Shown in pieces: positions 1-64,000 of a stretch of DNA of 64,000 bases; position 1 is the first letter of the stretch, and each line of letters starts with the position of its first letter. The position numbers and the translations under genes are program-made. The stretch is from Acholoe squamosa (taxonomy: Eukaryota; Annelida; Polychaeta; Phyllodocida; Polynoidae): the NCBI GenBank assembly GCA_949317995.1, contig OX439035.1, positions 6,840,427 through 6,904,426 on the forward strand, given 5' to 3'. The notes under the pieces are model-generated. The model did not search any database, was not told the DNA's origin, and saw only the letters and a program-made list of their open reading frames with translations.

Positions 1-273
1 CATTATCTAGATGGACTCCCGGTACAGGAGTTTAACTCCATCTCACCTTTAGATTTCACAGTTGATGTTCCTGTGTTATTTGGTGGCTGATGTGTGATTT
101 CTCTGTGTTATAATGGGAATAAGGCACTTGGTTATGGCCTTGGTTATAAGGCCCCTGGACGTGTCAGTACAGTCTGGAGCACTCCCACGGCCATGCTCCA
201 TGCATTAAAGGCTTACACTGTCTTGTCAGCTTTAAATGATTATACTAAATGACTGAAACCTTGCTGTTCCCAG

Positions 274-427
274 CTGGTGACAGTGAACGAGAACCTGGAG
301 CGTGAAAACAAGGCACTCAAAGATGGCGGTGCACAGTCACAGCGCCCCGACCCTAAGGCGGCCGACATACAAGATGAAGTCCGCCGTCTACAGGCACAGA
401 ACTCCGCTCTACAGAAGAACCTCAGCA
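274..427 (+). CDS. GRIPAP1: GRIPAP1 exon 1 of window (residues 1-51)
   Basis: Acceptor ttcccag|ctg, donor agca|gtaagt. The exon starts in phase 0 and ends with one base carried over. It encodes VNENLERENKALKDGG, a short Q/P-rich linker, then DEVRRLQAQNSALQKNLS. This matches the vertebrate pattern LEQENQQLKEG then LLRLQAENTALQKN. Upstream exons for the first ~90 residues are outside the window. Confidence 0.93.
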
Positions 428-1641
428 GTAAGTAGTTCTATAATGAGTCAACAGGTGGCAGCACAGTTCAGAGTAATTTTAGATAAATTGGCAAACACAT
501 AGGAAATCTAGAATAAATCACTAGCCTGCAGCCAAAAATACTGTCCAAAAGGTCAGCTTTAGAGTCTACCCCTAGGTCTTTGCATTCGGCCTATTCCGTG
601 TCAGTTCAACCAATCTTCTCGGATGACCATCTCAGATTTTCTACCAACTAATATATATGGTTGGTCCATGTATCTGAAGTACTCTCCCCAAATATTTCCT
701 CAAAATTCCAAATAGTCTCCGAGTTTTGGCCCATATAGTGGGGGGGGGGTCAGCCCTCGGGAACAAACCCTTATTTCTGCGCCATTTTAAGAAGCCTGTC
801 ATAAGAAAACTGCTATTGTTACAGGTCCAAGTTTAATCAGAAATGTACCACTACTTGTAGAGACCAGCAAACAAGCATAGAAACATACCCCTTGCTCTGA
901 GTGTTGATGCACTGAGGCTCGGAAAACAGGAAAAAAATCAATGGGCTCTCAAGAATTTTAAATAATCAAAAATCTGTCAAAATTAGAATCTTATCTTTAG
1001 CAACTTTATCTATGGGAAACATATTGAGGTACATATAGGGCTTGTATTGGTATGGTAATTTAACCTCCAAACACCATACAGGTGGTGCTGCTGGTGGCCA
1101 AAGTCAGCCTATTTAGTCAAATGACCTATATTCAGCAGCTATTTAAGTCATGTGACCCTAAAGTTATTGACCCGCAATATTTTTTTCCTGAAAGACGTCA
1201 TCCTGAGCTTTAATGTGAATGTTGTCGCTAAGGTGTTACGTATTTCTTTATGGGTGAAAAAGATTTCTCAAAGTATGGTATTTTACCTATCATTTTAAGC
1301 TTTATCCTACCATTTTCTATATAAACAACCTAAAATACAGCAGTTTTGAGTGTTGTAGGTAATACCAATTGATAGCAGGGTCATTTCTATTCATACACTG
1401 TATATACTTGAAATATAGGATAAAGATATATTTAATGTCAAATTAGTCAGAAATGTTGAAAATTATCTTTGATTTCGCATGAATATTTATGATGATTTTC
1501 CCTAGTGATTTTTTTATATTTATTTTCGGATGCTGTACATAGAGGCTTATCTCACTGGAGGTATTGAGTTGCAATGTTATATCTATGGGACTTTTGTACT
1601 CAGCATGAGATAAAACCATTGTTTGATTGTGTGTGTTTCAG
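428..1641 (+). other. Intron 1: mostly unrecognised AT-rich sequence
   Basis: No coding signal and no tandem array. The last ~100 bases (around 1550-1620) resemble the tail of the dispersed repeat also seen near 10780-10820 and 37460-37500 (ctatggg...tgagataaa), so an old copy of that repeat probably lies here. Confidence 0.5.
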
Positions 1642-1756
1642 CATGTCAGGCAGAGTATGAACAGGATCTATGTCAGCTCAAACAGACCATCAGCGACCTG
1701 GAGACGCAGTGTGTCAAACTCTCCGGGCAGAGAACCGCACCCGTGGGCGCAGGCAG
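1642..1756 (+). CDS. GRIPAP1: GRIPAP1 exon 2 (residues 52-89)
   Basis: Acceptor gtttcag|cat, donor ggcag|gtcagt. The carried base completes a threonine codon. The exon encodes AEYEQDLCQLKQTISDLE and then TQCVKLSGQRTAPVGAG, a coiled coil running into a linker. It ends with two bases that form a serine codon with exon 3. A read-through ORF past the donor is not the real product. Confidence 0.85.
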
Positions 1757-2238
1757 GTCAGTATATGCTCTTCTGTAAAAACTTTGATGCAGAATGTGAA
1801 TATTTTTATCTCTTAATTAGAGAGTGGTCATTTTTTTTTTTATCAATTGAAAGGGGTTGTTGGGTTTCCATTTTGAAAAAGGCAAAAAAAATATAATTAT
1901 TTGTACACTGATCTGAACTGAAATTTGCGCCCAAATGCGCCCTTTTAACCTACAGTATTTTCTTTTGGCTGAAAACAGGTACCCAGTACTGGTAAATTTG
2001 TTTTGCCCCCCTCCCTCAGAGGGGTTGAAAAAATGTTGCTCCCCCCCCTTCCCCATTGTTGAAAAAAGCGGAAACTCCCTTCCCTTACTAGGGTCGGAGT
2101 GGTAGAGTTTTAGACACTATGAATCTCCTCCAATCAGCCAAGGGTTTTACGATGCAAGAAGGGGTTTCACTTGGTAGATAACTTGAATTATTCACATTGT
2201 GCTATCTAACATACTTTGGAATATTTTTTTACCTACAG
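1757..2238 (+). repeat. Intron 2 with degenerate 'agtggtcattttt' inverted-repeat element
   Basis: Between about 1820 and 2110 an element starts with agagtggtcattttt and has C-rich and G-rich blocks ending near gtcggagtggtag. It looks like a decayed relative of the better-preserved MITE at 8722-8966. Its exact ends cannot be set. Confidence 0.4.
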
Positions 2239-2309
2239 TTTGGACAGGACGGTTGAAGGTCAGTCAGACCCGGAGCTGTCCGAGGACGGTCTCGATGGAC
2301 AGGACCTAG
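2239..2309 (+). CDS. GRIPAP1: GRIPAP1 exon 3 (residues 90-113)
   Basis: Acceptor acctacag|ttt, donor cctag|gtatgt. It encodes LDRTVEGQSDPELSEDGLDG, an acidic, low-coil linker in the position of the variable G/P-rich linker of the human protein. Phases on both sides agree with exons 2 and 4. Confidence 0.85.
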
Positions 2310-2318
2310 GTATGTACA

Positions 2319-2846
2319 TTAACCCTTTAAGGGCCGCTAACGCATTAATGCATCATGCCCATTGGTCGGCATGATGCATGAATGTAGCCACGGTGAGTCA
2401 CTCACCAGGGCTGCTTTCATGCATCATGCCCATTGGTCGGCATGATGCATGAATGCAGCCACGGTGAGTTACTCACCAGGGCTGCATTCATGCGTCATGC
2501 CCATTTGTCGGCATGATGCCTGAATGCAGCCACGGTGAGTTACTCACCAGGGGTACATTAATGCATCATGCATCATGCCCATTGGTCGGCATGATGCCTG
2601 AATGCAGCCACGGTGAGTTACTCACCAGGGCTACATTAATGCATCATGCCCATTGGTCGGCATGATGCATGAATGTAGCCACAGTGAGTTACTCACCAGG
2701 GCTTCATTCATGCGTCATGCCAATCCTATGGGGTTGATACATCCCTATAGGGGCGGCAAGCAGACTGGCGAGCAGACTCGCCAGCACTTCATTGGTGCAT
2801 CATGCCGACCAATGGGCATGATGCACTCCTGCATCAGCAGGGTTAA
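2319..2846 (+). repeat. Family A MITE with internally amplified 71-bp palindromic module
   Basis: Starts taaccctttaagggccgct and ends gcatcagcagggttaa. The module catcatgcccattggtcgg-catgatgcatgaatgcagcc-tgagt-actcaccaggg is repeated about five times at about 71-bp spacing (one spacing is 79). Each module is itself an inverted repeat around CATTGGTC. Confidence 0.85.
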
Positions 2847-3684
2847 ATGGCTAAAATGAATCTCGCTGTTGTCATTCTCACCACTCTTGATTCTCTTTAA
2901 TACGCTAAAATAGACTGATGTTTCCTTAGGAAACTACTACATGTAAACTTTCTCACAATACGCATGGACTTTGTCATAATCTTTACAAAGTGGTTTAGAA
3001 GTTGCACATAGAAAATATTTAGATATTAGCAGATTCGTTTAAAGCTCACCAAGGGCTTTCATTTGGTATATATAACACTTACATATTTGAACCACATTGC
3101 CCTCTGAGAATCCTCTGACAGTACATGTAGTCAAATTTACTGAGAATCAATTAAACTGAGAAATGTAGCATATTAAATATATAATAGTTTTAAAATCCTA
3201 AATAATTCCGATGTAATTTTATATAACTATGAAATCTGTAACTATGTATATTAGGTATTTATGGCTTAAATTTAGTTTAGGAACCCAGGATTCTAAAAGA
3301 CACTTATTCCTGTTAGTTAAAAATCTAAAATCTAAATTTTGGAAAATCTCATATTTTTGACAATATATCACTTGAGAAGCCTATATCTAGGCTTCTAAAT
3401 GTGCTACTTCAGTACCACTTTGTTAGGATTCAGCTAGAAACTTTATCATTGGTTTATGTATGCGTGTTTGCTTCAATAGAAAACAATTTCAGTTGTGAAA
3501 ACTGATTCATTTCTACCATTTATAGCTTTCAATATTTGTTGTTTGATGGTGAAATTGGTTGTAATCAACTCTTTTTGTTGAACCATAATGGAACTCCCAC
3601 CCATGTTTTCATGTTTTCTCAGTTTGTGTTGCCCGTTAAAGGCGCTAACCGGCATGCTAAATGTGTGTCGTCCTTATTCTGTAG
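2847..3684 (+). other. Intron 3, remainder: no feature seen
   Basis: AT-rich sequence with no repeat family I recognise and no credible ORF. The short ORFs over 3473-3785 on both strands are chance, apart from the true exon at 3685. Confidence 0.5.
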
Positions 3685-3741
3685 GAGACGGAAACTTGGC
3701 AGTAGAGTCACGAGTCTCAAGTCTTGCTGCTGCGAGCTCTG
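3685..3741 (+). CDS. GRIPAP1: GRIPAP1 exon 4 (residues 114-132), small linker exon
   Basis: Acceptor ttctgtag|gag, donor tctg|gtcagt. It encodes GDGNLAVESRVSSLAAASS, a serine/alanine-rich linker. It has no clear vertebrate counterpart, so support comes from splice signals, phase (1-1) and position. It may be alternatively skipped, because exons 3, 4 and 5 share phase and removing it keeps the frame. Confidence 0.7.
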
Positions 3742-3814
3742 GTCAGTTTTTGTACAAACTCCCGGTTTTTAAGGTTTTACATTAACCCAGCAGAGGAATT
3801 TTCCCCCTAATCCT

Positions 3815-4075
3815 AACCATTTGAGGACCTGCTAATGCATTAATGCATCATGTCCATTGGTTGTCATGATGCATGGATGCAGCTCTGGTGAGTAACACAT
3901 CAGGGCTGCATTCTTGCATCATGACGACCCTATGATGTTAACTTAGTTCCGGAGGGTCGGCATGATGCTCCAATGAAGTGCTGCCAGCGAACAGCCTTCC
4001 AGCACTTCATTGATGCATCATGCTGACTGGTAGGTATGATGCATTCCATCAGTGTTTGATGCGCGCCTGTATGCT
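3815..4075 (+). repeat. Family A MITE
   Basis: Starts near ccatttgaggacctgctaatg. It has the usual paired catcatg/catgatgc inverted modules and the 'aatgaagtgctg...cagcacttcatt' stem, ending near gatgcattccatcag. Confidence 0.7.
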
Positions 4076-4198
4076 TCTGCTTCGCCTGTATATATCGGTT
4101 TGCTACACGTTTCTGTATTTAGTTTTCTGTTCCCTGCAATTACCATTGTATCATTAAAGCATCCATATATGATGAAATATTAGTAAGATTTGACAACC

Positions 4199-4998
4199 TT
4201 TAAGACTTTAATGGCTGCTAATGCATTGACGCATCATGCCCATTGCTTGTCATGATGCATCAATCCAGGTTTCGGCATGATGCATAATTGAAGCCCAGGT
4301 GGCTAAAGGACAGCCACTCTGCATCATGGCGACCATTGAGCATGATACATTTATGGAGCAGCAAGTTAAGACCAAGTTCAGCGAAAATGATGCAGGTCTG
4401 AAGTGAGCAGATGTGGGACGAGCAGACACAGGACCGATATTTTTCCAATATTTGCCTATGATGGCCACATATTTTGAACATATGCGACAAATATGGTACT
4501 GTGGAATAAATGCTACATCTAAACTTATCAAATCATTAGTTTCAGCTTTGTAATGTCCAGAAAAAGAGAGTTTTAAACGAATTTACTATTATGTCCCGCA
4601 TCTGCTCATTTGCTTGTCCCGCGTCTGCTCATTTATGGAACAGCTCATCACTTTTTAGCCTATTACAACCACATTTATTTATCCATGAGGTATAAATGGT
4701 CTCAAGGAATTTCAGAGAACAATATTTGTCCCATATGTTCAAAATATGTGACAATCATAGGTAAATAATTGAAAAATATCTTTCCCGTGTCTGCTCGTCC
4801 TGCGTCTGCTCGTCCCGCGTCTGCTCGTCCCACGTCTGCTCGTCCTGCGTCTGCTCGTCCCGCGTCTGCTCATTTCAGACCTGCATTACTTTCGCTGGAC
4901 TTGGTCTTAAGTGCCACATCATGCTGACTCTAAGGGCTGGCATGGGCATGATGCAGAAATGCATCATCCCATTAGGCATGATGCAAGAGTGCATCATT
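4199..4998 (+). repeat. Family A MITE split by a nested inverted-repeat element
   Basis: Left part 4199-4360 (ctttaatggctgctaatgca, catcatgcccattgc). Right part 4913-4998 (cacatcatgctgactc, catgatgcaagagtgcatc). The element at 4363-4916 sits between them. Confidence 0.65.
4363..4916. mobile_element. Non-autonomous DNA transposon with long TIRs and TTAA flanks
   Basis: The left end (from 4367) reads gaccaagttcagcgaaaatg then atgcaggtctgaagtgagca. The right end is its inverse with few mismatches (tgctcatttcagacctgcat then tttcgctggacttggtc). Both sides are bordered by TTAA, as in piggyBac-type target duplications. Subterminally, about eight copies of a cgtctgctc/gagcagacg motif lie in both orientations. 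No ORF for a transposase, so it would depend on one in trans. Confidence 0.75.
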
Positions 4999-5207
4999 AC
5001 ATGCCCTTATACCCAGGTAGCAAATTCTCCAGTGGGTACAGCCATTGCAGTTGTCACTGATAATCAGTTATCAGATTGGTACCACCTGCTGCCCGAGACT
5101 TCCGCAGTGAATGGTTGGGATTATTTCATTTGGCTGGCAAATAACTCGCTAAATCGGTATAGGGTTAAGTATTTATAAGTGCTTTAGTCCCATGTTCACC
5201 CTTTAAT

Positions 5208-5445
5208 GGCCCATAGTGCATTCATGCATTCATTCATGATGCATGAATGCAACCCTGGTGAGTGACTCGCCAGGGCTACATTTATGCACCATGCCGACCC
5301 TGCGGGGGTTAATACAGTCCCGGAAGGTTCGCACGATGCTCCAATGAAGTGCTGGTGAGACTGCATTTGGTGCATCATGATGAGTAATTGATGACCATTG
5401 GGGCATGATGCACTCCTGCATGAGTGATCCAATAGAGTTAAGTGT
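5208..5445 (+). repeat. Family A MITE
   Basis: Starts ccctttaatggcccatagtg, has gcatgaatgcaaccctggtg paired with cgccagggctacat, and ends gcatgagtgatccaat...gttaa. The opposite-strand ORFs here are chance readings of the palindrome. Confidence 0.75.
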
Positions 5446-5535
5446 AAGGAGTACTACGTTATCCCCATGTTAGGGTTCTGGTATTAGCCCCGGCTTATAA
5501 GCGAGAATTTATGGTAGTACCTTATCCCCATGTTA

Positions 5536-5748
5536 AGTATAATGCATCATGCCTTTGGTCCTCATGATGCACCAATGAAGTGCTGGCCAGACTGCTCACC
5601 AGCACTTCTTTGGAGCATCATGACAACCCTCAGGGCGTATGTGTATTAACCCTGTAGGGTCGGAATGATGCTCGCAAGCACTTCATTGGTGCATCATGAC
5701 GACCAATGGGCATGATGCACTCCTGCATTAGTGTACCTATAGGGTTAA
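5536..5748 (+). repeat. Family A MITE
   Basis: Starts taagtataatgcatcatgcc and ends gcattagtgtacctatagggttaa. It includes gcaccaatgaagtgctggc and its inverse agcacttcattggtgc. Confidence 0.7.
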
Positions 5749-5810
5749 GTATAAGTTCAGTACCTTATCCCCATGTTAAGCGCAGGTTGCGGTTGCTTCT
5801 CTTTTTACAG

Positions 5811-5939
5811 ATAAGATGAATGACAACCACTGTATCACCAACTCTACGACGACGACCGAGACGCCGTCCATCATGAATCTCAACAACAAGACACAGGCCG
5901 TGTCGGCGCGCCTTGAGATGACCATCAAACAGCTTAATG
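5811..5939 (+). CDS. GRIPAP1: GRIPAP1 exon 5 (residues 133-175)
   Basis: Acceptor tttttacag|ata. The donor aatg|gtgcct is a weak match but is the only one that keeps phase with exon 6. It encodes KMNDNHCITNSTTTTETPS, then NNKTQAVSARLEMTIKQLN, where the coiled coil resumes. The opposite-strand ORF (5765-5983) is a shadow. Confidence 0.82.
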
Positions 5940-6394
5940 GTGCCTACCCTGCTTTGTATATATATATCTTTCAGACGCACCATGAGCTTTGAATAAACCT
6001 TAAATAGGAGTTCTTTAATCTATAAGCTATGAAAGCCAACCTGTAAGCCAAACCCTGACTCTGTGCTACTTAGGAAAACAGTACCCAAAATTCAGGACAC
6101 CATATTTTTATAGCCTTTGTATCAAATAAGATATTGTAGCATCGTCAGTTAAATTAGTATCACCATAGAGGAAAAGAGCAGCCTTATCAGATGCATCTGA
6201 TGACTTGATTAGTGCTTGCACAGCACTGTTAGCATACAATCAGATAGCGTTTGTAGCATTTTACTAGCACAATTTGTCTATTTCCTTTGAGAGATATTAC
6301 AAGATGATCCTACTGAAGTTTCCCATAAAAGATAATGATCGTGTATAACTCACTATTCTAAATATAACACATTATGCAATACCCTCCATTATGT

Positions 6395-6800
6395 CAAGGT
6401 GAATATCGTAGTTCCATAGAGAAAGCACTGAACCCCCGTATTGCACCCTGCGTTGAATAGCCGGCGCCAAATCCGCATGATGACGTCATAGGTCTATCGC
6501 GCATGCGCAGCATTTTTGAAACGTAAACATTCAAAATGGCGGCGGTCAGGATTTCGCGAAGATGATGGGTAAATAAGGGTTTAATTTCAATCTTATTGAT
6601 GAAATATTGATTAATTATCAACCCAAACACCTTGACATAAATGTAAAGATGAACTCTGAGCAGTTTGAGCTTCCTGTTTCTTCACTCGCGTGTCCTGCCC
6701 GCTCCGCACTCGGCCTACCGGCCTCGTGCAGAACGGGCAGGACACGCTCGTGAAGAAACAGTCAGCTCAAACTGCTCATCGTTCACCTTTACCATTTTCA
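6395..6800 (-). repeat. Dispersed repeat with terminal hairpin, YY1-like and CRE motifs (copy 1)
   Basis: The same family appears in opposite orientation at about 63600-64000. Shared blocks are gtcaaggtg, ccatagagaaagcactg, ggcgccaaatccgca, atggcggcggtcag, gaaatattgat and gacataaatgtaaagatgaa. The end at 6658-6777 is a long hairpin whose arms share gagcagtttgagc and gtgtcctgcccg. Inside are tgacgtcat (CRE) and caaaatggcggc (YY1-like). Confidence 0.75.
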
Positions 6801-7268
6801 TAAACAACGCAACACCTGGTACATTTAGCCTAATCGTGACGTCATCAGATGCATCAGATAAGCCTGCTGTTTTACTACTCTATAGTGATGCATAGTTCAA
6901 TATCTATGCCCGAGTCTTTTTATTTGATAGAAATGCTATCAAAAGACAATGTGATGAAAGTAGGGTGCTATTTCCCATTAAGAAAATGTAAAGGGCTAAT
7001 TTACACCAACTTTCACCTTCTCCGCCATCCCACTAAAGTACATAAGTCAATATCAAATAGGAAATCCTATGTGAATAAAAATGAGTGTTAAACTCTGTGA
7101 AGATATAACAGAAGGGTACTATAGATATTAAGAACAGTTTTAAGTCTTAGCATTCTCAGTAAGTATAGTATCATGATATGGGTCATTTAAAGCCAAATAA
7201 TACCATGTATATATAGGCGACAATTCCATGTTAAACCAAATGCTTATTTATTGTTTGATATATCGCAG

Positions 7269-7339
7269 ACTTGCGGCTTTGTCGCGACACAGAATTGGAA
7301 GAGAAGAACTTACTCAAAGACCAACTATCATCACAAGAA
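7269..7339 (+). CDS. GRIPAP1: GRIPAP1 exon 6 (residues 176-199)
   Basis: Acceptor atcgcag|act, donor caagaa|gtaagc. It encodes LRLCRDTELEEKNLLKDQLS then SQE. It corresponds to the human segment just before LQEELAKLSEKLKKKQE and ends in phase 0. Confidence 0.9.
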
Positions 7340-7561
7340 GTAAGCCCATCACATATTAAGGGAAAATGCTCTTAACTTTGAGTAAACAAAAAAGCAAGAT
7401 CGGCTCAAAGCCGACTGTTATACAGGATAATTTAAGTAATTTCCAGACCATTCCGATCCAGAATAAAGATCTACCCGGTATTCTTAGAAAAAAGAAGACA
7501 ACTTGAACATATTTGATTTGTTTATTATTATTCATTTTTATCTTGATTTTTTTTTTGTCAG

Positions 7562-7641
7562 AGAAAACACACGGAACAAATATCATTACTACAGGAAGAA
7601 TTGGACAAAGTCAGTGAAAAGTTCAAGAAAAAACAAGAAAG
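7562..7641 (+). CDS. GRIPAP1: GRIPAP1 exon 7 (residues 200-225)
   Basis: Acceptor tttttgtcag|aga, donor gaaag|gtaagt. It encodes HTEQISLLQEELDKVSEKFK followed by KKQE, closely matching human LQEELAKLSEKLKKKQES. Confidence 0.95.
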
Positions 7642-7647
7642 GTAAGT

Positions 7648-7715
7648 GTCCACTTTCCCTAGTTTGCCAGGAATTCCTGGAATTTTGATAGAGAATTCTG
7701 TGTCGGATTACAGGT
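7648..7715 (+). repeat. Partial copy of the 'tttcctggtttaccaggaattcc' MITE
   Basis: The sequence tttgccaggaattcctgga with the following tttgatagagaattctg matches the left part of the elements at 7795 and 60408. Confidence 0.5.
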
Positions 7716-7794
7716 AGGGTATGTTAATTTCCCGGGAAATGGTTGTTTAAAATGCTTATAAATGGTTATACAGCAAGCCTCTATTCTAAGAAAC

Positions 7795-7924
7795 AGAGAT
7801 GCCACTTTTCCTGGTTTACCAGGAATTCCTGGTTTTGATAACAAGATTTCTGAATCAAATTATGAAAAAAATGTGTCAAAAGTCCACTTTTCCTGGTTTT
7901 TGTCGGCCAGTGAGTGGCATCTCT
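7795..7924. mobile_element. 130-bp MITE with AGAGATGCCACT / AGTGGCATCTCT ends
   Basis: Perfect short terminal inverted repeats (agagatgccact...agtggcatctct) enclose cctggtttaccaggaattcc, a palindromic core. A second copy of about 141 bp is at 60408-60548. No coding capacity. Confidence 0.8.
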
Positions 7925-7979
7925 GAAGAAAGAATTAATCGATTCTGATGTTGATTTTTAGTGGTAAGTCTGCTTGCCG

Positions 7980-8052
7980 GCAACTTGTGTGGTGCATCAT
8001 GACCAATGGGCCTGATGCACCGATGCATCAGCGGTCCTTAAAGGCTGAAAGG
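7980..8052 (+). repeat. Family A MITE, right-end fragment
   Basis: Reads ggtgcatcatgaccaatggg then gatgcatcagcggtccttaa, the standard right terminus of family A. Confidence 0.65.
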
Positions 8053-8091
8053 GTGGTTACACTAACACTATGTTCCCATTTACACCCACAG

Positions 8092-8239
8092 CCTTGTAGC
8101 CCTACAGGAGGAGAAGGAGCACGTGTACACGGAGTTGAACCAGCGTCTGGAGGAGACAACTTCCGCTAAAGACATAGAAATTGAACACCTCAAGGCGCAG
8201 GTCCTCCGTCTACAGGAGGAGCTCACACGCGGCAACGAG
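8092..8239 (+). CDS. GRIPAP1: GRIPAP1 exon 8 (residues 226-275)
   Basis: Acceptor cacccacag|cct, donor aacgag|gtacgt. It encodes SLVALQEEKEHVYTELNQRL, EETTSAKDIEIEHLKAQVLR and LQEELTRGNE, a continuous coiled coil. Ends in phase 0. Confidence 0.93.
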
Positions 8240-8721
8240 GTACGTCTTGATTTAGTGCTGAAAGGTGCAGGCCTAAATATATTAAAAAAAATGTTTCATT
8301 CAGGTAATGGGGTTGAAAAAGCTTATGGTAGGTAGACCTGTAGGAAAACAATTCTTTTTAAGGCCAAACGAAAATTTCTATACTTTTTCGTGCAAATTAA
8401 ACGTGAAGGATCAAGGAGCATTTTCCTTTTTTTTTCTCCCATGTCAGAGTGCCAAAATATCATGTTTTTTTTCCCCCGCCAAATGCCCATGAAACAGTTT
8501 AAAATGTAGGGTACCTGTAGGTAGCGTTACCTGAACACACCTTTCTCTGAAAGTTCTTTCACCATCAGAAAGCTGAGATCATGACAGGTCAGTCTGCCCT
8601 GTGTCCTAAGCCCCTACGTCAGCAATTACGATTCTACGCTGGCAAACTCTATCGAAAAAAAAGAGTGAGATAAATGTGTATACATACCCATGATTCTATA
8701 AGTGATGATGTAGAACCTCTG

Positions 8722-8966
8722 TTAGGGAGTGGTCATTTTTTAATAACGGGGGTGGGGGGATAAAAAATTTCTGACCCCTCATAGGGGGGAGACAAAAAAA
8801 AATGTCACCCCTTTTGAGCGAAAAACTAAAAGCTTCTAAAGAATAAAAGGGGGACAAAATTTTCAGACCCCTCCGAGGGGGGAGGGAAAAATATTTGCCG
8901 AGCACGCATGGCATATCACTGACCCCCCCCCCCTGTTGTTGTTAAAAAAAATGACCACTCCCTTAG
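8722..8966. mobile_element. MITE with TTAGGGAGTGGTCATTTTTT inverted ends
   Basis: The left end ttagggagtggtcatttttt is mirrored by aaaaaaatgaccactccctt at the right. The interior is G-rich and C-rich blocks (ggggggagacaaaa, cccctccgagggggga). Non-coding; the antisense ORF over it is spurious. Confidence 0.75.
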
Positions 8967-9003
8967 AGCCACTCTATATTAACTCGCTCCTTCCTCACTC
9001 CAG

Positions 9004-9081
9004 GCACTAAAACAACTACAGGAGGAATCCGAGGCCAAAATCAGAGAGACGGACGAGATGTGTCAGACGTTAAAGGGACAG
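9004..9081 (+). CDS. GRIPAP1: GRIPAP1 exon 9 (residues 276-301)
   Basis: Acceptor cactccag|gca, donor ggacag|gtcagt. It encodes ALKQLQEESEAKIRETDEMC then QTLKGQ. Both boundaries are phase 0. Confidence 0.93.
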
Positions 9082-9149
9082 GTCAGTGATGAAAACCGCT
9101 GTCACAATCTCCTGCTAATTGTGTCCTTCAAGGGGCTGTTCCTAAACCC

Positions 9150-9348
9150 TTTAAGGCCGCTCATGTATTAATGTTTCATGCCCATGGGACGTCATGATGC
9201 ATGAATGCAGTCCTAGTGAGTAACTCTCCAGGGCTACATTCAAGCATCATGCCGACCTTATGGGATTGATACACTCCCAAGGCTCGGCGTGATGCACCAA
9301 TGAAGTGCTGGTGAGCAGTCCCACCAGCACTTCATTGGTGCATCAGAG
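9150..9348 (+). repeat. Family A MITE
   Basis: Starts aaccctttaaggccgctcat, has gcatgaatgcagtcctagtg and accaatgaagtgctggtg paired with accagcacttcattggtg, and ends gcatcagagg. Confidence 0.75.
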
Positions 9349-9429
9349 GTTCTTCTTGGAGCTGCTGCCAAGGCTGTTTCTGCATTCTGTACTACCGATA
9401 ATCTTTTTAGGGTGTTCCTGTTTTATACA

Positions 9430-9737
9430 TACTGTAATCTCCCGCGTATAAGGCGCACCTCGCATATAAGACGCACCTCGAGTTTTAGAATATAGTCAAA
9501 TAAATTGAAAATTCATGACTTTTGTTCTACTGGATGGATTTTGAAAATTCAAAAAGCTGTGTGTACCTATGGCACTCAGGAACCTCCTACACCCACCTAT
9601 GTCACAGGAGGACTTAGGGGGAGTGTAAGATATCAAAAGAAAACTCTTGATCTCCCCCCTTGGGGATCCAAGGAGAACTAAAACTCTCGCCTTATACGCG
9701 AGAGATTATGGTAAATATACGGGAGAGATTACGGTAG
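9430..9737. mobile_element. Family B MITE (CGTATAAG type)
   Basis: Left end actgtaatctcccgcgtata. Right end cttatacgcgagagattatg, followed by a second right-end-like copy gggagagattacggta. Confidence 0.75.
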
Positions 9738-10110
9738 ATATATCTATAAATAGAGAAGGCACACCCTTCTTGGTGTTGGGGTGGGTAGAATGGTCTGAAA
9801 TAAAAGATCACTTTTGCTCAGAAAAAAAGCTATGTAGAGGTAAATTATCTCTCCAACCTATCTGCCATCTAATGCTTGACATAGATGTCCTTCCTATTCT
9901 GTTTTCATTTTTTTCAAAATATTTATGAAAAAGGTGTTTTCAGGAGGGTTAAAAGCAAAGACTAAATTGTTTCTCTGTATGGCCCTAGATTGCCTGCAGA
10001 GGTTTCCTGCCTGGGGGGGCACTCCTTATAATGTTCAATTGTTACCATGTGGGTACATGGCCGTTGACTTGGTACCCCTTTTAGTGGGGGGGGGGGGGTG
10101 GAATTTACGC
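9738..10110 (+). other. Intron sequence without recognised feature
   Basis: Contains a short G-run (ggggggggggt near 10085). Nothing else is supported. Confidence 0.4.
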
Positions 10111-10114
10111 TGGT

Positions 10115-10292
10115 TCCCTGCAGGTAATTGAGGACATAATAACCGCAAGCCGTGCCTGATGACATATCTCCCCAGATCTTGGGGAGTAGGTCACTTGTAC
10201 TCCACTAGATGGGGTTTCTGATCTCCAATCACAGTGAGGCAGTCCCATGACGCCCTACGGACCTTAGGACTTTAAACAAATCAATCAATCAA
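10115..10292 (+). repeat. SINE-like element with (AATC)n tail
   Basis: About 180 bp of complex sequence containing agatcttggggagtagg and gaggcagtcccatgacgccc, ending in tcaatcaatcaatcaa. A related tail (aatcaaatcaatgaatcaat) occurs near 61258. The simple-repeat tail suggests a LINE-mobilised element. Its 5' end and target duplication are not clear. Confidence 0.45.
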
Positions 10293-10544
10293 TCAACTCC
10301 AATCAAAGGTTATGTTCCAAACATCAGTATAGGAGAGACAGGTAAGGCATTGGGGTGGTAGGGTGCCCCCTTGTGAGTGAGTGTGAAAACAGGGGATGAT
10401 TGACTGGTAACTTCTTAGGCATGGCCTGCCTGTATACATGCCCCAAAATATACAGGTAGGAAGCCAACCAAGGGGAAATTCAACCAAAAAAAACCCCTTT
10501 TGATGGGAATTAGCTTGTAAAAGAGTGTAAGAAGACAAACTCGC

Positions 10545-10820
10545 AATCTGAGCGATAACACTCCCAGTGCTCCTTTGCATTTATTCCATGCTTTGGGTTT
10601 GTAATTATCCTTGTCTCAACGTAAATCAGCCCATATATGCCATATATCAGCCGTTTTCACATTGTTTACTTCGCCATTTTGAAGCTATGACGTCATCAAA
10701 AGATCACGTAACCAGGGAGTGTGATATGCACTGTACGTATCACACCTCCCATGTCATACAGCGTTGTAATGCTATACCTATGGCCCCTCAGTATCTTAAT
10801 GTATTTAGCATGAAATAAAA
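10545..10820 (+). repeat. Dispersed repeat related to the 37.2-kb foldback element
   Basis: It shares cagtgctcctttg...atttat, ccagggagtgtgatatg, tatcacac and cctatgg...gaataaa-type end blocks with 37258-37500. It includes ttcgccattttgaagc and tgacgtcatc. Confidence 0.6.
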
Positions 10821-11492
10821 CCCTTTCCCGGCCAAAAATGTCAGAATTTCCTGGAAAAAGTATCCCTTTCCCAGCCATACTATGAGGATTTGCCTGAAAA
10901 GAAAGTTGAGATTTTATTTTGCCCAAATTGTGGCCAAAATGACCCATTAAAACGGGTCCAGGCGGGTCCGCTCCTAGGGTCCAAAAATTACCCCCTTTCC
11001 TGCTCGTTTGTGTACGGACATGGTTTTCACATATCTACAAACTGCCCCCCCCCCCTGAGTTTCCTGCCTGCATGGTCCTGAGCTAACCCCCACCCCCCTG
11101 TTCTGCTTGGTCACGGCACAGCAGCCCTAGCTACCTCCGTTATACAATGCCATAACCATACTATTTAGCCCTACAGGTGTCCGGGCCATCTGCACAGCTT
11201 GGTCACAGCTCAGTAGTCCGAGTTACTAGTACATTGTACCTGTTAACCCTTTAAGGGCTGCTTTTGCTTTGGGGCCCTCGAGGGAATACCACACTTTGCC
11301 CCCCATAATATATTCACAGTATACTATATTATACTAGGATTTCAAAATTCACTGTCATCACTACCGATGTTCCCTAGAATAGCAGGCACACCCTTCCAGT
11401 AAAACATTTGTTACTCTTAACTATAATGTAGTATTGAAGTGTTGTATATTTTTTTTTCGTATTTTTTATCAATTAATTTTTTCCTTATCCAG
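10821..11492 (+). other. Intron 9, remainder: no clear feature
   Basis: Contains two similar blocks, tggtcacggcacagcagccc and ttggtcacagctcagtagtc (about 11109 and 11200), a possible local duplication, and the start of a family A-like sequence (aaccctttaagggctgcttt, 11246). No coding signal. Confidence 0.4.
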
Positions 11493-11574
11493 GTAAATGC
11501 AGCGAGTGCAGAGAACAATGCTGCGCTCACTGACCAGAACCAACGCTTTGTAGCACAGATGGCGGGTATGGAGA
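11493..11574 (+). CDS. GRIPAP1: GRIPAP1 exon 10 (residues 302-328)
   Basis: Acceptor tatccag|gta, donor gaga|gtaagt. It encodes VNAASAENNAALTDQNQRFV then AQMAGME. The AENNA block matches the human AENNALRTSLAALE region. Confidence 0.92.
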
Positions 11575-11594
11575 GTAAGTATTAATAATAATAA

Positions 11595-11886
11595 CGTAAA
11601 TCCTCGTGTATAAGCCACACCCTCATGTAAGCCACACCCTGAGGAAGATTTGAAAAAAAAAAATGTGGGTACCTGTATAACTCTTGTTTTTTTTTTTCTA
11701 ATGAATGGATCTTCAAAAATTCAAAAAAGCTATGGGGTTCTAGGGCCCCCTCACCCAAGGCCCACTGGAATAATTTGGAAAAAGATAGAGTATGTGTCAA
11801 CGCTAACCCCTACCCTCCCCCTGCCTCCACCTACCTGGGTCTGGTTCTCGTACTACCCGCCTCGTATATACGCGAGAATTGAGAGT
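11595..11886. mobile_element. Family B MITE, diverged
   Basis: Begins acgtaaatcctcgtgtataa then gccacaccctcatgtaagcc, and ends ctcgtatatacgcgagaatt. The ORFs over it on both strands are chance. Confidence 0.65.
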
Positions 11887-12217
11887 ACACAATTTGTCAC
11901 AAGCATTCTTCTCTATAAACCGAATTAAGACTAAAATCCTGGAATTTGATCAGCTTCTGAGGAAGGTCTTAATGATAGGGTAGTGCATGCTACACCTTAA
12001 TAAAATCTGAAAGTGTGAAAACTACCATGCTATAGACATATTAAATATACATGAAATGCCCGCTACCTCTGAACACCTCATTTAGGAATGATACATATAG
12101 GGCGTATAGTTCCATATACTTTGATCATTTGTTTCGTTTCCCAAACCTTTTATCTTCAAAATCCGCAAATTTAACTACGTGAAATGGCCTTTTAAAGAAT
12201 TTCCACATAACCTGCGA

Positions 12218-12394
12218 CGGGCTTCCCTAGCCCACTTAAAAGGGTCTACTTCTCATCTTTCCTATCCCCTCAGGATGTGTGTGGTGCACATATGCGCGGG
12301 CACTGACACATTCCTCTGTGGAATTGTGTAATGTAGTTCTCGCCATGAATATGACCTTAGCTGTCGAAATGGCGTTAAACATCTATTACTCACT
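12218..12394 (+). mobile_element. SINE-like element with (ACTC)n tail, copy 1
   Basis: A 177-bp element starting cgggcttccctagcccactt and ending aacatctattactcact. It is flanked by an exact 14-bp duplication, cacataacctgcga, at 12204-12217 and 12395-12408. Two more copies (50868-51050; inverted at 53050-53236) and a 5' fragment near 49673 begin at the same base. No tRNA-, 5S- or 7SL-like head or B box is visible. Confidence 0.88.
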
Positions 12395-12453
12395 CACATA
12401 ACCTGCGAAAGTATCTACGTTTACAGTTACCTTTTTATTTGGCTATTTTCCAG

Positions 12454-12602
12454 GTAAGTTGGCGGGATTACAGCAGGCGCGGGAGGACCTGCAGGCACAG
12501 CTTCGCGAGTCTCAGCGGGCACAGCAGGAGACGCTACAACAACTGTACGACGCACAGACGGAAAGAGACCGACAGATCAACGCCCTGCAAGAGGCAGCTA
12601 AG
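12454..12602 (+). CDS. GRIPAP1: GRIPAP1 exon 11 (residues 329-378)
   Basis: Acceptor ttttccag|gta, donor gctaag|gtagca. It encodes SKLAGLQQAREDLQAQLRES, QRAQQETLQQLYDAQTERDR and QINALQEAAK. It aligns with the human stretch QQQQAEYEDLMGQKDDL through QELQEARK. Confidence 0.93.
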
Positions 12603-12639
12603 GTAGCACACCATTTTGTATTTTAAATTGTATTAGGAA

Positions 12640-13439
12640 GCAGTATTCACCTCAGCTTCTCTTACCCCATCAACCGTTTTAGGAGGCTGGGGAAGCCTTG
12701 GGCCAAATTTAGGCGTGGGTACGTCAGTCCCTTACCCCATCCCTATCCCTATCTCTGACTCTACCGTGAACTGCTACAGGGGGCAGGCAACAGGGTCTAT
12801 TTGTGACCAGCAATATTTTAGGTAGCGTTAGTGAAATTTGTAGGTGTCATTAGATCACATGATTAGATTATATTAGGGGAGTGGCGCCCTTCTGTAGGCT
12901 TGAATCATCCAGAGGCTGCTTTCGTACTGCACTCTCTCAATTAGAATGGTCTCTGGCAGGGCCTGACAGCAGTAGTTCCATTTTCCACCACTAGGTAAAG
13001 ACACAAAAAACACAGTTAACTGTTTATCCACATGGTGGCGCCACTAGTCAACCCAACATGAATAAATCATGATGTATAACATTATAAAACACCTCCAATG
13101 ACGTCACACCCTGCATAATGTACCTGCTCAGCGTCCCTGCAGGTGGCAGCAGTGTGGTGGCCCTGAGTTAATTCCAGAGGGTGACACTAGGTGACGTGCC
13201 TGAGCTGTGCTGAGGTAACGGGCATCGATCCCACAGTCAGGGAGGGATTCTTCCATATGGGATGAAGATAACATTACCTTAAATTCAATTAAATCTAGAG
13301 TTTTTAGAGTACACATAACTTATAAGTGTTACATTTTAAACCAAATACACCATGTGCATAGGTTCAGTCAAATGCGGTATGCTCCCTGGTCAATGAAAAT
13401 CATCGACTGCACCCTGACTTTGCTAGAAAGGTACATGCC
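12640..13439 (+). other. Intron 11: no recognised feature
   Basis: Mixed-complexity sequence. Short antisense ORFs have no recognisable content. Nothing firm to report. Confidence 0.4.
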
Positions 13440-13598
13440 AGGGTCGGATCCAGGATTTTGAAAAGGGGGAAGCGTGCCCCTCATTTAGCCCCTAATTTTG
13501 GCTAAATTCTATGGTAAAAAGAATTAGGTAAACTCTTTAAGTACAGGGAAAAGGGGGGGGGCGCCCCCGCGCCCCCCATCTAAATCCGCCACTGCCAT
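13440..13598. repeat. MITE-like element with 'gtcggatccaggattttga' end
   Basis: Left end agggtcggatccaggatttt and right end ctaaatccgccactgcc are roughly inverse. The interior has a G/C run (ggggggggcgccccc). A related left end (tggcggaaccagcattttga) is at 44272. Confidence 0.6.
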
Positions 13599-13786
13599 GC
13601 CACTCAGAGTGTGGAAAGTGCTGATTTTGTACACAAGTAAACTTAAAAGGGCTCTATTTCTATTTGGAATCAGATTGATGGTGGCTTTTAAACACGAATA
13701 GAAGGTTGTACAGTATGCTAGACGTGCATACAACATATCGCACTCAGAATTCTGTATAACACAATTTGTATTATTTCATATTTTAG

Positions 13787-13933
13787 CTTGCGGAGAAGCG
13801 GAAGATGTTACTGGACGAGTTAGCGATAAAGTACCAGTCAGAAAGTGACCAGCATCGAGACACGCTGAAGGCTCTAGAGGAAAGTCACACCTCACAAGTG
13901 GACAGCTTTAACACCACCATCGACGAACTCAAG
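13787..13933 (+). CDS. GRIPAP1: GRIPAP1 exon 12 (residues 379-427)
   Basis: Acceptor atattttag|ctt, donor ctcaag|gtacgc. It encodes LAEKRKMLLDELAIKYQSES, DQHRDTLKALEESHTSQVDS and FNTTIDELK. It closely matches human SAEKRKAMLDELAM. Both ends are phase 0. Confidence 0.95.
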
Positions 13934-14266
13934 GTACGCAAATTGTTATGTAGTCCTAATCCTTGAATTACTGCTTGAGTTCTGCCTACTGCACAAGGTT
14001 AATAAGGAAAAACAAGAAAAAAGGCAAAGAAAAAAGAATAATCGCTTTTACTTAAGGGAACAGGAGTTTTGACGCAAAATGGCTGGGGGGGGGCGGGGCT
14101 TCCGACAAATCCCCCTGACCTGGTCACGTATGTCAAAGTGAAGCTGCTGTCTATTTTAACCATATTTTCTAACTTTGGTCATTGAGCACATGTATCTGGT
14201 AGAGTCTTGATTTATCTAGTCCTGGCTAGCAATTCCCATGCCCATAGTATTTACGTGACATGGCCC

Positions 14267-16034
14267 TTCCACCCACACTGAGTGGACCAGGGGCAGGTAT
14301 GAAATCCTGTCAAAGACCCAGGCGTCCCTCAGTTCTTCAACCCCTCCCTCCCTTTCACCCACACTGAGGGGACCAGGGGCAGGTATGAAATCCTGTCCAA
14401 GACCCAGGCGTCCCTCAGTTCTTCAACCCCTCCCTCCCTTTCATCCACACTGAGTGGACCAGGGGCAGGTATGAAATCCTGTCAAAGACCCAGGCGTCAC
14501 TCAGTTCTTCAACCCCTCCCTCCCTTCCACCCACACTGAATGGACCAGGGGCAGGTATGAAATCCTGTCAAAGACCCAGGCGTCCCTCAGTTCTTCAACC
14601 CCTCCCTCCCTTCCACCCACACTGAGTGGACCAGGGGCAGATATGAAATCCTGTCAAAGACCCAGGCGTCCCTCAGTTCTTCAACCCCTCCCTCCCTTCC
14701 ACCCACACTGAGTGGACCAGGGGCAGGTATGAAATCCTGTCAAAGACCCAGGCGTCCCTCAGTTCTTCAACCCCTCCCTCCATTCCACCCACACTGAGGG
14801 GACCAGGGGGCAGGTATGAAATCCTGTCCAAGACCCAGGCGTCCCTCAGTTCTTCAACCCCTCCCTCCATTCCACCCACACTGAGTGGACCAGGGGCAGG
14901 TATGAAATCCTGTCAAAGACCCGGCGTCCCTCAGTTCTTCAACCCCTCCCTCCCTTCCACCCACACTGAGTGGACCAGGGGCAGGTATGAAATCCTGTCA
15001 AAGACCCGGCGTCCCTCAGTTCTTCAACCCCTCCCTCCCTTCCACCCACACTGAGGGGACCAGGGGGCAGGTATGAAATCCTGTCAAAGACCCGGGCATC
15101 CCTCAGTTCTTCAACCCCTCCCTCCCTTCCACCCACACTGAGTGGACCAGGGGGCAGGTATGAAATCCTGTCCAAGACCCAGGCGTCCCTCAGTTCTTCA
15201 ACCCCTCCCTCCCTTCCACCCACACTGAGTGGACCAGGGGGCAGGTATGAAATCCTGTCCAAGACCCTGGCGTCCCTCAGTTCTTCATACCCTCCCTCCC
15301 TTCCACCCACACTGAGTGGACCAGGGGCAGGTATGAAATCCTGTCAAAGACCCAGGCGTCCCTCAGTTCTTCAACCCCTCCCTCCCTTCCACCCACACTG
15401 AGTGGACCAGGGGCAGGTATGAAATCCTGTCAAAGACCCAGGCGTCCCTCAGTTCTTCATACCCTCCCCCCGCGTCCACACTGAGGGGACCAGGGGTTGG
15501 GTATGAAGTCCTGTCAAAGACCAAGGCGTCCCTCAGTTCTTCAACCCCCCCCCCTGCACCCACACTTAGGGGACCAGGGGCGGTTATGAAGTCCTGTCGA
15601 AGACCCAGGCGTCCCTCAGTTCTTAAACCCCTCTCCCCCTGCATCCACACTGAGGGGACCAGGGGGTGGGTATGAAGTCCTGTCGAAGACCCAGGCGTCC
15701 CTCAGGTCTTCAACCCCTCTGCACCCACACTGAGGGGACCGGGGGGGGGGTATGAAGTCCTGTCAAAGACCAAGGCATCCCTCAGTTCTTAAACCCCTCT
15801 CCCCCTGCATCCACACTGAGGGGACCAGGGGATGGGTATGATGTCCTGTCGAAGACCCAGGCGTCCCTCAGTTCTTAACCCCCCCCCCCGCACCCACACT
15901 GAGGGGACCAGGGGGTGGATATGAAGTCCTGTCGAAGACCCAGGCATCCCTCAGTTCTTCACCCCCCCCCCACCTGCACCTACACTGAGAGGACCAAGGG
16001 GCGGGTATGAAGTCCTGTCATAGACCCAGGCGTC
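14267..16034. repeat. 86-bp tandem array (about 20 copies)
   Basis: Unit cacccacactgagtggacca - ggggcaggtatgaaatcctg - tcaaagacccaggcgtccct - cagttcttcaacccctccct. Period is 86 near the left end. The right-hand copies (after about 15465) are more diverged, with ggttgggtatgaagtcctgt and long C-runs. Antisense ORFs across it (such as 14939-15310) only read the repeat. Confidence 0.95.
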
Positions 16035-16254
16035 CCCTCTGATTTTCACTATAATTCTATTTAAAAGTTTCATTATTTTTACCTCTAAGGAATCCATTTT
16101 ATAGAAAGAAAATATTCGTTGTAAACAAATTCAGATCATGTGAAATTAGTTGTAAAGGGATTCTTTTACTATAGAAATGTATGTGGTTGATTTGGAAAAA
16201 AACGGAATTTTTTTGTTGTAAACGAAAATCCGTTGTAAGGGAATTTTACTGTAC
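16035..16254 (+). other. Spacer between the two arrays
   Basis: AT-rich, with gttgtaaacgaaaatccgtt and similar blocks (gttgtaaaggga, cgttgtaagggaattttact). It may be a remnant of an inverted-repeat element. Confidence 0.4.
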
Positions 16255-18716
16255 TACTAACATAACCTGCCCCCATTCCCCATGTCCATATACTACTTAC
16301 ATACCATAGCCTGCCCCCATTCCCCATGTCCATATACTACTTGCATAGCCTGCCCCTATTCCCCATGTCCATATACTACTTACATACCATAGCCTGCCCC
16401 CATTCCCCATGTCCATATACTTTTTACATAGCCTGCCTCCATTCCCCATGTCCATATACTACTTACATACCATAGCCTGCCCCTATTCCCCATGTCCATA
16501 TACTACTTACATACCATAGCCTGCCCCCATTCCCCATGTCCATATACTACTTACATAGCCTGCCTCCATTCCCCATGTCCATATACTACTTACATAGCCT
16601 GCCCCCATCCCCCATGTCCATATACTACTTACATAGCCTGCCCCCATTCCCCATGTCCATATACTACTTACATACCATAGCCTGTCCCCATTCCCCATGT
16701 CCATATACTACTAACATACCACAGCCTGCCCCCATTCCCCATGTCATATACTACTTACATACCATAGCCTGCCTCCATTCCCCATGTCCATATACTACTT
16801 ACATAGCCTGCCCCCATTCCCCATGTCATATACTACTTACATACCATAGCCTGCCTCCATTCCCCATGTCATATACTACTTACATACCATAGCCTGCCTC
16901 CATTCCCCATGTCATATACTACTTACATAGCCTGCCCCCATTCCCCATGTCATATACTACTTACATACCATAGCCTGCCTCCATTCCCCATGTCCATATA
17001 CTACTTACATACCATAGCCTGCCCCCATTCCCCATGTCCATATACTACTTACATAGCCTGCCCCCATTCCCCATGTCATATACTACTTACATAGCCTGCC
17101 TCCATTCCCCATGTCATATACTACTTACATAGCCTGCCTCCATTCCCCATGTCCATATACTACTTACATAGCCTGCCCCCCATTCCCCATGTCCTTATAC
17201 TACTTACATAGCCTGCCCCCATTCCCCATGTCCATATACTACTTACATACCATAGCCTGCCCCCCATTCCCCATGTCCATATACTACTAACATACCATAG
17301 CCTGCCCCCATTCCCCATGTCCATATACTACTTACAAAGCCTGCCTCCATTCCCCATGTCCATATACTACTTACATACCATAGCCTGCCCCCATTCCCCA
17401 TGTCCATATACTACTTACATAGCCTGCCCCCATTCCCCATGTCCATATACTACTTACATACCATAGCCTGCCCCCATTCCCCATGTCCATATACTGCTTA
17501 CATAGCCTGCCTCCATTCCCCATGACCATATACTACTTACATACCATAGCCTGCCCCCATTCCCCATGTCCATATACTACTTACATAGCCTGCCTCCATT
17601 CCCAATGTTCATATACTACTTACATAGCCTGCCCCCATCCCCCATGTCCATATACTACTTACATAGCCTGCCCCCATTCTCCATGTCCATATACTACTTA
17701 CATACCATAGCCTGCCTCCATTCCCCATGTCCATATACTACTTACATAGCCTGCCCCCATTCCCCATGTCCATATACTACTTACATACCATAGCCTGCCT
17801 CCATTCCCCATGTCCATATACTACTAACATAGCCTGCCTCCATTCCCCATGTCCATATACTACTTACATAGCCTGCCCCCATTCCCCATGTCCATATACT
17901 ACTTGCATAGCCTGCCCCCATTCCCCATGTCCATATACTACTTACATACCATAGCCTGCCCCCATTCCCCATGTCCATATACTACTTGCATAGCCTGCCC
18001 CCATTCCCCATGTCCATATACTACTTACATACCATAGCCTGCCTCCATTCCCCATGTCCATATACTACTTACATACCATAGCCTGCCCCCATTCCCCATG
18101 TCCATATACTACTTACGTACCATAGCCTGCCCCCATTCCCCATGTCCATATACTACTTACATACCATAGCCTGCCTCCATTCCCCATGTCCATATACTAC
18201 TTACATAGCCTTCCCCCCATTCCCCATGTCCATATACTACTTACATAGCCTGCCTCCATTCCCCATGTCCATATACTACTTACATACCATAGCCTGCCCC
18301 CATTCCCCATGTCCATATACTACTTGCATAGCCTGCCCCTATTCCCCATGTCCATATACTACTTACATACCATAGCCTGCCCCCATTCCCCATGTCCATA
18401 TACTACTTACATACCATAGCCTGCCCCCGTTCCCCATGTCCATATACTACTTACATACCATAGCCTGCCCCCATTCCCCATGTCCATATACTACTTACAT
18501 ACCATAGCCTGCCCCCATTCCCCATGTCCATATACTACTTACATACCATAGCCTGCCCCCCTTCCCCATGTCCATATACTACTTACATAACCTGCCCCCA
18601 TTCCCCATGTCCATATACTACTTACATACCATAGCCTGCCCCCATTCCCCATGTCCATATACTACTTACATACCACAGCCTGTCCCCAATCCCGATGTCC
18701 ATATACTACTCACATA
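16255..18716. repeat. 39/44-bp tandem array (about 60 units)
   Basis: Unit catagcctgcccccattccc - catgtccatatactactta (39 bp), alternating irregularly with a 44-bp form that has an extra 'catac' before 'catagcc'. Some units lack one C in gtcc. ORFs on both strands (MSIYYLHSLPPFP-type and MDMGNGD-type) are products of the repeat. Confidence 0.95.
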
Positions 18717-18741
18717 GCCTTATACGCGGGAGATTACGGTA
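18717..18741. repeat. Family B right-end fragment
   Basis: The sequence cttatacgcgggagattacg then gta is a typical family B terminus and sits directly at the array's end. Confidence 0.6.
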
Positions 18742-18745
18742 GCAA

Positions 18746-20897
18746 GAACTCAAGGGTCACTCTCACCAGATTGGTGCAGGTCTGAAAATAGGGGGTTATT
18801 CATTTTGAAGACTTGTGTAAAATTATTTTGTATCATATTTGTACATTTGTTATTTTTTCCCATGTCAGATAGGCTTACACCTACATGGCAAAAATAATTT
18901 CATTGTAAAACAGGTCATATTTTTTTGTTACCTAAGGTCAGAAAGGCCTAAAATGCCCTTTTTTCACAATAAGCCTTCTCCAAGCCACTGAAATCTCACA
19001 ATATTATTTTTTATTGTAATATCATGTATTAATAATGTGTACATGTGTACAAATACCTCTCTTCCCCACCCCCTGAACATTTTTATCACCTCTTAAGTCT
19101 TCTCTTTTTTATTTCTTGTTACAAATAGCAAATGGTCAAAGAGCCGCCCTTGGGTGGCTCTTTGACCACTTACTCTGTTTGATTTCTTTTCACATTTTTA
19201 ATATCTTGATTTTGAATATTCTCATATTATCCTATATTTTCCCCAAAGAAAGGGGACACTCAGCTAGTTAAGCTCATCTTTTTAATTAGTGTTGAAGGTG
19301 ATATTTTTTTTCCATGGCCTTCCAAAGTCTAGTTTTACCTTCTTCATTTAGATGGGTGGCTCTTTGACCACTTGGACAGTTTGCTCTATATTTCTGATAC
19401 ACTTGGTATGTAACTATAACCTTTATGTTCATTATGATAAAGATGATAGCTCCTGTCTGTTGGTCAATCATAGGAAACTGAGAAATATTATGGAAATTAA
19501 CAAGGTCCAAAGAAGAGGTGGTTTTTTGACCACTTGGGTGGCTCTTTGACCACTTGGGTGGCTCTTTGACCACCTGATATAAATGCATGAAATTACTATA
19601 ATCATGAATTATTAAGAACACCAGTTCGATATTCAATGATGTGTACAGCTTACACAGACCATTCTGACTTTTGAAAAATACATTTTGAGAGTTTTTAAAG
19701 ATTAATGGGGCCTATTTGGCCATTTGGATGGCTCTTTGACCAGCTGGGGTGGCTCTTTGACCACCTGGGGAGGCTATTTGACCAGCTGATATAAATCCAT
19801 GAATTTACAATAATCATAAATGATTGAGAATGCAAATTAGATGTGTAAGGAAATGTACAGCCTTTGCACTCTATTTTGATTTTAAAAATTTATTTTGAGA
19901 CTTTCTTTTGGACTACTGGGAGCCTATTTGACCATTTAGGTGGCTCTTTGACCACCTGAGGCCAGCTATGATAATGGCATGACTTCACCATAATTATGAG
20001 TAATTACAAATGCAAATTGAATGTATAATGATGTACAGATCCCATGCCCTCTATTCTGACATCTAAAACAATATCTTTTGAACATTTTTGAGGGTATTTT
20101 GGTGGCTCTTTGACCACTTGGGGCGGCTCTTTGACCAGCTGAGATAATGCCATGACTTTACTATAATCGTGAATAATTACAAATACAAATTAGATGCATA
20201 ATGATGTATATAGCCTATGAACTATACCCTGACCGTTTGAAAATATTTTGAAACAATTTCAAGACTATTGGGGGCCTTTTTTGGCCATTTGGGTGGCTCT
20301 TTGACCACTTAGGGTGGTTCTTTGACCACCACCTGTGGCATGAATGTAAACCAATATAACTATAACAATATTTGAAAATTTACCCAGGGTATTGTACATC
20401 TTTGCAAACAATAGGCTTTAAGCAAAATGTGAAAAGTGCTTAAACCCACATAAGTGACCCCAGGTACATACACAAAAACTGCAAAGTTTATAAAAGGCAA
20501 AGTCCTAGAAAAAGGGCAGAAAAAATAATTAGGAGACCCATCAATTTTTTATAAGTCAATAAAATACAAATCTTTTTAAATAATATTATAGAACTTACCA
20601 TAACCTTTACTATGGTGTAAAATAGTAAACCCTTTGTTGATGGAAAATTGGCAAAAAAAAATATAATCAGTAGGCCTCCTAGGTGGCCAAAGAGCCACCT
20701 ATAAACCACACATGGCAAAAAGACTCCATTGTTAATAATATTTAATCATATAATTAAGGAAAAAGGAATGTGTAACAAGATCCATCTATACATATATTTT
20801 CCATGTGCCAAAGGATTACACTGAACTCCTAAATATCATTTTTCACTATCTCATATCAGACCTGCACCAATCTGGTGAGAGTGACCCTCAAGATGTG
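18746..20897. mobile_element. 2.15-kb TIR element with internal GGTGGCTCTTTGACC repeats
   Basis: The left end agggtcactctcaccagatt then ggtgcaggtctga is mirrored by tcagacctgcaccaatctgg then tgagagtgaccct at the right, an almost perfect ~33-bp inverted repeat. The interior (19128-20700) has at least 15 copies of ggtggctctttgaccac (two inverted), clustered in groups of one to three about every 200 bp, with tgatataaatgcatgaa-type spacers. The ORF at 19286-19636 (-) only reads these repeats; no transposase is visible. Confidence 0.8.
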
Positions 20898-20977
20898 GCT
20901 TATCTGTTTTGGATGCGTCTTGTATGTAAGTTTTTAAGGCAATTTTAGTAACAGTTCTAAATCCTTGATATTTCCAG

Positions 20978-21091
20978 GTGAAAGAGGCCGAGCTGGAGGT
21001 GAGTCAACATGACCTTGAGGAGACCCGCGCCAAGGTCACCAGTCTAGAGAACACCAAGGGTTGGCTGGAGCGGAGACTGAATGAGACTGAG
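20978..21091 (+). CDS. GRIPAP1: GRIPAP1 exon 13 (residues 428-465)
   Basis: Acceptor atttccag|gtg, donor actgag|gtaggc. It encodes VKEAELEVSQHDLEETRAKV, then TSLENTKGWLERRLNETE, matching human MDGAKGWFERRLKEAE, one of the most diagnostic blocks. About 20 residues present in human just upstream have no counterpart in the 7-kb intron before this exon. Confidence 0.96.
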
Positions 21092-21241
21092 GTAGGCATT
21101 CAACAGTTTTATCTATTATGGTGGGGCTCGTCATGTTGGTGAAACAACAACTATCTATATATGTCATAATTAATGTTTAACTTAAAACCTGAAGGCGCAT
21201 CTCAATTCAATATTATTGTAACCATATTATCATTACTACAG

Positions 21242-21352
21242 GAAACACTGGAAAAGACGAAAACGGAGTTTGAGGAGAAGTTAAAAGTGCGGGATGACGA
21301 GCACGCGGAGGCACTTCGGCAGATGGAGGAGGAACGAGTTAAGGCGGTACAG
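21242..21352 (+). CDS. GRIPAP1: GRIPAP1 exon 14 (residues 466-502)
   Basis: Acceptor actacag|gaa, donor gtacag|gtaggt. It encodes ETLEKTKTEFEEKLKVRDDE then HAEALRQMEEERVKAVQ, similar to human EEALKQCREQHAAELKGKEEE. Phase 0 at both ends. Confidence 0.93.
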
Positions 21353-21724
21353 GTAGGTGGTGTATTTGGATACTTGCAAGGTTCTCAGTTTTTTTGTTTT
21401 TTTTTCTTCAGTTTTCCGATTAGTCGAGATCCACTGAGATATTGTTAAGTGCTGCCTTGGAGCATTCCTAATTACCTGTACCCCTCAGGGGTGTTTTGTT
21501 CAACAACACACAAAAAGAAAAAGAAAACCTTACTTTTAAAGCTCAATAACTTGATGTCTCCAGCCACTGTTTAATTAAATCTAATTGAGATGTTTGTAAT
21601 AATTTGGAGGGGGGGGGGGTGATTGAGAGGGATGAATCCTTTCTGTGAGCCCTGCAAATTATCCAATATTTGGTCAGTTAAAAGTCGATAAGGTAAACGT
21701 CTGATAAAACCATGACCCATTTAC

Positions 21725-21975
21725 CCTTTCCAGGCTTCCGATGAATGAATGCATGATGCCCATTGGTCGGCATGATGCACTAATAAAGTGCTGGCCGAGA
21801 CTGCTCACCAGCACTGCATTGGAGCAACATGCTGACCCTAAGGGGTTGATACATATACTCCTGGAGGGTCGGTGTGATGCTTCAATGAAGTGCCGGTGTG
21901 AAGTCTCACCAGCACTTCATTGGTGCATCATGACGACCAATGGGCATGAGATGCATTAATGCATCATCGGCCCAT
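21725..21975 (+). repeat. Family A MITE
   Basis: Contains gatgcccattggtcggcatg, gctcaccagcactgcattgg, agcacttcattggtgcatca and the end gcattaatgcatcatcggcc. The right end abuts a different element that begins aaccctttaagggcagagc. Confidence 0.75.
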
Positions 21976-22128
21976 AACCCTTTAAGGGCAGAGCAAAAAT
22001 GGTTGCCCTGGCCATGGGGACGGCCTCTATAGTCGATGCTAGGCCTAGCATGGTGTCGACTATAGTCGACGCTAGGCCTACCATGGTGTCGACTATAGTC
22101 GATGCTAGCCCTCAATGGGTTAAAGGTA
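21976..22128. repeat. Short element of tandem perfect palindromes
   Basis: Bounded by aaccctttaagggcagag and ctcaatgggttaaagg. Inside, atgctaggcctagcat (22036-22051) and gtcgactatagtcgac (22055-22070) are perfect 16-bp palindromes. They alternate and recur in slightly altered form to 22110. Confidence 0.7.
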
Positions 22129-22189
22129 TAATAGTGGGAACCCTATAAGAGAACTTGTCTAACCTGGATGTGTTATCGTGTTACTCCAG

Positions 22190-22264
22190 GCCATGGAGGA
22201 GATCCTGGAGGGTGTGAAGAAGGAGAAGGAGGACCTGGAGGAATCCATCACAAAACTCAAACAG
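22190..22264 (+). CDS. GRIPAP1: GRIPAP1 exon 15 (residues 503-527)
   Basis: Acceptor actccag|gcc, donor aaacag|gtaaga. It encodes AMEEILEGVKKEKEDLEESI then TKLKQ. Phase 0. It lies in the coil preceding the conserved EKKGA block. Confidence 0.93.
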
Positions 22265-22429
22265 GTAAGATGTAAATCTTCTTCTTTTTTAACTTCGTGT
22301 TGTGAAGAAGATGTAAATCTATGCGCCAACACCTACCCCTCCCTATGATCCAGAGACTCCTAAACCTAGGCCATCTAAAACAGGGAAACCATTCTCTATC
22401 TTTCCATTGGCATCGTAAAGCCTCCAAAG

Positions 22430-22572
22430 CATGGAAGTGTTCAGGTTTTTTTTCCTGATTTCAGGGATTTTAAGATCTGAAGGCCTATACATTTGTATAG
22501 AAAACCCGTTTTTCAAGGTTTGTGAGAGGGTAATTCAGGGATTTTTGAGCTCACTCACTTTCATCCCTGCCT
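22430..22572 (+). repeat. Partial copy of the 'tttcatccctg' MITE
   Basis: The blocks tgatttcagggatttt, cctatacatttgtata and cactttcatccctgcc match the element at 61044-61188. The left terminus is missing. Confidence 0.55.
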
Positions 22573-22904
22573 CCCCTTCTTTTATTCTAGAGTAAGTACC
22601 CCACAACATTGGTTAAAAAACCTTTTCTTTCGCCAAATATTTTTTTAATGATAATATTCCTATTTTCTTCCCCCCCATTTCTTTTTTGCCTGAAGGCAAT
22701 ATCATTCTGGCACTTATTTGAGACCCTACCTAACTGCTAAAACATCAGTCTAAGTTTTCCCTCTATATATCCTGATACAGTAGATGGATGACTTTGCATC
22801 AAACATCTTAGCAGTGACCGTGCGCTAACACGCCAAGTCAGCGGTTTTAGACATATGGCGCAGGTGGGAGGTGATGAATGGATGCCCCCGATTAATGCGC
22901 TAAC

Positions 22905-23430
22905 CCTTTACAGGCCGATAATGTATCAATGTATCAGGCCCATTGGTCAGCACGATGCATGAATGCAGCCCTGGCGAGTGACTCGCCGCTGCTGCATCTG
23001 TGCATCATGGTCGATACACCCTCCGCGGGACGGAATGATGCACCAATGAAGTCCTGGCGAGCCTGCTCCCCAGCTACTCATTCAAGCATCATGGTGACCC
23101 TGTGGAGATGTATCAACCCTGTAGGGTTAGGATGTTGAATGAATGTAACCCTGGATATGATACATTACCGTAAACTCCCGCGTATAAGACGCGTCCTCTA
23201 CGCCAAACAAATGCCTGGGGGGTCTTATAGGATTTTTTCAAGCTTGGGGTGCGTCTTATACGAGGGGTAATTTTACTATAGAAATGTACTAATCTTACAA
23301 ATTTCAGCCTTAAAATGTGCGTCTTATACGCGAAAATGCATGTGCTGAGTTTGGGGTGCGTCTTATACGCGCAGCGCGTCTTCTACACGGGAGTTTACGG
23401 TAGTTAATTAGCGGCCCTTAAAGGTTTAAC
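22905..23430 (+). repeat. Family A MITE with nested family B insertion
   Basis: The left part starts accctttacaggccgataat. After the 237-bp family B element (23166-23402) the family A right end resumes as ttaattagcggcccttaaag. Confidence 0.75.
23166..23402. mobile_element. Family B MITE, 237 bp
   Basis: Ends taccgtaaactcccgcgtat and cacgggagtttacggta. Interior gtcttatacgaggggtaatt and gcgcagcgcgtctt. Same length and structure as the copy at 26737-26973, so the two are recent relatives. Confidence 0.88.
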
Positions 23431-23742
23431 GAGTAAACTAATAGTAATCGATGGACGGGGTAAGTGGGGCAGGGAAGAACGCAAATATATATTCACCTTA
23501 CCGGAGCTGGGTGAGGGAGACGGAGTGGTGTACTTTACAATGTAACACGCCTCTGTTATTCACCAAAGGAAAACATATGCAGTCATAGTGCAACAAGGTC
23601 GTATCTGCAAGTTTTGCAGGAGAGGCATAGATCATAGACAGAACTTGTTGCACTGAGGTGACAATTTAGTTGGTTAATTCACCCTGCAAGCCTCAGAGCA
23701 CACATGAGGAAGGTATTTTACTTTGATATTTTTTTGTTGCAG

Positions 23743-23799
23743 GAAATACAAGACGGAATTAATGCCAAGAAAATCCACGAAAAAAAGGGTGCTTCCATG
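23743..23799 (+). CDS. GRIPAP1: GRIPAP1 exon 16 (residues 528-546)
   Basis: Acceptor ttgttgcag|gaa, donor tccatg|gtaagt. It encodes EIQDGINAKKIHEKKGASM, matching human VKDTVDGQRILEKKGSAA. Phase 0. Confidence 0.95.
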
Positions 23800-24039
23800 G
23801 TAAGTCGTATGCAATTAAAGTTTCATATATACATACCTGTCAGTATATTTCAGCTTCATGTAATATATACAGTAGGTGGCGCTATCGTGCTACTTCAAGT
23901 ATCGTGTTATGACCAAGTGCATCATGCCTGTCATATTAAACGCAGCTAGAATCCAAGTCTGAGTCATAGTTCATATGATGAAGAATAATGTGATACAGCA
24001 AAAATTTGATAAAGGACTTGATTTCATCGTTTTACATCG

Positions 24040-24712
24040 TGCGCATTTGTGCTTGCCAGCGCTTCATTGTCACATCATACTGACCCTCCGGCAGTGCATT
24101 GACCCTATAGGGGCAGCATGACGCATGAATTTACACATCACAAGCAGCAGTGCATTGACCCTATAGGGGCAGCATGACGCATGAATTTACACATCACAAG
24201 CAGCAGTGCATTGACCCTATGGGGCAGCATGACGCATGTATTTACACATCACAAGCAGCAGTGCATTGACCCTATAGGGGCAGCATGACGCATGAATTTA
24301 CACATCACAAGCAGCAGTGCATTGACCCTATAGGGGCAGCATGACGCATGAATTTACACATCACAAGCAGCAGTGCATTGACCCTATAGGGGCAGCATGA
24401 CGCATGTATTTACACATCACAAGCAGCAGTGCATTGACCCTACAGGGGCAGCATGACGCATGAATTTACACATCACAAGCAGCAGTGCATTGACCCTATA
24501 GGGGCAGCATGACGCATGAATTTACACATCACAAGCAGCAGTGCATTGACCCTATAGGGGCAGCATGACGCATGTATTTACACATCACAAGCAGCAGTGC
24601 ATTGACCCTACAGGGGCAGCATGACGCATGTATTTACACATTACAAGCAGCAGTGCATTGACCCTATAGGGGCAGCATGACGCATGTATTTACACATCAC
24701 AAGCAGTATGGG
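24040..24712. repeat. 56-bp tandem array derived from family A
   Basis: After a family A-like stretch (ccagcgcttcattgtcac), the unit gcagtgcattgaccctatag - gggcagcatgacgcatgaat - ttacacatcacaagca repeats about 11 times at 56-bp spacing, ending just before exon 17. Units differ mainly by gaattt/gtattt and ctata/ctaca. Confidence 0.93.
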
Positions 24713-24755
24713 AGTTCAAAGGGTCAAAAAAGGACTCGATTTTGTTGTTTTTCAG

Positions 24756-24855
24756 ATCAAGGACCTAAAGCGCCAATTACAAGCAGAGCGTAAGCGGGTT
24801 GAGAAATTACAAGAACGACTTCAGGAACTACTCTCAGACTCCAAAAACCGACAAT
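24756..24855 (+). CDS. GRIPAP1: GRIPAP1 exon 17 (residues 547-579)
   Basis: Acceptor gtttttcag|atc, donor gacaat|gtaagt. It encodes IKDLKRQLQAERKRVEKLQE then RLQELLSDSKNRQ, nearly identical in pattern to human [20 protein letters not shown] then RLQDILTNSKSR. The best-conserved exon in the window. Confidence 0.97.
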
Positions 24856-25184
24856 GTAAGTTTAAATGGCTTGCGACTTGTCGTCCACCCCCGTCATAAG
24901 CCCACCTATTTTTGTTTTCGGGATTTTTACTTATTGAAAGGTCTACCCCTGGCTTAGGACCAGGGTTTTATCACAACAGGTTGAAGAACCCTGGGCATGT
25001 ATATGTTCTATCAATGAATTTTCAAAATTAAAAGAAAAGAAAAGTATAGTCTCATATAACACCATTTGTCTGGTCTCCTCATTAGAAGTGTCTGACAGTC
25101 TCATCCTCTTCTCGAGGAACGTGGTGTGCCCCTTGTCCTATCTAAATTTTATCTTATCCTCGTTATAACCTTGTTATTTTTCAG

Positions 25185-25408
25185 CAATGGAGGAACTGTT
25201 CAAGCCCATTGATCCTAATGAGCGCTACAAAGGGGACAACAGTTCTGTGTCATCTTGGACGGCGAGTCTCAGTGGAGTGAGTCGGGAGGTGACAGGGCCC
25301 ACGTCGCCGGGCGCAGACACGCCGCCGAGCGTGCTGGAACAGGAGAATAATGACCTCCTGAGTCGTATAGCGGAACTTCAGCAGGAGAAGTGGAACTGTG
25401 AGGAAAAG
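25185..25408 (+). CDS. GRIPAP1: GRIPAP1 exon 18 (residues 580-654)
   Basis: Acceptor tttttcag|caa, donor gaaaag|gtgaga. It encodes MEELFKPIDPNERYKGDNSS, VSSWTASLSGVSREVTGPTS, PGADTPPSVLEQENND and LLSRIAELQQEKWNCEEK. The middle is a disordered S/T/P-rich linker, as in the human protein between SGLEELV and ELFQRLAETQQEKWMLEEK. ELQQEKW is diagnostic. Confidence 0.96.
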
Positions 25409-25496
25409 GTGAGAGAATTGGGTAGTTTGAGTTTTAAAGGGTTTTATTGTATAATGCACGTAAAATTTAAAATGGTTTTCCTTTAACAAATACTGT

Positions 25497-25793
25497 AAAA
25501 ATTTCCTTGGAAAAAGCCACACATATAAGCCATACCCTGAGTTTAATAGGAAGCTATAAGCCACATCTGCGGCTTGAAAATGGGTAGATTACCATAAAAC
25601 CCTGGTCGTAAAATCGACCGCTAACATTTGCTCAAACTCTACCCCAGGCTTATGGCAGGGGTTTTATCATAATAGAATGTAGAAAAGAATTGAAAAAAAT
25701 TTAAGACCCCAAAATCGGCTTATAACATTTTCCAATACTCCACTCCACCCCGGCTTATGACTGAGGTCAGCTTATGAGCGGGGTTTTACGGTA
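25497..25793. mobile_element. Family B-like element(s), gggttttacggta type
   Basis: A first block at 25497-25585 (agccacacatataagccata) is followed by 25590-25793, with ends accataaaaccctggtcgta and cttatgagcggggttttacg then gta. The interior repeats cggcttatga. Confidence 0.7.
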
Positions 25794-25833
25794 GCAATGT
25801 TTTATGGTGTCAAAACCCCTTGTGTTCTCTCAG

Positions 25834-25927
25834 GTGTCCCATCTGGAGGCGAGTAACGCTGCGATGGCGGACGACCTTCTGCGTAAGACGGCCATGATTG
25901 AGTATTATGCCATGGATACCCGCTCAG
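25834..25927 (+). CDS. GRIPAP1: GRIPAP1 exon 19 (residues 655-685)
   Basis: Acceptor ctctcag|gtg, donor gctcag|gtgagg. It encodes VSHLEASNAAMADDLLRKTA then MIEYYAMDTRS, matching human [20 protein letters not shown] then IIETYVMDSR. Confidence 0.97.
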
Positions 25928-26317
25928 GTGAGGAGAATTGAACTTTTAAATGCCGCAATACAGCGTATTAAAGGTATTCAATCAAATAAGTCTACAGACA
26001 TTTCTACAAAAAGAAATTGGATAGTGGGGGCTTATTTTGTATTTTTCTCACCATGATTATAACATTAGTTGTCCAAACGGCATTAAAAACCATTACTCAC
26101 TCAGTCCTTAGAAGAATAAGAAAAAAACCAAAAAACCGGGAATAGACCGCGACATTTACGTCAGTCCTGGTCAAGTCAGACGATGGGAGTCGGACAATTC
26201 CGCACAGACGGACAGTGTTATTTCTGTGCTTGACCCAGTGTCTTTTCATTATTTGGCTGCAGTTACTGTGACCAAGGACCTTATAGGCGGTAAAGGAGAA
26301 CAACTTTTTTTACATCT

Positions 26318-27020
26318 TTAAGGCCGCTTGGTAAATTAATGCATCATGCTCATTTGTTATCAAGTTATACTGGTGTTTTCAACCTGAATTACTGTTAGCT
26401 CTGGCGAATAATTCGCCAGGGATGCATCCAGCGACCAATTAGACCCTACAGGGCTGATACACTTTTGAAGGGTCGTCATGATGCAAAAATGGTGCATCAT
26501 GCAGACAAATGAGCATGAATCATGAGATATTATGTACTCGACGAACGGTTTGAGAGTGCTTTGTGCCCATGGGTTGTCATGATGCTCCAATGAAGTGCTG
26601 GCGAGCAGTCTCGCCAGCACTTCATTGGTGCATCATGACGATCTTCGTGGGAAGGGTATCAGCCTCATAGCGTTGGCATGATACTTTAATGTAACCCTGT
26701 CGAGCTACTAGGGCTGCATTCATGCATCATGAAAACTACCGTAATCTCCCGCGTAGAAGACGTGTCCTCTACGCCAAACAAAATGCCGGGGGGTCTTATA
26801 GGATGTACTGAAATTGGGGGTGCGTCTTATACGAGGGGTAATTTTACTATAGAACAGTACTGGATTGACAAAAATCCCCCCTAAGAGGTGCGTCTTATAC
26901 GCGAAAATGCATGTGCTGAGTTTGGGGTGGGTCCTATACGCGCAGCGCGTCTTCTACGCGGGAGAATACGGTAATGGGCATAATGCATTAAGGCATCACC
27001 GACCTTTTATGGGTTAATTA
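26318..27020 (+). repeat. Family A MITE (long form) with nested family B insertion
   Basis: The left part begins tttaaggccgcttggtaaat. It holds several inverted modules, including gctccaatgaagtgctggcg and cgccagcacttcattggtgc. After the family B insertion (26737-26973) the end reads gcataatgcattaaggcatc then tatgggttaa. Confidence 0.72.
26737..26973. mobile_element. Family B MITE, 237 bp
   Basis: Ends taccgtaatctcccgcgtag and tacgcgggagaatacggta. Closely related to 23166-23402 in length and interior (cagcgcgtcttctacgcggg). Confidence 0.88.
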
Positions 27021-27629
27021 ACAATCACCTTTTTACTCTGTTCACAAAAGTCAACATGGCTGGGTCATGAATTGAACATGAAGGGCACTACTTGTGACCT
27101 TATGACCTTCGTGTGGAGACCTTATGACCTTCGCACGCTGCTATTGGGGCTATCCTGAACGTGTTAAAATCCTGTTAAAATGTTCATGTTTCCAGCCGTC
27201 AATATTTGATATCTAAGGTCACCCCCCGTTTAGGACATGGTGCTCTTTGGTTTTTTATTTTAGCTGGAACGCGGTAAAGGTCACCAATTCATGTTTCTGT
27301 GCACAAAAATGTTTCGCAAGAGCGACCACACAACCACAGTCCAACTCTTGTAACTGGTAAAAGAACTTTTGGTTTTTGGAACTTCTTTGTTGGTTGAGAC
27401 CATGGCTTGTCTTTTAAACCATTATCATTATCTAACATGGCTCGGGAACAGAGCCATGGTCAAGTAGAAAGTCACTGATGCGACATAGCATTTTCTTAAA
27501 ATCGACATGCGACATGGAGGTTAGAGACCAAGTCATTGGGAAATAGACATTAAGTGACATGTGACATTTTCTTAAATTTGACATGGGGGACCCCCTAACT
27601 AGACCCCACAACAGCTTCCTTCATAGATC
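27021..27629 (+). other. Intron 19, partly unique
   Basis: No MITE recognised. Contains two tgacct-type direct repeats with 2-bp spacing (27095-27108 and 27117-27130) and several gacatg/gtgacat words around 27480-27590. No coding signal. Confidence 0.4.
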
Positions 27630-27712
27630 CGTAGGGTTCCCACTGGTCAGTCAAACCGATTTTTCTTTAAAGGTCAGTTTAAACCATGACCAATAAATAG
27701 TGGGAACTCTGA
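27630..27712. repeat. Short inverted-repeat element, 'gggttcccactg' ends
   Basis: Left agggttcccactggtcagtc and right ccaataaatagtgggaactc are inverse at their tips (gggttcccact / agtgggaac). A similar tip, atagtgggaaccctat, is near 22130. Confidence 0.55.
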
Positions 27713-27771
27713 AATTCCGTGATAAGTGAATTTCTAGCACTCGTTGAGATACTCTATTATACCTTACACAG

Positions 27772-27923
27772 ACCACACACACGCGTCAGGCGGCGAGAGG
27801 ATGACCTTGAAGCGGGTGGTTGACTTTGTCAAGGACAGAGGGGACGAGAATCTCAAGGACATCAACCGCAAACTTCAGCGCATGTTGGAAGAAACACTCA
27901 CCAAAAACATGCACCTACAAAAG
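27772..27923 (+). CDS. GRIPAP1: GRIPAP1 exon 20 (residues 686-736), last one found
   Basis: Acceptor cttacacag|acc, donor caaaag|gtagga. It encodes [40 protein letters not shown] and LTKNMHLQK, matching human [20 protein letters not shown] then LQNMLEEQLTKNMHLHK. It ends in phase 0, as needed for a terminal exon encoding the DMEVLSQEIVRLS-type tail. Reading through the donor gives ~40 non-conserved residues to a stop at about 28047, which I do not take as the real end. Confidence 0.95.
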
Positions 27924-28049
27924 GTAGGACACACTTTTTCCCCCTTAAATTCTTTTATTTTTTTAGAATTCTTTTCCTATTTTTCTCTTTTTTTTCAGCA
28001 AAAAGTATCCTGTCATTTAGAGAGTTGGTTAATTTGGTTCTCATTTTGA

Positions 28050-28690
28050 GGTGTGCTCGTCAGGAAAATCAATACTTTACTCAGAAAAGTAGAGACTTTC
28101 GATAAAGATTATTTTGACGATTATGCTAGTGAAGCCGTCAATCAAAACATAAAGTTTTTAATTCTTTTTCTTTTTTCTAAATCATATCAGTACCGAAAAA
28201 CCCTTTCATAAGCCAACCTCAGTTGTAAGCCAGGGGTAGACTTTAGGGACAAATTAGAAGCTGATTTTGACAAAAAATAGCAAAAAAAAGGGAACTGATT
28301 TAAATAGATGCCACAGAGACCATGTTGACAAAGGCCGGTACTAAAAACAGAACGGCCACGGTTCTGGATATAACATGAACTCCACCCAAAGTGTGGTCTG
28401 GCTGCATTGGTCCACAAAAAAAGAGACTATTTCCGGCTTGGTGTTTTTGGGAATTATACGTGGAAATAATGCTGACCAGATTTAAAGCATTACAAAAGTC
28501 ATGATTATGTGCTATTTGACCATTATTAGGTACCACTGGTTTATGGGATTAAGCTGTATAAATTATCTGTCTTGCGGGATGGTAGCGTTAGATAAAATGT
28601 TGAAATCTGATATTTCTTTATCATCGAGAAAAAGGACCCTAAGGACATAAAAGAGACAGAGACAGAGAGCAAGACAAAAGGATTTATTTT
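28050..28690 (+). other. Intergenic or last-intron sequence, mostly unrecognised
   Basis: A partial family B-like block (accctttcataagccaacctcag, then gtaagccaggggtagac) lies at 28197-28245. The rest is unassigned, with no coding exon visible. Confidence 0.4.
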
Positions 28691-28723
28691 TATGTGAAAA
28701 GAGAGAAAGTCAGAGATGGGGGG

Positions 28724-28728
<5 letters not shown>

Positions 28729-28786
<58 letters not shown>

Positions 28787-28889
28787 GGGATGAGACAGAT
28801 GTGTGAGACAATGAGAGACAATGAGATAGGTGCGATATAATGAGAGAGAAAGAGGATGAGAAAGATGATGGATAGGGAATGGAGCAGTA

Positions 28890-28940
<51 letters not shown>
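28729..28940. repeat. Two (AG)n microsatellite tracts
   Basis: Near-pure ag repeats at 28729-28782 and 28893-28937, with ga-rich sequence between and around them. The antisense ORFs with S/L runs are artefacts of this repeat. Confidence 0.97.
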
Positions 28941-29199
28941 GGGGAAAAATAAAGAGAGGTAAGAGTGAAACAGAAACAAAAAGAGAATGAAAATGAGAAT
29001 GGGAGACAAGAAATAGACTTTTCATAGACTTTATATGTGGTCATTTAAAGGTTCAAAGAATTATTGTGGGGCAGAGAAGTAGAAAGAGACAGAGAACGAG
29101 AACGGTCATGAGGTGGTGAAGAGGATTTGTACATGGGAAGGTGTTGGGAGGTGCTGCCACTGTGTGGGAGTTGGTAGAACTAACAGCCCCCTGTAACCC

Positions 29200-30742
29200 T
29201 TTGTCAGTTTGTCTCAATGCTAGAATACATATTGGATGAGGCTCTCTCAGGGGCAGAGAAAGACATCACTCAAGACTCTTAATGCTTTGTCAGTTTGTCT
29301 CAATGCTAGAATACATATTGGATGTGGCTCTCTCAGGGGCAGAGAAAGACATCACTCAAACTAAAGACTCTTAATGCTTTGTCAGTTTGTCTCAATGCTA
29401 GAATACATATTGGATGAGGCTCTCTCAGGGGCAGAGAAAGACATCACTCAAACTAAAGACTCTTAATGCTTTGTCAGTTTGTCTCAATGCTAGAATACAT
29501 ATTGGATGAAGCTCTCTCAGGGGCACAGAAAGACATCACTCAAACTAAAGACTCTTAATGCTTTGTCAGTTTGTCTCAATGCTAGAATACATATTGGATG
29601 AGGCTCTCTCAGGGGCACAGAAAGACATCACCCAAACTAAAGACTCTTAATGCTTTGTCAGTTTGTCTCAATGCTAGAATACATATTGGATGAAGCTCTC
29701 TCAGGGGGACAGAAAGACATCACTCAAACTAAAGACTCTTAATGCTTTGTCAGTTTGTCTCAATGCTAGAATCCATATTGGATGAGGCTCTCTCAGGGGC
29801 ACAGAAAGACATCACTCAAACTAAAGACTCTTAATGCTTTGTCAGTTTGTCTCAATGCTAGAATACATATTGGATGAGGCTCTCTCAGGGGCAGAGAAAG
29901 ACATCACTCAAACTAAAGACTCTTAATGCTTTGTCAGTTTGTCTCAATGCTAGAATACATATTGGATGAAGCTCTCTCAGGGGCAGAGAAAGACATCACT
30001 CAAACTAAAGACTCTTAATGCTTTGTCAGTTTGTCTCAATGCTAGAATACATATTGGATGAGGCTCTCTCAGGGGCACAGAAAGACATCACTCAAACTAA
30101 AGACTCTTAATGCTTTGTCAGTTTGTCTCAATGCTAGAATACATATTGGATGAAGCTCTCTCAGGGGGACAGAAAGACATCACTCAAACTAAAGACTCTT
30201 AATGCTTTGTCAGTTTGTCTCAATGCTAGAATCCATATTGGATGAGGCTCTCTCAGGGGCACAGAAAGACATCACTCAAACTAAAGACTCTTAATGCTTT
30301 GTCAGTTTGTCTCAATGCTAGAATCCATATTGGATGAGGCTCTCTCAGGGGCACAGAAAGACATCACTCAAACTAAAGACTCTTAATGCTTTGTCAGTTT
30401 GTCTCAATGCTAGAATACATATTGGATGTGGCTCTCTCAGGGGCACAGAAAGACATCACTCAAACTAAAGACTCTTAATGCTTTGTCAGTTTGTCTCAAT
30501 GCTAGAATACATATTGGATGTGGCTCTCTCAGGGGCAGAGAAAGACATCACTCAAACTAAAGACTCTTAATGCTTTGTCAGTATGTCTCAATGCTAGAAT
30601 ACATATTGGATGAGGCTCTCTCAGGGGCACAGAAAGACATCACTCAAACTAAAGACTCTTAATGCTTTGTCAGTTTGTCTCAATGCTAGAATACATATTG
30701 GATGAGGCTATCTCAGGGGCAGAGAAAGACATGAAATTAAAG
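29200..30742. repeat. 92-bp tandem array with higher-order structure (about 17 units)
   Basis: Unit tttgtcagtttgtctcaatg - ctagaatacatattggatga - ggctctctcaggggcagaga - aagacatcactcaaactaaa - gactcttaatgc. Sequence variants show that units 3-7 (from 29379) are repeated as units 8-12 (from 29839), a 460-bp five-unit block. Confidence 0.95.
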
Positions 30743-30748
30743 ACGCTT

Positions 30749-31004
30749 AATCCTGTAAGGGCTGATTGTGCATTATTGCAGCACGCCCATTGGTCATGAT
30801 AACACAGGATTGCAGCCATGGTGAGTAACTAATGCATCATACCAACCCTATGGGGCTGATACACTCCTGGAAGGGTGGAATGATGCTCCAATGAAGTACT
30901 GGCGAGCAGTCTTGCCAGCATTTATTGAGTGCATCATGACAATTGGCATGATGCACTCCTGCATCAGCAGCTGTTTAAGATTGAGCCCCATAATGGGTTA
31001 ATAT
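30749..31004 (+). repeat. Family A MITE, diverged
   Basis: Contains ctgtaagggctgattgtgca, gatgctccaatgaagtactg, gcatgatgcactcctgcatc and ends ataatgggttaa. Confidence 0.7.
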
Positions 31005-31099
31005 GCTCTACCCTTTTGTCTTGATAATACATAAATGCAGTCATGGCAACTGGCACTGTAAATTTTGCACCATATTGACCCGTGGGATTGATTCACTCC

Positions 31100-31195
31100 A
31101 AGAAGGTCATAAATGCACCATTGGTCAAAATGATGTGCCAATGGTCAAGATGACATGTCACTGGTCAATATGATGTACTAATGGTCAAAATGATG
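31100..31195. repeat. 20-bp tandem array, left part
   Basis: Four to five diverged units of atgatgtgccattggtcaaa. The array continues at 35763 after the LINE. Confidence 0.85.
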
Positions 31196-32005
31196 AGCTT
31201 ACATAGCATTAGGGATAGAAAGGGAATGTACATATGGACATATGACACTATGGATCAGCTGTTGTACTATAGAGTCAATGTGTTATTTATTGGAGATTCA
31301 CGTGTAGCAGGTTTTGAAGAGCTACTAGACCTTGTGTTTCCACAAAAAGGTATCTTGCATCATACTATTGTCATGCCTGGGGCAAAACTTGAACACATTC
31401 AAAGAAGGTTGGTTCAGGAACTGCTGATGAATGGACCATTTGATTTATGTGTAATATCAGCTGGCATTAACAACATGTCATTTATGAGGAAGGATAGACA
31501 GGGCCACAAGTCATACGGCTTACAAGGAGAATATGCGGAGGAGGTATATCAGTCTGTTCGCGATGGGTTCCAGTCTATAACTACTGCCCTGAATAACTTG
31601 CCTTTTGATCAACCAACCTGTTATACATGTATTTATGGAGCCAACCAAGCTATGGCCAATAACTGGACAATGGATTGTACGAAAATTCAGGAGGAATTCG
31701 ACATAGCATTGGATACAATTAATGCTAATATAAGGGCATTTAATGCTGCTGAGGGGCTCCCTACAATGCGATTTGAACGTGCAGTGAGTAAATCAAGAGC
31801 AGGTAGCTGTCATAAGAGAGACTTATCTAGTCATATGAGAGATGGCATTCACCTCAAGAATGGGAAACACAAAAAGAAGATGGTACGTGCAATGGTAGTT
31901 AAGATCTTTCACCACTTTTGTGTTGAATACACAGACACTGACCTTGACCTAGCACTTGGTTTGAATCCAAACAGGGATCATGCTGATGCTGATGATGATT
32001 TTTAA
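31181..32005 (+). CDS. LINE ORF1: SGNH-esterase-domain protein
   Basis: 274 codons. Residues ~33-50 (VLFIGDSRVAGFEELLDL) hold the GDS nucleophile block I. SAGINNMSF (~98) holds the block III GxN. SSHMRDGIHLKNGKHK (~216-231) holds the DxxH of block V. These are the SGNH hydrolase catalytic blocks found in ORF1 of CR1/L2-group LINEs. The first ATG lies in the surrounding 20-bp array (atggtcaaaatgatg), so the current start is borrowed from the target DNA. The element's own N-terminal part was lost by 5' truncation. Ends in an acidic tail (DADADDDF). Confidence 0.85.
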   Translation: MVKMMSLHSIRDRKGMYIWTYDTMDQLLYYRVNVLFIGDSRVAGFEELLDLVFPQKGILHHTIVMPGAKLEHIQRRLVQELLMNGPFDLCVISAGINNMSFMRKDRQGHKSYGLQGEYAEEVYQSVRDGFQSITTALNNLPFDQPTCYTCIYGANQAMANNWTMDCTKIQEEFDIALDTINANIRAFNAAEGLPTMRFERAVSKSRAGSCHKRDLSSHMRDGIHLKNGKHKKKMVRAMVVKIFHHFCVEYTDTDLDLALGLNPNRDHADADDDF

Positions 32006-32512
32006 TAATTACTTATATATGTTAGTGTTAAATTAAATAACAGGCTTTGCATTATTGATATATGTCTACTGATTCGGAAATGGATGTTTGCCTTTTTTTC
32101 ACATTTTTCTTGACAGTGTCATCATGAAAGCATTGTTAAATTTTCTATTCATATTAATTGAATGTGCTAAATCATTTTTCTCTATTCAAAATTCTTTTGG
32201 ATTAGGACACTGCCCCTTTTTGTTGTGTACTAAGTCCACTAACCCCAGTGATACCCCTGATAAGTTTACCACCGTATAGTCAAGTGTAAGGGGGGCTGGG
32301 GGTTTAACCTGTTGTAAGCAATAGTTGAACACACAGTAGACTGCTTATAACAGTCACCTCTACTACGAGGATAATTTGTGGTAGAAGACTTTGTAAATAC
32401 TGTATGATGATACTGGTATTGGACATTGCTTTCTTTTCTGTTGTTGTTAATGTATCTCACCTTGTATATTACCTAATGAGATGGCATCATTATTATCCCA
32501 TTATTATTTGAA
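32006..32512 (+). other. LINE inter-ORF region
   Basis: AT-rich linker between ORF1 and ORF2. The short ORFs here on both strands have no recognised content. Longer than in many CR1 elements. Confidence 0.6.
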
Positions 32513-34348
32513 ATGGTACTTTGTATTGAGGAATTTAACAACAGTAAGGGGCTGGTGATTTCTTCAATTAATTGTCGTAGTTTTGAAGACAAACATGAAG
32601 AGATATACAAGTTATTGAAACGTAGTGATATAATTTGTTTATGTGAAACCTGGCTTAAGCCTGCTTCACCAGAGGGAATTATAAATATACCTGATCGTAT
32701 TTTGTATAGAAATGATCGAATTGGTAAGAATTGTGGTGGAGTAGGCCTTAGTTGTAGATCTGGTCTATGTCGATATATTAGCATTGTAAATGATTTGACT
32801 ATTCAATCGATTGATTTTGAAAGTATTGCTATTATGCTATGTCTACCGGGTGAGAAAGAACAGCTCATAGTATCTATTTATAGAATACCAAATACCAATG
32901 TACCAAATTTTCTTACTTTTCTAAAGAAGGTAGCTGGATTTGAATATAATGATAATCAAGGGAGACATGAGACTTGGGTATTAGGTGATATTAATCTAAA
33001 TATGTTTGATGATACTGATGCAAGCTGTGAGAGTTTTAGGTCATTATGTAAAGATTTAGGATGGAAAATTCTGGTACATGAGGTTACTCGTCCCTTTAGT
33101 GGTACTTGTATTGACAATGTATTATCAAATTGTGTTAACATTACTGATGCAGGTACGGTAGAAGCATTCATTTCTGATCACATTCCTGTATTTGGCTGTA
33201 AGGGCCGTGAGAATTACAAGTATACTAAAACAACTTATTCGGGCCGTGATTATAGGAATTTTAAAGAAAGTAATTTCAAAGATTTCCTGCAATCTTGTGA
33301 TTGGACATTGTATTATGATAAAAATTTGAGTACTGATGTGCTGTGGGACATGTTCCTAACACCTATTAATCAGTATCTGGATAAATATCATCCCTTTGTT
33401 GAGAGATTAGTTAAAAAAACTAGAAAAAGTTGCATAGATGATGAAGTAATGGATCTTGTTTTTGAGAGGGAAGGGTGGTTAAGGTTGTATAAGGTGAATA
33501 AAAGTGATGAAGAGAAGCAAGCTATTAAAGATTGCAGGAGAAAAATTAGGAAAAAAATAAAAGCTAATCAAATTGGTGGTATTATGCAAGAATTACATGA
33601 ATGTAGAGGAAATCCTAAGAGTTTTTGGAAATATATTAATAACATGTTTAAGGGTAATGGGTCTGAGATTTATCCAGATATGAAGCACCATGTAGATGGT
33701 ATTAAGGTCCCATCCGAAACTGCTTGTGAATATATTAATCAATACTTTTGCAATATTGGAAAAGACTTACATGTGGCTTCTGTTGGTAAAGTACAGTGTG
33801 ACATGGATAATAATGTGAGTATAGAGGAAATCATTCAGGGTGGAATTTTCTCTGAATCGAATATAAAGATTAATTCCTGGGATATCTATTATACAGTAAA
33901 AGAGATTGATAAAAATAAATCATCCGGAATAGAGGGGATCAGAGGTGATATACTACAATGTGCAATAATATGCCTGCTAGATCAATTTACTTTTCTTGTT
34001 CAGAGAAGTTTTGATAGTGGTGGTTTTCCTGTCAAATGGGCTTCTGCATTGGTCAAGCCATTACCCAAAGACGGAGATTTATCACAAGTTAAGAATCGGA
34101 GGCCTATTTCGCTATTGCCAATGCCCTCAAAAATTATTGAAAAAATAATGTATTATTATTTAAGTTGTGCCATGAAAGATCACGATAATTTTTCAGATGA
34201 GCAATATGGTTACAAGAAAGGTAGTGGTACAGGTGATGCCACCTTTGACTTTGTTAATGATCTATATGAGTATCGAAATGATGGTTTAATAACAGGGGCC
34301 CTATTTATTGACTTTACTAAAGCGTTTGACAGTGTAATCCATGTTTGA
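32513..34348 (+). pseudogene. LINE ORF2, first part: APE endonuclease and RT fingers/motif A
   Basis: Residues ~15-45 (ISSINCRS, then IICLCETWLKP) are the apurinic-endonuclease start with its catalytic glutamate. VLGDINLNMFDD carries the GDxN motif and FISDHIPVFG the SDH motif. From ~470 the RT begins: KSSGIEGIRGDIL, then NRRPISLLPMPSKIIEKIM (RT2), QYGYKKGSGTGDATFDFVND, and ALFIDFTKAFDSVIH (motif A with its catalytic Asp). The frame is lost directly after this (stop at 34346). The rest continues in another frame from 34345. Confidence 0.88.
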
Positions 34349-35400
34349 CTTCTGGAAAAAAAATTAGCAAATTAGGTTTCAGCAAAAATAACTTTCTCTG
34401 GTTTAATAGTTATCTAAAAAACCGCAAACAAAGAACTAGTTATGGCAATAATCTCTCTCAAGAATCTGAAATCAAATATGGTGTCCCACAAGGGTCTGTT
34501 TTAGGCCCCCTGTTGTTTGTTTTATACATAGATGACGTGATTAAAAAGTTGAACGAGTGCAAAATTATAATGTATGCAGATGACATTGTTTTATATCATG
34601 CAGCGAAAACACCCCAAGATGTAATGAGAGTGTTAAATGATGATCTTGAACGCTTTAAGACATGGGTATTTCACAACAGGTTGACTGTTAATCCAAAGAA
34701 AACAAAATTTATGTGGTTTTGTAGTGCTCACAAATTGAAAAATTGTCCAGATACAGATATTGTAATAAATGGTACCAGAGTAGAAACTGTAAGTTTTTTC
34801 CCCTACCTAGGAGTTACAGTAGACAGTAAGTTAAGTTTTGACAAACAAATTAAGCTTATTAAAAGAAACATTTGTAATAAATTATTTAGATTTGCTAAAT
34901 TAAGGAAATATCTCACACAAGAAGGAAGCATAAAAATATATTGTTGTACCATCCGGCCGATTATTGAATATTGCTCTTTTATAAGTACTAGTTGTAATGA
35001 GGAAGGTTTAAAGGCATTACAACGTTTACAGAATAGAGCTTTGAGAATTTGCCTTAGATGCAATATTGTTAAATATAGTGTTGATGAGTTACATGTCATC
35101 TGTAAAGTGGAAAAATTAGAACAAAGATTTGATATGTTACTTTTAAGTTTGATGTATAAGAAATCCAAGGATCAGATAAATCATGGTCATGCATATAATA
35201 CAAGATCGCAAAATAAGATACGTTTTAAATTGCCAAGAAGTATATCTCGCCATTATAAAAGATCGCCATGGTACAGGGGTGTAGTCCTCTGGGACCTACT
35301 ATCTGAGGAGGTTCAGAGGGCTACCACAAAAGTTAAATTTAAGAATGAGGTTAAAAAGTTAAAAAACCTCAGATCAAGGCTAAAGGTTGGATATAACTAA
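34345..35400 (+). pseudogene. LINE ORF2, second part: RT motifs B-E
   Basis: Contains YGVPQGSVLGPLLFVLYIDD (RT motif B and following), IIMYADDIVLYHA (motif C, with the YADD catalytic pair), HNRLTVNPKKTKFMWF (D) and FFPYLGVTVDSKLSF (E), then the C-terminal region ending LRSRLKVGYN. Offset from the first part by a frameshift beside an eight-A run (34369-34376), which probably inactivates this copy. The ATG at 34345 is incidental. Confidence 0.85.
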
Positions 35401-35762
35401 GGAACAAAGGTTGATGGAGACGGTGTAGTCACCGCGCCGCTCCAAATATTATTTATGTGATCAGCATATTTTCATCATTATATAATATTATATCATTGAT
35501 GATCATTTGATTGTATTTTGTGTTTCTTGTGTCATATTGATATATATCTCAACAAATACTATGTGATTGATTTGACACACTTGCCTGCTTCCTTACTGTT
35601 ATTGTACATAATGACATATGTCTGATTATGTGGAGTCTATATTTACTTCAACTGTTTGGTATCTGTTTGAAATATAAATAAAATTGGTCGGCTCTATAGC
35701 GTTACATAAATGAACCTGACAGTTCATTAACGCAATGAGCTAGTCCAAAAAAAAAAAAAAAA

Positions 35763-36975
35763 ATGTGCCATTGGTCAAAATGATGTGCCAGTGGTCAAAA
35801 CGACGTGTCATTGGTCAAAATGACGTGTCATTGGTCAAAATGATGTGCTAATGGTCAAAATGATGTGCCCTTGGTCAAAATGTGTCATTGGTCAGTATGA
35901 TGTTTCATTGGTCAAAATGATGTTCCAATGGTCAAAATGATGTGCCAGTGGTCAAAATGATGTGTCATTGGTCAAAATGATGTGTCATTGGTCAGATTAA
36001 TGTGCCATTGGTCAAAATGATGTGCCATTGGTCAAAATGATGTGCGATTGGTCAAAATGACGTGCGATTGGTCAAAATGACGTGCGATTGGTCAAAATGA
36101 CGTGTGATTGGTCAAAATGATGTGCCATTGGTCAAAATGACGTGCCATTGGTCAAAATGACGTGCCATTGGTCAAAATGACGTGCCATTGGTCAAAATGA
36201 TGTGTCATTGGTCAAAATGATGTGTCATTGGTCAAAACGACGTGTCATTGGTCAGTATGATGTTTCATTGGTCAAAATGATGTGCCATTGGTCAAAATGA
36301 TGTGCCAGTGGTCAAAATAATGTGTCATTGGTCAAAATGATGTGTCATTGGTCAGATTAATGTGCCATTGGTCAAAATGATGTGCCATTGGTCAAAATGA
36401 TGTGCTATTGGTCAAAATGGCGTGCGATTGGTCAAAATGACGTTCGATTGGTCAAAATGACGTGTGATTGGTCAAAATGATGTGCCATTGGTCAAAATGA
36501 CGTGCCATTGGTCAAAATGACGTGCCATTGGTCAAAATGATGTGCTAATGGTCAAAATGATGTGCCATTGGTCAAAATGATCTGTCATTGGTCAAAAATG
36601 ATGCGCTAATGGTCAAAATGATGTGCCATTGGTCAAACTGATATGCCATTGGTCAAACTGATGTGCCGTTGGTCAGTATGATATGCCAATGATAGAAACG
36701 ATGTGTCATTGGTCAGATTAATGTGCCATTGGTCAAAATGATCTGTCATTGGTCAAAAATGATGTGCTAATGGTCAAAATGATGTGCCATTGGTCAAAAT
36801 GATGTGCCAACAGTCGAAAAGATGTGCTAATGGTCAAAATGATACACCAATGTTTGAAATGATGTGCCATTGGTCAAAATGACGTGCCATTGGTAAAAAT
36901 GATGTGCCATTGCTCAGTATGATGTGTCATGGATCAAAATAATGTGCAAATGGTCAAAATGATGTGCCAATTCAG
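35763..36975. repeat. 20-bp tandem array, right part (about 60 units)
   Basis: Unit tgtgccattggtcaaaatga. Common variants change tgtgcc to cgtgcc, cgtgcg or tgtgtc. A block of ~370 bp is itself duplicated (the gtgccagtggtc...cgtgcgattgg series at about 35940 and 36300). Confidence 0.95.
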
Positions 36976-37200
36976 TGGCGTAACAGCGCTACCTAAATAC
37001 ATGATGACGCAAACATGTGGTGCTGAGGCATTATCACAGTCGTAGACTAAAAGGGTAAAACAGAGACAAATGGATATTTGATGAGGCTGAATTGGATGTG
37101 GAGACATTGAGACTGGGAGTGGCACTAAAACACCCCTCACTACTAATGAGAGTAGAGAGGATGTCTACAAGGCAACTTAACCCAACCAAAGCCAATATAT

Positions 37201-37302
37201 AGACAAAGGTGCACGAGAATTGGTCAGCACTGAGGGTTATCACACGAGGCGAAGCTGAGTGTGATAACCCTCAGTGCTGACCAATTCGAGTGCTCCTTTG
37301 TA
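37201..37302. repeat. Near-perfect 43-bp-arm hairpin (foldback)
   Basis: Left arm gcacgagaattggtcagcac then tgagggttatcacac, loop gaggcgaagctga, right arm gtgtgataaccctcagtgct then gaccaattcgagtgc. The arms differ at only about three positions. It continues into a dispersed repeat to ~37500 shared with 10545-10820. Confidence 0.9.
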
Positions 37303-37497
37303 TTTATCTCAAGTTAATTTAGTCAGATATGTTCAAAATTCGATCGATTTGGCATTAGAAGTGATTTTATCATCAGTTATTTGACCGTTTTGGATGTTTT
37401 CCCAGGGAGTGTGATATGGGGAAGGGTTATCACACTGTGGGGTGTGATACAGAGTTTCTTGGTTAAGCCTATGGGGCTCTCGTATTCAACTTGAGAT

Positions 37498-37600
37498 AAA
37501 GTGTATTAGTACATCATGCCCATTGGTCGTCATGATCCATGACTGCAGACGCTACAGGGTAGATACACACTGCTGGACGGTTCATTAACTCGGAAGAGTT
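37498..37600 (+). repeat. Family A MITE fragment
   Basis: Contains agtacatcatgcccattggt and cgtcatgatccatgactgca. Confidence 0.6.
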
Positions 37601-38014
37601 TTAGGAGCCACCATGAATTAAGACTTTTTAGGGAGTGCAAAAATGCCATGAAAGTTGAAATTGTTTGGCTAATAAAGCTGTCTTAGCAGTGAGGATTCAT
37701 ATAATGTTTGGGTTCTCTGTGGAGTTTATGATATATAGATTATGATGGTATATATATATTATTGTATTATCTCTTTTAGATAAGCTCTTATCAGTGAGAA
37801 AGCGCAGGCATACCTGCTACCACTGAAAGGCGACGCTTCTTTGCTACAATGTTAAAGTATATATATTCCATTTGGAAACCTTTGTTAACCCCTTTTCCCG
37901 CCCTTTTGTGGTGTGTTAACCAGCTGCAGTGCTGATGTCATACATGTACTATGACAGAGTCTGAATGATACCACAAACCACCCCTCCTCTTCCGAGTTAG
38001 GTGCGACTACGGCG

Positions 38015-38185
38015 CATTCCTCTAGTTATATGATGCACCAGTGAGATGCTGGTTTGCAGAATCCAGAGCGCCTCATTGGTGCATTACAGTGAACAATCGA
38101 CACATCAGCGACCCGTAATGGCTTAATCACACTTTAACCCTTTAAGGGCCGCTGATGCATTCATACATCATGCCCATGATGGGTA
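38015..38185 (+). repeat. Family A MITE right end and the start of a second copy
   Basis: Right end: gatgcaccagtgagatgctg to cacatcagcgacccgtaatg. New left end: taaccctttaagggccgctg at 38138. The second copy breaks off at about 38180. Confidence 0.6.
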
Positions 38186-38478
38186 CCTTGTCCCTGGTTA
38201 ACACCAACTTCCAGGGACACTGGTCCCATCCTATCAGTCCTAGGCTTTATTTTATGTGAATAACTTCTTCCCGTAGAGATAGCATTGCGCGGCCGATCCG
38301 CACACCCCCAGTGGCGTAACGTGTGCCGATCCACCACAGCGGCCGATCCACCACTGCAGCCTCGTTCTGGGTGCATGTAAACATTCAAAATGGCGGACCG
38401 CCGCTCGTACGGGGCAATACGGTAACGGATTTTGTTAATTTTCAGTTAATTAAAGACTCTAAAAACATAAAATAAATA

Positions 38479-38569
38479 TAGAACTAAACTCCCCTGGTGT
38501 CCTCGGTGGCCGATCCAACTCCCTCGTGGTGGATCGGCCACCTCGTACACCACGGTCGTTTAGTTCTAT
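38479..38569. repeat. Inverted repeat with GGCCGATCCA core
   Basis: Arms atagaactaaac and gtttagttctat enclose ggtgtcctcggtggccgatc and gatcggccacctcgtacacc, a ~40-bp-arm hairpin. Upstream (38292-38360) ggccgatcc/gccgatccaccac is repeated three times. Confidence 0.75.
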
Positions 38570-38699
38570 CTATGTCTTTGTCGCCGAAACCAGCTCCAGA
38601 CTAGCTAGTGGCCAATAGGGTTAAATACCCATGTATAAGCTGCACGCTGACTTTGGGAACATTCTGTAAGCAGCCCAAAGACTCTGATTTGCGGAGAAG

Positions 38700-39210
38700 C
38701 CATGCCTTTTTCCTCTAAGGGCTGCTTATGTATCATGCCCATTGGTCATCATGATGCATGAATGCAGCCCTGGTGAGTAACTCAACAGGGCTACATTCAT
38801 GCATCATGCTGACCCCATAACATATACCGTATTCGCTCTTATAAGCACACATGCTCTAAGCGCACCCCCCTCCTTTTTGGGCCCCACCCTGGTGTAAAAT
38901 CAGTCAAATGAAGTGTAAATATCAAGATTTTTAGGGCAAAAACAACGATTTTGGGCTTTTGGGGGTGCGCTTATTAGAATCAATTCTTCTAATAAGGTTT
39001 TTCGGCATCTTTCAATTGATTTTCCGCACATGTGCGCTTATTAGAACGAATATGGTACCCCCGAGTGTTGGCATGATGCTCCAAAGAAGTGCTGGTGAGA
39101 CTGGTCGACCGCATTTTATTGGAGCATAACTATACTATATTCTACTTCACGCATGTACTTCATTGGTGCATCATGAGGACCTATGGGCATGATAACCCCC
39201 TGCATTACTA
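38700..39210 (+). repeat. Family A MITE with nested family B insertion
   Basis: Left part ctctaagggctgcttatgta to cattcatgcatcatgctgac. Family B at 38825-39057. Then gttggcatgatgctccaaag and tcattggtgcatcatgagga. Confidence 0.7.
38825..39057. mobile_element. Family B MITE, 'taccgtattcgctcttataag' subtype
   Basis: Ends taccgtattcgctcttataa and cttattagaacgaatatggt then a. Interior agcgcacccccctcctttttg. Confidence 0.8.
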
Positions 39211-39805
39211 ATTATATACTTCATGTGCTTGCTTTGGCTAACTAGACGCTTAGCAGCTGTTAAAAAGTTGAACGGCTAAAATCTTGGCGGTATACACTAG
39301 CTGGCCACGTCTCAGCAGGTTTAGACAATGTCGGTCAGATAACAATGTGGGGGATCATAAAAAAAAACTTTCATGTCTTGATAAATCGACAAAACTCATT
39401 TAGGGTAGCGTTGCCTGAACACAAAACATTTTCTAGCCTCTAAAGCCCTCAGGACCTCATTCCTAGAGTCACCCCTTCCTACCGACCCCATCTACCCTAG
39501 TGAAAGATAACAAAAGAAATTGTATGTAAATGATTATGGTCATAGATATACAGAATATAGTCACTATTTAAGAATAAGTTTAAAAAAAAACACCTTAACA
39601 TTGTGATGTGCCATCATATTTAGTCGCGCACAAGACGGTCACATGACATGACTACACATGTAATTATGAGAGCGGCACGACAATATTAAGCAGTAATTCA
39701 ATATGGATGCATCATATCGTGACTGTAGGGGACGCTAATGTCAGAACGAGGACCACCTGCTACCTTCACACAGCACTATATCACCTACACTGTATCATAG
39801 ATATT
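39211..39805 (+). other. Unassigned intergenic sequence
   Basis: AT-rich, with no repeat family or coding signal identified. Confidence 0.4.
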
Positions 39806-40330
39806 GCCCGTAAATTCCCTCACATAAGCCACACTCTTATAAGCAGCACCCTGACTTTAGGAGAATTCTATAAGCTGCCACTGAGGCCTGCAAATTGGTG
39901 GTTTAGTACTGTTAGATAGTGCTTAATTCCCCCGTATAAGCTGCACCCAGACTTTGCGCTGCACCTATAAGCCTCACTTTGATTTGAGTTCTGGTATAAT
40001 TTACGATACATGTATACAGCATCCTGCATCATTGTTGGACATGATGCACCAATGAAGTGCTGGTGAGTGTTTGTTTGCCAGTACTTCATTGCTGCATCAT
40101 GCAGTCCCACCGCTTTTTTATATTGTCGCCTTAGTGCAAGATGGTTGTTTTGGATCTGGGTCAACAAGGTAAAAGACTGAGGTCGGCTTATGAGCAGTGC
40201 TTTACAGTATATAATGTTATAAGGAATGCGTACCTTGTAAGGCCCCAGGTGCAGTTCATAGCATTCACCCAAAGTCAGGGTGTGGCTTATACATTTATAG
40301 GTGTGGCTTATACAGGGGGGTTTTAAGGTA
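39806..40330. repeat. Cluster of diverged family B pieces around a family A fragment
   Basis: Family B words: cgtaaattccctcacataag (39810), cccccgtataagctgcaccc (39930), tcggcttatgagcagtgctt (40182) and gtgtggcttatacatttata (40279). Family A piece at 40018-40105 (catgatgcaccaatgaagtg...tacttcattgctgcatcatg). Confidence 0.6.
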
Positions 40331-40387
40331 GATAGATGGATGTTAAAAGTCCCCCTGGCTGTCGCTTCGTCCCACTGCTGCTGCCCC

Positions 40388-40399
40388 AGTGACGTCACT
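40388..40399. promoter_or_regulatory. Perfect CRE palindrome AGTGACGTCACT
   Basis: A full TGACGTCA site (CREB/ATF class) with two symmetric flanking bases each side, in a complex, non-repetitive stretch 120 bp from the X-box at 40511. No gene or transcript start is visible nearby. Confidence 0.35.
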
Positions 40400-40510
40400 G
40401 CAGAAGCTGCTGCCCCACTCTACGAGAGGTGCTCACAGGCGACTATCGTTGCACAGCGAGGGGATGTCGGGCGGCCAGGGGAAAAGCGGCCACTGGGACT
40501 TGTCTACCTG

Positions 40511-40524
40511 GTTACCATGGCAAC
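40511..40524. promoter_or_regulatory. Canonical X-box (RFX site) GTTACCATGGCAAC
   Basis: Both half-sites match the RFX consensus (GTTRCCATGGYAAC type). Its exact reverse complement occurs at 51644-51657. X-boxes mark ciliary and neuronal regulatory DNA, but no coding gene is seen beside it. Confidence 0.45.
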
Positions 40525-41244
40525 GCAATAGCCCTGCATTATGGATGGCTGACTGGATAGTGAGAGAGACCTAAGCCAGCGGGAATGGACGTGGGGGAGG
40601 GGGGCAGTCTCAGCAGGGCTGTCGTGAGCAGCAATGTCACCTGACCGCCTGCGCAGGATTTGAGTGTTAGGTTGGGCAGCAGACTGTATAGAGAGGGGGA
40701 TGGGATGAGGGATGGAGTGCTTGGACCTGGGATATATGGGGATTAGTGGACATGGGAGATTAGGGGTCTTTTCTCTCCCTCATATAGCAAACGCTCGCTC
40801 TTCCACAGCGACCCATTAAGAAATATCCCAGCTGTATTCAACTATGTGAGCTATCTCCCTACCTCCCCTTCGCTCCCTGCCTCCTTTCTATACATCTTTC
40901 TCATTCCAGCAACAATCCCACCACATAAATTTAGACAATACTTTGGCATGCATCCAATGATATTAGCCTTTTCCAACCTATCCTGCCCTAGAATATCCCC
41001 CATACTACCCTGCCACCTGGTGGATTATGCCTGCACCATCAGATGAAGCCTTACGGGAGTGTTCATACATCTCCCTGCTTGGCGTTGTGCCCACATCGCC
41101 TCCTGCTACACATAAAAACCATAAAACTGGGTCAATGAATGTGTAGTAGTTGTGTGGGCTGAGTGAACATTCAGATAGAGGCAGCGTGAGAGACACAGAG
41201 TAGTTGAGGGATGTGGATGTGTGGGTGGGTGGTGTGTAGCCATC

Positions 41245-42605
41245 ACCTGTACCATGTGTACATTCCCATGCATGGGCATGGCCTGTGTGGTGTCAATGTT
41301 CCCACACTGGGTGTTTGTACGACCCAAATGGTGCATGGGTGTGACCTTTACGGTGTCTAAAGTTCCCACATTCTGTGTTGGCATGATCCATACGTCTTAA
41401 GTCTTGACTCTCTTGCTTTATCCATACAGTATCTGTATGGTGCCAATGTTCCCACACTCTGTGTTTGGGCATGACCTGTATGGTATAATATGTTCCCACG
41501 CTCTGCGTGGGCATGACCTGTATGGTGTAATAAGTTCCCACGCTCAGTGTTTGGGGTGACCTGATGGTGTCTCTGTTCCCACACTCTGTGTTTGGGTGTG
41601 ACCTGTATGGTGTAATATGTTCCCATGCTCTGTGTGGGTGTGACCTGTATGGTGTCAATGTTATCATGCTCTGTGGGGGTGTGACCTGTATGGTGTCTTA
41701 TGCTCTGTGGGGGTGTGACCTGTATGGTGTCTTATGTCCCCATGCTCTGTGTGGGTGTGACCTGTATGGTGTCAATGTTCCCACACACTGTGTGGGTGTG
41801 ACCTGTGTGATGTAATATGTTCACAAACTCTGTGTGGGTGTGATCTGTATGGTGTAATATGTTCACAAACTCTGTGTGGGTGTGATCTGTATGGTGTAAT
41901 ATGTTCACAAACTCTGTGTGGGTGTGATCTGTATGGTGTAATATGTTCACAAACTCTGTGTGGGTGTGATCTGTATGGTGTTATATGTTTACAAACTCTG
42001 TGTGGGTGTGATCTGTATGGTGTAATATGTTCACAAACTCTGTGTGGGCGTGACCTGTATGGTGTCTTATGTCCCCATGCTCTGTGGGGGTGTGACCTGT
42101 ATGGTGTCTTATGTCCCCATGCTCTGTGGGGGTGTGACCTGTATGGTGTCAATGTTCCCACACTCTGTGTGGGTGTGACCTGTATGGTGTCAATGTTCCC
42201 ACACTCTGTGTGGGTGTGACCTGTATGGTGTCAATGTTCCCACACTCTGTGTGGGTGTGACCTGTGTGGTATCAAAGTTCCTACACTCTGTGTGGGTGTG
42301 ACCTGTATGGTGTCAATGTTCCCACACTCTGTGTGGGTGTGACCTGTATGGTGTCAATGTCCCCATGCTCTGTGTGGGTGTGACCTGTATGGTGTCAATG
42401 TCCCCATGCTCTGTGTGGGTGTGACCTGTATGGTGTCAATGTTCCCACACTCTGTGTGGGTGTGACCTGTGTGGTATCAAAGTTCCTACACTCTGTGTGG
42501 GTGTGATCTGTATGGTGTAATATGTTCACAAACTCTGTGTGGGCGTGATCTGTATGGTCTGTATGTTTCCACGTTCTTTGTGGACATGACCACTATGGTG
42601 CCGAT
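41245..42605. repeat. ~41-bp tandem array (about 32 units)
   Basis: Unit ctgtatggtgtcaatgttcc - cacactctgtgtgggtgtga - c. Variants include gtaatatgttcacaaactct and cttatgtccccatgctctgt. ORFs on both strands are repeat readings. Confidence 0.93.
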
Positions 42606-42804
42606 GTTCATAGTCTATGTCTATGTTTCAGTTTCCCCACAGCCTGCTTTTCTCAAGTCTTTTCAATCCCTCATATGAAGTAAATGACTTAGGCGGTCGT
42701 CTTTTACCTATCTGCTTCTACCGCCCACGCTATTTCCGCCATTTACACCTAAATCAGCCAGACATGGCCCCCTCCAACACCTGTGGTAACTATAACAGTA
42801 AATC

Positions 42805-43026
42805 TGCCCAGCACTTTAAGGGTCACTAATGCTTTAACGCATCATGCGCATTGATCACTATGACAGTTGAATGAAACCCTGGCGAGTAACTAACAAGGGC
42901 TACATTCATGCATCGTATAATCCCAGATGAATTGCTGGCGAGCGAACTCACCAGCATTTTATTGGTGCATCACAATGACCAATGGGCATGATGCACTCCT
43001 GCATCAGCGGCCCTTTGAGGGTTAAG
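42805..43026 (+). repeat. Family A MITE
   Basis: Starts gcactttaagggtcactaat and ends cctgcatcagcggccctttg then agggttaa. Confidence 0.8.
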
Positions 43027-43110
43027 GGCAGTATGATGAAACAAGGCACTGCTCATTGTCATGGAAAGTCATGGAATTTGGGGTTGAAGATTTTGTTGGA
43101 TATACTATCT

Positions 43111-43336
43111 CTAACCCTTTTAAAGGCCGTTAATGCAGAAGTGCATCATGCCCATTGGTCGTCATGATGCACCAATGAAGTGCTGGTGAGACTGCTCACC
43201 AGCACTTCATTGGAGCATCATGCCGACCCTCCGGGAGTAAAAGTATCAACCCTGTAGAGGGCCATCACTTCATTAGTGCATCATGACGACCAATAGGCAT
43301 GATGCACTAATGCATCAGTGGCCCGTAAAGAATTGA
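43111..43336 (+). repeat. Family A MITE
   Basis: Starts taacccttttaaaggccgtt. Stem gcaccaatgaagtgctggtg / caccagcacttcattggagc. Ends gcatcagtggcccgtaaag. Confidence 0.82.
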
Positions 43337-43349
43337 CTGGTTATCTCCT

Positions 43350-43640
43350 GCACCAATTAGCAGGCATTGAACCAGGTTAGACACCAGAGGCTCCAATCAC
43401 TTTTATACCTCGGTCCCAAGAATAATGTGTCTTTTCTCGGAACAGGACACAGAATTGAGATGCCTCCTGGCAATTGCAAACTATTTCAGCTTTAATGCGG
43501 TGCTGTTACAGACAACCAACCTGATAGCACCCAGACCTGGACAGCGTTCTAATTACCTAGGATGGTAAATATTGAGCTGCAGAGGCATTTTACTAATTAA
43601 AACAGGGACACTTTAGCTGCCCGTAGGTAGCGGTAGCAGA
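43350..43640 (+). other. Complex single-copy island (possible regulatory DNA)
   Basis: No repeat family or ORF. Several homeodomain-type taatta/aattag cores (accaattagcagg, ttctaattacctagg, tactaattaaaac). Included because it stands out from the repeats around it. Confidence 0.25.
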
Positions 43641-43839
43641 GATGACTTTTGGTATCGGTCTACAACCTAGATTTCTGCACCAGCCCATCTTGTAAACACA
43701 AGAAATCCAGAGAACTGTCACAGATTTTATATGTTCCTTCCAGCCATGTCATGTTTTGTTTACCGCTGATCAGAATTTTGCTGCAGATTTTGGCACATTT
43801 ACACGTGAACTCTCAGCCCTTTGATTGGACATCTGGTGT

Positions 43840-44170
43840 CCATATGCGTGGGCTCGGGCCAACATGCTTGTGTTTTGTCATGGGAATTTGTCATTGGAAT
43901 TGGACCAGACAAATAAAAGAACACTTGCTATCGTTTGAGATGAGTAGGGGCACGAAGCTTAGATACTATTCTTGGTAGGGGAATAAAGCCCCGGTAGTGG
44001 TTTTCTCCCACACCCCACCTTATTTAGATTAGATCATTTATCTCATAGATTTGGTAATCTATAGATTTGATCACTGCCATGTCAGGCAAGCAGCATGTTT
44101 AATCCTGTCTAGCTGTTTGAGCAAGCAGCTTTTAAATACCTGTCCAGAAAGAGAAAGAAAGGACTTAGTG
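43840..44170 (-). repeat. Dispersed repeat shared (inverted) with 60740-61040
   Basis: Shared words (one orientation): caaataaaagaacacttgct, gtaggggaataaagccc and gatttggt...catagat...gatcactgc. The ORF at 43649-43978 lies mostly in this repeat and is not called. Confidence 0.65.
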
Positions 44171-44271
44171 TCTGTTCAAACACAGTAACTCTGCCAATTC
44201 TAAATAGGATTATTGGAGGTAAAATCAACCAAACCAAACCAATTAGTCACTTAATTTAATATCATTTTCAG

Positions 44272-44430
44272 TGGCGGAACCAGCATTTTGAAAAGAATGG
44301 GGCGCGTCCATCATTTGCTACATATTTGTCTCCATATTTGAGGTCAGAAAGATGGTACATGAACTCTTAACCACAGTGGAAAAAGAGGGGACAAGCACCC
44401 CCAACTGCCCCATCCCCCAATCTGAATCTG
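44272..44430. repeat. Diverged copy of the 13440 MITE
   Basis: Left end tggcggaaccagcattttga and right part cccccaatctgaatctgcca parallel the 13440-13598 element. Confidence 0.5.
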
Positions 44431-44527
44431 CCATAGATATTGTTGTCAGGTTATCCCTACCACTCCTGGCGTATAAACTGTCTGAGGTGCACAGCTCTTG
44501 CAATGGTGACTACCATGATGCCCCGCA

Positions 44528-45780
44528 GCAGGGCTCAGCCCACTAAGGGCCCCGCTAACCAGAAGTACACAGGGTATTTCTGTTTGACCCACTAAGGACC
44601 CTGCTAACCGGAAGTACACAGGGTATTTCTGTTTGACCCACTAAGGGCCCCGATAACCAGAAATACACAGGGTATTTCTGTTTGACCCACTAAGGGCCCC
44701 GCTAACCAGAAGTACACAGGGTATTTCTGTTTGACCCACTAAGGTGCCCTGCTAACCAGAAGTACACAGGGTATTTCTGTTTGACCCACTAAGGGCCCCG
44801 CTAACCAGAAGTACACAGGGTATTTCTGTTTGACCCGCTAAGGGCCCCGCTAACCAGAAGTACACAGGGTATTTCTGTTTGACCCGCTAAGGACCCTGCT
44901 AACCAGAAGTACACAGGGTATTTCTGTTTGACCCACTAAGGGCCCCGCTAACCAGAAGTACACAGGGTATTTCTGTTTGACCCGCTAAGGGCCCCGCTAA
45001 CCAGAAGTACACAGGGTATTTCTGTTTGACCCACTAAGGGCCCCGCTAACCAGAAGTACACAGGGTATTTCTGTTTGACCCACTAAGGGCCCCGCTAACC
45101 AGAAGTACACAGGGTATTTCTGTTTGACCCACTAAGGGCCCCGCTAACCAGAAGTACACAGGGTATTTCTGTTTGACCCACTAAGGTGCCCGCTAACCAG
45201 AAGTACACAGGGTATTTCTGTTTGACCCACTAAGGACCCCGCTAACCAGAAGTAGACAGGGTATTTCTGTTTGACCCACTAAGGACCCCGCTAACCAGAA
45301 GTACACAGGGTATTTCTGTTTGACCCACTAAGGACCCCACTAACCAGAAGTACACAGGGTATTTCTGCCCACTAAGGACCCCACTAACCAGGAATACACA
45401 GGGTATTTCTGCCCACTAAGGACCCTGCTAAGCAGAAGTACACAGGGTATTTCTGCCCACTAAGGACCCATTAAGGGCCCCGCTAACCAGAAGTATACTG
45501 GGTATTTCTGCCCACTAAGGACCCCACTAACCAGGAATACACAGGGTATTTCTGCCCACTAAGGACCCCACTAACCAGGAATACACAGGGTATTTCTGCC
45601 CACTAAGGACCCCACTAACCAGGAATACACAGGGTATTTCTGCCCACTAAGGACCCCACTAACCAGGAATACACAGGGTATTTCTGCCCACTAAGGACCC
45701 CACTAACCAAGAATACACAGGGTATTTCTGCCCACTAAGGACCCCACTAACAAGGAATACACAGGGTATTTCTGTTTGAC
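44528..45780. repeat. 49-bp then 43-bp tandem array (about 26 units)
   Basis: Left units (49 bp): cccactaagggccccgctaa - ccagaagtacacagggtatt - tctgtttga. From about 45366 the units lose gtttga and read aaggaccccactaaccagga - atacacagggtatttctgcc - cact (about 43 bp). Confidence 0.94.
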
Positions 45781-46016
45781 CCATTAAGGACCCCTGATGC
45801 ACACCTGTATCTGAATATCAAGGTCGGCATGATGCAGTAATAAAGTGCTGACGAACAGACTCGCCAGCACTTTATTGGTGCATCATGCTGACCCTTTAAG
45901 GGCGCCATGATGTATGAGTGACACCCTGGCGAGTTACTCGCCAGGGTTGCATTCATGTATCATGACGGTCAATGGGCATGATGCAATAAAGCATCAATGG
46001 CCCCGTAAAGGGTTAA
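45781..46016 (+). repeat. Family A MITE
   Basis: Starts cattaaggacccctgatgca, has tcgccagcactttattggtg and cgagttactcgccagggttg, and ends catcaatggccccgtaaagg then gttaa. It adjoins the array's last unit. Confidence 0.82.
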
Positions 46017-46017
46017 A

Positions 46018-46440
46018 TATTGGTTTCCCTGACCTCTTTCCCATTCACTTAGCTAATACAGATTTCCAATGTAACCCAGAATAGATTCATCTTCCAGATG
46101 GAACCAGTGCACTAGGTGGATTTAATTGATAACAATACGCCTGAACACTAGACAGGTTTTTTTTAAAAATACACACAATCAGGGAAATGGAGCTGGGCCC
46201 ACTGTTCGGGCTCGATATGGATGATGAACAATCCCTTGTGTGAATAACGCATTGTTTCAATTGTCTCCCTGAGAAAGCGGCTGCCTCATTCAAATATTAA
46301 ATCCATATGGATAAGAGAAAGAAAGGAGGTAGCGCCTACCGTCTTCTTTCTGAATGTGATCATTCATCGGGCATGGGGGGTGAATTATTGATTGTATTAC
46401 TAGCAACTACTCAGAGTGTGAAAAATGGTGATAATGTATA
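46018..46440 (+). other. Complex single-copy island (possible regulatory DNA)
   Basis: No repeat family. Rich in factor-like words: ggatttaattgataacaata, gcattgtttcaattgtctcc, aaatccatatggataag. The antisense 68-codon ORF has no recognised content. Confidence 0.3.
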
Positions 46441-46642
46441 ATCCCGGATACCGTATTCAATGTACTGAACCCATATTTCAGACTAAAAAGGTGCAAAAAT
46501 CTTCTATTTTGAGGGACATAAGGAATACTGTGCTATAAATGTTCATGTTAAACAAATCTAGCTCAGACTTAGACTAGTGTTTAGAGGGACATGTTAAAAC
46601 TCATAACAGACTTAAAGGATCATGTTCAAATTCAGCACAGAC

Positions 46643-47050
46643 TACAGTAATCTCTCGCGTATAAGGCGCAGCTCACCTATAAGGCGCACCCCCAACTCAG
46701 GGAGGTCTGTTTCACGTATAAGGCGCACCTCTGAGGGCAGATTTTTTGTTAATTTAGTACTGTTCTATAGTAAAAATACCCCCCCCCTATAGGGCGCACC
46801 CCAAACTCAAGGCAATGTCCCTCCCACGTATAAGACCCAGCAGCATTTTGTTTGGCGTATAAGACGCGCCTTATACGCGAGAGATTACCGGACTGTAAAT
46901 TATCTCCTATAAACCGCGGCTTATAGGAGGGTATTTGGCACTATAGAACAGTACTCAGTCTACTGTTTTCAAAGGACAGATGCACCTCCTAGCTCCCTCT
47001 AAAGTTGGGGGTGCTGCTTATACGAGGGTTCGGCTTATATGAGAGAAGGT
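46643..47050. mobile_element. Family B MITE plus adjacent diverged family B piece
   Basis: First element 46643-46892: tacagtaatctctcgcgtat to cttatacgcgagagattacc. Then actgtaaattatctcctata to gcttatatgagagaagg. Confidence 0.8.
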
Positions 47051-47307
47051 ATCGTACCCTTCAAAGGGACATATTTAAACTCAGCAAAGACTTTGCCCTT
47101 AAAGTTAAGCACAGACTCTGCCTTGGTAAAGTTATGTTCAAGCTCAGCACAAGCTATACACATCTGTAAAATGACATGGCCTTCCGCCCCTCCTCTCAAT
47201 AGGACAAGAGGCTCTGTAAAAAGATAGTAAGGTGAAATGGGGTGCGAGTCAAGGCGGCCGAAGCTCCCTTCTTATAAGTGTCCAAAAACCATACTATGAT
47301 TAAACCA

Positions 47308-47436
47308 CTCATGAGCCCTCCAAGTGTGTCTTAATGCAGGAGTGCATCATGCCCATTGGTGCATCATGCCGACCCACTTGGAGTGTATCAGCCCTGTAAG
47401 GCTGGCATGATGCATTAATGCATTAGAAGGGTCTTA
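47308..47436 (+). repeat. Family A MITE, short form
   Basis: Contains cttaatgcaggagtgcatca, gcccattggtgcatcatgcc and gcatgatgcattaatgcatt. Confidence 0.65.
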
Positions 47437-47499
47437 CAAGGCACTCATCAAGTAAAGGAGAACCCATCAAGGGGTCAAAAAAGGCATGCACCTGGAGAC

Positions 47500-47770
47500 T
47501 GCAAAAACTGACGCCACAAGCGACAGACCATCACAGGCTGATGCCGACGGCAGTGGCCTTTGGGATTTTCATTAAATGGCACTTGTAATGTAAAAATGTT
47601 TAATTTTGCCAGATTGCTTGGTGGAATTATCAAGCGATGTAAGGAGTTGCAATTTGTTTTGCAGGTATTGTTTATTTTTTCAACATGCCCTTATTCAGAG
47701 TTGTCATATTGTCCACATTTCTAAAATATCCCTATTAAGTCATATTCAAATTCCCAACAGACATACCATT
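47500..47770 (+). other. Complex single-copy island
   Basis: No repeat match. Contains ttcattaaatggcacttgta and gcaatttgttttgcagg. No coding signal. Confidence 0.2.
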
Positions 47771-47864
47771 ACCAGCTAGGAGGCTTTAAGTCTGGGTAGG
47801 ATTAGGCACCATCAGGACTCTTATCTGCTTAGCTAGCACTAGGGCAGAAGGACTACTGGTGCTA

Positions 47865-48085
47865 CTGTAAAGCCCGCTCAATGAGATGTCCCCGGTCATA
47901 AGCTGGGGGGGGGGGGATTTTCTAAGCGGGTATTAGTGCGTTTTTAATAGTTTCTACTGTAACCTATTATGATAAAACCCCAATCATAAGCCAGGGTAGA
48001 CTTACAGGAAATTTAAGATGGCAATTTTGATGTGAAAACCCCACAATGAAATGGGCTTATGACATCAGGTTTATGGTATAATCCC
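47865..48085. repeat. Family B-like element (cggtcataagc subtype)
   Basis: Left actgtaaagcccgctcaatg, middle gataaaaccccaatcataag, right gggcttatgacatcaggttt then atggta. Confidence 0.55.
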
Positions 48086-48089
48086 CGAG

Positions 48090-48360
48090 CAGCATGGATG
48101 CACTTATTGCCAGCCCACCATGACGACGCAGGAGAATTCACCAATATCTCGATTTGACAACCGGCACCGGCCAAATAGCCGTATGTCCTGGGGAATTCCA
48201 ATTTCAAATCCAATAAACATGCCACGCCTGTCAGCCAAGCTAAAGATATGTTGTTAAGGCAGAGTTATACAGGGGTATGGGGAGATTCAGCTGATTCGGC
48301 TTGTAGTCATACCGATTCCCATTCCATTTAAAGCGAGAGACTATTCTAAAGGGAGTGGCA
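48090..48360 (+). other. Complex single-copy island
   Basis: Contains caatatctcgatttgacaac and aatttcaaatccaataaaca. Non-repetitive, with no clear ORF. Confidence 0.2.
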
Positions 48361-48629
48361 TAATGCGTAAAATTAAATTCCACCCTCAAGAGTGGTGAGA
48401 ATTTTCAGTAACCCTGGCCTCATAGGAGTACAGAAACCTTTTTTGGTCTCTGTTTCTAGCTTATTGGATTTTTCGCTGAAAAGGAGAAAATTAGTAATGC
48501 CCCCTTTTTCGAGATGCTTCAAGCGCTTTTGTAGCTTTACTCTCAATGGGTTTCCAAAATTATTCTTAGACCCCTAACCCACAATCCCCTATTGTCAATT
48601 TTCCTTTTACCTGTGAGTTTACTATAATA

Positions 48630-48715
48630 GATCCTGCGCATCATGCCCATAGGTCGTCATGATGCGCCAATGAAGTGGTGGCGAGACTACTTGTGTGCTG
48701 GCGAGACTACTCATT
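48630..48715 (+). repeat. Family A MITE fragment
   Basis: Contains gcatcatgcccataggtcgt then catgatgcgccaatgaagtg; a short gtgtgctggcgagactact piece is duplicated. Confidence 0.6.
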
Positions 48716-48959
48716 TCAGCCAGCCATTTTTGGCGGATCCGCAGACTCTTTGCCATACATAGCCGGTACTCAGCAAGATTTGGCTCTGAGACATTATAGT
48801 CCTACCCAAACAAGGAAGAAGGTATTTTCCTTCCTTTCTAAGCCCTTTTAAATCCCCAAGGTCTATAATCAAGCATATTAGAGGGTATAAAATCTTGTTG
48901 CTGTAATTACCCACAGAAGACCTCTTTTCAGAGACCCCTGTTAGAGCAGTTACTTTGCG

Positions 48960-49160
48960 ATTGGTCACTTTGATCCATCATCACTGCATTATCAAAGACC
49001 AATCTGTCTGAAGACGCTCCGTGTATGGCTTGGTAGAGGCCTCCGTTTGGCGGGAGAAATTTGATAAAGAGGCTGCTCGTTTCCATATCAATCGTGAATT
49101 GCAGTATGATAATGTCACCATGGTGACAGAAGACGGGCTGATGAAGAGCGAGCGTTAGGT
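48960..49160 (+). other. Complex island with TCF-like sites and an X-box-like palindrome
   Basis: ctttgatc (48968) and atcaaag (48991) are TCF/LEF-type words in inverted arrangement. gtcaccatggtgac (49114-49127) is a perfect palindrome close to, but not matching, the RFX consensus. Confidence 0.25.
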
Positions 49161-49164
49161 AACT

Positions 49165-49350
49165 TGTTAACCCTCTAAGGACCGCTACTGCAGGAGTGCA
49201 TCATGCCCATTGGTGGTCATGATGCACCAATGAAGTGCTGGCGAGCAGACTCACCAGCACTTCATTGGAGCATCATGCCAACCATTGTATCAAACCTGTA
49301 GAGTTTGCATGATGCATGAATGCAGCCATGGTGAGTAGCCTGGCATGGAG
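49165..49350 (+). repeat. Family A MITE
   Basis: Starts gttaaccctctaaggaccgc, stem accaatgaagtgctggcgag / ctcaccagcacttcattgga, ends near gaatgcagccatggtgagta. Confidence 0.78.
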
Positions 49351-49672
49351 TACTGCAGTATTGCGTATACGCCGCCCCCTATATCGAATATAGTGCATAG
49401 CTATATCATGTCAAATGGTCGTCATGATGCAGTAATGCCGTGCTGTTAGTTAAGTCAGGGTTATGACTCTTTGAGATTACCTTATATTATTGTTACCTTT
49501 TTCCCATACACATCTACTATGTTTTTTCACGAGTCATCTTCTTTCTGATGTGGCGATTGTTCAAGGTCGTGTTCACATGTACTGTTGTATCCGACGTAAT
49601 CTATTTGTATTCGCTATATTTATATTGGCAATAAAGGGAATTCAAACTAACAAAATTTGCCAGGACTGCCTC

Positions 49673-49785
49673 ATGCTTCCCTAGCCCACTTAAAGAGTGT
49701 ATGTCTCCTCTTTCCTGTCCTGGTGCATTATGCCGACCAGTCAGTATGATGCACCAATGCATCAGCAGCATGTAAATGGTTAAAG
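49673..49785 (+). repeat. SINE 5' fragment joined to a family A right end
   Basis: gcttccctagcccacttaaa is the SINE's 5' end. It stops at about 49721 and passes into tggtgcattatgccgaccag...gcatcagcagcatgtaaatg then gttaa. Confidence 0.65.
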
Positions 49786-50054
49786 GCGTCAATACAATAC
49801 ACACCCAAAACTGCCTTTCTGCATTTTACCACATACATCAGCCAAAACAAAGAAAAAAAATATTCGTTCGGAAAAAAAACACAACAATATAACAAGCTGA
49901 TTTCTTCGGCTGAGTGATATATTTCTCATTAGGCTCGGCCAAGTGAAAAAATGTATGTACATTTTAGTGGGATCATAAAACTTGCACCGGTGGCGCGAAG
50001 ATAGAACACCCCCTGGGGAACATTAATGAAATATAGAACCTATGCACTCTTTAA

Positions 50055-50250
50055 CTGTTAAAGGGCTGCTGATACATAATGGCTATTGTTTGTCATGATG
50101 CATGAATGCAGCCCTGGCGAGTTACTCACCCAGGGCTGCATTCAAGCATCATGTCGACCCTACAGGTTTGATACAAGCCTGGATGTTAGAATCCTGCACC
50201 AATGAAGTGCTGGCAAGCAGACTCACCAGCAATTCACTGTAATAAGCTTT
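50055..50250 (+). repeat. Family A MITE
   Basis: Starts aactgttaaagggctgctga, has gagttactcacccagggctg, ends accagcaattcactg. Confidence 0.75.
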
Positions 50251-50465
50251 AACCCTTTAAAGGCCGCTAATGCAGGAGTGCATCATGCCCATTGGTCATC
50301 ATGATGCACCAATGAAGTGCTGGCGAGACCGCTCACCAGCACCTCATTGTAGCATCATGCCCACTCTACAGGGTTGATACATATGCTCCTGGAGGGTCGT
50401 CCTGATGCACCGATGAAGTGCTGGCGAGTAGTCTCGCCAGCACTTCATGGGTGCATCATGATGTT
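50251..50465 (+). repeat. Family A MITE, adjacent copy
   Basis: Starts taaccctttaaaggccgcta, stem gatgaagtgctggcgagtag / tctcgccagcacttcatggg. Confidence 0.8.
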
Positions 50466-50867
50466 GCCATAACTTTGGCCTAAGTGAGGGTTATCTCACA
50501 AGTCAGAGCCAGTTCTCATCAACCTTTAGCATAATCTGGGCATCTGCGGTCTGTATAACTACTGCAGGCATGGGGCTCCACCCCCAACCCCTCTCCCCTT
50601 ACTTCCTCCATCTGATGGTCAGCTCACAGATAGGAAGAGGGAGGATTACAGATATATAATCTTGTTATATCAAAGAGATTCTTATCCTAATGTTTTAATT
50701 TGTGGTGATCAGTGGATGTTTATTCTGCACTCTGTCTGTCTCAGTCTCATTTCACACTCTTCCCCACACATTCAGATAACTTATCAGTGATAACATCTGC
50801 TGGGAGAGTGTGCTCACTCATGCACATCCAACAGTTTCCAACAAGTTGGCCAAGGCTTCCACCTGCC

Positions 50868-51050
50868 TCTGGCTTCCCTAGGCCACTTAAAAGGGTCTAT
50901 TTCTCCTCTTTCCTATCCCCTCAGATGTGTGTGGTGCACATACGTGCGGGCACCGACACAGTCCTTTGTGACATTGTGTAACGCAGTTCTAGCCATGAAC
51001 ATGACCTTAGCTGTCGAAATGGCGTTAAACCTCTATTACTCACTCACTCA
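50868..51050 (+). mobile_element. SINE-like element with (ACTC)n tail, copy 2
   Basis: A 183-bp element from tctggcttccctaggccact to attactcactcactca, flanked by an exact 12-bp duplication, cttccacctgcc, at 50856-50867 and 51051-51062. Confidence 0.88.
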
Positions 51051-51643
51051 CTTCCACCTGCCCCTTATGCAGTGGGAGAGAAGCGGGAGCAGACTTCAGG
51101 GGTAGGTTTCCAGCCTACCTTTACCATTATAAGCTTGGTTTTATACAAGCAAACCAACAGAGTTGCGTTATTAATGCAGCAGGGGGCACCACCAACAGAA
51201 ATCACGCAGTTTGGCCACTTCCGCTGGGTATTACATAATAGATTCGTACGGGGATGTTCACAAAAATTGATGTAAAACTCTTAATATTGGTTGTATTGAC
51301 TAACCAAGCACATGTAAGGGTTTGGATTGATGAACCCCATGAAATGGTTATAGAGAAATTAGACTACAATGTAAGTATAAGTCGATTTGCTTGTCTTGAA
51401 ATGGTAAGGAATAGGCAAATTGCCCATCGAAAGTCCTGAATGTTGGGGTTAGTACGTAAACAAAAATCTGTACTATTCATGATAGGAGATGTGTATAGTG
51501 TGTGTGAAAGGTATACCCCCCCCCCACCCCACCCACACACGCCATCCCTCCCCTACCACCACCAACATGGCCGCCTCTCCTCCCTCCCCCTACACCCACA
51601 CTCAGCGCTCAGCGCACCCTTACCAACCAGGTGATTGTATTGT

Positions 51644-51657
51644 GTTGCCATGGTAAC
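51644..51657. promoter_or_regulatory. Canonical X-box (RFX site) GTTGCCATGGTAAC
   Basis: Exact reverse complement of the site at 40511-40524. It lies in a complex, partly C-rich stretch (51590-51725) containing cagcgctcagcgcaccc and ggttattgcggaccaaggc. No exon identified. Confidence 0.45.
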
Positions 51658-51763
51658 CTCACTGTGTGGGTGCCTGGGTGACTGCTGTTTGCTGGTTATT
51701 GCGGACCAAGGCAATCACAGTGTACCATATTATTGCTATCATTGTTATCTCCCCTCCCGTTCC

Positions 51764-51846
51764 TGCTTATGAGCTACACCCACATATAAGCCGCACCCTG
51801 GTTTGGGCAGGAGGCCATAAGCTGCACCTAGGGCCTGAAATTTCAA
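51764..51846. repeat. Family B fragment
   Basis: cacccacatataagccgcac then ggccataagctgcacctagg. Confidence 0.5.
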
Positions 51847-52522
51847 GTAAATTTCAAAAATTCAAATAAATTTCAAGTTGTGCCCAATGGACACACATGT
51901 CAAAAGATTACAACCCTTTGTTTATTGACTTGGAGGCATGCTTATTCCACTATTCTTCTACACTGCAGAAGTTATCTGTGTGTAGTTTTATTGTCTTGAG
52001 ACTACTGTCCCATTTATCGAAATATGTAATTATTTTGAGTAGAGAAAGCAAAGGTGTCGGGCAGAGAGCTTGCCTGCTGGGCACAACTCTTTTTTGCCCT
52101 TGTGCCCAATGGGCACACATTCTCCAAACTGATTTGTCGAGCCCTGGTAGGTTTTTGAAATTTAAAAATCTATTGATTAGAACAGAAATCATGCCCATTG
52201 AGCACCTTTTCTGAGTCAAAACTTTTATCACGTTATCAAAATAATTCCCAAATTTCCTAAGACGGATATAATCTGTTAATCCAATATTCAGTGGCTTAAG
52301 TTTTAGGCTGCAACTCAATCCCAAAGGGATGTCTAATGTTCTCATCAAAATAACATCGTCAGCGTGTCGTCACGAATTGTCCCTGACAATATCAACTTTG
52401 TAAAAAGCTGCTAAAAATAACTGTCGTGGAGGCAGAGCTCATGTTCCCATGTCCGAGTTTTTACTGCCAGTAGTGTGCTTGTTTACCCACAGCCACTTTT
52501 ATCAAAGCTTTGAAATCAGTCT

Positions 52523-52780
52523 TTAACCCTTTAAAGGCCACTGATGCAGGAGTGCATCATGCCTTTTGGTCGTCATGATGCACCCATGAAGTGCTGGCGA
52601 GACTTGCTTGCCAGCAGTTCATTGGAGCATCATGCCGACCCTACTGGGATGATACATAAAATCCCGGAGGGTCGGCATGATGCTCCAATGAAGTGCTGGC
52701 GAAGTCTCACCAGCACTTGGTGCATCATGACGACCAATGGGCATGATGCATTAATGCATCAGCGGCCCTTAAAGGGTTAA
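52523..52780 (+). mobile_element. Family A MITE, complete reference copy (258 bp)
   Basis: Ends ttaaccctttaaaggccact...gatgca and tgcatcagcggcccttaaag then ggttaa are inverse. Inside are three further nested inverted pairs: gcatcatgcc/ggcatgatgc, aatgaagtgctggcg/ccagcacttg, and catgcctttt...ggtcgtcatgatg / catcatgacgaccaatgggc. TTAA at each end is the likely target duplication. Non-coding. Confidence 0.88.
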
Positions 52781-52783
52781 CTG

Positions 52784-53330
52784 TTCAAAGGCCGTTAATG
52801 CTTTAATGTATCATGCCCATTGGTCATCATGATGCTTGAATGCAGCCCTGGAGAGTAACTCGCCAGGGCTGCATTCATGCATTATGCTGACCAGACGGGG
52901 TTGATAAATACCTGGAGGGTCGGCATGATGCACCAATGAAGTGCTGGCTAGTCTGCTCGCCAGCCCTTCAGTGGAGCATCATGCCGACCCTCCAGGGATG
53001 TATCAATTCAATAGGGTTGTCATGATGCATGAATGTTGGCCTGGTGGGTGGAGTGAGTGAGTGAGTAATAGATGTTTAACGCCATTTCGACAGCTAAGGT
53101 CATATTTCATGGCGAGAACTACATTACACAATTTCACAGAGGAATGTGTCAGTGCCCGCGCATATGTGCACCACACACATCCTGAGGGGATAGGAAAGAT
53201 GAGAAGTAGACCCTTTTAAGTGGCTTAGGGAAGCCCTGGCCTGGTGGGTAACTCACCAGCACTTCATTGAGGCATCATGACAACCAATGGTCATGATGCA
53301 CTAATGCATTATCGGCCCTTGAAGGGTTAA
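52784..53330 (+). repeat. Family A MITE interrupted by a SINE
   Basis: Left gttcaaaggccgttaatgct, many inverted modules, SINE at 53050-53236, then aactcaccagcacttcattg and the end cattatcggcccttgaaggg then ttaa. Confidence 0.8.
53050..53236 (-). mobile_element. SINE-like element, copy 3 (inverted)
   Basis: 187 bp, starting on this strand with the gagtgagtgagtgag tail and ending gcttagggaagccc. It is flanked by an exact 13-bp duplication, tggcctggtgggt, at 53037-53049 and 53237-53249, inside a family A element. Confidence 0.9.
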
Positions 53331-53479
53331 TGGACTAAGTTGACTTTGAAGGGTGAACTATGGTAATAAGCCCAAGGGTATAATATCTCTACTAAAGATC
53401 AAATGGGTTTTTTGTTTCACTCAACACAACTGTCACCTGACACTGGTCGCGTAGAACACACACCATGACATTCAACCCA

Positions 53480-53830
53480 GTCTACCAATAAGCACTACAG
53501 CAACCAGCGGAAAAAAACTTCTTTTACCCACAAACGCTAGGTGCCAGAGACGACTCACGCTAGTGGTCGAGCTGGGGCCAGATTGCATTCAACCGTGCCA
53601 CTTTCTTTGGCCCATCGCCCCCTTCAATAGCGTGTCAATTCATGATTCAATGTGTGAATGCTGAATGATTTGATCTTCGCAGCATGAGCTGCTAGGCATT
53701 TAATATAGAATCTGTCATGACCTGTGCTAATGCAAAACTTGCACTCCTTTTGGGTACAAGAATGTATTCGTCAAAATTACGCAACACATTTTATCCAGCA
53801 TTATAAACACAGGACTCCGTCTACATAATT
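53480..53830 (+). other. Complex single-copy island
   Basis: Contains gcgtgtcaattcatgattca and gaatgatttgatcttcgcag. No repeats or coding signal. Confidence 0.22.
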
Positions 53831-54170
53831 ATGTTGTATTCTTCTGATTTAGAGTGACAGTGAGAGATTGTATCTACTATAACCACTGACTATTATAGGG
53901 CCTGTTATAACGAACTACAAGATGGCACTGAGTATACAGTAACAGACTGTATATAATAACACTGACTATTAGACTCTGTTATAACAGCACTATACTGCTG
54001 CTGACACCTCGGTGCTGACACCTGACAGGAGGCGGTGGTCCTTCCCCGTTGGCATTATTCTTTACGAGCTGCTGCATGAGCTGCTCTCTCAATCAGTAGT
54101 GAGGCGAGCTGTGAGTCAGTCATTCACACGCTGGTGCTGCTGCGCCTTCCCGTGTAATACTGTGTCTATT

Positions 54171-54651
54171 GTAAATTCCCTCGTATAAGGCGCGGCTTGT
54201 ACCAGAACCCAGACCTAGCTGGAAGGAGGTAGGGGTTAGGTCTAACACACACTCAATATTTTTGGGTTCCAGGATAATAGGGGGGTCTGGGGGTGCCGGA
54301 AGGCCCTGTAGCTTATTGATTTTTTAAGATTCATTTATTAGAAAATAAAGCTATGCCATTTTAACTTTTCTGAAATTTTCACAAACTCAGGGTGTGGCTT
54401 ATACAAAGGAAATTTATGTTAGTAGCTGCACTGTCTTCTAGGGTGAAAAAAAAAATTAATACCACCGGGTAATACCCCACCTATAAGTCTGATTTTTCGC
54501 ACCCTCGTTTAAAGGTATCCTGAGTTAGAGAGGAAACTATAGTATAGGCCATGTATAAGGGCTAGAAATTGATGCCCCATCAACCGCACACACACTTTGG
54601 GCTGATTTGAGTTCTGGTACTTGCTGTGGCTTATACGAGAGAATTTACGGT
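54171..54651. repeat. Two family B elements
   Basis: First (54171-54425): gtaaattccctcgtataagg to gtgtggcttatacaaaggaa. Second (about 54455-54651): gggtaataccccacctataa to cttatacgagagaatttacg then gta. Confidence 0.7.
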
Positions 54652-54659
54652 AAATACTG

Positions 54660-55060
54660 AGGATTTACATTAAATATCCTTTCACACACTCCAGGACAGA
54701 TCAACACAATACTGTCAGTGCCTCTGTCAGATAATCAAACTAACACTGTCTAAAGCACACCTATTTACTGAAGCAGCGTCCAAAAGGCGCATGAGAGAAC
54801 AGAATCGACATCCCTCGAGTCGTTTATTACATCCCAATACCTCTCAGTGACTATGGTTTGCTTGCGTCTCCCAGGACTGTCTAATGCCCTTGCCAAATAA
54901 TTTCATCTTTATAATTGATTTAGAAGTGTCGTTTTTTTGCTGGGTGAGGCGGTGTTGTTTTTCTCAACACGTTCAGAGTTTAGCTTGTTAAGAGCTGCAG
55001 AATGCCACAAAATAATGGACTTTTTGTTATCATAGTCGATGAATGTGCAATGTCCTCAGA
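54660..55060 (+). other. Complex single-copy island
   Basis: Contains gtcagataatcaaactaaca and ctttataattgatttagaag. No repeats or ORF of note. Confidence 0.2.
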
Positions 55061-55952
55061 TGGAAGTCTCCAGATTTATTCCTGATTTTTTTGTAGAGAT
55101 GGAAGTCTTGCAAACAGGCAAAGTACATGTTTGGTAAACTTCTATGTGGTGGAAAATGTTAACCCTACCAGCCCATTCCTCAGTCCACCCCCCCCCCCAA
55201 AAAAAAAAAGAAATAAAAGAAAAATAAATTAAAAAAAAACAAAACACCCACCCACCTGCATGTCTCTTTTATCTAATTCACACGCTGCAGCGGTTTGGGC
55301 ACTCGGGTTTCCGCTTGTGTTGTTTGAAAAAGCAACAGAAGGGAACCCCAGCAGCATGCAACCCTCAGTCACATGTGACAGGGGTAGGATGAGGGGGTTG
55401 TTACACCATCATGTTGTCACCTTAATGCAAGAAGATTGTAACTGATGTTTTGGCAAAAATGAGTTTTAACATGTATTGACCCTTATCTAGCTACTATAAA
55501 AGTGGTGAAGCTCTGTCTCTGATAAGTGTGCCTACAGGCCCCATTGTAATATTGCTATATCTACTCTGTTGGAACACTTCTTTTGCCCCCCCTGCAAAAC
55601 TTGAAAAATGCAGATACAACCTTCTTGCACTAAGGCGATAATGTGTGCTGTGTATAACTGTATCAGTTTAAGGGCCCTAGTTCATTTATGTCACAGTAAA
55701 AAAGGGTTTTTAAAAGAATTTATTACAATCAAGCGTTTTACTAGTAAATATAAAGACTTTTGGTAAATACAAAGATTTTTAGGGCTGGGGATGTGCGGTT
55801 ATTGGAATGAATTTTTTATCTAATTTCTGAGCAACACAAAAAAACATTTTAGAATGAAAATGGTATGGCTATAGAGATAAAGATGATTGCTTGATATGAC
55901 ATTTTTTTGACAAACCTGCAAACTCTATGTGTGTCTTTTATGCAAAGTGTGT
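55061..55952 (+). other. Unassigned intergenic sequence
   Basis: Poly-C/poly-A tract at 55188-55250, otherwise AT-rich. Nothing supported. Confidence 0.4.
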
Positions 55953-56186
55953 CTTAACCCTTTAAGGGCCACTGATTTATGCGTCATACCCATTTGTCGT
56001 CATGATGCACCAACGTAGCGCTGGAGAGACTGCTCACCAGCACTTCATTGGAGCATCATGCTGACCCTCCAGCAGTTTGTATATGCAAGAATGAAGCTCC
56101 AGCAAGTTATTTTCCAGGGCTGCATTCATGCATCATGACGAACAATGGGCATGATGCATTAATGCATCAGCGGCCCTTAAAGGGTA
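55953..56186 (+). repeat. Family A MITE
   Basis: Starts cttaaccctttaagggccac and ends taatgcatcagcggccctta then aagggt. Confidence 0.82.
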
Positions 56187-56198
56187 AAATGTCGCGTA

Positions 56199-56508
56199 CT
56201 AGGCCACCCTTAAAAATATTTTCGTTTCCTGTCCAGAGGCCTGGTGGATTTTTTTGTGAGAATGGGAAAATTTTTTCCTGAGTTCTGAAAAACAATTTAT
56301 TTTTTTCGACCATCAGCACAAGAATCTAGGTTTCCAATCACTAAATCTAAGAACGTGATGGCAAATTCATGCCATCCCCGCTTACAATGCTCATGGCAAA
56401 TAAAAATATTTTCCTAAAAAAAAAAAAATTGTTCCCTCCCTCCCTCATGGGTCTAAAAAATCCCACCCTCTGGACAGGAAACGTACATATTTTTAAGGGT
56501 GGCCCTAT
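56199..56508. mobile_element. ~310-bp MITE with ~38-bp TIRs (cctgtccagagg type)
   Basis: Left ggccacccttaaaaatattt then cgtttcctgtccagagg. Right ccctctggacaggaaacgta then tatttttaagggtggcc. No coding capacity. Confidence 0.82.
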
Positions 56509-56578
56509 GGTAGTATTGTGAAGGAGGTATGTGATGGTGGTGGAGACATGCCTCCGACAGCTACCGACCCTCCCCCCA

Positions 56579-56791
56579 TTACAGCACTAAGTCGTGGGGA
56601 AGGGTGTCCTGTCCAATTTCCATCACTGTAAACTTCAGTCCATCACAGCGACTCCCTGCCGCAGTGCCTGATATGATTTCAACAGCATTTTCAATATCAT
56701 TCCCATCCAGTCCCATCCCTGCCACTTGCACTGTCGAGATTTCCACACCCCTACCCGCATGCAGTCTCAACTCGGCAGCCGTGAGTGGCAT
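56579..56791 (-). other. Unassigned 70-codon ORF of high complexity
   Basis: Begins MPLTAAELRLHAGRGVEIST and includes VQVAGMGLDGNDIENAVEII. Unlike most ORFs here it is not repeat-derived and has balanced protein-like composition. An in-frame stop lies just upstream of the ATG, and a tctcag acceptor-like site sits about 17 bases before it. I do not recognise the protein; it may be conserved non-coding DNA or chance. Confidence 0.2.
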
Positions 56792-57189
56792 ATTTGATTA
56801 GGTTCTCACTGAGAGGCAGGGCTCGCTCAGTATAGATTTCCACACATGAATGGGCTTTTAAACAGCTGTATTCTTCCAACCCATGTACACCCCAGGCCTG
56901 CCCTGGCCCCTTTAGATCCTGGAGAAACAGTTGTCCTCCGGGCAGAGTATGGTATACGACTGGTGGTTTGGGCTAGAGTGGATGGTTCTGAATAAAATAA
57001 GGCAAGACCTATCTATAGTCTGTCCATTGTTAAAAGTCTGAAAATTTTACTCTTTTTAAACATATGTGATGTGATATTTTCCCCTTTTTACATGACTTTT
57101 TTAGAAGGGTGCTGCTATAACGGCATGAGTTGAAAGTTCTCCATTCATCCCCCTTTTTATAAAAATTATATGCCACGTTTTCTTTCAGA

Positions 57190-57410
57190 TGCTCGATGGT
57201 CATCATACGGCATGAATGCAGCCCTGGTGAGTGACTCGCCGGGGCTGCATTCATTCATGCATCATGTTGACCTTACAGGGTTGATACACCCCTGGAGGTT
57301 CGGCATGATGCTATAATGAAGTGCCGGTGAGCAGACTCGCCAGCATGTCATTGGTGCATCATGAAGATTAATGGGCATGATGCACTCAAGTGTCCCTTAA
57401 AGGATTAAGG
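57190..57410 (+). repeat. Family A MITE
   Basis: Contains atgaatgcagccctggtgag / cgccggggctgcattcat, gcagactcgccagcatgtca and the end agtgtcccttaaaggattaa. Confidence 0.75.
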
Positions 57411-57529
57411 AATGGGCATCTTTTCACACCCAGATGCAGCTTATAACTCTCTCACTGAGGTTGCTGTTTATAATATACATGTGCCGCTTATACGCAGGGG
57501 CTTGGTTATATTCATCTCACATCACACCT

Positions 57530-57846
57530 CAATACATTGAAGCGAGAAGACGTGTAGTCTGGATTTCAGCGCGCCGTGACGATGTCCCGTTCTCTGCATT
57601 ATGAAGCAACTAATAGTCTCTCAGGGAGAAGCGCTGATAGAATTAAACACAGGTCGACGGTATCCTCACAATGGGGTTAATTGAATGATGTAAATCTTTT
57701 CTCCTCATCCCTCCTCTCAAATTGCCATACACATCGATGGCCGCGTTATGTTTCCGGAAATAGAAGCACTCCAGTACCTCATTATACTGTAGATAAAAAA
57801 TGTCGGTGAGGGCAAATTGAAAAGTTGGCAGAGTGCATGACGGCAT
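57530..57846 (+). other. Complex single-copy island, with an unassigned antisense ORF
   Basis: Contains ggttaattgaatgatgtaaa and tatgtttccggaaatagaag (ETS-like). The minus-strand ORF 57643-57846 includes LQYNEVLECFYFRKHNAAID, which is protein-like but unrecognised. Whether this is an exon or non-coding DNA cannot be settled by eye. Confidence 0.22.
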
Positions 57847-57863
57847 ACAGTTTTATTTCATGG

Positions 57864-58506
57864 TACCGTAAATTCTCTCGTGTTAGCCATGCCCTCGTAT
57901 AAGCCACCCCTACGACTTTGGGAGAAGTTATACCAAGCCATACCCAAGGCTTGAAAATTGGAGGTTTAGTACTGTTTTATAGTTTGAAATACCCTCGTAT
58001 AAGCTGCACCCTGACATTGGGCCATTCTTATTAGCCTGGTTTTTATTGGCCGAGAGACTTGTCTCCTCGGCCATATATACATCATGTAGGAGGGGGACAG
58101 CAGGTCATGTCAAAAACAGCCAAAAGTCCTCTACTATAGATCAGCTACTGAAATCAGTCAACCATGACGAAGACTGTGGTGTACCAGTGTACCAATACCA
58201 GTGTACCAGTGAATTTCTATTATTCCAGGTCGTTCTGGGACGGGCTGATAACTTCCACACCCACTCTAGGGGCCTCTAAGTACCTATAGTCAATTGCTAT
58301 TGTCCCAGGTCATCTAACAGCGCCGCAGCTCTGTCCCCTAGAGTCTCTGAGTGTTTGTTCAATCACTTCATAATTACACATCTCTACTACGATCTCTCGG
58401 CCATTACATCTGTGATGTACAATTCACTCTTAATAATGTCCTCAACCAAGCGTGATCTCGTTTGGATTCTGGTACTAGCCGCAACTTATACGAGAGAATT
58501 TACGGT
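57864..58506. mobile_element. Family B element with internal insertion
   Basis: Outer ends taccgtaaattctctcgtgt and cttatacgagagaatttacg then gta. Between about 58031 and 58440 lies unrelated sequence containing ggccgagagacttgtctcct then cggcc. Confidence 0.65.
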
Positions 58507-58625
58507 AAGAAGGTGAAATACTAAGAGGCCATAGACCTTGCATTAGGATGCCGTATTGCACAGGGGGTATGTAATACATAAGATGTGTATTACGCAGCCC
58601 GGTCACTTGACCTCTGTTTTCGCAA

Positions 58626-58801
58626 TAGACCGTAAATTCTCTCATATAAGCCACACACTCATATAAACCTCACCCTGAGAGGAAGCTATAGGGTTAACTA
58701 ACCCCTTAGAAGCTGTACCCCAACTTTGGGCCAATCCTATGTGCCACATTTTGATTTGGGCTCTGGTACTAGCTGCGGCTTATACAAGAGAATTTACAGT
58801 A
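58626..58801. mobile_element. Family B MITE
   Basis: Ends accgtaaattctctcatata and cttatacaagagaatttaca then gta. Short form of 176 bp. Confidence 0.8.
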
Positions 58802-59344
58802 AAGCTGATAAGAAGCAAATATCACTGTGAAGCCATGGAATAAATACAAAGGAGCACTCATGTGGGTTATTTCAAGTGCATATTTTATGCCGCATAGCAC
58901 TCTGTCCGGAGACACCCATGAAACTTTTCTTGCAAGCCTTTAAGGATTGCAGGTCCATATTTTATCGCATGATGCACCTATGCTCAATGCCTTCATGATG
59001 CACCAAATCGGGTGATGAGCACTTGGACTACTTGCCACTGCCTATTTATTGCGGCTTATGTGCAGATTGATGAGGCCAGCTCAGGGGTCGGTAAAATGCT
59101 ACTGGATGATTTTGCACACCATTTCAGTGTTTGAATCAAACACCAATTTTAAATTTTTAAAGGCAGCTGATGCATTAATGCATCATACCCATCGATCCTC
59201 ATGATGCATAATTGCAGCCCTGGCGAAAAACTTGCCTTGGCGCCTCGTCTGTAGTACTTTATGCTGACCCTATGGGAATGCTACACAAACTCCCAGAGAA
59301 TCAGCATGATGCTGGTGAGCAGTCTTGCCAACACTTCATTGGTG

Positions 59345-59564
59345 TGTAGGGGAATGTGATTTCCTTGCGCATGATTCACCGACTCTCAGGGGCCAGTCGT
59401 CGTGTAATCACATGTCCCCTCTCTGTATCACCCCAGACAAAGCGTGGGTGGAAGGTAGGAAACATTGTATGGGGAAGTAGCTCAGCTGTAGAGCAGTTGT
59501 CTGAAAGCTGAGAGGTCCTGGGTTCAACTCCCGGTTTCCCTAAACGTTTTCGCCGACCCCTACA
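59345..59564 (+). repeat. 5' LTR of the TRIM-like element
   Basis: 220 bp. In order: tgtagggg, a block with gactctcaggggccagtcgt, ctctctgtatcaccccag, the tRNA-like sequence at 59471-59541, and the end cgacccctaca. Confidence 0.8.
59471..59541 (+). tRNA. tRNA-like sequence in the 5' LTR
   Basis: 71 nt. Acceptor ggggaag pairs with tttccct (two G-U). D arm gctc/gagc; A box tagctcagctgtagagc. T arm ctggg-ttcaact-cccgg, with B box ggttcaactcc. The anticodon arm is poor: cagtt/agctg pairs around gtctgaa (anticodon CTG), but this uses a D-stem base; the alternative loop ctgaaag (anticodon GAA) has weak stems. An A follows as discriminator. Probably a pol III promoter or primer mimic rather than a working decoding tRNA. 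Confidence 0.55.
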
Positions 59565-59565
59565 A

Positions 59566-59578
59566 TGGTAGGGAAACC
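59566..59578 (+). other. Putative primer-binding site
   Basis: tggtagggaaacc is exactly complementary to the 3' end ggtttcccta plus CCA expected from the tRNA-like sequence in the adjoining LTR (59532-59542). Its position, one base after the LTR end, is standard for a reverse-transcription primer site. Confidence 0.65.
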
Positions 59579-59743
59579 AAGTAGTCCTGACCCGCGTTGG
59601 GGGGGCTACGGAACTCGGAACCTGGGCTGGAGTGATACAGCAGGCGTTTCGACCTGCTAGCGCTGGGGGTGTATGCAGGGTTTAGCTAGCCCCTGTTTGT
59701 CTGGGTGTTGGTTAATTCGTTGGTCGAAGCTGGTTGGGGGCTG

Positions 59744-59963
59744 TGTAGGGGAATGTGATTTCCCCGCGCGTGATGCACAGACTCTCAGGGGCCAGTCGTC
59801 ATGTAATCACATGTCCCCTCTCTGTATCACCCCAGTCTAGGCGTTGGTGGAAGGTAGAAAACGTTGTACGGGGAAGTAGCTCAGCGGTAGAGCAATCATC
59901 TTTAGGCTAAGAGGTCCCGGGTTCAACTCCCCATTTCCCTAAACATTTTCACTGACCCCTACA
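59744..59963 (+). repeat. 3' LTR of the TRIM-like element
   Basis: 220 bp, same layout as the 5' LTR. Differences cluster in the anticodon arm of the tRNA-like part and near 59836-59868. Confidence 0.8.
59870..59940 (+). pseudogene. tRNA-like sequence in the 3' LTR, decayed
   Basis: 71 nt. Keeps the acceptor, A box (tagctcagcggtagagc) and B box (ggttcaactcc). The T stem has two mismatches and the anticodon arm (caatcatctttaggctaag) does not fold well. Confidence 0.5.
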
Positions 59964-60022
59964 GGTGCATCATGATTACCAATGGGCGTGATGCATTGAT
60001 GCATCAGCTGTACTTAAAGGGT

Positions 60023-60300
60023 TAATGAAAACATTGACAATGTTGATACAGTTTTAACCCCCTGCCTCCATTCCATTTTCCTCCTCCCTCTACACCCCAC
60101 CTACCCATGATAATGATAATGATGGACACATATTGGCTCCAGGCAGTAATTTGCTGTGAATTAATGCACCCCGTTATCGAGCCAAGGTAAGCGATGCCTA
60201 TCGTTGCTGAGGAGTTGGGGCCCTTTTTGCACCTAAGTACACTTAGATCGCTTTTTGCCTCCATCACTCTGTGTTCTCTCAAGGCTCCTTCTTATAGCCA
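60023..60300 (+). other. Complex single-copy island
   Basis: Contains atgataatgataatgatgga and gctgtgaattaatgcacccc. No repeat family found. Confidence 0.2.
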
Positions 60301-60407
60301 TAGACACTCTTAGTGTCTATATTGCATTCCTGAGCTGTTGGTGAGGATGACAAAGGCTGGTGTAGGAGATCTGCGCTGTAGGTTAGGCTGACAAAGGCTG
60401 CCTATAC

Positions 60408-60548
60408 AGAGATGCCACTTTTCCCGGTTTACCAGGAATTCCTGGTTTTTGATTCTAAGATTTCTGTATTAAATCATGTTAGATTCCTGGGGAAATGTGT
60501 CTCAAGTCCAGTTTTCCTGGTTTTTGTCGACCAGTGAGTGGCATCTCT
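60408..60548. mobile_element. ~141-bp MITE with AGAGATGCCACT / AGTGGCATCTCT ends
   Basis: Second copy of the 7795-7924 family, with the same tips and the same ggtttaccaggaattcctgg core. Confidence 0.82.
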
Positions 60549-60579
60549 GCGCCTGTAGTAGATCTCTGAGCTGTTGGTA

Positions 60580-61043
60580 AGGCTTTTTGTTTGTTTGTTT
60601 AGTTTTACGTCCAGGGGCCATCAAGGAACTCAGACATTCAATTTCGGACATGGAAGTCGTTTCTTTTCTCTTAGGACAGGTATTTATAAGCTGCTTGCCC
60701 GACACAGCAGTGAACGCATCTATGGATGACCGAAACTATGAGATGAATGACCGAATCTATGAGGAGGGGTGAGGGGGAAAACTGCTACCAGGGCTTTATT
60801 CCCCTACTCTTTTCGAAGGATAGCAAGTGTTCTTTTATTTGCCTGGTCCCATAAGCAGGGCCAGACAAACCACGGCATTTGATCACTCAGACGTGGTTCA
60901 CTGAGGGGGAATCCCACGGCAAAAGACTAGCATTCATTCATTCATAGATTCAGTCATTCATCTCATGGATTTGGTCATCCATAGATGCGGTCACTGCTGT
61001 GATGGACAAGCTGGTTTTGATTACCTGTCCAAAGAGAAAGAAA
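60580..61043 (+). repeat. Dispersed repeat shared (inverted) with 43840-44170
   Basis: Begins tttgtttgtttgtttagttt then tacgtccaggggccatcaag. Later agggctttattcccctactc, tagcaagtgttcttttattt and catggatttggtcatccata. The gtttgttt head suggests a simple-repeat-tailed retroposon in reverse. Confidence 0.6.
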
Positions 61044-61188
61044 CAGGGATGAAAGTCTTCAGGGAATTCCCTGATTTCAGGGATTTTGAGGCTCCAGGGC
61101 CCTATACATTCATATACAAACACCCAGGTTTTTGGGGAGAATATTTGACCATTTCAGGGATTTTCATGCTCTGTGACTTTCATCCCTG
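61044..61188. mobile_element. 145-bp MITE with CAGGGATGAAAGT ends
   Basis: Left cagggatgaaagtcttcagg, right ctctgtgactttcatccctg. The tips are inverse, and the interior repeats tttcagggatttt. A partial copy is at 22430-22572. The ORF over it is chance. Confidence 0.8.
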
Positions 61189-61379
61189 AAAGAAAGGACT
61201 TAATGTCTGTAAACTAATGAGGCAGTCCTATGTAGTGGGGATCCCACTTTTGGACATTAATCAAATCAATGAATCAATCAATAGCAAAGGCTGCAAATAG
61301 TAGATCTATAAGCTACTATTGAGCCTGCCAAAAGCTGTATTTTTAAAATATCAGAGCTGTTTCTGAGGCTGAAAAATCT

Positions 61380-61734
61380 ATTCCTGCATTTAAATAGATT
61401 AACTTAACCATTTAGCAGACTGCACTACCTGATCAAACCAACAGACATTTGCAAAGCCTCGGAGACATACTTTACCCTCCTGGAGAAATAGCAATAACAT
61501 GACATGCCTCCTACTCTGCCTCCATGGCTACTAATCATGATAGGCCCACCCTGTTAGGCGCTCTAACAACCACCCAAATTAGGCCCCTCAAATGAAAATT
61601 AATTTGCAGTGGAATGGCGACAGCGGACGGGTGTGTACAGGCAAAGGGTCTAGGACAAATGATAGATGCCACACGGTTGGGGCTTGATCGTATTTTACCC
61701 GTTGATTTTCGTTCTATGGCAGCCATCTTGTTCG
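61380..61734 (+). other. Complex single-copy island
   Basis: Contains tttaaatagattaacttaac, ggctactaatcatgatagg and aaatgaaaattaatttgcag. ORFs on both strands are unrecognised. Confidence 0.2.
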
Positions 61735-61913
61735 TGGTCATGATGCACTCCTGCACATGCCAAGCATCATGGAGACATTTTTCAAGTCAAACGAAGTGAG
61801 CACCAGGATGAAGGCAGCCCTAATGAGTTTACTGCTATAAAGGTGAGGCGAACAAAGGCTGTCTGTAGTACATCTATTGAGTGCCCCCCTGCAGCCTCAA
61901 ATTCCGCGGTTAC

Positions 61914-62345
61914 CATGTTCTCCCGCGTGTAAGGTGCATTTAAAACGCGAGTCTCAGGGCTCGTGCACCTTGTAAAATCAGCCCTAAGTCAGAGTGCATT
62001 TTACATGGAGGGTACAATTTTTTAGCGCCTCCCACGCCGCGTAGCGGCGATACCGCGAAGTGGTATGGGAGTGCGCTATGATGATTGCATTTGTCCCATG
62101 TGATGAGGTCTCACAATACAAAATTACTGAATAGAGAAATTGATAATTGTGAAATCTTCTTTATGTCTGCTTTTATGAGACATGTCATCAAACACTGGTA
62201 TACCGACATTAACGGCGGGAGGCTTTTTTTACGCGGTCACAACCGCATTTCTTGTTAGAGCAGTACTAAACCTTTTAAAATTTAGGCCCAGCTGCACCTT
62301 TTAGCATTAACTCATGGTGCACCTTATATGTGAGATGTGCAGGAG
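61914..62345. repeat. Family B-like element with an internal cruciform
   Basis: Left accatgttctcccgcgtgta then aggtgcatttaaaacgcg. Right tggtgcaccttatatgtgag then atgtgcaggagatta. The stem-loop cluster at 62024-62077 is inside. Confidence 0.5.
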
Positions 62346-62403
62346 ATTATTGTGTATCTGCTGCTATCAACCATCACTCCATTATACAGTAAAGGGATTT
62401 CAT

Positions 62404-62560
62404 TAACCCTTCAAGCACCGCTGATGCACGAGTGCATCATGCCCATTGGTCATCATGATGCACCAATGAAGTGCTGGTGAGACTGCTCACCAGCACTTCA
62501 TTGGTGCATCATGCCGACCCTGTGGGGTGGATCTATAAACTCCCTGAGGATCATCATGTA
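62404..62560 (+). repeat. Family A MITE, left part
   Basis: Starts ttaacccttcaagcaccgct, stem gcaccaatgaagtgctggtg / caccagcacttcattggtgc. Breaks off after ctgaggatcatcatg. Confidence 0.8.
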
Positions 62561-62701
62561 GCTATTTTGGGTCAATATCAATATATATTCTAAATTTCCC
62601 CTAAAATCTACCCCTGGCTTATAACTAGGGTTTTATTACCATAGATAAGTGTATATTAGACATAACCAATATTTCTTCATTTTCAGAACCCCCTTTAACT
62701 C

Positions 62702-62924
62702 TACCGTAAATCCCCGCCTATAAGTCGATTTTTTAAAAAGGTTTTTTTCTTGTATAAGTCGATTTTTGATCCCAAGTTGGGGGGGTCGACTTATATGTGG
62801 GGTTTTTATATAATAGATTATAGTGTTAATATTTCTCAAGCCTTTTTCTATAGGTCGAATTTGTTTCTCAAAGAAGGGGGTCGACTTATAGGTGGGGTCG
62901 ATTTATAGGCGGGGTTTTACGGTA
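62702..62924. mobile_element. Family B MITE, 'ccgcctataagtcgattt' subtype
   Basis: Ends taccgtaaatccccgcctat and ataggcggggttttacggta are inverse. Four gtcgact/gtcgatt-type words inside. Confidence 0.85.
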
Positions 62925-63196
62925 CTAGTAATATATATTTTTTCCCAATAATTTTCAAGCGCACAGTGAGCTAATAACGTTGTATAGGTTGATTGCACTA
63001 AGTAGTCTTCATGGAGTTGTAGAGTGATTCAGTATAACATATACATCAGGCAGTCAGACTAGGAGAAACCATTATATACACATTGTAACAATAGGAATAC
63101 ATCAAAAGGGCCATGTTCACTATGTGGTCTCTAACAACAAGACCTTCACTGGACATATCCCTCTAAGGGATACATATCTCTCTAAGGGGCATTAAC

Positions 63197-63480
63197 CGGG
63201 GTTCCCACGTGTCATGGAAAGTCATGGAATTAAAAGTTGTAAGGGAAAGTCATGGAATATCATGGAATTTCTGAAAATTTCTTCTTGAGTCATGGAAAGT
63301 CATGGAAAATGGGAAAAATGAAATATTTGTTGCAAAATCCTTTTTTTTTTTCCACCTCGATTTCAAGAATTTTGCCGGGAGATCAACCCCGATAATGTCC
63401 AAATATAGTTTAAAATGTCATGGAAAATTTTGATTTTTGTCATGAAAACGTCATGGAATTTGAACCCTGAAATTTAACGC
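63197..63480. repeat. 'gtcatggaaagtcatgg' element
   Basis: Bounded by gggttcccacgtgtcatgga and gtcatggaatttgaaccctg. At least seven gtcatgg words. A fragment of the same type is at 43057-43080. Confidence 0.7.
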
Positions 63481-63599
63481 ATTATTAGTGTTTCATGTCC
63501 AACTGGTCGGTATGATGATGCACTGGTCCAATGATTTGCTGGAGACTCGGCTCACTAGCACACTTTGAGTGTATGAATCACAGAGAGTTGTTATAACAG

Positions 63600-64000
63600 T
63601 GAATATGAAAACTTGCGCGACTTTACCTGTAAAATCGCTGCCGGGCCTGCACGAGGGTGTCCTGCCCATTCAGGCAGGGCACCCGAGTGAAGAAACAGGA
63701 AGCTCAAACTGATCAGAGTTCATCTTTACATTTATGTCAAGGTGTTTGAGTGGAAAATCAATCGATATTTCATCAATGAGATTGAAATTAAACCCTTATT
63801 CACCTGTTGTCATTGCGAAATGCTGACCGCCGCCATCTTGGATGTTTACGCTTCAAAAGGGCTGCGCATGTGAAATGGACCTATGAAGTCATTGTGCGGA
63901 TTTGGCGCTGGTTATTCAATGCACGGGTGCAATACGCGGTGTCAGTGCTTTCTCTATGGAGCATCGATATATTCACCTTGACATAATGTACCAATGGAAT
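63600..64000 (+). repeat. Dispersed repeat with hairpin and YY1-like motif (copy 2, runs off the window)
   Basis: Opposite orientation to 6395-6800, sharing gtgaagaaacagg, gttcatctttacatttatgt, ctgaccgccgccatcttgga and tgcgcatgtg blocks. The hairpin (gtgtcctgcccattcaggca then gggcacc) is shorter than in copy 1. Confidence 0.75.

Follow-up and report, generated by a model that had tools for sequence, protein, structure and literature searches.

A Helenus-type TRIM whose primer-binding site matches the tRNA-like gene in its own LTRs

The 64-kb stretch of Acholoe squamosa DNA that we analysed (the window) contains a 619-bp TRIM in which two 220-bp LTRs surround a short core, and the primer-binding site (PBS) of this element is complementary to the 3' end of a tRNA-like gene carried within the LTRs themselves. 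We interpret the element as a TRIM of the Helenus type whose LTR-encoded tRNA probably is, or recently was, its own primer for reverse transcription, and we assign this reading a probability of about 0.6. An earlier note on this DNA had proposed that the element's own pol III transcript could serve as the primer. The match between PBS and tRNA on which that proposal was built has held up and extends across the family; that pol III transcribes the gene, that the product gains CCA and that it then primes are steps that we infer.

The architecture described in the earlier note, with two 220-bp direct repeats bounded by TG and CA, a GGTG duplication, and tRNA-like blocks with A and B boxes, is present in full (Table 1). 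The two LTRs differ at 27 positions, 18 of them transitions, and are 87.7% identical. The PBS 13-mer, TGGTAGGGAAACC, starts one base in from the 5' LTR and is, as had been stated, the exact complement of the 3' end of the 5' LTR tRNA plus CCA (13/13); against the 3' LTR tRNA copy plus CCA it matches at 11 of 13 positions. It has a single exact match in the window, and allowing up to two mismatches gives 3 matches, about what chance would produce. The classification as a gag/pol-less LTR element or TRIM is likewise upheld by the absence of any ORF of at least 130 aa within the 619 bp and by the full structure of 17 of 29 genomic loci.

Table 1. Features of the TRIM and its flanks, in window coordinates.
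Feature	Position	Strand	Basis
Left target-site duplication GGTG	59341..59344		Sequence and empty site
5' LTR, 220 bp, TGTAGGGG...CCCCTACA	59345..59564	+	Repeat comparison
Stem arm in 5' LTR, pairs with core (18-bp long-range stem)	59424..59442	+	From LTR offset; 402/411 cells paired, 23 elements
Pre-tRNA leader, complementary to trailer (family consensus)	59458..59466	+	487/508 cells paired, 58 LTRs; no covariation above shuffles
tRNA-like gene, 72 nt; family anticodon loop CTGAAGG, Phe GAA-like	59471..59542	+	RF00005, 43.3 bits
A box TAGCTCAGCTG	59478..59488	+	Sequence; pattern in 56/58 LTRs
B box GGTTCAACTC	59521..59530	+	Sequence; pattern in 51/58 LTRs
TTTT, pol III terminator-like, 4 nt 3' of discriminator base	59547..59550	+	TTTT near LTR end in 42/45 LTRs
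Internal core, gene-less	59565..59743	+	No ORF of at least 130 aa
PBS, 13 nt, exact complement of own tRNA 3' end plus CCA (commonest family form: 14 nt)	59566..59578	+	Sequence
Core arm of 18-bp long-range stem	59621..59639	+	Complementarity to LTR arms
Conserved GGTTGGGGGCTG at PPT position, 5' of 3' LTR, only partly purine	59732..59743	+	Family comparison
3' LTR, 220 bp	59744..59963	+	Repeat comparison
3' LTR stem arm, alternative partner of core arm	59823..59841	+	405/413 cells paired
tRNA-like gene of 3' LTR	59870..59941	+	RF00005, 36 bits
TTTT, pol III terminator-like, 3' LTR	59946..59949	+	Sequence
Right target-site duplication GGTG	59964..59967		Sequence

When joined at the duplication, the flanks of the element form an unbroken dispersed repeat. 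A stretch of 98 nt spanning the join aligns without a gap, at 88.8% identity, to window positions 62495-62398, and further copies of this repeat in the window likewise span the junction. The whole 619 bp therefore entered as one unit. We rejected two other classes for the element. In a MITE one would not read direct 220-bp repeats flanking a PBS-bearing core within a single outer duplication, and the 8 solo units discussed below are read as solo LTRs; a SINE is at odds with the LTRs, the PBS and the 4-bp duplication, and the tRNA sits inside the LTR.

The dispersed repeat is TGATGCAT-rich; it borders the TRIM at 59156-59344 and 59964-60026 and recurs, for example, at 62398-62495, 50249-50341 and 43112-43204, and a tandem array resembling it lies at 2343-2721. 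Elsewhere in the window, positions 32513-35400 resemble a non-LTR retrotransposon in two frames, with a reverse transcriptase domain in both and an endonuclease match below cut-off in the first; the protein nearest to the reverse transcriptase-encoding region (32513-34348) is 53% identical. Large C-rich tandem arrays with units of 86 and 44/83 bp occupy 14264-18716, and the GC skew at 16-18 kb is -0.61.

We considered the family in the host genome, which comprises 63 contigs and 1.48 Gb; 18 of the contigs are apparently large, the length falling from over 27 Mb in contig 18 to 66.5 kb in contig 19. The LTR query returned 1930 first-look candidates, 40 of which were scored, and among the 44 matches listed, 40 span the full 220 bp at 88-100% identity. 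The query was used to fetch 29 distinct loci (L002 was dropped as the same element as L014): 17 are full elements and 8 are solo LTRs, and the remaining 4 copies are rearranged or truncated. Exact 4-bp duplications flank 9 of the 17 full elements and 5 of the 8 solo LTRs, with one mismatch in a further 6 and 3, respectively; no flanking 4-bp duplication was found in 2 of the 17 full elements (L006 and L026). The earlier note had held that 220-bp units inserting alone with their own duplication could mark a tRNA-bearing MITE. Such units exist at 8 of the 29 loci, 5 of them with exact duplications, but the resemblance is superficial: a larger share of the loci, 17 of 29, hold full LTR-PBS-core-LTR copies within a single outer duplication, so the solo units are the solo LTRs expected of such a family.

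Divergence between paired LTRs ranges from 2.7 to 13.2% in 16 pairs, among which we therefore see no very young insertion, and the window copy, at 12.3%, is the second most diverged. The core comes in two lengths, about 179 bp (the window type) and about 219 bp. Several copies are rearranged in individual ways: at L020, LTR positions 1-141 are repeated in steps of about 180 bp as a tandem array, L033 has an extra PBS 3' of its second LTR, and L093 carries several LTR motifs. Element patterns gave 0 matches in the viral_contigs and genome_contigs sets, the latter of which may leave out the host itself. In the host genome, contig C63 (15641 bp) begins with 2.5 kb that read as a mitochondrial genome in the invertebrate code, including a 502-aa ND4-like frame, named by eye, which fits an invertebrate host.

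The two tRNA-like genes are the only Rfam matches in the window above the gathering score (29); CRISPR-DR4 and DUF805b, which appeared near the element, scored below gathering and were dismissed. Against RF00005 the window genes score 43.3 and 36 bits, and other family copies (18 loci) reach up to 55.9 bits, while folding of the window copies is not clearly better than that of shuffles: when the two tRNA copies are folded alone, 14 and 78 of 200 shuffles are equally stable, and the cloverleaf was not obtained as the predicted minimum for either. Across 45 LTRs, pairing is nearly complete in the acceptor stem (306/314 cells), D stem (178/180) and T stem (214/225), and reaches only 134/225 in the anticodon stem. 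The anticodon loop is CTGAAGG, Phe(GAA)-like, in 41 of the 45; of 41 genes that ARAGORN lists for L001-L030 (L002 repeating L014), 29 are called as Phe, but those of the window copy as Gln and Leu.

Of 45 LTRs, 42 have a TTTT close to their end, most often as AACGTTTT directly after the discriminator base (27/45). Each LTR therefore carries an apparent pol III gene with its own terminator, rather than a scrap of promoter. Such a terminator makes it awkward to regard the tRNA as a mere promoter for genomic RNA, unless termination leaks. In the family consensus, the leader is complementary to a trailer at 59543-59551 over 9 nt (487/508 cells); in 58 LTRs this pairing has no covariation beyond shuffles, 270 of 1000 of which reach the observed value. 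A TRIM LTR at L081 (C3, about 82.69 Mb) has a different tRNA body and anticodon arm with the same acceptor 3' end, and perhaps represents a sister family.

The fit of the PBS to the element's own tRNA was scored over 37 distinct loci (L001-L038 minus L002). With 10 solo LTRs and the array L020 set aside, 26 remained in which both the 5' LTR and the PBS could be scored. Against the element's own 5' LTR tRNA plus CCA, the PBS matches at 14 of 14 positions in 8 elements, at 13 in 14 elements, at 12 in 3 and at 7 in one, L026, which carries a small insertion. At the level of sequence, the match is real, family-wide and above chance, and it is present across three T-loop classes. The commonest PBS is TGGTAGGGAAACCGAG, which fits over 14 nt and then has A at position 15 where the tRNA needs G, and in most scored elements the fit ends at 13 or 14 nt.

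Two elements extend this fit. In L054 (T-loop GAAAC), the PBS TGGTAGGGAAACCGGGTT matches the element's own tRNA at 18 of 18 positions, and the first mismatch falls exactly opposite A58. In L024 (T-loop AACTC), whose 5' LTR is truncated with the tRNA end kept, the PBS TGGTAGGGAAACTGGGAG matches at 17 of 18, the sole mismatch being a C to T change in a CpG. Positions 15-18 read GGTT in L054 and GGAG in L024, in each case as the element's own LTR tRNA class demands. L048 and L069, the other two GAAAC-class elements seen with a PBS, carry the common PBS. In a second pass, 29 elements among the fetched loci fitted a strict text pattern; when the PBSs are shuffled among these, 2 of 5000 trials reach the observed own-tRNA fit at positions 15-18, a figure determined largely by L054 and L024. 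Elements lost to the pattern include L005 and L088, which fit less well at these positions (3/4, read by eye, and 2/4, respectively). In HIV-1 it is established that plus-strand strong-stop synthesis copies the 3' 18 nt of the primer up to m1A58 (PMC13191261). The footprints in L054 and L024 are those that an LTR tRNA serving as primer would leave behind, given a putative m1A58.

A pattern of the tRNA 3' end, from B box to discriminator, which passes over host tRNAs with another B box, has 316 exact matches in the genome, and the reversed-pattern control has 0. The matches listed cover contigs 1-5, and we examined 50 of the 316, namely 30 loci on contig 1, judged by eye, and 20 hand-picked unpaired matches on contigs 1-4, judged by eye and with a permissive pattern. 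All 50 lie within LTRs of these TRIMs or of sister classes, some of them being both LTRs of one element, and no free-standing tRNA gene was found among them. Some of the 50 are damaged: L059 lacks the LTR end and retains its start and trailer, the tRNA of L047 is without its 5' portion, and mutated ends occur in a few. The earlier note's concern that an ordinary host tRNA might match equally well or better is thus not borne out in this sample.

An autonomous helper was sought with the exact 14-nt PBS preceded by no C at three upstream sites, which are CCC at the TRIM LTR end. This gave 3 matches, as against 7 in reversed controls, and the 3 are two rearranged TRIMs and one unrelated site. No autonomous element with this PBS was seen with this pattern, which is blind to LTR ends with C at any of the three sites, more than half of random ends.

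The LTR and core also share an 18-bp complementarity. LTR positions 80-98 pair with the core in 402/411 cells for the 5' LTR and 405/413 for the 3' LTR across 23 elements, and one pair of the stem is G-C in 18 or 19 of the 23 and A-T in four (L001, L006, L022 and L031), with both sides changed between subfamilies, probably in one event. Formed with the 5' LTR arm, the stem would bracket the tRNA and PBS and might act as a leader stem; pairing with the 3' LTR arm instead might close the RNA into a circle. From L014, a 222-nt segment comprising stem, tRNA and PBS folds with z = -3.0, and 0 of 200 shuffles are as stable.

TRIMs with a tRNA in the LTR were named Helenus by Kojima in 2024, the animal ones having 4-bp duplications, and TRIMp3 was proposed there for pol III TRIMs (PMC10886601). 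The earlier note knew of no named animal family with this exact design but allowed that one might exist; Helenus is a named family of this design, leaving the match to the element's own primer as the unusual part. Like Helenus, the window family is gene-less and shorter than 1.3 kb, with an A- and B-box tRNA-like gene in both LTRs, a PBS close to the inner edge of the 5' LTR, the 4-bp duplications of animal Helenus, and solo LTRs. The place of the PPT is taken by the conserved GGTTGGGGGCTG, which is only partly purine. Unlike Helenus, its PBS complements its own LTR tRNA. Kojima weighed priming by the LTR tRNA in Helenus and reported no complementarity to the PBS, and the PBSs of animal Helenus were assigned to host tRNAs that Gypsy elements also use (PMC10886601). 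Going by this published description, the window family is a Helenus variant whose novel part is the PBS match to its own LTR tRNA.

Cassandra and Ajax (described in PMC10886601) also have a pol III-type gene sequence in a TRIM LTR, but theirs is 5S rRNA sequence, and the Ajax PBS fits tRNA-Leu; membership of Cassandra was ruled out, only RF00005 passing the gathering score in the window. Bivalves have another animal TRIM, biv-TRIM, whose LTRs are likewise about 200 bp long and which also occurs in solo and tandem forms, differing in its internal part of 77-80 bp, its want of an unambiguous PBS and, in the portion of the source drawn on here, in having no LTR tRNA described (PMC6934838). Among the open-licence PMC papers listed, judged largely by title and the start of the abstract, we found none describing an LTR element that takes its primer from its own LTR tRNA, and two sequence strings of the element were not found in open-licence PMC papers.

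We suggest that a short LTR transcript made by pol III would be trimmed and CCA-tailed. A longer transcript, either pol III read-through of the minimal TTTT of the 5' LTR ending at the TTTT of the 3' LTR or a pol II product, would be packaged by a presumed LTR-retrotransposon helper. The LTR tRNA would then anneal to the PBS and prime first-strand DNA, and plus-strand strong-stop synthesis would copy the last 18 nt of the primer into a new PBS, with the consequence that PBS and tRNA would stay matched. Precedents for primers of altered specificity exist. In an MLV vector, a tRNA-like primer engineered to match an artificial PBS rescued that PBS (Lund 1997, as cited in PMC3185771), a system that likewise pairs a non-host tRNA-like primer with the PBS but is man-made, with the primer in trans; and mutant tRNA-Lys3 with altered 3' ends is described as priming at sites matching those ends (PMC3832253). 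More tentatively, and with some doubt on our part, a single LTR pol III gene with a leaky TTTT may yield both products, a CCA-tailed primer and a read-through template, the template running from the 5' tRNA to the 3' TTTT with tRNA-bearing R repeats at both ends. The PBS would then be rewritten in each round, co-evolving with the tRNA and free of the host tRNA set.

Priming by the element's own tRNA is favoured by the own-tRNA fit in 26 elements, by positions 15-18 of L054 and L024, and by the location of all 50 examined matches in LTRs, and it is weakly supported by the helper search, with its 3 matches against 7 in controls and no autonomous user. The unclear folding of the window tRNAs, the weak anticodon stem, the usual stop of the fit at 13-14 nt and Kojima's finding of no such match in Helenus count against it. 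In an ordinary Helenus, the LTR tRNA would be a pol III promoter only, and priming would fall to a host tRNA that shares its 3' end and is perhaps its ancestor, which agrees with the published account of Helenus (PMC10886601). The commonest PBS runs on with ...CCGAG, so that a hypothetical tRNA ending in CTCGGTTTCCCTA would fit 16 nt as against 14 nt for the LTR tRNA, and only 50 of the 316 3'-end matches were examined. All of those 50 are LTRs, however, the best of 27 human tRNA ends is, as weak evidence, Phe with 10 of 14 positions against the PBS, and one host tRNA cannot suit both L054 and L024, each of which fits its own tRNA class at positions 15-18. On balance we consider a host primer unlikely.

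Tf1, as is known, primes with the very 5' end of its own RNA; there too the element supplies the primer, as proposed here, but through its mRNA 5' end and not a tRNA. A similar mechanism in the window family would have a templated CGGTTTCCCTA in the element RNA pair with the downstream PBS and RNase Z or RNase H free the 3' end, with no separate CCA-tailed tRNA and TGG merely copied as CCA. As CGGTTTCCCTA and the PBS lie next to each other, genomic RNA could fold there into a hairpin that has a 26-nt loop and a stem of 11 bp, or of 10 bp in the window copy. In this family, however, the pairing segment is the 3' end of a 72-nt tRNA rather than an RNA 5' end, the remaining tRNA stems and the terminator are conserved, a cut at that point would part R from the template, and the 18-nt fit of L054, stopping before position 58, is what a modified tRNA primer would be expected to leave; we regard self-priming of this kind as improbable. 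The match could also be a fossil of own-tRNA priming in an ancestor, carried passively since then by copies that are dead or otherwise primed. The differences of 2.7-13.2% in the 16 LTR pairs, with the window copy among the oldest, agree with such a history, but the match spans three T-loop classes, and in L054 and L024 the PBS seems to have been renewed, which leaves a fossil match very improbable.

In the accepted view, host tRNAs are needed to start reverse transcription in LTR retroelements and retroviruses, or, in Tf1, the element's own mRNA end. If priming by the LTR-encoded tRNA is the correct reading, a primer gene inside the LTR would break this dependence. It could explain why some TRIM LTRs keep a whole tRNA-like gene, beyond what a promoter provides, and the co-evolution of PBS and primer would be readable from hundreds of genomic copies.
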